A stretch of 42,659 bases of DNA. Source: Actinomycetota bacterium. Lineage in GTDB: Bacteria; Actinomycetota; Actinomycetes; Streptosporangiales; Streptosporangiaceae. Position numbers and translations under genes: made by a program. Positions 1-42,659 of the stretch are shown one piece after another; the stretch's first letter is position 1, and every line of letters begins with the position of its first letter. The stretch lies in NCBI GenBank assembly GCA_021324595.1, contig JAJPIV010000129.1, forward strand, positions 1 through 42,659, written 5' to 3'. The notes under the pieces were generated by a model, which saw only the letters and a program-made list of their open reading frames with translations, was not told the DNA's origin and searched no databases.

Positions 1-98
1 ACGTGCTCTCTGATCCGCTTGTCGAGGATGTCGACGAACGACCCGGTGAACTCCCGGTAGTCCTCGATCAGCTGGTCACGAACCCGGAAGACATCCAT
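1..98 (-). CDS. N-terminus of a protein cut by the left edge, possibly a DEAD/DEAH-box helicase
   Basis: The minus strand is open from an ATG at 98 to the edge, giving 32 codons that begin MDVFRVRDQLIEDYREF. The phrase is hydrophilic, helical and has ordinary actinobacterial codon use. An AGGG sits about six bases before the ATG, with a second AGG closer in. The MDVF-x-x-R-D-x-x-x-x-D-Y-x-x-F start and the following SFV-x-I-x-D-x-RI pattern remind me of N-termini of large DEAD/DEAH-box helicases with a DUF1998-type C-terminus, which often sit in defence-type loci. That is memory of a pattern, not a search result. No helicase motif lies within the window, so the family stays tentative; that this is a real gene start is more certain than what it encodes. 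Confidence 0.45.
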   Translation of the reverse strand, partial: MDVFRVRDQLIEDYREFTGSFVDILDKRIREH

Positions 99-672
99 CT
101 CCTGCCCTGCCCCGCCGCCTCAGCGACGTCCTGCGGCCATTCAGCCTCCCGCCGGCAAGCTTCCCAGGTGCCGCATACATCGTCACGTGCATCCGGGAAC
201 GACAGCCCAGGGCCATGGCGCGGACTTCGCGGGAGATTGTCGTCCCCCAGCACCTGGCACCGGCTTTCCGCCAGTGGCCGGGGACCGGTCCGGGCCCGGT
301 GCAGGCGTGGCTGCGCAGTGATGATGACCGCTGTGGCCGGCCAGGTCAAGCGTGCGGGCGTTCGCCAGCGGCACGGGAGTGCTGTCCGGGAGGATCTTCC
401 GCTGGGACCTGGCCTGGTGCTGCCGCGCGCCTCGTTCTTCCCGGTCACCTGCTTACGGGGCGGACACGGCGGGGGCGGTTCCGCTGGTGGCACCGGCCCG
501 CCCAGCCCCCGGGGCAGCTCCCCGGCGCGATCATCGCCGCGGTCTCCCTCGCCACCGGCACGGGCGCGGTGGCGCTCACCCCGTGGCGGCCCGCCGCGTG
601 CCGTGCGGCCATGGCCCGGGTGGTGGCCGCGCGCCGTCGCACGCCGTCCCCTGGCGTTCCCGTTGACCTCGC
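99..672. other. 574-base stretch without a supportable gene
   Basis: This lies between the start of the left-edge gene and the stop of the prenyl synthase gene. Several overlapping open frames exist on both strands, but none has a recognisable motif, a clear Shine-Dalgarno or a plausible product. The best candidate is a plus-strand frame from 215 to 676. Its last third (about 510-676) has high third-position GC and a short hydrophobic run, while its first two thirds do not. That pattern would fit a decayed gene or chance openness at this GC content. The stretch must hold the promoter of the left-edge gene, but I see no convincing -10/-35 pair. Confidence 0.5.
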
Positions 673-1833
673 CTAATCGGCGCGGGACGTGGCGGCGACC
701 GCGAGGTCGGCGAGCGCCGACTTGGACTCCTCGGTGATCGGCGCCGACTCCAGCGCCGCCAGCGCCTCCTTGACGTTCCGGTCGATCATCATCTCGCACT
801 CGGCGAGCGCCCCGGTGCCGGTGATCACGGAGCGCACCCGCCGCGCCCCGGACTCGGTGAGATGCGGGTCGCCCACCGAGCGATCGAGGACGGCCGCCTG
901 CCGCCGGCCGGCTCGCTCCCTGGCCAGGGCGAGCAGGACCGTCCGCTTTCCCTCGCGCAGGTCGTCGGTGACCGGCTTGCCGGTCCTGGCCGGGTCGCCG
1001 AACACGCCGAGGATGTCGTCGCGGAGCTGGAACGCGATGCCCAGCGGGATGCCGAAGCTGGTGAACGCCGACCGTACGGCCGCCTCGTGCCCGGCCTCGC
1101 CGTGCCCTGCCTCGCCGTGCCCTGCTTCGCCATGCCCTGCCTCGCCGTGCCCTGCCTCGCCGTGCCCGGCCAGGGCGAGGGCGGCGCCGAGGTGCAGCGG
1201 GCGCTCGACCGTGTACTTGGCCGACTTGTAGGTCACCACCCTCAGCGCGTCGGCGACCCGCGCCGAGCCGGACGCCTGGCCGACCAGGTCGAGGTACTGC
1301 CCGGCGAAGACCTCCGTCCGCATCGCGTCGAGGACGGCCAGGCCGCGCCACACCGCCGCAGGCGGCAGGCCGCTGGTGCGCAGCATCTCGTCGGTCCAGG
1401 CCAGCAGCAGGTCGCCGACGAGGATCGCCGACCCCATGCCGAATCGCTCCGCCGAGCCGCGCCAGCCCGCGGCGCCGTGCCGGGCCTCGAATCGCCGGTG
1501 GACCGACGGCTGGCCCCGGCGCGTGTCGCTGGCGTCCATCACGTCGTCGTGCACGAGCGCGCTGGCGTGCAGCAGCTCGAGGGAGGCGGCGGCCGCGAAG
1601 ATCGCCGGGACGTCCGCCCCGCCGCAGGCGCGCCAGCCCCAGTAGCAGAACGCGGCCCGCAGCCGCTTGCCGCCCGCGAGCAAGTCCGCGATCGCATCGG
1701 CGCACGCAGTGAGCTCAGGGCTGAGGGCGGCGAGGTCGCGGCGCTGGCGCCGGATGAAGCCTCCGAGCGCGGCCTCGACCTCCCCGCGGACTCTCGCCAG
1801 GTCCGCCGGGCTCTGCCCGGGACTGCTCGCCAT
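673..1833 (-). CDS. Polyprenyl (probably geranylgeranyl-type) diphosphate synthase
   Basis: A 386-aa trans-prenyltransferase that condenses isopentenyl diphosphate onto allylic diphosphates. The first aspartate-rich motif DDVMD is at residues 96-100, preceded by GGKRLR (54-59) for diphosphate binding. The second is DDILGVFGD at 272-280, in the QLRDD-x-LGVFGD context typical of actinobacterial GGPP/polyprenyl synthases. K and T/Y residues of the KSAKYT segment (203-208) are also in place. Chain length cannot be predicted from what is visible. An insert of nearly six GHGEA repeats (about 223-249) lies between two core helices, where most relatives have a short loop. The gene is divergent from metF with about 140 bases between starts. 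Confidence 0.88.
   Translation of the reverse strand: MASSPGQSPADLARVRGEVEAALGGFIRRQRRDLAALSPELTACADAIADLLAGGKRLRAAFCYWGWRACGGADVPAIFAAAASLELLHASALVHDDVMDASDTRRGQPSVHRRFEARHGAAGWRGSAERFGMGSAILVGDLLLAWTDEMLRTSGLPPAAVWRGLAVLDAMRTEVFAGQYLDLVGQASGSARVADALRVVTYKSAKYTVERPLHLGAALALAGHGEAGHGEAGHGEAGHGEAGHGEAGHEAAVRSAFTSFGIPLGIAFQLRDDILGVFGDPARTGKPVTDDLREGKRTVLLALARERAGRRQAAVLDRSVGDPHLTESGARRVRSVITGTGALAECEMMIDRNVKEALAALESAPITEESKSALADLAVAATSRAD
1087..1169 (-). repeat. 15-bp in-frame minisatellite (GHGEA repeats) in the prenyl synthase gene
   Basis: About 5.5 head-to-tail copies of a 15-bp unit, encoding GHGEA on the minus strand, with single-base differences in one or two units. The frame is kept, so length changes would alter a loop by five residues at a time without breaking the enzyme. 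Confidence 0.9.
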
Positions 1834-1971
1834 GCTCGTGACCCTAGCCGCCGCCGGACCTTGCCGGGCGAGGCGCGCTGGCGCCCGAGCCGGCCGTCAT
1901 GCCGGGTCCTGTCGCGCGAGGCGCACGCCGTTGCCGGCCCGCCGCCCTCACCGCCCCGATAACCTGGGGCG

Positions 1972-2931
1972 ATGCCACCTCGCACGGTCCGCCAGGCGCC
2001 CCTGATCAGGGAGCTGCTCGCAACCGGCGGGCGCTCGTTCTCCTTCGAGTTCATGGCGCCCAAGAGCGATGCCGACGAGCAGCAGCTCTGGTCGGCGGTC
2101 AGGCGCCTCGAGCCGCTGGGTCCCACGTTCGTCTCGGTCACCTACGGCGCCGGCGGCACCACGAGGGACCGGACCGTCCGGGTCACCGGCAGGATCGCCG
2201 AGGAGACGACCCTCACGCCGGTCGGCCACCTGACCGTGGTCAACCACTCGGTCGCCGAGCTCCGCCACGTGATCGGCTCCTACGCGGCCGTCGGCGTGCG
2301 CAACGTCCTCGCGCTCCGCGGCGACCCGCCGGGCGACCCGGCGGGGGAGTGGGTGCCCCATCCGCGGGGCCTGCGCCACGCGATCGACCTGGTCCGGCTG
2401 GTGCGGGAGTCGGGTGACTTCTGCGTGGGTGTCGCGGCGTTCCCCGAAGGGCACGTGCGGGCCGTGAGCCGGGAGGCCGACCTGGGGTTCTTCGTCGACA
2501 AGTGCCGGGCCGGCGCGGACTTCGCCATCACGCAGATGTTCTTCTACCCCGACGACTACCTGCGGTTCCGGGATGAGGTCGCGGCCCGCGGCTGCGGCAT
2601 CCCGATCATCGCGGGCATCATGCCGATCACCAGCGTCCGCATGATCGGCCGCGCGGTGCTGCTGTCCGGTGCGAAATTCCCGCCCGGCCTGGCGGACCAG
2701 CTGGCCAGGCACGAGTCCGACCGGGCGGCCGTGCGCCGGATCGGCGTGGAGCACGCCGCCGCGATGTGCCGCAGGCTGCTCGACGAGGGCGTGCCGGGCC
2801 TGCACTTCTACACGCTCAACGGATCCCGGGCGACGGGGGAGATCTATCAGATGCTGGGGCTCGCCGACCGGGGCCGGCTGTCCGCCGCGATCGGATCGCG
2901 CAGCGGCAGCAGCGCTCCCATGATCGCGTAG
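1972..2931 (+). CDS. metF: Methylenetetrahydrofolate reductase
   Basis: A 319-aa flavoprotein of the MetF family that reduces 5,10-methylene-THF to 5-methyl-THF for methionine synthesis. The family hallmarks are visible in order: FSFEFMAPK near residue 25 with the catalytic glutamate, VTYGAGG near 56, ALRGDPP near 113, and the ITQMFFYPD strand near 188. The length is normal for a bacterial MetF. The start is the first in-frame ATG after the divergent intergenic region; there is no strong Shine-Dalgarno, so the transcript may be close to leaderless. The 3' end runs 85 bases into the convergent GNAT gene. metF beside a prenyl synthase and a SAV_6107-type gene is an arrangement I recall from actinomycetes. 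Confidence 0.95.
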
Positions 2932-3452
2932 GGAGGGCTGCCGCCCGGGAAGCTGTAGCCGGTCATCAGGTCGGAGAAGCCCAGGCGGCGGTAGAGCCGG
3001 CGGGCGGTCGTCTCCCGGTCGGGCGTCGACAGCATCACGGTGCGCTCCGGCCGCCCGGCGGTCATGGCGAGCATGAGCCGCGTGCCGATGCCCATCCGCT
3101 GGCGGGGCGTGAGCACGTGGATCTCGGCGAGTTCCATGCAGTCGGCGAGCCAGTGCGCGGCGGCGGTCAGCCCGAGGGACCAGGACAGGGCCGACCACAC
3201 GGCGTCGTGCCACCACTGGCCGCCTGCGCCGTGGAACCCGTAGGCGAAGCCGACCACCGGCCCCTCCCGGTCCAGCCGGGCGGTGACCGCGCGGAACGCC
3301 GGGTACCCGGCATGCCGGCGCATCACCTCTCGCCGGCCCGGCAGCCCGTCCGGGTCGGCGCCCATCGCGTCGGCGTAGATCGCGAGCAGCGGGTCGAGCT
3401 CGCCGATGAACTCGGCCGGGCTGAGCTCGGTCAGCACAGGCAGGGACGGCAC
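2847..3452 (-). CDS. GNAT-family N-acetyltransferase
   Basis: An about 201-aa acetyl-CoA-dependent acyltransferase of unknown substrate. The acetyl-CoA loop R-x-x-G-x-G/A appears as [11 protein letters not shown] after strand 4 ([13 protein letters not shown]), followed by the [10 protein letters not shown] motif typical of GNAT C-termini. The W-rich middle ([13 protein letters not shown]) is unusual but occurs in actinobacterial relatives. I chose the GTG at 3452 because the in-frame extension up to 3539 is a low-complexity Gly/Pro/Arg run built from two copies of a 15-bp repeat and does not look like protein. The 3' end overlaps the metF 3' end by 85 bases on the opposite strand. Confidence 0.75.
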
Positions 3453-3609
3453 CCCGCCCAGCCTACGCGATCTGGAGCCGGGCGGGCCGGAGCCGGGCGG
3501 GCCGGAGGCGGCGGTGCGGGGAGGCGGCACGAGGCGCACGCGGGCGGCAGAGAGTGTCAGACCCCGCCGCTAGCTTCGAACGCAGCAGGGAAGCAGGTGG
3601 ACAGCTGAA

Positions 3610-3623
3610 CGAATCTATGTTCG
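3610..3623 (+). promoter_or_regulatory. Possible LexA (SOS) box
   Basis: The 14-mer cgaatctatgttcg matches the actinobacterial/Bacillus LexA consensus CGAACRNRYGTTYG at 11 of the 13 defined positions; the right half GTTCGA is perfect and the left half deviates at two bases. It lies about 120 bases upstream of the HEPN gene, in a locally AT-richer patch. A lone imperfect site can occur by chance. Confidence 0.3.
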
Positions 3624-3741
3624 AATTGATCCGTGGGAGCGCCCTTCGGCCCAGCCCCCTCGGGCCGCTCGGCGCCGGCCGGGCGCGGTGTGGGGAAGCG
3701 CCTCGCCCGGCCAGCCCACGGCGGATCAGGAGGACGTCGCC

Positions 3742-4191
3742 ATGAGCACGATCACGCGGGATCGTCCCGGCAGCGCGCGGTGCCGGGTGGCCCCGTCGGC
3801 CCTGGCGCTGCTTGAGTCGGCGCGCCAGGGCCTGGCCTCGGCCGACGGCGAGGGGCAGGCGGCGGCCAGGTACGTGTGCGCGCACCTGGCGGCCCTGCGG
3901 GCCGCCGCCGCGATCGTGGCGGCCCGGGCCGAGCCGGCGTCCTCCCGGCGGCGGCGCCCGCAGAGCGTGTGGGAGCTTCTCTCCCGGGTCGAGCCGACGC
4001 TGAGCGAGTGGGCGGCGTTCTTCGCCGCGAGCGCGAGCAAGCGCGCGGCCGCCGAGGCGGGGCTCCCGCGGGCGGTCACCAGCCGCGAGGCGGACGAGCT
4101 GCTGCGCGACGCGGCGACGTTCGTCACGCTCGTGGAGGGCGTCCTGGGCGTGCCCGCCCAGCAGGCGCTGCCGCTTCCGACGGCGATCTAG
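3742..4191 (+). CDS. SAV_6107-family HEPN domain protein
   Basis: A 149-aa, mostly alpha-helical protein that I recognise as the SAV_6107-type HEPN family, a conserved actinobacterial group with no established function. HEPN domains are often RNases or RNA binders. The sequence R43-Y-V-C-A-H48 fits the HEPN nuclease signature (R, hydrophobic, three residues, H), though it lies earlier in the chain than in many HEPN nucleases. An Arg-rich linker (about 68-72) separates two helical halves. The ATG at 3742 has an excellent AGGAGG at 3728-3733, eight bases upstream, so the longer frame is rejected. No partner nucleotidyltransferase (MNT) lies beside it, so it is not an obvious HEPN/MNT toxin-antitoxin pair. 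Confidence 0.75.
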   Translation: MSTITRDRPGSARCRVAPSALALLESARQGLASADGEGQAAARYVCAHLAALRAAAAIVAARAEPASSRRRRPQSVWELLSRVEPTLSEWAAFFAASASKRAAAEAGLPRAVTSREADELLRDAATFVTLVEGVLGVPAQQALPLPTAI

Positions 4192-4255
4192 CCGCCGCCG
4201 CCAGCGAAGATGTGGAAGCGACCGTCGCCGCCCGCCGCGGCCTCCCGCAGACGGG

Positions 4256-4753
4256 TCAGGACGCCGGGTCCATCGCGCCCCGGGCGCTGGAGTCCAGCAC
4301 TCCCCAGCTGATCAGCTCCTCGGTCAGGTCGGCGGGGGACTTGTCGTAGATGACCGCGAGGGAGCGGAGGTCCTCCTGGCGGATGGACAGCACGCGCCCG
4401 TTGTAGTCGCCGCGCTGGCTCTGGATCGTCGCCACGTAGCGCGCCAGGGGCCCGGCCTTCTCCCGGGGGAGCTGGGCCATCCGCTCCAGGTCGATGACAA
4501 GCTTGGGAGCGGGCGCGAGCACGCCGGGACTTGAGTCCCCGGGCAGCAGCTCGGAGACCGGGACGCCGTAGAACTCCGCGAGCTCGGCGAGCTTCTGCAC
4601 GGTCACCGACCGGTCGCCGCGCTCGTAGGAGCCGACAACGACGGCCTTCCACCGGCCGCGAGACTTCTCCTCGACTCCGTGCAGGGACAGGCCCTGCTGG
4701 GTTCGAATCGCACGCAACCGGGCGCCAAGGGTCTTTGCGTAGTCAGATGGCAT
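4256..4753 (-). CDS. bldD: Developmental regulator BldD (c-di-GMP-dependent repressor)
   Basis: A 165-aa regulator almost collinear with Streptomyces BldD. The N-terminal helix-turn-helix reads LRAIRTQQGLSLHGVEEKS and continues through GRWKAVVVGSYERGDR. The C-terminal domain keeps the full c-di-GMP signature, R114-G-D116, eight residues, then R125-Q-E-D128, so ligand-driven dimerisation should work as in Streptomyces, where tetrameric c-di-GMP lets BldD repress sporulation genes during vegetative growth. A BldD-type box lies about 45 bases upstream of the start, suggesting autoregulation. It is divergent from the pyrR operon. The nusB-efp neighbours found in S. coelicolor are absent here. Confidence 0.96.
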   Translation of the reverse strand: MPSDYAKTLGARLRAIRTQQGLSLHGVEEKSRGRWKAVVVGSYERGDRSVTVQKLAELAEFYGVPVSELLPGDSSPGVLAPAPKLVIDLERMAQLPREKAGPLARYVATIQSQRGDYNGRVLSIRQEDLRSLAVIYDKSPADLTEELISWGVLDSSARGAMDPAS

Positions 4754-4797
4754 GTTCTCGGGTCCCCTGGGCTGAATTCGTAGGAGCTTGGTGATGG

Positions 4798-4810
4798 TTA
4801 CGGACAGTGA
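4798..4810. promoter_or_regulatory. BldD-type operator upstream of bldD
   Basis: TTAC-GGACA-GTGA fits the inverted-repeat core TNAC-N5-GTNA reported for Streptomyces BldD targets, with A at the centre of the spacer. It lies 45-57 bases upstream of the bldD start codon, a position compatible with repression of its own promoter, as known for Streptomyces bldD. It is about 220 bases from pyrR on the other side. Binding is inferred. Confidence 0.55.
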
Positions 4811-4994
4811 CGGTAGGCCGCGAGCGCGACAAGGTCAAGCCGAACGGCAAAAAGTAACGCAACTCGTGCAGGACGGATTCCCGCTGCCCGCTTCGCTCCG
4901 GCCGGGGCGGCAACCACGGCGCGGGCGCGCCGCGGCCTGGTGGCGGGGCGGCTCGCGGGTGCTGGTAGGTTGAGCGTGACAGACGTCCTTTAAC

Positions 4995-5022
4995 GCTCGT
5001 CCGGTGAGGCGGGCAAGGAGGT
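4995..5022 (+). promoter_or_regulatory. PyrR-binding RNA hairpin next to the pyrR Shine-Dalgarno
   Basis: Bases 4995-5001 pair with 5008-5014 (seven pairs, two of them G-U) around a six-base CGGTGA loop. The sequence GTCCGGTGAGGC (4999-5010) matches the PyrR anti-antiterminator loop consensus ARUCCNGNGAGGYU at most positions. The hairpin ends directly against the Shine-Dalgarno AAGGAGGT (5015-5022). In mycobacteria PyrR is thought to act on translation at such a site: UMP-loaded PyrR would stabilise the hairpin and block ribosome entry to pyrR and the genes coupled to it. No terminator follows, which favours the translational mode. Confidence 0.75.
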
Positions 5023-5028
5023 CCACTG

Positions 5029-5724
5029 ATGGCTGCGATGGTGGGCGCCGCCCGGCCGGGGGCGGGCGACGGCAAGGCGGTCCTGGGCGCCGACGAGATC
5101 CGGCGGGCACTCACCCGGATCGGGCACGAGATCTTGGAGCGTACCGACGGCGGCGGCGACGTGGTGCTGCTGGGCATCCCGACGCGCGGGGTTCCGCTGG
5201 CCCGGCGGCTCGCCGGGCGGCTCGCCCAGGCGGAGGCCGCGGACGTCCCGTTCGGCTCCCTCGACGTCACGCTCTACCGGGACGACCTGAGGCTCCGCCC
5301 GGCCAGGGCGCTCGGCCACACCGAGGTGCCGCCGGGCGGCATCGACGGAAAGATCGTCATCCTCGTCGACGACGTACTCTACTCCGGCCGGACGGTCCGC
5401 GCGGCGCTGGACGCGCTCAGCGACATCGGGCGGCCCCGGGCCGTCCAGCTCGCGGTCCTCGTGGACCGTGGTCACCGGGAGCTGCCGATCAGGCCGGACT
5501 ACGTTGGCAAGAACCTGCCCACTTCCAAGCGCGAGCAGGTCCGCGTCCTGCTGGCCGAGACCGACGGCGTGGACGCGGTCCGCCTGCTGGCAGGACCCGG
5601 CTCGCCGGGGGCAGGGGGCGGCCCGCCCCGGGCAGGCGGCGGCCCGCCGGGACAGGGGGCGCAGGCCCGGCCAGCTGAGTCCCGGCAGCCCGGTGCCGGC
5701 GGGCCGGCTGGCGGTGACCGGTGA
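5029..5724 (+). CDS. pyrR: Pyrimidine operon RNA-binding regulator PyrR / uracil phosphoribosyltransferase
   Basis: A 231-aa PyrR, heading the de novo UMP operon. The PRPP-binding loop [13 protein letters not shown] is at about residues 110-122, and the [11 protein letters not shown] segment (47-57) is characteristic. Family members bind operon leader RNA in a UMP-dependent way and have weak uracil phosphoribosyltransferase activity. The RNA target is probably the hairpin just upstream. The last 40 residues are a Gly/Pro-rich extension absent from compact PyrR proteins of about 180-190 aa. The ATG at 5029 has a near-perfect AAGGAGGT. The stop overlaps the pyrB start as GTGA. Confidence 0.95.
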
Positions 5725-6665
5725 ACCGGCACCTGATCTCCGCGGCCGACCTGAGCCGCCAGGACGCGCTGGACATCCTGGACACGGCCGAGGAGCTCGC
5801 CGGGCTCGCCGGACGGCAGATCCCCAAGCTGCCCACCCTGCGCGGCCGGACCGTGGTCAACCTGTTCTACGAGGACTCCACCCGGACCAGGACCTCGTTC
5901 GAGGTCGCGGCCAAGCGGCTGTCGGCCGACGTGATCAACTTCTCGGCCAAGGGGTCCAGCGTCGCGAAGGGCGAGAGCCTGAAGGACACCGCGCTGACGC
6001 TCCAGGCGATGGGCGCCGACGCGGTGGTGATCCGGCACGGCGCCTCGGGCGCGCCGCATCGCCTGGCCCGATGGGTGGCCGGCAGCGTGATCAACGCCGG
6101 GGACGGCACCCACGAGCATCCCACCCAGGCGCTGCTCGACGCGTTCACGATCCGGCGCAGGCTGGGCCGCGTGGACGGGCTGCGCGTGGCGATCGTCGGC
6201 GACGTGCTGCACAGCCGGGTCGCCAGGTCCAACGTGTGGCTGCTGCACACGCTCGGGGCAAAGGTGACGCTGGTCGCCCCGCCGACGCTGCTGCCCGTGG
6301 CGGTCGGTAGCTGGCCGTGCGCGACCAGCTACGACCTCCCCGCGGTCCTGCCGGTCAGCGACGTGGTGATGATGCTGCGGGTGCAGCGCGAGCGGATGGC
6401 CGACGCCTACTTCCCGAGCGTCCGGGAGTACAGCCGCCGGTACGGGCTGGACGCCGACCGGCTGGCGCTGCTGCCCGGGCACGCGATCGTGATGCACCCC
6501 GGCCCGATGAACCGGGGCGTGGAGATCGCCGCCGACGTCGCCGACTCGCCGCGGTCCACGGTGGTGGAGCAGGTGGCGAACGGCGTCGCGGTCCGGATGG
6601 CGGTCCTGTACCTGCTGCTCGGCGGCGGCACTGCCGGCGCGGCGACCGGGGATGACCGGGGATGA
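5721..6665 (+). CDS. pyrB: Aspartate carbamoyltransferase catalytic chain
   Basis: A 314-aa enzyme that joins carbamoyl phosphate to aspartate in the second step of UMP synthesis. The carbamoyl-phosphate motif [13 protein letters not shown] is at about 49-61, HPTQALLD near 134, and [12 protein letters not shown] near 257. The GTG start overlaps the pyrR stop. No pyrI regulatory chain is nearby, so control is expected through PyrR. The stop lies in a run of GATGACCGG repeats shared with the start of pyrC. Confidence 0.96.
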
Positions 6666-6716
6666 CCGGGGATGACGGGCGCGATGACCGGGGGTGACCA
6701 GCGGGATGACCGGGGG
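6651..6716 (+). repeat. GATGACCGG direct repeats at the pyrB/pyrC junction
   Basis: Copies of a 10-12 base GATGACCGGG unit begin at 6651, 6661, 6671 (variant), 6683 and 6705, with a GGTGACC relative near 6693. The run contains the pyrB stop and several ATG triplets that could be mistaken for the pyrC start. Confidence 0.8.
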
Positions 6717-6728
6717 AGGAGCGGCGCG

Positions 6729-8021
6729 GTGCTGATCAGGGGCGCACGGGTCCTAGGCCGCGCCGCGGCGGACATCGTCATCGGCGACGGCGTGATCACC
6801 GAGCTGGCCGAGCCGGGCCGGGGAACGGCCGCCGGCCGCCAGGTCATCGACGCCACCGGCCTGATCGCGCTCCCCGGCCTGGTGGACCTGCACGCCCACC
6901 TGCGCGAGCCGGGCCGTGAGGACGCCGAGACCATCGCCAGCGGCACCTCGGCGGCCGCGCTCGGCGGGTTCACGGCGGTGCACGCGATGGCCAACACCGA
7001 GCCGGTCGCCGACACCGCCGGCGTGGTCGAGCAGGTGTGGCGGCTGGGCCGCGAGGCCGGCCACTGCGACGTCCAGCCGGTCGGCGCGGTGACCGCCGGG
7101 CTTGGCGGGACCCGCCTGGCCGAGCTCGGCGCCATGGCGGACTCGGCGGCGCGGGTCCGCGTGTTCTCCGACGACGGGCGGTGCGTGGCCGACCCGGCGC
7201 TGATGCGCCGGGCGCTCGAGTACGTCAAGGCGTTCGGCGGGGTGATCGCCCAGCACGCCCAGGAGCCGGGCCTGACCAGGGAGGCCCAGGTCAACGAGGG
7301 GGTGATCTCCGCGCGGCTCGGCCTGGCCGGATGGCCGGCCGTGGCCGAGGAGGCGATCGTCGCGCGGGACTGCCTGCTCGCCGCGCACGTCGGGTCGGCG
7401 CTGCACGTCTGCCATGTCTCCACGGCCGGCTCGGTGGAGATCATCCGGTGGGCGAAGTCGAAGGGCTGGCGGGTCACCGCCGAGGTGACCCCGCACCACC
7501 TGCTGCTCACCGAGGACCTCGCCGCCGGCTACGACCCGGTCTACAAGGTGAACCCGCCGCTGCGCACCGCCACCGACGTGGCCGCGCTGCGGGCGGGGCT
7601 GGCCGACGGGACCATCGACTGCGTCGCCACCGACCACGCCCCGCATCCGGCCGAGGCCAAGGAGACCGAGTGGGCGGCGGCGGCGTTCGGCATGACCGGG
7701 CTGGAGACCGCGCTGCGGGTGGTTCACGAGGCGATGGTCAGCAGCGGGCTGCTCGACTGGGCCGGCGTCGCCGACCGGATGTCGGCCCGGCCCGCGGCGA
7801 TCGGCCGGATCGGCGGCCGGCACGGCTGCCCGGTCGCGGCCGGGTCCCCGGCCAACCTGGTGCTCTACGACCCCGCCCCGCTGCGGCTGGTCGACCCGGC
7901 CGCGCACGCCTCGCGCAGCCGGAACACCCCGTTCGCCGGGATGAAGCTCCCCGGCCAGGTGATCGCCACGTTCCTGCGGGGCCGCCCGACGGTGCTCGAC
8001 GGGAAGCTGGCCGGGCGGTGA
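6729..8021 (+). CDS. pyrC: Dihydroorotase
   Basis: A 430-aa zinc amidohydrolase closing carbamoyl-aspartate to dihydroorotate, the third step of UMP synthesis. The metal-binding HAH is in [13 protein letters not shown] near residues 60-72, KVNPPLRT (about 273-280) follows, and the DHAPH motif is near 302. I chose the GTG at 6729 because GGAGGAG (6715-6721) lies seven bases before it and the protein then begins [10 protein letters not shown], as in relatives; the upstream ATGs at 6672 and 6684 fall in the repeat run. The stop overlaps the carA start as GTGA. The membrane-protein gene I recall between pyrC and carA in Streptomyces is missing. Confidence 0.95.
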
Positions 8022-9259
8022 GGGCGCGGGTGACCGAGGCGGCGCGGGTGACCGAGGCGGCCGGCGTGCCCGGCCCGGCCGCCGCGCGGCCCGCCGGGCA
8101 GCCCGCGATGCTCGTGCTGGAGGACGGCACGGTCTTCCGGGGCACCGGGTTCGGCGCGCCCGGCGAGGCATTCGGGGAGGCCGTGTTCAACACCGGCATG
8201 ACCGGCTACCAGGAGACGCTTACCGACCCGTCCTACTGCCGGCAGATCGTTGCGATGACCGCGCCGCACATCGGGAACACGGGGGTCAACGACGAGGACG
8301 ACGAGTCCCGGCGGATCTGGGTCAGCGGCTTCGTGATCCGCGAGCCGTCGCCGGTGGTGTCGAGCTGGCGGGCGACCCGCTCGCTCGCCGACGACCTGCG
8401 CGCCCGCGGGGTCACCGCGATCGCGATCAGGGACACCCGGGCGCTCGCGCTCCGGCTGCGGGCCCACGGGGCCATGCGGGCCGCGGTCAGCACCACCGAG
8501 GACGACCCGGCGGCGCTGCTCGCCCGCGTGCGCGCCAGCGCGCCGATGACCGGCGCCGACCTCGCGCGCGAGGTCAGCACCCCCGTGCCCTACGTGGTCC
8601 GCCCCCCGGGCGGGACGCCGGCCAGGTTCCGGGTCACCGCTGTGGACCTGGGCATCAAGTCCGCGACCCCCCGGGCGCTGGCCGCGCTGGGCTGCGAGGT
8701 CCGGGTGCTGCCCGCCACGGCCACCGCCGGGCAGATCCTGGCCACCGAGCCGGACGGCGTGTTCTTCTCCAACGGCCCGGGCGACCCGGCGGCCTGCGGC
8801 TACGCGGTCGAGGCGATGCGGGGCGTGCTGTCCGCGCGGGTGCCGATGTTCGGCATCTGCCTGGGCAGCCAGATCCTCGGCCTCGCGCTCGGCCTGCGCA
8901 CCTACAAGCTGAAGTTCGGCCACCGGGGGGTGAACCAGCCGGTGCGCGACCTGGCCACCGGCAGGGTGCGGATCACCAGCCACAACCACGGCTTCGCCGT
9001 GGCGATGCCGGCCAGCGCCGGGTTCGGCACGGCGTTCGGCCCCGCGCAGGTCACCCACGTCAACCTGAACGACGGGGTCGTCGAGGGGCTGCGCCTGACC
9101 GAGGCGCCGGCCTTCGCCGTCCAGTTCCACCCGGAGGCGGCTCCCGGACCGCACGACGCCACCGGGCTCTTCGGAGAGTTCTGCGAGCTGATGGAGCGGC
9201 ACCGCCGGCCCCGCGGGACGGGCCAGGCGCCCGCGGGGGCGACGGGGGAGGGAGCCTGA
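8018..9259 (+). CDS. carA: Carbamoyl-phosphate synthase small (glutaminase) subunit
   Basis: A 413-aa glutamine amidotransferase that passes ammonia to CarB. The N-terminal CPSase small-chain domain starts at [20 protein letters not shown] after about 30 residues containing a repeated RVTEAA. The class I nucleophile cysteine is in FGICLGSQ, with Ser where E. coli has His; I recall non-His residues there in other actinobacteria. SHNHGFAV and the catalytic HPE of [11 protein letters not shown] follow. Both ends overlap neighbours: GTGA with pyrC and TGATG with carB. Confidence 0.96.
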
Positions 9260-12200
9260 TGCCCAGGCGCGCGGACCTGCGCTCGGTGCTGGTGATCGGC
9301 TCGGGGCCGATCGTGATCGGGCAGGCGTGCGAATTCGACTACTCGGGCACCCAGGCGTGCCGGGTGCTCCGCCAGGAGGGGGTGCGGGTCAGCCTGGTCA
9401 ACTCGAACCCGGCGACGATCATGACCGACCCGGAGTTCGCGGACGCCACCTACGTGGAGCCGATCACCCCGGAGGTGCTGGAGAAGGTGATCGCCGCCGA
9501 GCGGCCCGACGCGATCCTGCCCACGCTCGGCGGCCAGACGGCGCTGAACGCCGCCGTCGCCCTGCACGAGGCGGGCACGCTGGCCGCCTACGGGGTGGAG
9601 CTGATCGGCGCCGGCATCGAGACGATCAAGGCGGGCGAGGACCGGCGGGCGTTCAAGGAGATCGTCACCAGCGTCGGCGGCGAGGTGGCGCGCAGCGTCA
9701 TCTGCCGCTCGGTGGACGAGGCGCTGGCCGCCGCGGCCGGCCTGGGGTACCCCATCGTGGTGCGCCCCTCGTTCACCCTCGGCGGCACGGGCTCGGGCGT
9801 GGCCGCGGACGAGGCGGCGCTGCGGCGGATGGCGGCCGCGGGCCTGGACGCCAGCCCGGTGACCGAGGTGCTCCTTGAGGAGTCCGTGCTCGGCTGGAAG
9901 GAGTTCGAGCTCGAGCTGATGCGCGACCGCAACGACAACGTGGTCGTGGTCTGCTCGATCGAGAACGTCGACCCGATGGGCGTGCACACCGGCGACTCGG
10001 TGACCGTCGCGCCCGCGATGACGCTCACCGACCGCGAGTACCAGCGGATGCGCGACCTGGCGATCGCGGTGGTGCGCCGGGTCGGCGTGGACACGGGCGG
10101 CTGCAACATCCAGTTCGCCGTCGAGCCGTCCACCGGCCGGATGATCGTGATCGAGCTGAACCCGCGCGTCTCCCGGTCCAGCGCCCTGGCCTCGAAGGCG
10201 ACCGGCTTCCCGATCGCCAAGATCGCCGCGCGCCTGGCGATCGGGTACACGCTCGACGAGATCCGCAACGACATCACCGGGCAGACGCCGGCCAGCTTCG
10301 AGCCGGCCCTCGACTACGTCGTGGTCAAGGTGCCGCGGTTCGCGTTCGAGAAGTTCCCCGGCGCCGACCCGGCCCTGACCACGCACATGAAGTCGGTGGG
10401 CGAGGCGATGGCGATCGGCCGCTCGTTCGGCGAGGCGCTGAACAAGGCCCTCCGCTCGCTGGAGCAGCCCGGGGCGCCGCTGCGCTGGGACATCCCGCCG
10501 GGCGACCGGGGCGAGCTGCTGGCCCGCTGCGCGGTCCCGCATGAGGGGCGCCTGTCCACGGTCCACCAGGCGCTGCGGGCGGGGGCGACCGTGGCGGAGG
10601 CGGCCGCGGCCAGCCGGATCGACCCGTGGTTCATCGAGCAGCTCCGCCTCATCGAGGATCAGGCGCAGCACATCGCGCGGGCCGGCTCGCCCGCGTCGGC
10701 GGTGCTGCGGTCCGCCAAGTCAGCCGGGTTCTCCGACGCCCAGATCGCCCAGCTCACCTCGCTGAGCGAGGGCGAGGTCCGGGCGCTCCGGCACGAGCTC
10801 GGCATCCGCCCCTCGTACCACATGGTGGACACCTGCGCCGCGGAGTTCGCCGCCACCACGCCGTACCTGTACTCCAGCTACGACGAGCCGAACGAGGTGC
10901 CGCCGTCCGGCCGGCCGAAGGTGATCATCCTCGGCTCCGGGCCGAACCGGATCGGCCAGGGCATCGAGTTCGACTACGCCTGCGTGCACGCCTGCTTCGC
11001 GGCCTCGGCCGCCGGCTACGAGACCGTCATGGTCAACTGCAACCCGGAGACGGTCTCCACCGACTACGACACCTCCGACCGGCTCTACTTCGAGCCGCTG
11101 ACGCTGGAGGACGTGCTGGAGGTGGTGGCGGCCGAGCAGGCCAGCGGGCCGGTCGCCGGGATGATCGTCTCGCTCGGCGGGCAGACCCCGCTCGGCCTGG
11201 CCAGGAAGCTGGCGGCCGCGGGCGTGCCGATCCTGGGAACCTCGCCGGAGGCCATCCACCTGGCCGAGGACCGGGCCGAGTTCAGCGCGGTCCTGGCCGC
11301 GGCCGGGCTGCGCGCTCCCCGGCACGGCACCGCGCTGTCGGTCCCCGACGCGGTCGCGATCGCCACCGAGATCGGCTACCCGGTGCTGGTCCGCCCCTCC
11401 TACGTGCTCGGCGGGCGCGGCATGGAGATCGTCTACGACGAGGCGACGCTGCGGGAGTTCGTCCAGCGCGCCACGCAGGCCAGCCCGGAGCACCCGGTGC
11501 TCATCGACCGGTTCCTCGACGACGCGATCGAGATCGACGTGGACGCGCTGTTCGACGGCGAGGAGCTCTACCTGGGCGGCGTGATGGAGCACATCGAGGA
11601 GGCGGGGATCCACTCCGGTGACTCCGCCTGCGCGCTGCCGCCGATCACGCTCGGCCGCGAGAACATCGAGGCGGTCCGCTCGGCCACCGCGGCGATCGCC
11701 CGCGGGGTCGGCGTGCGCGGCCTGCTCAACGTGCAGTACGCGCTCGCCGCGGGCGTGCTGTACGTGCTCGAGGCGAACCCGCGGGCGTCGCGGACCGTGC
11801 CGTTCGTCTCCAAGGCGACCGGCGTGCCGCTGGCCAAGGCGGCGACCCGCATCATGCTCGGGGAGACGATCGCGCGGCTGCGGGCCGAGGGGCTGCTGGC
11901 CGCCACGGGCGACGGGGGCGCGCTGCCGCTGGACGCCCCGGTCGCGGTCAAGGAGGCGGTGCTGCCGTTCGGCCGGTTCGCGGGCCCGGACGGCGGCGGC
12001 ATCGACACGCTGCTGGGGCCCGAGATGCGCTCGACCGGCGAGGTGATGGGCATCGACGAGATCTTCGGCATCGCCTACGCCAAGTCGCAGGCGGCGGCCT
12101 ACGGGCCGCTGCCGGTGAAGGGGCGCGCGTTCGTCTCGGTGGCGAGCAAGGACAAGCGGGCGATGATCTTCCCCGTGAAGCGCCTCGCGGACCTGGGGTT

Positions 12201-12591
12201 CGAGATCTGGGCGACCGCCGGGACCGGCGAGGTGCTGCGCCGCAACGGCGTGCATGCCACGATCGTCCGCAAGCACAGCGACGGGCGCGGGCCCGGCGGC
12301 GAGCCCACGATCGTGGAGCGGATCCTGGCCGGCCAGGTCGACCTGGTGATCAACACGCCGTTCGGCGAGTCCGGGCAGCCGGGGCCGCGCCGCGACGGGT
12401 ACGAGATCAGGACCGCCGCGGTGCGCCGCCGCGTGCCGTGCATCACGACGATCGCCGGGCTCGCCGCGGCGGTCCAGGGGATCGAGGCGATCGGCAGGAA
12501 CGAGGTCGGGGTGCGCTCCCTGCAGCGGCACGCGGAGCGCCTGCGCGGCATCGCCGGCGCCGCCGGGCGGCCGACGGGCGCCCGGGCATGA
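9259..12591 (+). CDS. carB: Carbamoyl-phosphate synthase large subunit
   Basis: An 1110-aa synthase that makes carbamoyl phosphate from bicarbonate, ammonia and two ATP. Two homologous ATP-grasp halves are visible: the first opens with [17 protein letters not shown] and the second (near residue 555) with [16 protein letters not shown]. Each has its own LGGQT and PSY/PSF-x-LGG loops. The last about 130 residues form the MGS-like allosteric domain ([17 protein letters not shown]), where UMP inhibits family members. The length is slightly above the E. coli protein. The start overlaps carA by one base and the stop overlaps pyrK as ATGA. Confidence 0.97.
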
Positions 12592-13595
12592 CGCCCGCCC
12601 GCCCGCCGTCGGAGTCCGGGCCGCTGCAGGTGCGGGCGACCGTGCTCACCGTGCGCCGGGTGGACGCCTACCACGCGATCACGGCCGTCGCCCCGGGGAT
12701 CGCGGCCAGATTCCGGCCCGGGCAGTTCGTCGCCGTCGCGGTCGGCGGCCCGGACACGTCCATGCTGCTGCGGCGGGCGTTCTCCATCCACGACGTGCGG
12801 CCCGACCACGGCGGGACGGTGGAGTTCGTGTTCGCCGCCCGCGGCCGCGGGACGCGCTGGCTGGCCGGGCGGCGGACCCGGGACGTGCTGGACCTGGTCG
12901 GGCCGCTGGGCCGGCCGTTCCCGGTGCCCAGGGACCCGGTGAACTGCCTGCTCGTCGGGGGCGGCTACGGCAGCGCGCCGCTGTTCCCGCTCGCCGCGCG
13001 GCTGCGGGAACGCTCGTGCACCGTGGACTTCCTGCTCGGCGCGGCCTCGGGGGACAGGGTGTTCGGCGCGCTGACCGCGCGGCGGACCGGCCGCTCGGCG
13101 ACGATCACGACCGCCGACGGCTCGTTCGGCGTGCGCGGGGTCGTGACCGACGTGCTGGGCCAGGTCATCCACGACGCCCGGACCGACGTCATCTACGCCT
13201 GCGGTCCCATGCCGATGCTGCGCCAGGTGACCGCCCTGGCCCGCCGCTACGACATCCCGGTGCAGGTCGCGGTGGAGGAGGCGATGGCCTGCGGGATCGG
13301 CGTGTGCATGACGTGCGTGCTGCCGGTGGTCGGCACCGACGGGGTCACCCGGATGGTGCGGTCCTGCGTCGACGGGCCGGTCTTCCGCGGCGAGCTGGTG
13401 CGGTGGGACGACATCGGGACGATCCCCTTCGACGCGTTCGGCGCCCCGGGCTGGGAGCCGCGGCCCCGGCGGGCCGCCGCCCCGGACGGCGGCGGGGCGC
13501 GCGCGGGCGACGGCGGGGAGGACGGGGCCCGCGGCGGCGACGGCGGGGCCCGCGGCGGCGACGGCGCCCGGGGGAGGCCAGGTCATGGCGCCTGA
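12588..13595 (+). CDS. pyrK: Dihydroorotate dehydrogenase electron-transfer subunit PyrK
   Basis: A 335-aa FAD and [2Fe-2S] flavoprotein of the ferredoxin-NADP reductase superfamily that passes electrons from PyrD to NAD. The FAD motif is RRAFS (62-66), the NAD-binding glycine loop is [10 protein letters not shown] (124-133), and the cluster cysteines are C235, C240, C243 and C260 in the CGIGVCMTC...C pattern of PyrK. The last about 50 residues are a Gly/Arg/Asp tail with two copies of a 21-bp repeat near 13523-13565. It overlaps carB (ATGA) and pyrD (11 bases). Its presence shows that the next gene is a class 1B enzyme using NAD rather than quinone. Confidence 0.93.
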
Positions 13596-14529
13596 CCTGC
13601 GGACCAGGCTGGGCGGCACGGAGCTGCCCAACCCGATCCTGACCGCGTCCGGGTGCGCGGGCTCGGGGCGCGAGCTCGCCCAGTTCACCGACGTGTCGAA
13701 GATCGGTGCGATCGTGACCAAGTCGGTCATGCTCGCGCCCCGGGCGGGACGGCCCACCCCCCGGATGGCCGAGACCAGCAGCGGCATGCTCAACTCGATC
13801 GGGCTGCAGGGCCCGGGGATCGACGCCTTCCTCCAGCGCGACCTGCCCTGGCTGCTGTCCCGCGGCGCCCGGGCCGTGGTCTCGATCGCGGGGAGCACGG
13901 TGGAGGAGTTCGGTGAGCGCGCCGCCCGGCTCGCCGGCGCCGCCGGCGTCACGGCGATCGAGGTGAACATCTCCTGCCCCAACGTGGAGCACCGCGGCCA
14001 GGTGTTCGCCTGCGACCCGGTGGACGCGGGCGCGGTGATCGAGGCGGTCCGCGCCCGCGCCCGGCCCGAGGTCCCGGTCTTCGCCAAGCTGTCGCCCGAC
14101 GTGACCGACATCGTGGCGATCGCCCGGTCGTGCGTCTCGGCCGGCGCCGACGGCCTGTCGATGATCAACACCCTGCTCGGCATGGTGATCGACACCGAGA
14201 CGATGCGCCCGGCCCTGGCCGGCCTGACCGGAGGGCTGTCCGGCCCGGCGATCCGCCCGGTCGCCGTGCGGTGCGTCTGGCAGGTCAGCCAGGCGCTGCC
14301 CGGGGTGCCGATCATCGGCATGGGCGGCGTGATGACCGGCCGCGACGCCCTGGAGCTGATGCTTGCCGGGGCCTCGATGGTCAGCGTCGGGACGGCGATC
14401 TTCCACGACCCGTCGGCGTGCGCGCGGATCGTGCGCGAGCTCGATGAGGAGCTGGCGCGCCGCGGCGTGGAGAAGGCGTCCGAGATCGTCGGCCTGGCTC
14501 ACGAGGCGCGCGCCGGCCGGCGGTCCTGA
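13585..14529 (+). CDS. pyrD: Dihydroorotate dehydrogenase, class 1B catalytic subunit
   Basis: A 314-aa FMN enzyme oxidising dihydroorotate to orotate. Visible features are [13 protein letters not shown] at 13-25, the TKSV lysine for FMN and substrate near 48-51, NSIGLQGPG near 70, and NISCPN near 130, whose cysteine is the class 1 catalytic base. [19 protein letters not shown] near the C-terminus is the FMN phosphate site. The soluble form without an N-terminal membrane helix, and the neighbouring PyrK, agree on class 1B. Confidence 0.95.
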
Positions 14530-14551
14530 GCCGGGCCGAAGGGAGTCAACG

Positions 14552-15274
14552 ATGACCGACCGCGCTCCGATCGCCGTCGCGCTCGACGCGCCGGACCTGG
14601 ACACCGCCGCCCACTGGGCCGCCCTGGTGACGCCGCACGTGAGCACGCTGAAGGTGGGGCTGGAGCTCTACCTGCGGTACGGGCCGGAGGTGGTCGCCTC
14701 GGTGCGCGGGGGCCGCGGGGCCGCCGTGTTCCTCGACCTGAAGCTGCATGACATACCGGCCACCGTCGCCGGGGCGGCCCGCTCCGTCTCGCGGGTGCGG
14801 CCCGACCTGCTCACCGTGCACGCGGCCGCGGGCCCGGCCGCCGTCCGGGCCGCGGTGGACGCGCTGCCGGAGACCACGATCGTCGGGGTGACCGTGCTCA
14901 CCTCGCTCGACGACGCCGACCTGGCCAGGATCGGGATGGCCGGGCCGGTCGGCGACGCGGTGCTGCGGCTGGCGGCGCTGGCGGTCGGCGCCGGGGCGCG
15001 CGGCCTGGTCTGCTCCCCGCGCGAGGTGGCGGCGGTCCGCGCCGAGGTCGGGCCCGACGTCACCCTCATCACCCCGGGGGTCCGCCCGCCCGGCCAGCGG
15101 CGCGACGACCAGGCCCGGGTCGCGACGCCGGAGGAGGCGCTGCGGGCCGGGGCGGACCTGCTCGTGATCGGCCGCCCGATCACCGCAGCCGCCGACCCGG
15201 GTGCCGCCGCGGCGGCCCTGGCCGCCGCGCCCCGCCGGGGCCTGGCCCGCTCGCCCGGCGGCGGCCCCGGCTGA
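14552..15274 (+). CDS. pyrF: Orotidine 5'-phosphate decarboxylase
   Basis: A 240-aa type 1 OMP decarboxylase making UMP, the end of the operon's pathway. The catalytic D-x-K-x-x-D signature is [13 protein letters not shown], near residues 60-72; LTVHAAAG and the phosphate-binding TPGVRPPG follow. The ATG at 14552 has AAGGGAG (14539-14545) at good spacing. OrotateP-ribosyltransferase (pyrE) is not in this operon, as is common in actinobacteria. Confidence 0.95.
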
Positions 15275-15367
15275 GCCCGCCGGGCCGCCCAATGGACACG
15301 AACAGTGCCCGCAATGGTACAGTGGGTAATTGTAGGTGAAATGTAACGCGCCAAACGGGGGTTCACG

Positions 15368-15412
15368 TTGCCCCGGCGAGCCAGACTCGCTAGTTTCCCC
15401 TCGCAAAGCGAG
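15368..15412 (+). promoter_or_regulatory. Candidate mihF promoter with overlapping inverted repeats
   Basis: TTGCCC (15368-15373), 17 bases, then TAGTTT (15391-15396) is a reasonable vegetative-type promoter. Four five-base arms lie in and after it: GCGAG (15376-15380), CTCGC (15386-15390), CTCGC (15400-15404) and GCGAG (15408-15412), which can pair in two mutually exclusive ways. A second weak promoter, TGGACA (15293) and TACAGT (15318), has a 19-base spacer. Confidence 0.35.
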
Positions 15413-15443
15413 ATATTCGATACGAAACACGAGGTGACTACGC

Positions 15444-15761
15444 GTGGCTCTTCCTCCCCTGACCCCCGACCAGCGGAAGGCGGCCCTGGCGAAGGCCGCT
15501 CAGGCGCGCAAGGACCGTGCGGAGATCAAGAACAAGCTCAAGCACGCCACGACGACCCTGCCCCAGGTGCTGAAGGAGGGCCAGACCGACGACGTCGTCG
15601 GCAAGATGAAGGTGTCCGCCCTGCTTGAGTCGATGCCCGGCGTGGGTAAGGTCCGTGCCAAGCAGATCATGGAGCGGCTTGGCATCGCCGAGTCCCGGCG
15701 GGTGCGGGGCCTTGGCGCCAACCAGCGCATGGCGCTGGAGAAGGAGTTCGGCGAAGTCTGA
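15444..15761 (+). CDS. mihF: Integration host factor, actinobacterial type (mIHF/sIHF)
   Basis: A 105-aa basic nucleoid protein, unrelated in fold to E. coli IHF. The N-terminal basic helix KAALAKAAQARKDRAEIKNKL and the helix-two-turn-helix segment SMPGVGKVRAKQIMERLGI (about 64-82) match the Mycobacterium and Streptomyces family; the latter contacts the DNA backbone. It ends RVRGLGANQRMALEKEF, also family typical. The GTG at 15444 has GAGGTGA upstream. The position between pyrF and gmk is the conserved actinobacterial location. Confidence 0.95.
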   Translation: MALPPLTPDQRKAALAKAAQARKDRAEIKNKLKHATTTLPQVLKEGQTDDVVGKMKVSALLESMPGVGKVRAKQIMERLGIAESRRVRGLGANQRMALEKEFGEV

Positions 15762-15806
15762 CCGCCGCCGTGCCCCGCGCGGGGACCGGGGACGTTCGGA
15801 GGGCTC

Positions 15807-16421
15807 ATGAGTGAACCGGCGGGCCGTTCAGCGCCGCCCGGCCGAGTCCCCGTCCCCGCGCGCCCGGTCGTCCTCTCCGGCCCGTCCGGCGTCGGCAAGG
15901 GCACGGTCGTGCAGGCGGTCAGGCGCACCTGCCCGCAGGTGTGGGTGTCCGTGTCGGTCACGACCAGGCCCCCCCGGCCGGGGGAGGAGCATGGCCGCGA
16001 GTACTACTTCGTCAGCGAGGCCGAGTTCGAGGAGATGGCCGCCGCCGGCCGGCTGCTGGAGCGGGCGCGCTTCGCCGGGCACTGGTACGGAACGCCGCGC
16101 GACCCGGTCGCGCGGCACCTGGCGGCCGGGGTTCCCGTGCTGATCGAGGTGGACGTCGTCGGCGCCGGCCAGATCCGGGCGGCGATGCCCGGCGCCCTGC
16201 TGGTCTTCCTCGCCCCGCCGTCCTGGGACGAGCTGGTGCGGCGGCTGACCGCGCGGGACACGGAGTCGGCGGAGGGCGTCGAGCGCCGGCTCGCGGCGGC
16301 CCGGGAGGAGCTGCGGGCCGAGTCCCAGTTCGACCTGACCCTCGTCAACGAGTCCGTCGAGGACGCCTGCGCCCAGCTGGTAGCCTTGGTCACGGCCAGG
16401 CCGGTCATCTGGAAGGCATGA
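15807..16421 (+). CDS. gmk: Guanylate kinase
   Basis: A 204-aa kinase phosphorylating GMP/dGMP. The P-loop GPSGVGKGT is at 25-33; [23 protein letters not shown] is the GMP-binding region, and the lid region ([12 protein letters not shown]) follows. The first 18 residues are a Pro/Gly-rich leader. GGAGGG ends only three bases before the ATG, closer than ideal, so a slightly different start is possible. The stop overlaps rpoZ as ATGA. Confidence 0.95.
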
Positions 16422-16696
16422 GGGTGTCAGGAACTCAGGCGCTTGAGGGAATCATCAACCCGCCCATCGACCAGCTTCTCGATGTGGTGGACAGCAAGTA
16501 CGCGCTGGTGATCATGGCATCCAAGCGCGCCAGGCAGATCAACGCCTACTACAGCCAGCTCGGCGAGGGGCTCCTTGAGTACGTCGGGCCGCTGGTCGAG
16601 GCGCGGACCCAGGAGAAGCCGCTGTCGATCGCGCTCCGCGAGATCAGCGAGGGCCTGCTGAAGGCCGAGTCGGCCGAGGCGCCCGCAGCCTCCTGA
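16418..16696 (+). CDS. rpoZ: RNA polymerase omega subunit
   Basis: A 92-aa omega subunit that helps assemble the beta' subunit. The core [31 protein letters not shown] is the conserved actinobacterial N-terminus, followed by [16 protein letters not shown]. The length is typical. The ATG at 16418 overlaps the gmk stop; a GTG two codons later is an alternative. Confidence 0.95.
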
Positions 16697-16706
16697 CCTG
16701 GCCCGG

Positions 16707-17903
16707 ATGCCCATCGTCCTCGGCGTCGGCGCGGGCATAGCGGCGTACAAGGCCTGCGAGCTGCTCCGGCTGCTCACCGAGTCGGGCCATGACGTGCGGG
16801 TGGTGCCGACCGCCGACGCCCTCCGCTTCGTCGGCGCGCCGACATGGGAGGCGCTGTCGGGCCATCCGGTCACCGCGAGCCCCTGGGACGGAGCGCATGA
16901 GGTCGCCCACGTCCAGCTCGGCCAGCGGGCCGAGCTGGTCCTCGTCGCCCCGGCGACCGCGGACCTGCTGGCCCGGGCCGCCGCCGGGCTGGCCCCGGAC
17001 CTGCTCGGGAACGTGCTGCTCACCGCCGGCTGCCCGGTCGTGTACGCGCCGGCGATGCACACGGAGATGTGGCAGCATCCGGCGACCCAGGCGAGCGTGG
17101 CGACGCTGCGCTCCCGGGGGGCGATCGTCCTGGAGCCGGCCTCGGGCCGGCTCACCGGGCCGGACACCGGGCCCGGCCGGCTGCCCGAGCCGGCCGAGCT
17201 GTTCCGCGCCGCGCTGCGGGTGCTCGCGCGCGGAGCGGCCGGCCTGGCGGCCGACCTGGCCGGGCGCCGCGTGGTGGTGTCGGCCGGCGGGACCCGGGAG
17301 GAGATCGACCCGGTGCGCTTCATCGGGAACTGGTCCTCCGGGCGGCAGGGGTACGCGCTCGCGGCGACGGCCGCCGCGCGGGGCGCGCAGGTCACGCTGG
17401 TGGCCGCGAACACCGAGCTGGCCGACCCGGCGGGCGCCCGGGTGGTGCGGGTCACGTCGGCCGGGCAGCTGCGCGAGGCGGTGCTGCGCGCCGCAGCGGA
17501 CGCCGACGCGATCGTGATGGCCGCGGCGGTCGCGGACTACCGGCCGGCGGCCAGGAGCGACACGAAGATCAAGAGGGCCGAGGGCGCGCCGGCGCCGATC
17601 GAGCTGGCCGAGAATCCCGACATCCTGCGCGAGCTGTGCCGCCCGCCGCGCCGCGACGGCCAGGTGATCGTGGGCTTCGCCGCCGAGACCGGGAACCTCA
17701 TCGAGAACGGCCGCGCCAAGCTGGCCGCCAAGGGATGCGATCTGCTGGTCGTCAACCAGGTCGGCGGCGGCCTGGCGTTCGGCGCCGAGGACAACGCCGC
17801 CGAGATCCTCGCGGCCGGCGGCGGCCGCACGTCCGTTCCGCGCGGGCCGAAGGAGGCGCTCGCCGACGTGATCTGGGACCTGGTCGCCGCCCGGCTGGGC
17901 TGA
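16707..17903 (+). CDS. coaBC: Bifunctional phosphopantothenoylcysteine decarboxylase / phosphopantothenate-cysteine ligase
   Basis: A 398-aa CoaBC for coenzyme A synthesis. The N-terminal FMN-dependent CoaC domain has GVGAGIAAYKACEL, APATADLLAR (the PASANT-like loop) and APAMHTEMW. The clamp reads LTGPDTGPGRLPEP; the cysteine of the E. coli clamp is absent, as I recall for the M. tuberculosis enzyme. The CoaB domain begins near residue 185 (RVVVSAGGTREEIDPVRFIGN) and includes KIKR and NPDILREL. The gap to rpoZ is 10 bases, consistent with one transcript from gmk. Confidence 0.95.
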   Translation: MPIVLGVGAGIAAYKACELLRLLTESGHDVRVVPTADALRFVGAPTWEALSGHPVTASPWDGAHEVAHVQLGQRAELVLVAPATADLLARAAAGLAPDLLGNVLLTAGCPVVYAPAMHTEMWQHPATQASVATLRSRGAIVLEPASGRLTGPDTGPGRLPEPAELFRAALRVLARGAAGLAADLAGRRVVVSAGGTREEIDPVRFIGNWSSGRQGYALAATAAARGAQVTLVAANTELADPAGARVVRVTSAGQLREAVLRAAADADAIVMAAAVADYRPAARSDTKIKRAEGAPAPIELAENPDILRELCRPPRRDGQVIVGFAAETGNLIENGRAKLAAKGCDLLVVNQVGGGLAFGAEDNAAEILAAGGGRTSVPRGPKEALADVIWDLVAARLG

Positions 17904-18022
17904 GCCCCGCGGCACCCGGCCGTTCCCGGCACGCCGCCCCGGCCGGGGCTGCGGCGCCCCCGGCTACACTTCGGCCAGGCCCGAGCGCCGGGAGCAGGCG
18001 GCCCGAGCGGCGGCGCGGGCCA

Positions 18023-18142
18023 CCCGCAGAGCACGACCCCGCAGAGCAAGACCCCGCAGAGCACGACCCCGCAGAGCACGACCCCGCAGAGCACGACCCC
18101 GCAGAGCAAGACCCCGCAGAGCAAGACCCCGCAGAGCAAGAC
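18023..18142 (+). repeat. Eight-unit 15-bp tandem repeat in the metK leader
   Basis: Eight contiguous units of cccgcagagcaMgac, identical except at one position (M) that reads C, A, C, C, C, A, A, A along the array. It fills most of the 294-base coaBC-metK gap and ends 55 bases before the metK start. All six frames stay open across it, as expected for a stop-free 15-bp unit. I see no separate gene in the gap. Confidence 0.95.
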
Positions 18143-18197
18143 CCGGCCGCGGCACAGGACCCGCCGCGGCACAGGACCCCGAAGAGAAGGTTGTCAC

Positions 18198-19391
18198 GTG
18201 GCTCGTCGGCTGTTCACCTCCGAGTCGGTCACCGAAGGTCACCCGGACAAGATGGCGGACCAGATCAGCGACGCGATCGTGGACGCCCTGCTCAAGGACG
18301 ACCCCCAGAGCCGGGTCGCCGTCGAGACGCTGCTCACCACCGGCCAGGTCCACGTCGCGGGGGAGGTGACGACCAAGGCCCACGCCGACGTCCCCGGCCT
18401 GGTCCGGGAGAAGATCCTCCAGATCGGCTACGACTCCTCGGCGAAGGGATTCGACGGGGGGTCCTGCGGGGTCTCGGTCTCGATCGGCGCGCAGTCACCG
18501 GACATCGCGCTCGGCATCGCCGATGCGTACGAGTACCGGGAGGGCGAGGGGACCGGCGAGCTCGACCGCCAGGGTGCCGGCGACCAGGGGCTGATGTTCG
18601 GCTACGCCTGCCGGGAGACGCCGGAGCTGATGCCGCTGCCGATCATGCTCGCGCACCGGCTGGCCCGCAGGCTCGCGGAGGTCCGGCACGCCGGGGAGAT
18701 CCCCTACATCCGGCCGGACGGCAAGACCCAGGTGACGATCGAGTACGCCGGGGACGCCCCGGTGCGGCTGGACACGGTCGTGATCTCCACCCAGCACGCC
18801 CCGGCGATAGACCTGAAGACCATGCTCGCGCCCGACGTCCAGGAGCGGGTGGTCGAGCCGGTCCTCGCCGGGCTCGATCTCGACTGCGGCCGGTACCGGC
18901 TGCTGGTGAACCCGACCGGGCGGTTCGAGGTCGGCGGGCCGATGGGGGACGCGGGCCTGACCGGCAGGAAGATCATCATTGACACCTACGGAGGGATGGC
19001 CCGCCACGGCGGCGGCGCGTTCTCCGGCAAGGACCCGTCCAAGGTGGTTCGCAGCGGCGCCTACGCGATGCGATGGGTGGCCAAGAACGTCGTCGCGGCC
19101 GGGCTCGCCGACCGGTGCGAGGCCCAGGTGGCCTACGCGATCGGCAAGGCCAAGCCGGTCGGGTTGTTCGTGGAATGCTTCGGCACGGAGAAGGTGCCGG
19201 TGGAGCGGATCCAGGACGCGGTGCTCGAGGTGTTCGATCTGCGCCCGGCGGCGATCATCAGGGACCTGCGGCTGCTCAGGCCGATCTACGCTCAGACAGC
19301 CAGCTACGGGCACTTCGGCCGCGAGGAGCCAGACTTCCTATGGGAAGTGACCAACCGGACCGACGACCTGCGGGCCGCCGCCGGGCTGTGA
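18198..19391 (+). CDS. metK: S-adenosylmethionine synthetase
   Basis: A 397-aa enzyme making SAM from methionine and ATP. GHPDK (14-18), the hexapeptide GAGDQG (126-131) and [15 protein letters not shown] (phosphate loop) are all intact. The GTG at 18198 has GAGAAGG about seven bases before it. Together with metF it covers methyl-group supply in this window. The 5' region carries a 120-bp minisatellite and no SAM-riboswitch-like sequence that I can recognise. The stop overlaps the priA start as GTGA. Confidence 0.97.
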
Positions 19392-21487
19392 CCCGCCGGC
19401 CGGCCCCGGCGGCGGAGTCCCCGGTCGCCCGGGTGGCCGTGGACGTGCCGCTGCCGCACCTGGACCGGCTCTTCGACTACCTGGTGCCGCAGTCCATGGC
19501 GGGATCGGCGGTGCCAGGATGCCGGGTCCGGGTCCGGTTCGCCGGGCGCCTGGCCGACGGCTTCGTGATCGAGCGCGCCGCGGCCAGCGACCGGGACGGC
19601 GCGCTGGCCTACCTGCACCGGGTCGTGTCTCCCGAGCCGGTGCTCACCGGTGAGGTCGCGGGGCTGGCGCGCGCGGTGGCGGACCACTACGGCGGCACGC
19701 TGGCCGACGTCCTGCGCCTGGCGGTTCCCCCGCGCCACGCCGCCGCCGAGAAGGGGGGCGGCGCCATTCCCGCCACGGCCGGGGGCGCGGCGGGTGCCCG
19801 GGCCGAGGCGGGCGCGGCGGGTGCCCGGGCCGAGGCGGGCCCGGCGGCCGCGTCGGCCGCGCCGCCGCCGGGCCCGTGGGCGAGGTACCCGGCGGGGCCG
19901 GCCTTCCTGGCCGCGCTGGCCGCCGGGCGCGCGCCGCGGGCGGTATGGTCGGCCCTTCCAGGCCCGGAGTGGCCCGGCGAGATAGCCCTCGCCGCCGCGG
20001 CCGCCGCCGCCGCGGGCCGCGGCACGATCGTGGTCGTCCCCGACGCCCGGGACCTGCAGCGCCTCACCGGGGCACTGGAGCAGGTCATCGGGCGGGGCGC
20101 GTTCGTCAGCCTGTCCGCCGGGCTCGGCCCAGCCGAGCGGTACCGGCGCTGGCTCGCCGCCCTGCGCGGTCAGGTCAGGATCGTCGCCGGCACCCGTTCG
20201 GCTGCGTTCGCCCCGGTGGCGCGCCTTGGCCTCGTCGTGGTCTGGGACGACGGCGACGACCTGCACGCCGAGCCGCGCGCCCCGTACCCGCATGCCCGGG
20301 ACGTGCTGCTGATCCGGGCGCACCGCTGCGGTGCCGCGGTGCTGCTCGGCGGGTTCGCGCAGACCGCGGAGGCGGCGCAGCTGCTCGACACCGGCTGGGC
20401 CAGGCCGCTGGCCGCGCCCCGCTCCACGGTCCGCGCCCACGCGCCGCTGGTGACCGCCCAGGGCGAGGACGCCGAGCTGGCCCGGGATGCGGCGGCGCGC
20501 ACGGCGCGGATGCCGTCGGTGGCGCTGCGCACGGCGCGGGCGGCGCTGGCTGCCGGGCCGGTGCTGTTCCAGGTGCCGCGCACCGGCTACCTGGCCGCGG
20601 TCGCCTGCCGGCGCTGCGGGACGCGCATCCGGTGCGACCGCTGCGCCGGCCCGGTGGCGCTGCCCGGGCAGGGCGAGCCACTGACCTGCGGGTGGTGCGG
20701 CGCGGCGCAGGCGCCGTCCTGCCCGGCCGGCTGCGGGGACGCCGGGATTCGCGCCCTGGCCACCGGGGCGCGGCGGACCGCGGAGGAGCTCGGCCGGGCG
20801 TTCCCCGGCGTCCCGGTGCGCACGTCGAGCGGGGCAAGCGTGCTCGCCGAGGTGCCGCCCACCCCCGCCATCGTGATCGCGACCCCCGGGGCCGAGCCGG
20901 TGGCGCCCGGCGGATACGGCGCTGCGATCCTGCTCGACGGATGGGCCATGCTGGGCCGGGCCAGCCTGCTCGCCGCGCAGGAGGCGCTGCGCCGCTGGAT
21001 GAACGCCGCGGCCCTGGTAAGGCCAGGGCCACGGGGCGGCCGCGTGGTGATCCTCGCCGACCCGGCGCCGGCAGCGGTCCAGGCGCTGATCCGGTGGGAC
21101 GCAGCCACGCATGCCGCCAGGGACCTGGCCGAACGGCGGCAGCTCGGCTTCCCGCCGGCCGTCCGGATGGCCGCGCTGACCGGCGAGGAGTCCGCCATCC
21201 GCGACCTGCTCGCGTCGGTCACGCTGCCGGAGGGGGCGCAGGTCCTCGGCCCGGTGGCCGTCGGAAGCAGCCCGCAGGCGGAGGCCGGGCGGCAGGCGGA
21301 GGCCGGGCGGCAGGCGGAGGCCGGGCGGCAGGCGGGGGGCACGCCGGCGGCCAGGTTCCTGGTCCGCGTCGCCCCGGCGGCGGGTTCGGAGCTGGCCGCT
21401 GCGCTGCGGGCCGGCCTGGCCGCGCGCAGCGCGCGCAAGGATCCCCGGCCGGTGCGACTTCAGGTTGACCCGGCCGAGGTGATCTGA
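19388..21487 (+). CDS. priA: PriA-like primosomal protein with degenerate ATPase motifs
   Basis: A 699-aa PriA. The N-terminal DNA-binding domain ([17 protein letters not shown]) is clear, and eight zinc-binding cysteines lie in CRRCG, CDRCAG, CGWCGA and CPAGCGD. The helicase core lacks a Walker A G-x-GK(T/S), and the DEEH position reads WDDGDD, so ATP hydrolysis is unlikely. This loss is known in actinobacterial PriA and makes it a scaffold at best. Two tandem repeats sit in linkers: 27-bp units near residue 133 and 18-bp units (QAEAGR three times) near residue 630. It follows metK, the conserved actinobacterial place. Confidence 0.9.
19784..19837 (+). repeat. Two 27-bp in-frame repeats in priA
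   Basis: Two identical 27-bp units encode GAAGARAEA twice in the Ala/Gly-rich linker between the DNA-binding and degenerate helicase parts of PriA. Confidence 0.85.
21275..21334 (+). repeat. 18-bp in-frame minisatellite in priA
   Basis: Three full identical units and a third of a fourth encode QAEAGR repeats in a C-terminal loop of PriA. Confidence 0.9.
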
Positions 21488-21517
21488 CCAGCGGCGCGCA
21501 GGTCGTATGGTGCTTGG

Positions 21518-23083
21518 GTGGCAGCTTCACGGCAGGACCCGGGCCAGCGCCCCGCCGCCGAGTCAGGTGCCGCGCCGCCGGGCACGCGCCCCGGCCCGCG
21601 GCGGGCCGGACGGGCGGTGGGGGCGGCGCGAGCGCCGGCCGGCCCCGGGCCGGCCGGCATGGGCCCGGCCGGCCCGGGAGGGAACGCTCAGCCCGGGTCG
21701 GCGAAGGCGGCACCTGGACCGGTGGCCGCGCCCGGGGAATCCGCGGCCGGCGCGGCTCCCGCACCAGGCCCGAACCGGCTGCCACCGGTGCGGCTGGCAC
21801 CGCGTGAGGAGCTCGCCGCGCTCGCGCGGGTCGCCCCGCTCATGCGGGCGGCGCGTGACCTTGACCGCTGGGCGCAGCGCCGCGCCCCGCTGAATCCCGG
21901 CGCGATGCCCGGGGCCTCGGCCCAGGCCCACGGCGGCCAGGCGGCGAGCCAGGCTCCGGATCCCGCCCGGGACGAGGCCGGGCCGGCACCGGACTGGATC
22001 GCGGACGCCGCGGCGGACCTGGACCTGACGCCGCGTGAGGCCGGTGCCGCCTGGACGATCGCGGTGGCGGTGCGCCGGAGCGCCGGCCCGGGCGGCTCCG
22101 ACCTCGGAGCGATCCTGGCCGGCGGCAGCAACGAGGAGGTGCTGCGCGCCTGGGACGCGGCGCTGTCCGCCACGCTCGGCTCCGAGCAGCTCGACGGGAT
22201 AGCGACCGCGCTGTACACGGTCGGCGGGCCCGTCAGGATGGACGGCCTCTTCGACGCCTACACTGCGGCGGCCGGCAGGCTGCCCGGCCGGCCAGGCGAC
22301 GGCGGCTCGCCCGGCGCCCCCGATCTCGGCGCCGACCTCTCGCGTGCCCTTGAGGCGCTGGCCGACCTCGGCGTCGTCGAGCTGGGAACCGACGACCCGG
22401 ACGGGGGCCTGACCGTGGCGCTGTCCGCCCTGGGACTGTGGGGGATGAACCGCCGGCTCCGCGCGCAGGGCTGGCACGTGCCCGTCACCGGCGCCGTGGC
22501 CAGGGACGGGGCACCCGCGCTGCTCGCCGCCCTCGCCCGGTGCGATGCGGAGGACGGCGAGGCGGAAATCATGGCCTGGCTCGCGGCACGCGAGCCGGCG
22601 CTCGCCGCGGCCGAGCTGATCGACGCGGCGGCGAACGGCTCGCCCGGGCAGCGGGGCGCGGCGTTCGCGGTGCTCGACCGGATCGGCCGGCCGGCGCTCG
22701 ACCAGGTCCGCGCGGCCCTGGCCAGGCCGCTGCTGCGCGCCCACGCTGCCGTCTGGCTGGCCGAGCACGGCGAGGACATCGAGATCGACCCGCGGGACCG
22801 CACGTGGCTGCTGGTCGACCTGGGCGCCGGCCTGCTTGAGGAGGCCAGCCCGCAGGACGTCGTCGCGGAGCTGCTGCCCGACCTGCCGCCCGAGGACCAG
22901 GCGGAGATCGTGGCCGGCCTGTGGCAGGTCAGCCACCCGGGCGTGACCGGACTGCTCACCGCCCTGAGCGAGCACCACCCGGATCCGGCGGTGGCGAGGG
23001 CGGCGCGCAAGGCGGCGTTCAAGGCCAGGTCCCCGGCGCCGTGGCTGCCGGGCCGTCCGGCCGCCGGGGAGGCGGCCCGCTGA
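21518..23083 (+). CDS. Conserved-looking hypothetical protein with helical repeats
   Basis: A 521-aa protein that I do not recognise. Residues 1-90 are Gly/Pro/Ala low complexity, so the true start may lie downstream of the GTG at 21518. A basic helical segment (REELAALARVAPLMRAARDLDRW) near 95-117 precedes a second disordered stretch. From about 150 the protein is helical, with Leu/Ala-rich pairs of helices and segments such as GSPGQRGAAFAVLDRIGRPALDQVRAAL cut into about 35-residue units, which suggests HEAT-like repeats. No signal peptide, membrane segment or catalytic motif is seen. It sits between priA and def, 30 bases after priA, so it probably shares the transcript. Confidence 0.7.
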   Translation: MAASRQDPGQRPAAESGAAPPGTRPGPRRAGRAVGAARAPAGPGPAGMGPAGPGGNAQPGSAKAAPGPVAAPGESAAGAAPAPGPNRLPPVRLAPREELAALARVAPLMRAARDLDRWAQRRAPLNPGAMPGASAQAHGGQAASQAPDPARDEAGPAPDWIADAAADLDLTPREAGAAWTIAVAVRRSAGPGGSDLGAILAGGSNEEVLRAWDAALSATLGSEQLDGIATALYTVGGPVRMDGLFDAYTAAAGRLPGRPGDGGSPGAPDLGADLSRALEALADLGVVELGTDDPDGGLTVALSALGLWGMNRRLRAQGWHVPVTGAVARDGAPALLAALARCDAEDGEAEIMAWLAAREPALAAAELIDAAANGSPGQRGAAFAVLDRIGRPALDQVRAALARPLLRAHAAVWLAEHGEDIEIDPRDRTWLLVDLGAGLLEEASPQDVVAELLPDLPPEDQAEIVAGLWQVSHPGVTGLLTALSEHHPDPAVARAARKAAFKARSPAPWLPGRPAAGEAAR

Positions 23084-23152
23084 CCGGCTGTCCGTAGACT
23101 GGACCAGCAGCTGCCGCCGCCGCGGCAGGCCCGTGCCGTGGGAGGACTGCCG

Positions 23153-23698
23153 GTGAGCATCAAGCCGATCCGCCTCTTCGGTGATCCCGTGCTCCGCACC
23201 CCGGCGGACCCGGTCACCGACTTCGACGCCGAGCTGCGCCGGCTCGTCGCCGACCTCACCGACACCATGCGCGACGCGCCGGGCGTGGGCCTCGCCGCGC
23301 CGCAGATCGGCGTCAGCCTCAGGGTCTTCACCTATTACGTGGATGATCAGCTGGGGCACCTGGTCAACCCCGACCTGGACCTGTCGGAGGAGACGGAGAC
23401 CGACGACGAGGGATGCCTGTCGTTCCCCGGGCTGGCCTACCCGACCACCCGCGCCTATGGCGTCGTGGCGAAGGGCTTCAACATGCACGGTGAGCCGGTC
23501 CGGCTGGAGGGGAGCGGGCTGCTCGCCCGCTGCGTTCAGCACGAGACCGACCACCTCGACGGGATCTTGTTCATCGACCGCCTCGACCCGGAGCAGCGCA
23601 GGCTCGCCATGAAGGAGATCAGGCAGGCGCAGTGGTGGGGCGAGCGGGTCCCGACGGTGAAGTTCTCGCCGCACCTGACTCACGGCCAGGCGCTGTAG
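23153..23698 (+). CDS. def: Peptide deformylase
   Basis: A 181-aa metalloenzyme removing the N-formyl group from new proteins. All three motifs are intact: GVGLAAPQIG (44-53), EGCLSFP (86-92, metal Cys88) and QHETDH (129-134, metal His130 and His134 with catalytic Glu131). The GTG at 23153 has GGAGGAC seven bases upstream and is preferred over the in-frame start at 23138. The fmt gene follows after 15 bases, making the usual formylation/deformylation pair. Confidence 0.96.
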   Translation: MSIKPIRLFGDPVLRTPADPVTDFDAELRRLVADLTDTMRDAPGVGLAAPQIGVSLRVFTYYVDDQLGHLVNPDLDLSEETETDDEGCLSFPGLAYPTTRAYGVVAKGFNMHGEPVRLEGSGLLARCVQHETDHLDGILFIDRLDPEQRRLAMKEIRQAQWWGERVPTVKFSPHLTHGQAL

Positions 23699-23713
23699 CG
23701 GGAGGCCTCTCCG

Positions 23714-24685
23714 GTGCGCCTCGTCTTCGCCGGCACTCCCCGGGCCGCGGTCGTGTCGCTGGACGCGCTGCTTGCCTCGCGGCACACCGTCGAGGCGGTC
23801 ATCACCAGGCCCGGCGCGCCCGCAGGCCGGGGCCGGCGGATGACGGAGAGCCCGGTGGCGCGGCGAGCGGGCGAGGCCGGGATCGAGGTGCTCCGCCCGG
23901 GCAGGCTGTCCGATCCGGCGTTCCTGGCCCGGCTGGCCCAGATCGCCCCCGACTGCTGCCCGGTCACCGCCTACGGCGCCCTCGTCCCGGCCGCGGCGCT
24001 GGCGGTTCCCAGGCACGGCTGGGTAAACCTGCACTTCTCCCTGCTGCCCGCCTGGCGCGGCGCCACCCCGGTGCAGCACGCCATCCTGCACGGGGACGAG
24101 ATCACCGGGGCGACGACCTTCCGGCTGGTCGCCGAGCTCGACGCCGGACCGGTGTTCGGCATGGTCACCGAGCCGATCAGGGACCGCGACACCGCGGGGG
24201 ACCTGCTCGCGCGGCTGAGCGCCAGCGGCGCCCGGCTCCTGGTGGCCACTCTGGACGGGATCGAGTCTGGCCAGCTCGTGCCGCGCGAGCAGCCGAGCGA
24301 CGGGATCAGCTACGCGCCCAAGCTCGGGCGCGAGGACGCCCGGGTGAACTGGAAGCTCCCCGCGATCGCCGTGGACCGGCTGGTCAGGGCGTGCACGCCG
24401 GCGCCGGGAGCGTGGACCGCCCTGGGCGAGGCGACGATCAAGCTGGGACCGGTGGCCCCGGTGACCACCCCCGGCGGGACCGCCGGGACCGGCCAGCCGC
24501 CGCCTGCGACGCCCGCCCGCCTGGCGCCGGGGGAGATCGCCGTCGAGCCCGCCCGGGTCCTGGTCGGGACCGCCACGGTGCCGGTGGCCCTCGGCGACGT
24601 CCAGCCGGCCGGCCGGCGCCTGATGCCCGCGCTTGACTGGGTGCGGGGCCTGCGGCCCGGCGGCGCGCCGCTGGTGCTGGGCTGA
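23714..24685 (+). CDS. fmt: Methionyl-tRNA formyltransferase
   Basis: A 323-aa enzyme formylating initiator Met-tRNA. The N-terminal Rossmann start is [12 protein letters not shown], and the catalytic core [12 protein letters not shown] (105-116) supplies Asn105 and His107, with Asp143 in ELDAGP. The C-terminal tRNA-binding domain follows from about residue 205, with a Pro/Ala-rich loop near 260. It is followed one base later by the rsmB start, so the two are likely co-translated. Confidence 0.96.
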
Positions 24686-24686
24686 G

Positions 24687-26171
24687 ATGGCTGGCCCCGG
24701 CCTGGCCGCCCGGCGGGTGGCGTTCGACGTGATCAGCGCGGTGACCTCCCGTGACGCCTATGCCAACCTGCTGCTGGCCGCCGCGCTGCGCAGGCACGGG
24801 CTGAGCGGCAGGGACGCCGCACTGGCCACCGAGCTGGTGTACGGCACGCTGCGCGGGCGCGGCCAGTACGACGCGATCATCGCCGCGTGCGCCGACCGCG
24901 AGCCCGCGGCGATCGACGACGAGGTGCTCGACCTGCTCCGGCTCGGCGCGCACCAGATCCTCGGGATGCGGACGCCGCCGCACGCGGCGGTCGCCACCGC
25001 GGTGGACCTGGCCGTGCAGGCCGCCGGCCGCCGGCGGGCCAGCTTCGTCAACGCGGTGCTGCGCCGGGTCGCCACCCACGACCTGGCTTCCTGGCTCCAG
25101 ATCGTCGCGCCCGACCGGGCCGCCGACCCGGTCGGGCACCTGTCGGTGCGGTACAGCCATCCCCGCTGGATCGTGGCCGCGATCGCGGAGGCGCTCGGGG
25201 ATCAGCCGCCGGGCGCGCTGGCGGAGACCGAGCGTGCCCTCGCGGCCGACCGGCAGCCGCCCGGCGTGACGCTCGCGGCGGTTCCCGGCCTGTCGGACGC
25301 CGCCGAGCTGGCCGCCGCCGGGGCCGCCCCGGCCAGGTGGTCCCCGTACGGGGCGCATCTGGCGGGGGAGCCGGGTGCGGTCCCCGCGCTCGCGCAGGGC
25401 CGGGCGGGGGTTCAGGACGAGGCGAGCCAGCTCGCGGTCCTGGCGCTGGCCAGGGCCGCGTCGGCGGCCGGCGCAGCCGGCGGCCGGTGGCTGGACCTGT
25501 GCGCGGGCCCGGGCGGGAAGGCCAGGCTGCTGGCCGGCCTGGCCGCGCAGGCGGGTGCCTTCCTGGTCGCCGCCGACGTCCGCGCCCACCGCGCCCGGCT
25601 GGTCGCGCGGGCGCTCGCGCCGCTCGTCGCGTCGCGGGCCCCGGCCGGAGACCGGGGACCCGCGGGCAGGCCCGGCGGTGCCGGGGGCGCTGGGGGCGCG
25701 GCGGGCGTGCCGGGAGCGGCCGCCTGGCGCGTCCTGGTCGCCGACGGGACGCGGCCCGCGTGGCGGCCCGGCATCTTCGACCTGGTGCTGGCCGACGTCC
25801 CGTGCTCCGGCCTGGGCAGCCTGCGGCGTCGGCCCGAGGCCCGCTGGCGGCGCCGCCCGGAGGACGTGGCGGCGCTCGGCGGCCTCCAGCGGGCGCTGCT
25901 CGCGGCCGCGATCCGGTCCGCGCGGCCCGGCGGGGTGGTCGCCTACGTCACCTGCTCGCCGCACGTCGCCGAGACCAGGTCCGTGGTCGGCGACGTGCTC
26001 GCCGGGCACCGCGGGGTCGAGGTGCTGGACGCGCCCGGCTGCCTCCCCGAGGTCCCCGGGCTGCGCTGCCCCGGGCCGCACCAGCGCTACGCGCAGTTCT
26101 GGCCGCACCGGCACGGGACCGATGCGATCTTCGTGGCGCTGCTGCGGGTCCGCGCCCGCGGCGGCGGCTAG
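24687..26171 (+). CDS. rsmB: 16S rRNA (cytosine-967) C5-methyltransferase
   Basis: A 494-aa SAM-dependent methyltransferase. The N-terminal NusB-like RNA-binding domain is visible (ELVYGTLRGRGQYD; FVNAVLRRV). The SAM-binding motif LDLCAGPGGKARLLAGL is near residues 271-287. The two cysteines of the C5 mechanism are in DVPCSGLGSLRRRPEARWR and VTCSPH. A Gly/Ala-rich loop near 330-350 is an insertion. The ATG is chosen because it lies directly after the fmt stop. Its TAG overlaps the antisense TAG of the DUF2786 gene in a CTAG. Confidence 0.94.
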   Translation: MAGPGLAARRVAFDVISAVTSRDAYANLLLAAALRRHGLSGRDAALATELVYGTLRGRGQYDAIIAACADREPAAIDDEVLDLLRLGAHQILGMRTPPHAAVATAVDLAVQAAGRRRASFVNAVLRRVATHDLASWLQIVAPDRAADPVGHLSVRYSHPRWIVAAIAEALGDQPPGALAETERALAADRQPPGVTLAAVPGLSDAAELAAAGAAPARWSPYGAHLAGEPGAVPALAQGRAGVQDEASQLAVLALARAASAAGAAGGRWLDLCAGPGGKARLLAGLAAQAGAFLVAADVRAHRARLVARALAPLVASRAPAGDRGPAGRPGGAGGAGGAAGVPGAAAWRVLVADGTRPAWRPGIFDLVLADVPCSGLGSLRRRPEARWRRRPEDVAALGGLQRALLAAAIRSARPGGVVAYVTCSPHVAETRSVVGDVLAGHRGVEVLDAPGCLPEVPGLRCPGPHQRYAQFWPHRHGTDAIFVALLRVRARGGG

Positions 26172-26914
26172 CCGGGCGGGCCGGCCAGGGCGCGCGCGTG
26201 ACCGGGCCGCAGGCGGCCGCTGCCGATGTCGGCGCGCTGCCCTTCGGCGTAGCCGTCACCGTACCCGCTGCCGGTGTAGGTGACCTTGGACATCCGCGTC
26301 ACCGGGTACGCCAGCGCGACCTGCCGCCGCACGATCGCGGACCGGTCGGCGAGCACGAGCGCGGCGCGCTCGGATGAGCCCGGCCGGCCCGCGCCGGCGC
26401 CGCGCGCTGCCCGCAGCTCGGCGTCGCGGACCCGCGCGATCACCGCGGTGGCGAAGCCGAGCAGCCAGCTCCGCCGCCAGGCCCGCGGGTTCCGGCTGTG
26501 CCCGGGGACCCGCGCGGCGGCCAGGCCGTGCCACATCTGGACCAGCAGCGAGGTGTAGAGCAGGTCGGTCCGCTCGATGTCGGAGGCAAATCCGAAGACA
26601 TGCACCCGGCTTCCCGGCCGGCGGCCGGTGAGCAGCACGCACTGGCATCGCAGCGCGCCGGCGAGCCCGCAGAGCAGGTGCGCCTTCTCGCGGCCCCACG
26701 GATTGTCGATGTCCACGATGCGGTTGGCCGGCCGGTCCGTCTCGGGCCGGTCGGCGGCGAGCAGCGCCCGGTCGATGCCGTACCTGGCCATCAGCTCGGC
26801 GGCCTTGGCGGTCAGGGCCTGCGCCTCCTGCGGGGTCACGCCGTCGGCCTCGGCCTTGGCCAGCAGCTTGCGCACCCGGTCGAGCAGCCGGCCCGGTGCC
26901 TCGGTGTCCAGCAC
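26168..26914 (-). CDS. DUF2786 domain protein
   Basis: A 248-aa protein. The N-terminal about 45 residues ([20 protein letters not shown], then [20 protein letters not shown]) are the DUF2786 helical hairpin. The following region, with [20 protein letters not shown] and an arginine-rich [15 protein letters not shown] segment, matches the companion domain often found after DUF2786. The function is unknown; relatives occur in actinobacteria and phages. The GTG at 26914 has AAGGAGGG close upstream; the longer upstream frame is antisense to rpe and is rejected. It lies tail to tail with rsmB and head to head with rpe, interrupting an otherwise same-strand run. Confidence 0.8.
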
Positions 26915-27025
26915 GTGCCCTCCTTCGCCGGAGCGCTCGAGCTCCGCGGACTGGCGTACCTTCGCGAACCTAGCGGATGGCGGGGACATCGCCCGGCCGA
27001 GTGCGCCCGTAGACTGCGGCATGTC

Positions 27026-27739
27026 ATGAGCGTGCGGATCTCGCCGAGCCTGCTGGCCGCCGACTTCGCCCGGCTGGCCGACGAGGCCGCCGCAGTGGCG
27101 GGCGTGGCCGACTGGCTGCACGTCGACGTGATGGACGGCCACTTCGTCCCGAACCTGACGGTTGGCCTGCCGGTCGTGGCCGCGCTGCGCAGGCACGCCG
27201 CGCTGCCGCTCGACTGCCACCTGATGATCTCCGACCCGGACCGGTGGGCGCCCGACTACGCGCGGGCCGGCGCGGAGAACGTGACGATCCACGCCGAGGC
27301 CGCGGCAGCCCCGGTCCGGACTCTCCGGACGATCCGGGCCGCCGGCGCCCGGGCGGGCCTGGCGGTCAACCCGGGAACGGCGGTCGAACCCTACGCCGAC
27401 CTGCTCGGCGAGGTGGACATGCTGCTTATCATGACCGTCGAGCCGGGCTTCGGCGGCCAGCCGTTCCTCGACCTTGTGCTGCCGAAGGTCCGGCGGGCGC
27501 GCGAGCTGATCGCCCGGCATGGCGGCGAGATCTGGCTCCAGGTGGACGGCGGGGTGGACGAGCAGACCATCGGGCGCTGCGCGCAGGCCGGCGCGGACGT
27601 GTTCGTGGCGGGCACCGCGGTGTTCGGCGCCCAGGACCCCGCCGCCGCCGTGAAGGCACTGAGGTCCGCGGCGCAGGACGCGCTGGCCGGCCGCCCCGCT
27701 CCCGGCGCGGCCGACGGCGGCCCAGCCACGCGCGGATGA
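27026..27739 (+). CDS. rpe: Ribulose-phosphate 3-epimerase
   Basis: A 237-aa TIM-barrel metalloenzyme interconverting ribulose-5-P and xylulose-5-P. The start [12 protein letters not shown], the metal and catalytic [14 protein letters not shown] (about 32-45), the [12 protein letters not shown] loop and VDGGVDEQT are all present. The last about 20 residues are a Pro/Gly-rich tail. In many actinobacteria rpe is followed by ribD and the riboflavin genes; here an about 8-kb block separates them, and the CRISPR-like repeats begin 18 bases after the stop. Confidence 0.95.
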
Positions 27740-27757
27740 TGCACCAGGTCAGCGAGC

Positions 27758-27846
27758 GTCGTCCCCGCCCGCGCGGGGGTCATCCGGATTGATCGGCCCA
27801 CCCGTCCGCGATGGTGGTGTCGTCCCCGCCCGCGCGGGGGTCATCC
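27758..27846 (+). CRISPR. Two-repeat type I-E-like CRISPR remnant
   Basis: Two identical 28-bp repeats at 27758-27785 and 27819-27846 flank a single 33-bp spacer, a 61-bp period as in type I-E arrays. The repeat opens gtcgtccccgcccgcgcggg and contains a 6-bp CCCCGC/GCGGGG stem around a four-base loop, close to I-E repeats known from actinobacteria; orientation by the repeat is plus. The flanking bases differ on both sides, so the identity stops exactly at 28 bp. A third unit at the next 61-bp step (27880) matches only about 12 of 28 bases and is not counted. No cas genes lie in the window and no AT-rich leader is seen. Confidence 0.65.
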
Positions 27847-27932
27847 CGTCCTCCCGGCTGCGGTGCGCCGGGCGGCTGGCCCTCCCCCGATCCGGCGTCG
27901 CCGGGGTGGCCGGCCCGCTACAGTCGGATGCC

Positions 27933-28610
27933 GTGACGCGCAGGCCGCTTGAGGAGATCGTCGAGCCGGGATGGGCGCGGGCGCTGGCGCCGGTGGCCGG
28001 CCAGATCGCCTCGGCCGGGGACTTCCTGCGCGCCGAGGTGGCGGCCGGCCGGTCCTACCTGCCCGCGGGCGACCTGGTGCTGCGCGCGTTCACCCAGCCG
28101 TTCGACCAGGTCCGGGTGCTGATCGTGGGCCAGGACCCGTACCCGACGCCCGGCCACCCGGTCGGGCTGAGCTTCTCGGTGGCCCCGGGCGTGCGGCCGC
28201 TGCCGCGCAGCCTGGTGAACATCTTCCGCGAGTACGCCGACGACCTCGGCTACCCGGTGCCATCCAGCGGCGACCTGAGCCCGTGGACCGAGCGGGGCGT
28301 GCTCCTGCTCAACAGGGTGCTGACCGTCCAGCCCGGCAAGCCGGGGTCGCATCGCGGCAAGGGCTGGGAGGCGGTGACCGAGCAGGCGATCCGGGCGCTG
28401 GCCGCCCGGCCCGGCCCGCTGGTGGCGATCTTGTGGGGCCGGGACGCGCGGAGCCTGGCGCCGCTGCTGCGCGGCGCCGGCCTGGTGGAGTCGGCCCACC
28501 CCAGCCCGATGTCGGCGGATCAGGGGTTCTTCGGCTCCCGGCCGTTCAGCCGGGCCAACGAGATGCTCCGGAGGCTGGGCGGCGAGGAGATCGACTGGAA
28601 GCTCCCGTAG
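27933..28610 (+). CDS. ung: Uracil-DNA glycosylase, family 1
   Basis: A 225-aa base-excision repair enzyme. The water-activating motif [18 protein letters not shown] is at about 66-83; Pro replaces the His of classic GQDPYH, as in other actinobacterial Ung proteins. The minor-groove and catalytic loop [11 protein letters not shown] is near 189-199. GRDA and the [10 protein letters not shown]-terminus also fit. I chose the GTG at 27933 because the homologous sequence starts there; there is no strong Shine-Dalgarno. It stands alone, 86 bases after the CRISPR repeats. Confidence 0.93.
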
Positions 28611-28663
28611 CGGCCCTCGCCGGCCGATTCGGGCGGGACCGGGCTTCCGGGCAGAATGGGGCC

Positions 28664-31255
28664 ATGAACCCGCCGGCCGACCGCATCGGCGACCTCGCGG
28701 GCGCCGGCGACGGCTCCGAGGCCGCGGGCGGCACCGCCCCGTTCGTGGCCGTCTCCGGGCTCGCGGTGAGCTTCGGCTCGGTCCGCGCGCTCGACGGGGT
28801 TGACCTTGAGGTCATGCCCGGCGAGGTGGTCGCCCTCGCCGGGGAGAACGGCGCGGGGAAGACCACGCTGGTCCGCTGCCTGGCCGGCGACATCGCGCCG
28901 ACCAGCGGCCAGATCCTGCTGGGCGGGCGGCCGTTGCCGCCCGACCCGCTGTCGGCCGCCAGGCGCGGCGTCGGCGTCGTCTGGCAGGACCTGGCGCTGT
29001 GCGAGAACCTGGACATCGCGTCGAACCTGCTGCTCGGCCGCGAGCGCCGCCGTCAGCTCCTGTCGGACGTGCGGATGCACGCCGACGCCGCCGCGCTGCT
29101 CGCCAGGCTCGGCATCCCGCTGGCCGACACCACCCGCACGATCCGCGCCCTGTCCGGCGGCCAGCGCCAGCTGGTCGCCATCGCCCGGGCGATGGTGGGA
29201 GAGCCCGCGCTGCTGTTGCTCGACGAGCCGACCGCGTCGCTGAGCCTGCGGCATGCCGCCCAGGTGGAGGAGCTGATCGCCGCGCTCCGGGAGCGGGCGA
29301 CGACGATCGTGATCGCCTGCCACGACATCGACCTGATGTTCCGGCTCGCGGACCGCATCGTGGTGCTGCGCCACGGCCGCGTCGCGGCCGAGGCCGATCC
29401 CGCGGCCGTCCACCCCGACGAGGTCGCCGCGCTGCTGTCCGGCCAGGAGCTGGACTCCTCGCCCCGGCGCCAGCTGACCCGGCTGCACGGACTCACCGGC
29501 CGGCTGGTCGCCGCCGACCCGTCGTCCAGCCTGTCGCTGATCCTGTCCGCGCTCGGCGCCGCCCTGGGCTCCGACCGGCTGTGCATCCATCTGGCGGCCG
29601 GCGGCGAGCTGGCCTGCGCGGCCTCGTTCGGGCTGCCCGATGCCCTGCTCGCCCGGTGGTCCAGGCTGCCCGCCGGCCCGGACGGCGGCCCGGTGGGCCT
29701 GGCCGCCTCCGTCTCCAGGCCGGTGATCGTCGAGGACGCCGCGGCCGGCTGGGGCCCGTTCGCCGCGCTGGCGGCGTCCTGCGGCATCGCCAGCTCCTGG
29801 TCGGTGCCCGTCCTCGCCCGCGATGGGCTGGCGGGCGTGATCACCGGATTCAGCGACGTGCCGGGCAAGCCCGAGCGGGACCAGCTCGACCTGGTCACCG
29901 TCTACTCCGGCTACGCGGCGAGCGCGATCGAACGGGACCGGCTGCTGGACGAGGTCACCGAGCGCAACCGGGTGCTGGAGACGATCCGGGAGGTCCTCGA
30001 GACGCTGGCCGGCCCGATCGCCGTGGGCGAGGGGCTCGGCATCGCCCTCCAGGCGCTCTGCGCGGGCCTGCAGGCCGACGAGGTCCGGCTGCTCACCTGG
30101 TCGGCGGAGGGGGAGCCGAGGTGCCGTGCCCGCGCCGTCGGCGGAGGCGAGCGGATGCGCCGGGCGCCGCCTAGGCCCCGCGGCGGGCTGCCCGCCGTCA
30201 CCGACCTGTTCGACCAGCGGCACGACGGGACGGCGCGGCAGATACCCGGCGAGGACGGCCGCTGGTACCTGGCGGTCACGTTCGGCGCGCCGGGCGGCCC
30301 GAGCGTGCTGCTGGCGAGCTGGCGGTCCGGGCCGCCGACCACGGAAGCGGCGGTCCTGGCCGAGGACGCGGCGCACTCGCTGCGCCTGGCGCTCGAACGG
30401 GAGCAGGCTGGCCTGGCGCTGCAGGAGGCCACGGCGCTGCGCCGGTCGCAGGAGCTCCAGCGCGAGTTCCTCACCCGGCTCAGCCATGAGCTGAGGACCC
30501 CGCTGACCGCCATCCGCGGCTACGCGACCAGCCTGCTGCAGCCCGACGTGACCTGGGACGCCGACTCGCAGCAGCGGTTCCTCGCCCGGATCGCCACCGA
30601 GTCCGCCAGGCTCGGCAGGCTCGTCGACGACCTTCTCGACTTCTCCGCGATCGAGCTCGGCATCCTGCGGCTGCAGCCGGACTGGTGCGACCTTTCCCTG
30701 GTGCTCGAGGCGGCCGCGGCGTGCCTGCCGCCGGAGCGCTCGGCGGCCGTCGGGATCTCCTGCGCCCCCGGGCTGCCGGTGGTCTGGGCCGATCACGACC
30801 GCCTGGAGCAGGTCTTCGTGAACCTGCTCGGCAACGCCTTCGCTCACAACCCGCCGGGGACCGCGGTCCGGGTGCGCGCCGAGCCAGCCGGCGCCGGGAT
30901 GGTGGCCGTGACGGTCGCCGACGACGGAGTCGGCCTGCCCCCCGAGGTGGCGGCCGCGCCGTTCGAGCCGAGGCGGGGCCGGCGGACCAGGAGCGCCGGG
31001 GCCGGCCTTGGCCTGTCGATCGCCCGGGGGATCGTGGCCGCGCACGGCGGCCGGATCGACGTGCGGCCGGCGGATGCGGGCACGTGCTTCGTGGTGCTGC
31101 TGCCGGTCGAGGACGGCGCCCGCGGGGAGGACGGCACGAGGCCCGGCACGGCGGTGCCCGAGTGGCCCGCCGTGGCCGGGCGGGCGGCGCGTGCCGCGCC
31201 GGGGCGCGGACGGCCGGGCGGGCGGGCGCGGAGGGGGGTGGCAGCTAATGGCTGA
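28664..31255 (+). CDS. Hybrid sensor: ABC ATPase domain fused to GAF-like regions and a histidine kinase
   Basis: An 863-aa soluble protein with no membrane segment. Residues 27-260 are a full ABC ATPase of the sugar-transport type: Walker A GENGAGKT (60-67), Q-loop Q108, signature LSGGQ (163-167), Walker B LLLLDE (183-188) and H-loop His220. Residues about 283-420 and 430-575 look like two GAF-type regions joined by a helix. The kinase core follows: phospho-acceptor His608 in LSHELRTPL, N-box N720/N724 in FVNLLGNAFAHN, G1 box DDGVG (753-757) and G2 box GAGLGLS. Every catalytic element needed by both halves is present. The C-terminal tail (about 820-863) is Arg/Gly-rich. The stop overlaps the response regulator start by eight bases. 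The fusion suggests sensing tied to sugar transport; ligand and permease partner are unknown. Confidence 0.9.
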   Translation: MNPPADRIGDLAGAGDGSEAAGGTAPFVAVSGLAVSFGSVRALDGVDLEVMPGEVVALAGENGAGKTTLVRCLAGDIAPTSGQILLGGRPLPPDPLSAARRGVGVVWQDLALCENLDIASNLLLGRERRRQLLSDVRMHADAAALLARLGIPLADTTRTIRALSGGQRQLVAIARAMVGEPALLLLDEPTASLSLRHAAQVEELIAALRERATTIVIACHDIDLMFRLADRIVVLRHGRVAAEADPAAVHPDEVAALLSGQELDSSPRRQLTRLHGLTGRLVAADPSSSLSLILSALGAALGSDRLCIHLAAGGELACAASFGLPDALLARWSRLPAGPDGGPVGLAASVSRPVIVEDAAAGWGPFAALAASCGIASSWSVPVLARDGLAGVITGFSDVPGKPERDQLDLVTVYSGYAASAIERDRLLDEVTERNRVLETIREVLETLAGPIAVGEGLGIALQALCAGLQADEVRLLTWSAEGEPRCRARAVGGGERMRRAPPRPRGGLPAVTDLFDQRHDGTARQIPGEDGRWYLAVTFGAPGGPSVLLASWRSGPPTTEAAVLAEDAAHSLRLALEREQAGLALQEATALRRSQELQREFLTRLSHELRTPLTAIRGYATSLLQPDVTWDADSQQRFLARIATESARLGRLVDDLLDFSAIELGILRLQPDWCDLSLVLEAAAACLPPERSAAVGISCAPGLPVVWADHDRLEQVFVNLLGNAFAHNPPGTAVRVRAEPAGAGMVAVTVADDGVGLPPEVAAAPFEPRRGRRTRSAGAGLGLSIARGIVAAHGGRIDVRPADAGTCFVVLLPVEDGARGEDGTRPGTAVPEWPAVAGRAARAAPGRGRPGGRARRGVAANG

Positions 31256-31952
31256 CCAGCACGGCAGGACGCGGGCCCTGCTCGTGGAGGACGACCCGAA
31301 CATCGTGGACCTCATCCGGTCCAACCTGGCCGTGCGCGGCTTCGACACGGTGATCTCCGCGGACGGGTCGCGGGCCCTCCAGCTCCTGGACACCGAGGCT
31401 CCCGACATCGTCCTGCTCGACCTGATGCTGCCCGAGGCGGACGGGTTCGAGCTGTGCCGGCAGATGCGGGAGCGCTCCGGGGTCGCGATCATCGTCGTCT
31501 CGGCCAGGGGCGGCGAGCGCGACAAGGTCACCGCGCTGAACATGGGCGCCGACGACTACATGACCAAGCCGTTCAGCATCGAGGAGCTGCTCGCCCGGAT
31601 CACGGCCACCCTCCGCCGGACCAGGCCCGCCCCGCCACCGCCGGCCGCCTCCCAGGTCATCGAGGTCGGCGACCTGCGCATCGACCTCGCCAGCGAGCAG
31701 GTGCTGCGGCGCGGGGAGCGGGTGCACCTGACGCCGACCGAGTTCGCCCTGCTCCGCGAGCTCGTCACCAACCGGGGCAAGCTGCTCACCCACGCGCACC
31801 TGCTGCGCCGGGTCTGGGGGCACGGCTACGAGACCGAGACCGAGTACGTGCGGGTCTACGTGCGCAGGCTCCGCTCGAAGCTGGAGGACGAGGGCGGTGT
31901 GCCGCTGATCCTGACCCAGCCGCGGGCCGGGTACCGGTTCGCACCGGACTAG
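31248..31952 (+). CDS. OmpR/PhoB-family response regulator
   Basis: A 234-aa regulator. The receiver has the acidic pair in VEDDPN, phospho-acceptor Asp58 in LLDLMLPEADGF, Ser85 and Lys107 in YMTKPF. The C-terminal winged helix begins near 137 (VIEVGDLRIDL) and has LTPTEFALLRELV, the recognition segment YVRVYVRRLRSKL and the RAGYRF end. It resembles KdpE-like members. Because it overlaps the hybrid kinase gene, it is surely the partner. Likely targets are the transporter genes 234 bases downstream, but I cannot point to a convincing direct-repeat operator. Confidence 0.95.
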   Translation: MADQHGRTRALLVEDDPNIVDLIRSNLAVRGFDTVISADGSRALQLLDTEAPDIVLLDLMLPEADGFELCRQMRERSGVAIIVVSARGGERDKVTALNMGADDYMTKPFSIEELLARITATLRRTRPAPPPPAASQVIEVGDLRIDLASEQVLRRGERVHLTPTEFALLRELVTNRGKLLTHAHLLRRVWGHGYETETEYVRVYVRRLRSKLEDEGGVPLILTQPRAGYRFAPD

Positions 31953-32166
31953 CCCGGCCAGCCGGAGCGAGCGGCCGGGCGGAGCGGGTCCGCGGGGCGG
32001 GGCCGTCGAGCCGGGGCGGGACCATCGCGCGCGGCGGCGGCCACCGCGGCCCGGCGTATTCCGCCAATAGGCTCGCGTTAATGGAATTTTCATGCCGTGC
32101 GGCAGATGTTAACGGCCACGTTCATCCCGCGACTTCTAGAGTTCAGCTCGACAGGCGGCTGCGGGC

Positions 32167-32183
32167 GCCCGCCGGAGGCGGGC
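32167..32183 (+). promoter_or_regulatory. Hairpin covering the Shine-Dalgarno of the sugar-binding protein gene
   Basis: GCCCGCC (32167-32173) pairs perfectly with GGCGGGC (32177-32183) around a GGA loop. The Shine-Dalgarno GGAGG (32174-32178) lies in the loop and the first pairs, three bases before the ATG. It would limit initiation unless opened. About 90 bases upstream (32050-32110) is an AT-richer patch likely to hold the promoter, including the imperfect palindrome atggaattttcat. Confidence 0.4.
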
Positions 32184-32186
32184 GGC

Positions 32187-33455
32187 ATGGCGCCGGTCCG
32201 GTCACTGGCGGCCGATCCAGCCAGCACGACGAAGCGGGTGGTGCAGTTGCAGCAAGTAACCAGGAAGGTCGCCCTCACGGCGACGGTCGCGGGCCTGGCC
32301 GTCGTCGCCGCGGCCTGCGGCAGTTCATCGAACAAGCCTTCTGGCGGCAGCCACAGCAGCGTCGCTGTGCCGCAGATCTCGGCCACGCAGTTCAACCGCA
32401 CGTTCTCCGTAATGGCCGAGCTCAAGCCGCTCGCCAAGATCGGCAAGGGGAACGTCGCGGTCATCCTTCCCGACACGGTGTCCTCGGCCAGGTACACCGA
32501 GTTCGACGCGCCGTACCTGACCAAGGCGCTGGAGGCGGCCGGGCTGTCGGCCTCGCAGTTCACCGTCCAGAATGCCCAGGGCAGCGATGCGACGGAGCTG
32601 AGTGACGCGCAGACCGCCATCACCAAGGGCGCCACCGTCCTGATCATGGACCCGCTCGACTCCGGCGTCGGCGCGGCGATCGAGAAGTACGCGGCGGCGC
32701 ACGGCGCGGCCGTCATCGACTACGACCGGCTCACCCTCGGCGGCAGCCGCAAGTACTACGTCAGCTTCAACAACGTCAAGGTCGGCAACCTGCTCGGCCA
32801 GGGCCTGGTGCAGTGCGTGAGCGCCTGGCACGTCGCCCACCCGAACGTCCTCGTCATGTACGGGTCGCCGACGGACAACAACGCCACGCTCTTCGGCGAG
32901 GGCTACAACGCGGTCCTCGGCCCGCTGTTCAAGTCGGGCAAGTGGAAGGAGGTCGGCAAGGCTCCGGGAACCTGGGACCCGCCGACCGCGCTGACCGAGT
33001 TCCAGCAGCAGTTCACCGCGCATCCGAGCATCAACGCGCTGCTGTCGCCCAATGACGAGAACGCGGCGCCGATCATCAGCTACCTGCAGAAGAAGGGGAT
33101 CAAGCCCAGGACGTTCCCGGTGACCGGCCAGGACGCCACCCTGGTCGGCCTGCAGAACATCCTGGCCGGGTACCAGTGCGGCACCGTCTACAAGCCGATC
33201 TACCTGGAGGCGCAGGCCGCGGCCGCGCTCGCGATGTACCTGCGGGCCGGGGTGACCCCGCCGGCCGCGCTGGCGAACGGGACGACGATGGACACCACGT
33301 CGCACGTCGCGGTGCCGTCCGTGCTCTTGACTCCCACCTGGGTGACGACGTCGAATATGGCGAGCACGGTCATCGCGGACAACTTCGTGCCCGCATCGCA
33401 GCTGTGCACGGCCAAGTACAAGGCGGCCTGCCAGGCGGCCGGGATCTCGGGGTAG
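32187..33455 (+). CDS. Sugar ABC transporter substrate-binding lipoprotein
   Basis: An about 422-aa periplasmic-binding-protein-type receptor of the ribose/xylose (XylF/RbsB, type 1) family. Residues about 19-46 form a lipoprotein signal: basic stretch, hydrophobic TATVAGLAVVAA, then AAAC-GSSS as lipobox. The mature part starts with VAVILPDTVSSARYTEFDAPYL, followed by DPLDSGVGAAIEKYAAAHGAAVIDYDRL, as in XylF-like proteins. The ATG at 32187 has GGAGG with eight-base spacing; GTGs at 32238 and 32241 would give a more usual, shorter signal peptide and are real alternatives. The ATPase and permease follow, so it should deliver the ligand to them. Confidence 0.9.
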   Translation: MAPVRSLAADPASTTKRVVQLQQVTRKVALTATVAGLAVVAAACGSSSNKPSGGSHSSVAVPQISATQFNRTFSVMAELKPLAKIGKGNVAVILPDTVSSARYTEFDAPYLTKALEAAGLSASQFTVQNAQGSDATELSDAQTAITKGATVLIMDPLDSGVGAAIEKYAAAHGAAVIDYDRLTLGGSRKYYVSFNNVKVGNLLGQGLVQCVSAWHVAHPNVLVMYGSPTDNNATLFGEGYNAVLGPLFKSGKWKEVGKAPGTWDPPTALTEFQQQFTAHPSINALLSPNDENAAPIISYLQKKGIKPRTFPVTGQDATLVGLQNILAGYQCGTVYKPIYLEAQAAAALAMYLRAGVTPPAALANGTTMDTTSHVAVPSVLLTPTWVTTSNMASTVIADNFVPASQLCTAKYKAACQAAGISG

Positions 33456-33489
33456 GAATGATCGCTCGGGGCAGCGAAGGCCTCCGGCA

Positions 33490-34398
33490 GTGGTGACGCC
33501 CTCGGACGGTGCCCGGCCCGCCGCGGCGGGCCGGGCACCGTCCGGCCAGGGCGGGCCGGGCCAGCGGCACGCGGCCGGCGACGGCCGGGCCGGCGGAGCG
33601 CCGCTGCTGCGGCTGCGGGGGCTCGGCAAGCGGTTCGGGCCGGTGCAGGCGCTCTCCGGCGTGGACCTCGACGTGCCGGCCGGGCAGGTGACCGCGCTCG
33701 TCGGTGACAACGGCGCCGGCAAGACCACGCTGATCAAGTGCGTCGCGGGCATCTGGGAGCCGAGCGAGGGCGAGATCATCTGGAAGGGCCACCCGGTGCA
33801 CGTGCGCACGCCGCGGGACGCCTCGGCGCTCGGCATCGCGACCGTGTACCAGGACCTGGCGCTCTGCGACAACCTGGACATCGTGCAGAACATGATGCTC
33901 GGGCACGAGCCGCGCAAGTTCGGCCTGCTCGACGAGGTCGCGATGGAGCTGACCGCCAGGCGCACCCTCGCCGACCTGGCGGTGACCACCGTGCGCTCGG
34001 TCCGGCAGACCGTCGGCTCGCTCTCCGGCGGCCAGCGCCAGTCGGTGGCGGTCGCCAGGGCGGGCATGCAGGAGGCCCAGCTCGTCATCATGGACGAGCC
34101 CACCGCGGCGCTCGGGGTGAGCCAGACCGAGCTCGTGCTCGCCCTGATCACGCGGCTGGCCCAGCGCGGGCACGCGGTGATCGTGATCTCGCACAATCTC
34201 AACGACGTGTTCCGCGTCGCCGACCGGATCGCCGTGCTCTACCTCGGCCGGCTGGTCGCGGACGGCCCGGCCGCCGAGTTCGACCGGCAGTCGGTGGTCG
34301 ACATCATGACGACGGGCACGTCCCTGCGCCGGGGCAGTGGCGCGAGCTCCCGTGAGGGCGCGCTGCCCGCGGCGCCGGACACCGGCTGGGAGGTCTAG
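33490..34398 (+). CDS. Sugar ABC transporter ATP-binding protein (single ATPase domain)
   Basis: A 302-aa ATPase. Walker A GDNGAGKT (72-79), the Q-loop in TVYQDLALCDNLDI, signature LSGGQRQ, Walker B VIMDEPTAALG and H-loop His in VISHNLNDVF are all intact. It has one ATPase domain, whereas RbsA/XylG/MglA proteins usually have two in one chain of about 500 aa, so it must pair with itself or with another ATPase. The first 37 residues are low complexity, and their codons contain a 42-bp perfect palindrome; no later in-frame ATG, GTG or TTG precedes the domain. The permease starts two bases after the stop. Confidence 0.92.
   Translation: MVTPSDGARPAAAGRAPSGQGGPGQRHAAGDGRAGGAPLLRLRGLGKRFGPVQALSGVDLDVPAGQVTALVGDNGAGKTTLIKCVAGIWEPSEGEIIWKGHPVHVRTPRDASALGIATVYQDLALCDNLDIVQNMMLGHEPRKFGLLDEVAMELTARRTLADLAVTTVRSVRQTVGSLSGGQRQSVAVARAGMQEAQLVIMDEPTAALGVSQTELVLALITRLAQRGHAVIVISHNLNDVFRVADRIAVLYLGRLVADGPAAEFDRQSVVDIMTTGTSLRRGSGASSREGALPAAPDTGWEV
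33503..33544. repeat. 42-bp perfect palindrome at the 5' end of the ATPase gene
   Basis: Two 20-base arms are exact reverse complements around a self-complementary GC dinucleotide, so the whole 42 bases read the same on both strands. In RNA it forms a very stable hairpin covering roughly codons 5-19 of the ATPase. No T-run follows. Between a binding-protein gene and its membrane-part genes such structures often protect or stop the upstream message. Confidence 0.95.
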
Positions 34399-34400
34399 CC

Positions 34401-35723
34401 ATGGCAGTGCCCACGCAGGAGCCGACGCCCGGCGGGCGGCGGGCGGTGGTCGCGGCCGAGCCCGAGTCCGCCGCGCCGGTCGACGTCACCGGCGTCGGGG
34501 CGCCCGACCTCATCGCGGACTCGTTCGGCGAGTACGCGCGGATCTGGTTCCGGCGGATCCGCAGCGGAGAGAGCGGCGTGCTGCCGGTCGTGATCGGGCT
34601 GATCGGGATCGTGATCTACTTCCAGGTCCGCAACGCCCGCTTCCTGTCGGCGGGCAACCTGGTCAACCTGATGACCCAGGCGGCGTTCCTGGTGACGTTC
34701 GGGATGGCCGAGGTCTTCGTGCTGCTGCTCGGGGAGATCGACCTGTCGGTCGGCTACAACGCCGCGCTCGGCGCCGTGATCACGCTCTGGCTGCTCGCGC
34801 ACCCGTTCCCGCTCTGGCTCGCCGTCCTGGCCGGCCTGGCGTTCAGCTCCGCCTACGCCGGCGTCCAGGGCCTGATCGTGACCCGCCTGGGGCTGCCCTC
34901 GTTCGTGGTCACCCTCGCCGGGTACCTGTGCGGGTTCGGCCTGCTGCTGTTCCTGATCAACACCGCGGCGCCGAACTCGGGCGGCACGATCTCGCTGACC
35001 AACAACATCCTCGCCGACATCGAGTACGGCTCGCTGAGCCCGGTGGCCAGCTGGGTCGTGATGCTCGCCGCGGTCGCGGCCACCGCCGTCTTCATGATCG
35101 TCCGGGATGCCCGCAGGCGGGCGAACCGGCTTGCCGCCCCGCCGCTCAGCGTGACCTTGCTGAAGATCGCGATGATGGCGCTCGTGGGCGTCGCCGTGGT
35201 GCTGGTGAGCAACATCAACAGGAGCCTGAGCGCCACGGTCATCGCCGGCGTGCCGTGGGCCGTGGTGCTGATCCTCGCGCTGCTCGTCGCGTTCACCGTG
35301 CTGCTCAACCGCACCAGGCTCGGGCGGTACGTCTACGCGATCGGCGGGAACGCCGAGGCCGCCCGCCGGGCCGGCATCAACGTCGGCCGGATCAAGGTCC
35401 TCGCGTTCACCCTCTGCGGCCTGACCGCCGGCATCAGCGGCCTCATCTACGCCTCGAACCTGCAGTCGATGTCCAACAACTTCCAGGGCGGCCAGTACGT
35501 TCTCTACGCGGTAGCGGCGGCCGTGATCGGCGGCACCAGCCTGTTCGGCGGCCGCGGCCGGATGGTGGGCGCGGTCCTCGGCGGGCTCGTGGTCGGCGTG
35601 ATCTTCAACGGCCTGTTCCTGCTCGGCCTGGGCCCGGCGGCCCAGAACATCTGGTCGGCCGTCGTGCTGCTGGCGGCGGTGCTCGTGGACGCCCTCGCCA
35701 GGCGGGGAGCGGCGGCCCGGTAG
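34401..35723 (+). CDS. Sugar ABC transporter permease (ribose/xylose type)
   Basis: A 440-aa membrane protein of the RbsC/XylH family. After a soluble N-terminal about 55 residues there are many hydrophobic segments (GVLPVVIGLIGIVIYF; FLVTFGMAEVFVLLL and others). The family signature GEIDLSVGYNAALGAV lies near 112-127, GLPSFVVTLAG near 165, and IGGTSLFGGRGRMVGAVLGG in the C-terminal half. A cytosolic Arg-rich loop near 235-245 likely contacts the ATPase. It completes the binding protein-ATPase-permease set; the substrate is probably a pentose or related sugar but is not determinable. Confidence 0.93.
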   Translation: MAVPTQEPTPGGRRAVVAAEPESAAPVDVTGVGAPDLIADSFGEYARIWFRRIRSGESGVLPVVIGLIGIVIYFQVRNARFLSAGNLVNLMTQAAFLVTFGMAEVFVLLLGEIDLSVGYNAALGAVITLWLLAHPFPLWLAVLAGLAFSSAYAGVQGLIVTRLGLPSFVVTLAGYLCGFGLLLFLINTAAPNSGGTISLTNNILADIEYGSLSPVASWVVMLAAVAATAVFMIVRDARRRANRLAAPPLSVTLLKIAMMALVGVAVVLVSNINRSLSATVIAGVPWAVVLILALLVAFTVLLNRTRLGRYVYAIGGNAEAARRAGINVGRIKVLAFTLCGLTAGISGLIYASNLQSMSNNFQGGQYVLYAVAAAVIGGTSLFGGRGRMVGAVLGGLVVGVIFNGLFLLGLGPAAQNIWSAVVLLAAVLVDALARRGAAAR

Positions 35724-35830
35724 CGGGCGGGGCCCGCCGGCGGGCGCCGCGGGCGCCGGCCGGTGCCTCCTCGGCCCGCGCGGGCCCGGGCGGGCCGCGG
35801 GGCCGTGGCATACTGGTTTGCACAGGAAAG
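35724..35830 (+). terminator. GC-rich palindromes after the permease, then a candidate rib promoter
   Basis: Several short perfect palindromes follow the permease stop, including GGCCCGCGCGGGCC at 35773-35786; no T-run follows, so this is only a possible actinobacterial-style terminator. CATACT at 35809-35814 is a plausible -10 that would start transcription just before the riboswitch, but no good -35 is seen. Confidence 0.35.
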
Positions 35831-35990
35831 GCGTGCTCCGGGGTCGGTGCAACTCCGAACCGGCGGTGACAGTCCGCGACCCGGCCGCGCAGCGGGCGTC
35901 CCGGACCTCCCGGGAGCGCCGCCGCGTCGGCCGGCTGAACCGGTGGGATCCCGGTACCGACGGTGAAAGTCCGGATGGGAGGCAGCACGC
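35831..35990 (+). promoter_or_regulatory. FMN riboswitch (RFN element) aptamer
   Basis: The conserved RFN blocks are present: a GGTGCAACTCCGAACCGGCG segment near 35847, GGTGACAGTCCGCGACC near 35865, and at the 3' side GAACCGGTGGGATCCCGGTA, ACCGACGGTGAAAGTCCGGA and TGGGAGGCAGCA. Helix P1 is perfect: 35831-35837 GCGTGCT pairs with 35984-35990 AGCACGC. The variable GC-rich arm lies at about 35890-35935. FMN binding should lower expression of ribE-ribBA-ribH. Confidence 0.97.
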
Positions 35991-36059
35991 GCGCGGCCGC
36001 ATGCGGCCGCGAGATCGCGCGTCGGCGCGCCCCGGGGCCAGGACGGCGGGAGGGGCGCG
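35991..36059 (+). promoter_or_regulatory. Expression platform of the FMN riboswitch, Shine-Dalgarno sequestering
   Basis: CGCGCCCC (36026-36033) pairs perfectly with GGGGCGCG (36052-36059), covering half of the ribE Shine-Dalgarno GGGAGGGG (36048-36055) and reaching the GTG. A competing pairing, GCGCGC 35989-35994 with 36025-36030, would break that stem and uses bases shared with P1. A 20-bp perfect palindrome at 35992-36011 lies between. No T-run is present, which argues for translational rather than transcriptional control. Confidence 0.6.
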
Positions 36060-36739
36060 GTGTTCACCGGAATCATCGAGGAGCTCGGGACCGTCGCCGC
36101 GCTCGAACGGCGCGCCGAGTCGGCGCAGCTGACGGTCGGGTGCCCTGTCATCGCGGCGAGCCTTGAGCCGGGCGGCTCGGTCGCGGTCAACGGCGTCTGC
36201 CTGACGGTCACCCGGGCCGCCGGCGGCAGGTTCACCGCGGACGTGATGGGGGAGACGCTGGCCAGGAGCGGGCTCGGCGCGCTGGCCCCCGGCGACCCGG
36301 TCAACCTGGAGCGGCCAGTGCCGGCCGCCGCCCGGCTGGACGGCCACATCGTGCAAGGGCACGTGGACGGGACCGGCCGCGTCGCCGGGCGCCGGGCTGC
36401 CGATGGCTGGCAGGTGCTGCGCATTGGCGTGGGCCCGGGGCTGTCGCGGTACCTGGCCGAGAAGGGCTCGGTGGCGGTCGACGGCGTCAGCCTGACCGTG
36501 TCTGCGGTCAGCGAGGCCGGGGGCGCCGGCCCGCGGCCGGGCGGCGAGAACTGGTTCGAGGTGAGCCTCATCCCGCAGACGCTGGCGCGGACCACGCTCG
36601 GGGCCCGGAATCCCGGGTCGGTGGTGAACATCGAGGTCGACGTGCTCGCCAAGTACACCGAGCGGCTGCTGGCATGGCACGGCCGGCTGCCTGCGGCCGC
36701 GGGCCTTTCGGCCGCCCGGCCCGCCGCCGGGGATCCGCG

Positions 36740-36743
<4 letters not shown>
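36060..36743 (+). CDS. ribE: Riboflavin synthase
   Basis: A 227-aa riboflavin synthase (alpha-type) dismutating two lumazines to riboflavin. The N-terminal [12 protein letters not shown] is diagnostic. Two lumazine-binding repeats are seen, each with a [16 protein letters not shown] strand; [12 protein letters not shown] marks the start of the second and ARTTLG lies near the end. A small Gly/Pro insert (about 150-160) lies in the second repeat. The GTG start is placed by the GGGAGGGG just upstream. The stop overlaps ribBA as GTGA. Confidence 0.96.
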
Positions 36744-38629
<1,886 letters not shown>

Positions 38630-38658
38630 GCCAGCCGCCGACGGGAGGACCGACGCCC

Positions 38659-39696
38659 ATGCTTGCCACCCTGGTGATCTTCCTGCGCGAAGGAGTCGAG
38701 GCGAGCATGATCGTCGCGATCCTGCTGGCCTACCTCAGCCGCACCGGGCAGCGACGGTACTTCGGGGACGTCTTCGCCGGGGTGGGCGCGGCGCTCGGGC
38801 TCGCCGCCGCCGGAGGCGTCGCCGCGTACCTCACCGTCCGGACCTACGCGGGCTCGCGGGTGCAGACGATCTTCGAGACGGCCACGTTCCTGCTGGCCAC
38901 CGTGCTGCTGACCTACATGACGTTCTGGATGCGCTCGCATGCGCGCGGCCTGAAGTCCGAGCTCTCGTCCCGGCTCGGCGCGGTGCTCGGGCAGGACCGC
39001 GGCGGCGCCCTGGAGCCGCCGCCCGCCCGGGCGGAGCTGACGGATGCGGCCGCGATGACGGATGCGGTCGCGGTGACGGATGCGGTCGCGGTGACGGCGG
39101 GGACCCAGGGCCCGGCGAGGCGGCCCGGCGGCATGAGCGCCGCCGACGTCGGCGCCGGCGGCACTGACGCGGGCAGCGCGCCCCCGGGGCGCCCGGCCGG
39201 CCGGGCCACCCGGGTCGGGCTCGCGCTGCTGGCCTTCCAGGCGGTTGGCCGGGAGGGCGTGGAGACGGTGGTGTTCACCCTGGCGATCGCGTTCTCCTCG
39301 GCGCACCGGGCCGGGATGCTGGCGGGCGGGCTGATCGGCCTGGCCATCGCGCTGGGCATCGCGTTCACGATGTACCGGCTCGGGCACCGGATCAACGTGG
39401 GCCGGTTCTTCGCGGTGGTCGGGGCGCTGCTGATGATCTTCGCCGCCGGGCTGCTCGTCGACGCGGTGCAGAACCTGCAGCAGCTGGGCTGGCTGCCGAT
39501 AGGCAGGCATCCGCTCTGGCACACCGGCTCGATCCTGAGCGAGGACAGCGCCCTCGGCGACATCGCCCACAGCTTCCTCGGCTACGCGCAGAGCCCGACC
39601 GTGCTGCAGGCGGCGGTCTACCTGACCTACCTGGCGTGCGTGCTGGTCGCCTTCCTCGGCATCGGCCAGCGCATCCGCCGGGTCGCCGCCCGCTGA
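38659..39696 (+). CDS. FTR1/EfeU-family high-affinity iron permease
   Basis: A 345-aa membrane protein. Two R-E-G-x-E motifs, the iron-handling signature of FTR1/EfeU, are present: LREGVEASMIVAILL at the N-terminus and VGREGVETVVFTLAIAF near 196. About seven hydrophobic segments follow the FTR1 pattern. A soluble insert of about 75 residues between the halves contains an 18-bp tandem repeat. GGGAGGA precedes the ATG at 38659. No efeO (cupredoxin-type lipoprotein) or efeB (DyP peroxidase) gene follows, so the usual ferrous-iron EfeUOB system is not complete here. The iron box upstream supports an iron-uptake role. Confidence 0.9.
   Translation: MLATLVIFLREGVEASMIVAILLAYLSRTGQRRYFGDVFAGVGAALGLAAAGGVAAYLTVRTYAGSRVQTIFETATFLLATVLLTYMTFWMRSHARGLKSELSSRLGAVLGQDRGGALEPPPARAELTDAAAMTDAVAVTDAVAVTAGTQGPARRPGGMSAADVGAGGTDAGSAPPGRPAGRATRVGLALLAFQAVGREGVETVVFTLAIAFSSAHRAGMLAGGLIGLAIALGIAFTMYRLGHRINVGRFFAVVGALLMIFAAGLLVDAVQNLQQLGWLPIGRHPLWHTGSILSEDSALGDIAHSFLGYAQSPTVLQAAVYLTYLACVLVAFLGIGQRIRRVAAR
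39043..39096 (+). repeat. Three 18-bp in-frame repeats in the iron permease gene
   Basis: Three consecutive 18-bp units encode DAAAMT, DAVAVT and DAVAVT in the soluble loop between the two membrane halves. Confidence 0.85.
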
Positions 39697-39761
39697 CGCG
39701 CCCTCGCCGCCCGTGCGCACCCGACATAGGCTGGGATCCAACGGACTGAAGGCGGGCGGGC

Positions 39762-40874
39762 GTGCGGGACATCCTTGACCAGGTCATCAAGTGGTGGGAC
39801 GCGGGGGATACGTTCGGCCTGGCCACCGTGGTGCAGACGTTCTCGAGCGCGCCCCGGGAGCCGGGCGCGGCGATGGCGGTCTCCTCGGCCGGCGAGGTTG
39901 TCGGAAGCGTGTCGGGCGGCTGCGTCGAGGGCGCGGTCTACGAGCTGGCCGGCGAGGTCTGCGCCAGCGGCCAGCCGGTGCTCCAGAGGTACGGCGTCAG
40001 CGACGACACTGCCTTCAGCGTGGGCCTGACCTGCGGGGGGATCATCGACATCCTCGTGGAGCCGGTCAGCGCAGGGCGGTTCCCCGAGCTCGGCGAGATC
40101 GCGGCCGCGGTGCGCGCGGGCGAGCCGGTGGCTGTGGCCACGGTGGTGGCCGGCCCCGGGGCGATCGGCAGCCGGCGGGTGATCTGGCGGGCCGGCCGTG
40201 AGCCCGCGGCGAGCGGCACCCTGGGCGCGGGTGACCGGCTCGACCAGGCGGTTGACGACGATGCCCGGGGAATGCTCGCCCAGGGGCTGACCGGCGTGCG
40301 ACGGTATGGTCCCGAAGGGCAGCGGCGCCGCGACGACCTGTCGGTCTTCGTGCAGTCGTTCGCCCCGCCGCCGCGGATGCTCGTGTTCGGCGCCATCGAC
40401 TTCGCGGCGGCGGTCGCCCGGGTCGGGGCGTTCCTCGGATACCGGGTGACGGTCTGCGACGCCCGGCCGGTGTTCGCCACGAAGGCCAGGTTCCCCGACG
40501 CCGACGAGGTCGTCACCGACTGGCCGCACCGGTACCTGGCCAGGACCGTCACCGACGATCGCACCGTCATCTGCGTGCTCACCCACGACCCCAAGTTCGA
40601 TGTGCCGGTCTTGCAGGTCGCGCTCCGTGCGCCGGCTGCCTACATCGGCGCGATGGGGAGCAGGCGCACGCATGAGGACCGGCTGGCGAGGCTGCGCGAG
40701 GCTGGGATGACCGAGGACGAACTGGCCAGGCTGCGATCACCGATCGGCCTCGACCTGGGTGCCCGGACGCCGGAGGAGACCGCCGTGGCGATCGCCGCGG
40801 AGCTGATCCAGCTCAGGTGGGGCGGCACGGGCCGGCCGCTCACCGTGACCGGCGGGCGGATCCACCACGGCTGA
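39762..40874 (+). CDS. XdhC/CoxI-family molybdenum hydroxylase maturation factor
   Basis: A 370-aa protein. The N-terminal XdhC domain has FSSAPREPGAAMAV and GSVSGGCVEGAVYE near 27-65 and FSVGLTCGGIIDILVEP near 86. The C-terminal Rossmann-like domain starts near 205 (RMLVFGAIDFAAAVARVGAFLGY) and ends with the characteristic YIGAMGSRRTHEDRLARL near 288-305. Family members bind molybdenum cofactor, help sulfurate it, and load xanthine or CO dehydrogenases. No structural dehydrogenase gene is in the window. The MobA-like gene 34 bases downstream is a common companion. Confidence 0.93.
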   Translation: MRDILDQVIKWWDAGDTFGLATVVQTFSSAPREPGAAMAVSSAGEVVGSVSGGCVEGAVYELAGEVCASGQPVLQRYGVSDDTAFSVGLTCGGIIDILVEPVSAGRFPELGEIAAAVRAGEPVAVATVVAGPGAIGSRRVIWRAGREPAASGTLGAGDRLDQAVDDDARGMLAQGLTGVRRYGPEGQRRRDDLSVFVQSFAPPPRMLVFGAIDFAAAVARVGAFLGYRVTVCDARPVFATKARFPDADEVVTDWPHRYLARTVTDDRTVICVLTHDPKFDVPVLQVALRAPAAYIGAMGSRRTHEDRLARLREAGMTEDELARLRSPIGLDLGARTPEETAVAIAAELIQLRWGGTGRPLTVTGGRIHHG

Positions 40875-40908
40875 CGCGGATCCCGCCGTCGCGCCCGGGC
40901 CGCCGCGC

Positions 40909-41880
40909 GTGGCCGGCCTGCTCCTCGCCGCCGGGCAGGGCAGCAGGCTGGGGCGGCCGAAGGCCCTGGTCGAGCTCGCCGGGCAGACGCTGGCGGCGCG
41001 CGGCGTCGCGCTGCTGAAAGATGGCGGAGCCGACCCGGTCGTGGTGGTCAGTGGCGCCGCCGAGCTTCACCTACCCGGCGTGATCATGGTTCGCAACCCC
41101 GGCTGGGCCACAGGAATGGCCTCCTCGCTGCGGGCCGGCCTGGCCGCGCTGCCCGGCGACAGCGACGCCGTCGTGATCGCGCTGGTCGACCAGCCGCTGA
41201 TCGGGCCGGAATCGGTCCGCCGGCTGATCGCCGCGCACACCGCGGGAGCAGGGGCGGCCGTGGCCTGCTATGAGGGCCGGCCGCGCAACCCCGTGATGAT
41301 CGCGCGCGGGCACTGGGCCGCCGTCGCCTCCGCTGCCGTAGGGGAGGCCGGCGCACGGGCCTTCCTGCGCGCCAGGCCGGACCTGGTGACCCTGGTGGAG
41401 TGCGGCGACACAGGCCGACCGGACGACATCGACACCGAACGGGACCTCAAGCGGATCGAGGGATTGCTCGCCGCCCGCCAGCCGCGGTGCCGGTTACAGG
41501 CGCGGCGCGAGGTCTCCGGTCCGGACCGCCTCGGCGACAAGCACCCCGAACAAGTAGAAATAGGCCGATTCCTCGTCGGTGAACACGCGGACCTCGTGCC
41601 TCGCGCCACCTGCCGAGTTGAAGACCTCGAATCCCTCCTCGGTCCGGACCAGGCACATGGCGCCGTCGACGTCCTCGCCGATCGCGTAAGCGCCCGCTGG
41701 GATGGCCGCCTGGGCAGCCAGCTCGGAGAAGATCCGCTGGGTTGGCATCCGCCGCCTGGTTGCCCGGCGTCGCCGCGGGGCGGACACGGCGGACAGCCGG
41801 GGCTCGGGTTCGGCGTCCGCGGTGCGGGCGCCGAACGGGCCGGGCCTGGCCGGGTCGATCTGGTCGCCGGGCGCGGCTGA
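40909..41880 (+). CDS. MobA-like nucleotidyltransferase with an abnormal antisense tail
   Basis: The first about 185 residues are a MobA/MocA-like NTP transferase: LLLAAGQGSRLGRPKALVEL (NTP-binding loop and Lys), VRNPGWATGMASSLRAGL, VIALVDQPLIGPESV with the metal Asp, and CYEGRPRNPVMI. Such proteins next to XdhC probably make the dinucleotide form of molybdopterin. The family normally ends near residue 190-200 (GRPDDIDTERDLKRIEG). Here no stop occurs until 41880, and the extra about 130 residues are antisense to the convergent gene's conserved-looking 3' end, begin with a rare TTA codon at 41494, and resemble nothing. The functional protein probably ends at the domain; a lost stop or a sequence error near 41460-41500 is possible. 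Confidence 0.8.
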   Translation: MAGLLLAAGQGSRLGRPKALVELAGQTLAARGVALLKDGGADPVVVVSGAAELHLPGVIMVRNPGWATGMASSLRAGLAALPGDSDAVVIALVDQPLIGPESVRRLIAAHTAGAGAAVACYEGRPRNPVMIARGHWAAVASAAVGEAGARAFLRARPDLVTLVECGDTGRPDDIDTERDLKRIEGLLAARQPRCRLQARREVSGPDRLGDKHPEQVEIGRFLVGEHADLVPRATCRVEDLESLLGPDQAHGAVDVLADRVSARWDGRLGSQLGEDPLGWHPPPGCPASPRGGHGGQPGLGFGVRGAGAERAGPGRVDLVAGRG

Positions 41881-42659
41881 GATGGCCGGCTGGGGCGGGG
41901 CCGGGGCCGGCGCGGGCGGCGGGACCGGCTGGGGCCCGGCCGCGGGCGGGGTGCCGGGTGCCGCCGGACTGACCCGCTCCGCGGGGGTTCCGGGGGCGGC
42001 GGGCACGACAGGTGCCTCCAGCCGGTCCGGGCGGGGCGGCAGCACGGCCGTTCCGGCGATCCGGGAATCCGGGGCAGGTCCGTCGGAGGTGGGGGAAGGC
42101 CCGTCTCCCGGCTGCGGTGGGGCTGCCGAGGGCACCGGCCTCTGCGGCATCCACGATGGCACGGCCTGGGGCAGCGTGTCCGGCCCGCCCGCTGGCGGAC
42201 GCGGCGGCTCGGAGATGCTCTGCTGGTGGCCAGCCGCGGACAAGCCTGACTGGCCCGGCGGGCCGAACGAGGCCACGGCGTGGCCGACGGCCCCTGACAG
42301 CGGTGGCGTGCCCGCCGGCGGTTGAATGGCCGCCTGGCTGGGCTGCGGCTGCGGGCTGGCGGCCGGTGCCGGTTGCGGACCAGCGGCCACCGGCGGCCGC
42401 GGGTCGGCCTGCGCCTGGCCGCCGGCCAGCGGGAGTGCCCCCTGAGCAGGCGGGCCTCCGTCGGGCAGCGGCCCGGCAACCCCGTCGCCGGGGTCCTTCA
42501 GCCCCCGGCGGGCGGCGCTCGCCCGGCGAGCCTCCGCCTCAACCGGAAGCGGCGGCTCGGGCACGGGCGGCAGCAGCACCTCCGCCGGGCCCGGTGCGAA
42601 ATGGGCCGGGGGCGGGGCGGCCGGCGCGGGGGTGACCGGGGGCGGGGCGGCCGGCGCGG
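41494..42659 (-). CDS. Pro/Ala-rich protein with a compact C-terminal domain, truncated by the window end
   Basis: The minus frame is open from the right edge to a TAA at 41494, at least 387 codons. A GTG at 42579 could start it, but the upstream codons in frame (PAHFAPGPAEV) continue the same composition, so the 5' end is treated as incomplete. Most of the visible chain is Pro/Ala/Gly-rich linker. The last about 80 residues are different: IFSELAAQAAIPAGAYAIGE, then MCLVRTEEGFEVFNSAGGAR and VFTDEESAYFYLFGVLVAEA, a mixed alpha/beta domain that I do not recognise by name. Long Pro-rich linkers before a small C-terminal domain are common in secreted or surface-associated actinobacterial proteins, but no signal peptide can be seen. 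Confidence 0.6.
   Translation of the reverse strand, partial: APAAPPPVTPAPAAPPPAHFAPGPAEVLLPPVPEPPLPVEAEARRASAARRGLKDPGDGVAGPLPDGGPPAQGALPLAGGQAQADPRPPVAAGPQPAPAASPQPQPSQAAIQPPAGTPPLSGAVGHAVASFGPPGQSGLSAAGHQQSISEPPRPPAGGPDTLPQAVPSWMPQRPVPSAAPPQPGDGPSPTSDGPAPDSRIAGTAVLPPRPDRLEAPVVPAAPGTPAERVSPAAPGTPPAAGPQPVPPPAPAPAPPQPAISAAPGDQIDPARPGPFGARTADAEPEPRLSAVSAPRRRRATRRRMPTQRIFSELAAQAAIPAGAYAIGEDVDGAMCLVRTEEGFEVFNSAGGARHEVRVFTDEESAYFYLFGVLVAEAVRTGDLAPRL

What the first reader, a model, noticed from the sequence alone, without database searches (positions are those of the whole stretch)
28664..31952. Cytosolic ABC ATPase-GAF-histidine kinase fusion with its own response regulator
One 863-aa chain carries a complete ABC ATPase (Walker A, Q-loop, LSGGQ, Walker B, H-loop), two GAF-like regions and a complete HisKA/HATPase_c kinase, followed with an 8-base overlap by an OmpR-type regulator and then by a sugar ABC transporter. 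Sensors that talk to ABC transporters are known (BceS-type, PhoR-PstB contacts), but there the ATPase and kinase are separate proteins. Here the ATPase is covalently part of the kinase, so ATP turnover or docking to a permease could directly set kinase activity. I know of no characterised example.
Basis: partly seen in the sequence, partly recalled or inferred. Interest (0 to 1): 0.78.

Follow-up and report, generated by a model that had tools for sequence, protein, structure and literature searches.

The report
Sensor kinase carrying a transporter ATPase
In some actinobacteria a sensor protein has taken in the engine part of a sugar transporter and always travels with that transporter's genes, so the cell may read sugar arrival directly from the transporter; I found no description of this arrangement in the papers I could search.

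Summary
One 863-aa chain (28664-31255) joins a complete ABC ATPase domain (NBD), a GAF domain, a second GAF-like fold and a HisKA/HATPase_c kinase; the regulator gene overlaps it by 8 bases. It is not an assembly error: about 35 further loci in several actinobacterial classes encode the same fusion. I searched by the NBD-GAF linker, so neighbours did not bias the survey. Every intact locus with enough sequence (29) has regulator, sugar-binding protein and CUT2 permease behind the kinase; 27 also have a stand-alone ATPase. The binding-protein gene sits behind a conserved promoter: paired PhoB-like direct repeats, 11 bases, then a TAnnnT -10 element (25 of 32 loci; about 0.05 by chance). So the regulator very probably controls the transporter. 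In the kinase NBD, Walker A, Walker B and the Q-loop are kept, while signature and H-loop residues are lost in several lineages; partner ATPases keep all. Two operons lack the stand-alone ATPase; there the permease's only encoded ATPase partner is the kinase, once clearly hydrolysis-dead. Best reading: the kinase docks on the permease through its NBD and senses transporter state; docking is inferred, not shown. New variant of transporter-coupled two-component systems.

The parts
28664..31255 (+). ABC ATPase-GAF-GAF-like-HisKA-HATPase_c fusion kinase, 863 aa
   Evidence: fusion kept in about 35 other loci
28745..29440 (+). ABC nucleotide-binding domain (residues 28-259), single-NBD CUT2 type
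   Evidence: Pfam ABC_tran, AF2 model pLDDT mostly above 90 and PDB matches Z 26-28
28976..29044 (+). Q-loop and following segment VVWQDLALCENLDIASNLLLGRE (residues 105-127), permease-facing in known ABC proteins
   Evidence: W107 34/34, Q108 33/34, D109 32/34 in kinase NBDs
29516..29932 (+). GAF domain 1 (residues 285-423)
   Evidence: Pfam GAF_2/GAF; reduced in L018, L020, L021
30023..30322 (+). second GAF-like fold (residues 454-553)
   Evidence: AF2 model and VIA-align Z about 9; no Pfam match; absent in L018, L020, L021
30458..30658 (+). HisKA domain; phospho-acceptor H608 at 30485-30487
   Evidence: Pfam; HELRTP invariant
30791..31111 (+). HATPase_c domain (residues 710-816)
   Evidence: Pfam
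31248..31952 (+). PhoB/OmpR-type response regulator, 8-base overlap with the kinase gene
32077..32093 (+). direct-repeat box 1 GTTAATGGAATTTTCAT, candidate response-regulator site
   Evidence: only match of KTTMAYNNNNNDTTHAY in the window, 0.01 expected
32108..32125 (+). direct-repeat box 2 GTTAACGGCCACGTTCAT, 31 bases from box 1
   Evidence: only match of KTTMAYNNNNNNDTTHAY in the window, 0 expected
32137..32142 (+). -10-like hexamer TAGAGT, 11 bases after box 2
   Evidence: box-spacer-TAnnnT arrangement in 25 of 32 loci, 0.05 expected
32238..33455 (+). periplasmic sugar-binding lipoprotein (Peripla_BP_4, XylF/ChvE-like); start 32238-32247 uncertain
33490..34398 (+). stand-alone single-NBD ABC ATPase of the transporter
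   Evidence: catalytic motifs intact in 28 of 28 orthologues
34401..35723 (+). CUT2-type sugar permease (BPD_transp_2)
   Evidence: putative coupling loop NAEAARRAGINVGRI conserved

Best explanation
The module is a transporter-coupled two-component system in which the kinase carries its own copy of the transporter's ATPase domain. The kinase is cytosolic; its NBD docks on the coupling loops of the CUT2 permease, where a transport NBD would sit, and so reads whether the binding protein and permease are handling sugar. Nucleotide binding, rather than turnover, and the change in NBD arrangement pass through the linker helix, the GAF domains and the long helix into the HisKA dimer and set phosphorylation of the overlapping-gene regulator. 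The phosphorylated regulator binds the paired direct repeats and activates the promoter of binding protein, ATPase and permease. Shown by sequence: fusion, module linkage, conserved promoter, conservation pattern, and lack of the ATPase gene in two operons. Inferred: docking, direction of signalling, that this regulator binds the boxes, and the sugar.
For: (1) A survey by the NBD-GAF linker, blind to neighbours, found the kinase followed by regulator, binding protein and permease at every intact locus with enough contig (29 of 29, counting the first loci found by the whole kinase), in several actinobacterial classes. (2) Kinase NBDs keep Walker A Lys and Walker B Asp-Glu (34/34) and WQD (W 34, Q 33, D 32 of 34); signature and H-loop residues vary, while 28 partner ATPases are invariant at them. 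(3) L063 and L092 have kinase, regulator, binding protein and permease but no stand-alone ATPase; their permeases keep the putative NBD-coupling motif. (4) GAF domains are dispensable (L018, L020, L021); NBD and kinase never are. (5) Promoter: boxes and -10 in 25 of 32 regulator-SBP gaps against 0.05 expected; in the window each box pattern occurs once, in that gap. L063 and L092, without the ATPase, also lack the boxes; in L092 the binding-protein gene follows the regulator directly. (6) Module genes have correlated divergence, r 0.67-0.93, and L074 shows kinase and regulator decaying with the transporter gone. (7) Kinase NBDs and transport NBDs are separated by a 100/99 branch.
Against: No interaction was tested; the Q-loop also serves nucleotide binding, so its conservation is not specific to docking, and scaled to the partner ATPases the segment is no better kept than the whole NBD. 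In 27 of 29 operons a competent transport ATPase is present, so docking needs an exchange or mixed NBD pair. G258 has a second stand-alone ATPase in another CUT2 operon that could serve the L063 permease in trans. G553 (L092) is only 64% complete, so an ATPase elsewhere is possible. Correlated divergence is also expected from simple vertical inheritance of the operon. Some loci (L012-L014, L098, L100) do not match the promoter pattern.
Confidence: 0.6

Rival explanations
1. The kinase NBD is an energy or nucleotide sensor that never touches the permease: it homodimerises on ATP inside the kinase dimer and reports ATP/ADP; the transporter is only the regulated target.
For: Walker A and B invariant in 34 of 34; no transmembrane part in the kinase; the transporter promoter alone explains the operon link.
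Against: In L092 the signature, H-loop and Q-loop Gln are altered, which should spoil an ATP-sandwich dimer; an energy sensor need not stay linked to one permease type; the permease and binding protein without ATPase in L063 and L092 are then unexplained.
Confidence: 0.2
2. The kinase NBD is a working subunit of the transporter: it pairs with the stand-alone ATPase (or with itself) to power uptake, so the kinase is an energising subunit as well as a sensor.
For: All motifs intact in the window protein and most relatives; L063 has no stand-alone ATPase in the operon and keeps WQD, DEPT and the H-loop His.
Against: H-loop His replaced by Arg in L018, L020, L021 and L092 and altered signatures in several, so hydrolysis is not a family-wide requirement; the stand-alone ATPase is present in 27 of 29 operons and could form a homodimer.
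Confidence: 0.12
3. The NBD is a passive leftover of a gene fusion that only helps dimerisation; the GAF domains sense a small molecule.
For: GAF domains commonly sense ligands (family knowledge); signature and H-loop erosion shows relaxed catalytic constraint.
Against: The NBD is in every member while GAF domains are lost or reduced in L018, L020, L021; Walker A, Walker B and the Q-loop are its most conserved windows.
Confidence: 0.06
4. Artefact: two genes joined by an assembly or frame error.
For: The window genome is a fragmented assembly (168 contigs).
Against: Same fusion in about 35 other loci on independent contigs, including a complete chromosome.
Confidence: 0.01

Closest known systems
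BceRS-BceAB two-component/ABC modules (Firmicutes)
   Same: A histidine kinase reads an ABC transporter's activity and its regulator induces that transporter's genes (PMC6978683).
   Different: BceS is a separate membrane kinase and BceAB a peptide-antibiotic transporter (PMC6978683 and family knowledge); here the kinase is cytosolic, carries an NBD itself and the partner is a CUT2-type sugar importer.
PhoR-PhoU-PstB phosphate signalling
   Same: Kinase control through the ATPase subunit of an importer; PhoB-type regulator and direct-repeat boxes (PMC6978683; PHO-box likeness from own knowledge).
   Different: PstB, PhoU and PhoR are separate proteins; no PhoU-like gene lies in this operon and the NBD is covalently in the kinase.
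CUT2 sugar ABC importers of the XylFGH / ROK-xylFGH type
   Same: Binding protein, single-NBD ATPase and BPD_transp_2 permease of the same families; G258 carries such a ROK-linked operon as well.
   Different: Here a two-component system with an NBD-bearing kinase takes the regulator's place; two operons lack the stand-alone ATPase.
XylFII-LytS xylose sensing (Clostridium)
   Same: A sugar-binding protein of the XylF kind feeds a histidine kinase (PMC9769921 citing Li et al. 2017).
   Different: There the binding protein touches the kinase's own periplasmic domain; this kinase has no membrane or outside part and would need the permease as relay.

Membership tests
HisKA/HATPase_c histidine kinase | HisKA with phospho-acceptor His and HATPase_c with N, G1 and G2 motifs | tested here: met
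   Pfam matches and HELRTPLT, N724, DDGVGL, AGLGLS motifs
ABC ATPase, CUT2 (MglA/XylG) type | complete NBD motifs and CUT2-like sequence | tested here: met
   Best NCBIfam matches are YtfR, AraG and the xylose ATPase, all far below cut-off; motifs complete
ABC ATPase, CUT2 (MglA/XylG) type | tandem pair of NBDs in a chain of about 500 aa | tested here: not met
   One NBD only; the partner ATPase is also single (302 aa)
PhoB/OmpR response regulators | Response_reg plus Trans_reg_C | tested here: met
   best NCBIfam matches MtrA and PhoB below cut-off
BceS-type kinases | membrane-bound kinase with transmembrane helices | tested here: not met
   No hydrophobic stretch; cytosolic domains throughout
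BceS-type kinases | partner of BceAB (MacB-like) kind | tested here: not met
   Partner permease is BPD_transp_2
PhoR-PhoU-Pst systems | PhoU linker and Pst transporter in the operon | tested here: not met
   Operon holds binding protein, ATPase and CUT2-type permease only
Transporter-coupled two-component systems (general kind) | kinase activity set by contact with a transporter | not testable with these tools
   Needs biochemistry; linkage and conservation support it

The most novel reading that the evidence does not exclude
In the four-gene operons (L063, L092) an ABC importer has become a pure receptor: binding protein and permease carry the sugar signal across the membrane to a kinase whose NBD has replaced the ATPase, with no powered transport. 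The five-gene operons would then be a working transporter sharing its permease with such a receptor.
Probability: 0.3. Interest if true: 0.9.

Novelty: new variant of a known kind. Interest (0 to 1): 0.75.

Why it matters
How a kinase reads an ABC transporter's state is an open question in BceS and PhoR-PstB systems, where the contact is between separate proteins. Here the contact domain would be built into the kinase, so point mutants of the Q-loop, Walker A and H-loop could separate docking, nucleotide binding and hydrolysis in one protein. If the four-gene operons are receptors without transport, they show an ABC importer turned into a transmembrane sensor.

Tried and rejected
Assembly-error reading: rejected by independent loci. 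Link to riboflavin genes (module lies between rpe/ung and ribE-ribBA-ribH): found only in close relatives, not at distant loci, so taken as chance placement. Fusion outside Actinomycetota: none in 146 genomes of L023's phylum (Myxococcota) or 249 of L033's phylum at E 1e-15; without a positive control in those phyla this is weak. Plasmids: no match. Own-genome regulon scan with one box: four matches, control 1, so nothing beyond the operon can be claimed. Ten literature searches: most queries returned no paper at all, so absence of a description is weakly supported. Complex prediction of NBD with permease was not possible (the structure tool takes one chain). One script stopped part way after its useful output. 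Fold search of the full model was filled by NBDs, so the second GAF was modelled alone.

Full report
OBSERVATION. The frame 28664-31255 encodes 863 residues: ABC_tran 43-191, GAF 285-423, HisKA 599-665, HATPase_c 710-816. The AlphaFold2 model (27-sequence alignment, mean pLDDT 80.8, pTM 0.38) gives NBD 28-259, a linker helix 266-283, GAF1, a long helix 405-449, a second GAF-like fold 454-553, and a helix 560-624 running into the HisKA hairpin. The low pTM means the relative placement of domains is not known. The second GAF has no Pfam match; alone it models as GAF/PAS-like. The regulator overlaps by 8 bases. The kinase has no membrane stretch.

DISTRIBUTION. A scan of genome contigs with the whole kinase gave 13 further fused proteins, 39-63% identical. 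A profile of the NBD tail, linker and GAF1 (A2) was then used on whole genomes: true fusions in 4 of 396 phylum genomes including the window's own, about 14-15 of 151 family genomes including its own, 4 of 66 in the class of G258, 5 of 247 in the class of G575 (Acidimicrobiales) and 4 of 199 in the class of Conexibacter. Counts are of sampled genomes and include the centre genomes; some weaker hits are plain GAF proteins. None in 146 genomes of L023's phylum or 249 of L033's phylum.

NEIGHBOURS. At every intact locus with enough contig, 29 in all, the kinase is followed by regulator, binding protein and CUT2 permease; 27 have the stand-alone ATPase between binding protein and permease. Others are cut by contig ends (L011, L014, L069, L075, L076, L099). 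L074 is a decaying copy: GAF1 deleted, regulator broken, transporter gone. L063 (G258) and L092 (G553) lack the stand-alone ATPase. In L092 the kinase follows two permease genes that look like those of a sugar ABC importer (one checked: BPD_transp_1) and the module is followed by glpX.

NBD CONSERVATION. Among 34 kinase NBDs: K66 34, D187 and E188 34, W107 34, Q108 33, D109 32; but G165 30, G166 31, H220 30. The 28 partner ATPases are invariant at the catalytic positions and carry Y, F or H in place of W107. The most conserved 12-residue windows of the kinase NBD start at 55-61, 105-107 and 181-183. By family knowledge the segment after the Q-loop faces the permease coupling helices. Scaled to the partner ATPases, the Q-loop segment is no better kept than the whole NBD (entropy ratios 1.59 and 1.47), whereas the signature is clearly eroded (5.28); so erosion of catalysis is well supported and special protection of the docking surface is not. 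L092 carries VWGDLGL, LGRGQ and TRD in place of Q-loop, signature and H-loop: almost surely no hydrolysis. Kinase NBDs and transport NBDs are parted by a 100/99 branch; some outgroup rows with long branches fall among the kinase NBDs, so a single origin of the fusion is likely but not proved.

PROMOTER. Gaps between regulator and binding-protein genes carry paired direct repeats of GTTMAY-like half-sites 11-12 bases apart, often as two pairs 31-32 bases apart. Strict boxes: 20 of 32 loci, 0.04 expected. Looser: 23 of 30 loci other than L063 and L092, 0.4 expected. Box, 10-12-base spacer and TAnnnT: 25 of 32, 0.05 expected, with a spacer of exactly 11 in 22 of them. These patterns were formed by looking at the same sequences, so the chance figures are for the pattern, not for the search; but the window-wide scans gave exactly one match each, both in this gap. 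L063 and L092 lack the boxes, and in L092 the binding-protein gene follows the regulator directly: there binding protein and permease seem to be made together with the sensor and not induced.

MECHANISM. Best reading: the kinase NBD docks on the permease in place of, or in exchange with, the transport ATPase, senses whether sugar-loaded binding protein engages the permease, and sets regulator phosphorylation; the regulator drives the transporter promoter. Shown: fusion, linkage, promoter, conservation pattern. Inferred: docking, sign of the signal, sugar. A galactokinase-like gene lies before the module in L020 and L021 and the binding protein is XylF/ChvE-like, so a monosaccharide is likely.

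COMPARISON. It works like BceS-BceAB and PhoR-PstB sensing (PMC6978683) but is a member of neither: no membrane part, no PhoU, other transporter type. By tested features it is a histidine kinase with a PhoB-type regulator and a CUT2-like NBD. No paper describing the fusion was found, with weak searches. I rate it a new variant of a known kind.

Noticed in passing
L074 3441-5675 and 5582-6034: Decaying copy of the module beside rpe and ribE: kinase without GAF1, broken regulator, transporter genes gone.
   Followed up: partly
L020 14200-15414; L018 6289-7413: A second sugar-binding protein gene (Peripla_BP_4) directly after the permease in two loci; L018 then has a GAF-HisKA_3 kinase gene (7465-9132).
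   Followed up: no
L020 6684-7718; L021 6640-7965: Galactokinase-like (GHMP) gene just upstream of the module, a hint at the sugar.
   Followed up: partly
window 26498-28610 and 36060-38619: The module sits between rpe/ung and ribE-ribBA-ribH; the same site is used only in close relatives.
   Followed up: yes
L081 4308-9097: G258 also has a ROK regulator with a complete SBP-ATPase-permease CUT2 operon.
   Followed up: partly
L101 16973-17500; L102 15635-16168: A second histidine kinase related to this one (30-36% identity) lies downstream of the module.
   Followed up: no
G000 C60:14853, C102:63621, C128:43416: Three more single direct-repeat boxes in the window's own genome (backward-pattern control: 1); may be PHO-box-like sites of other regulators.
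   Followed up: no
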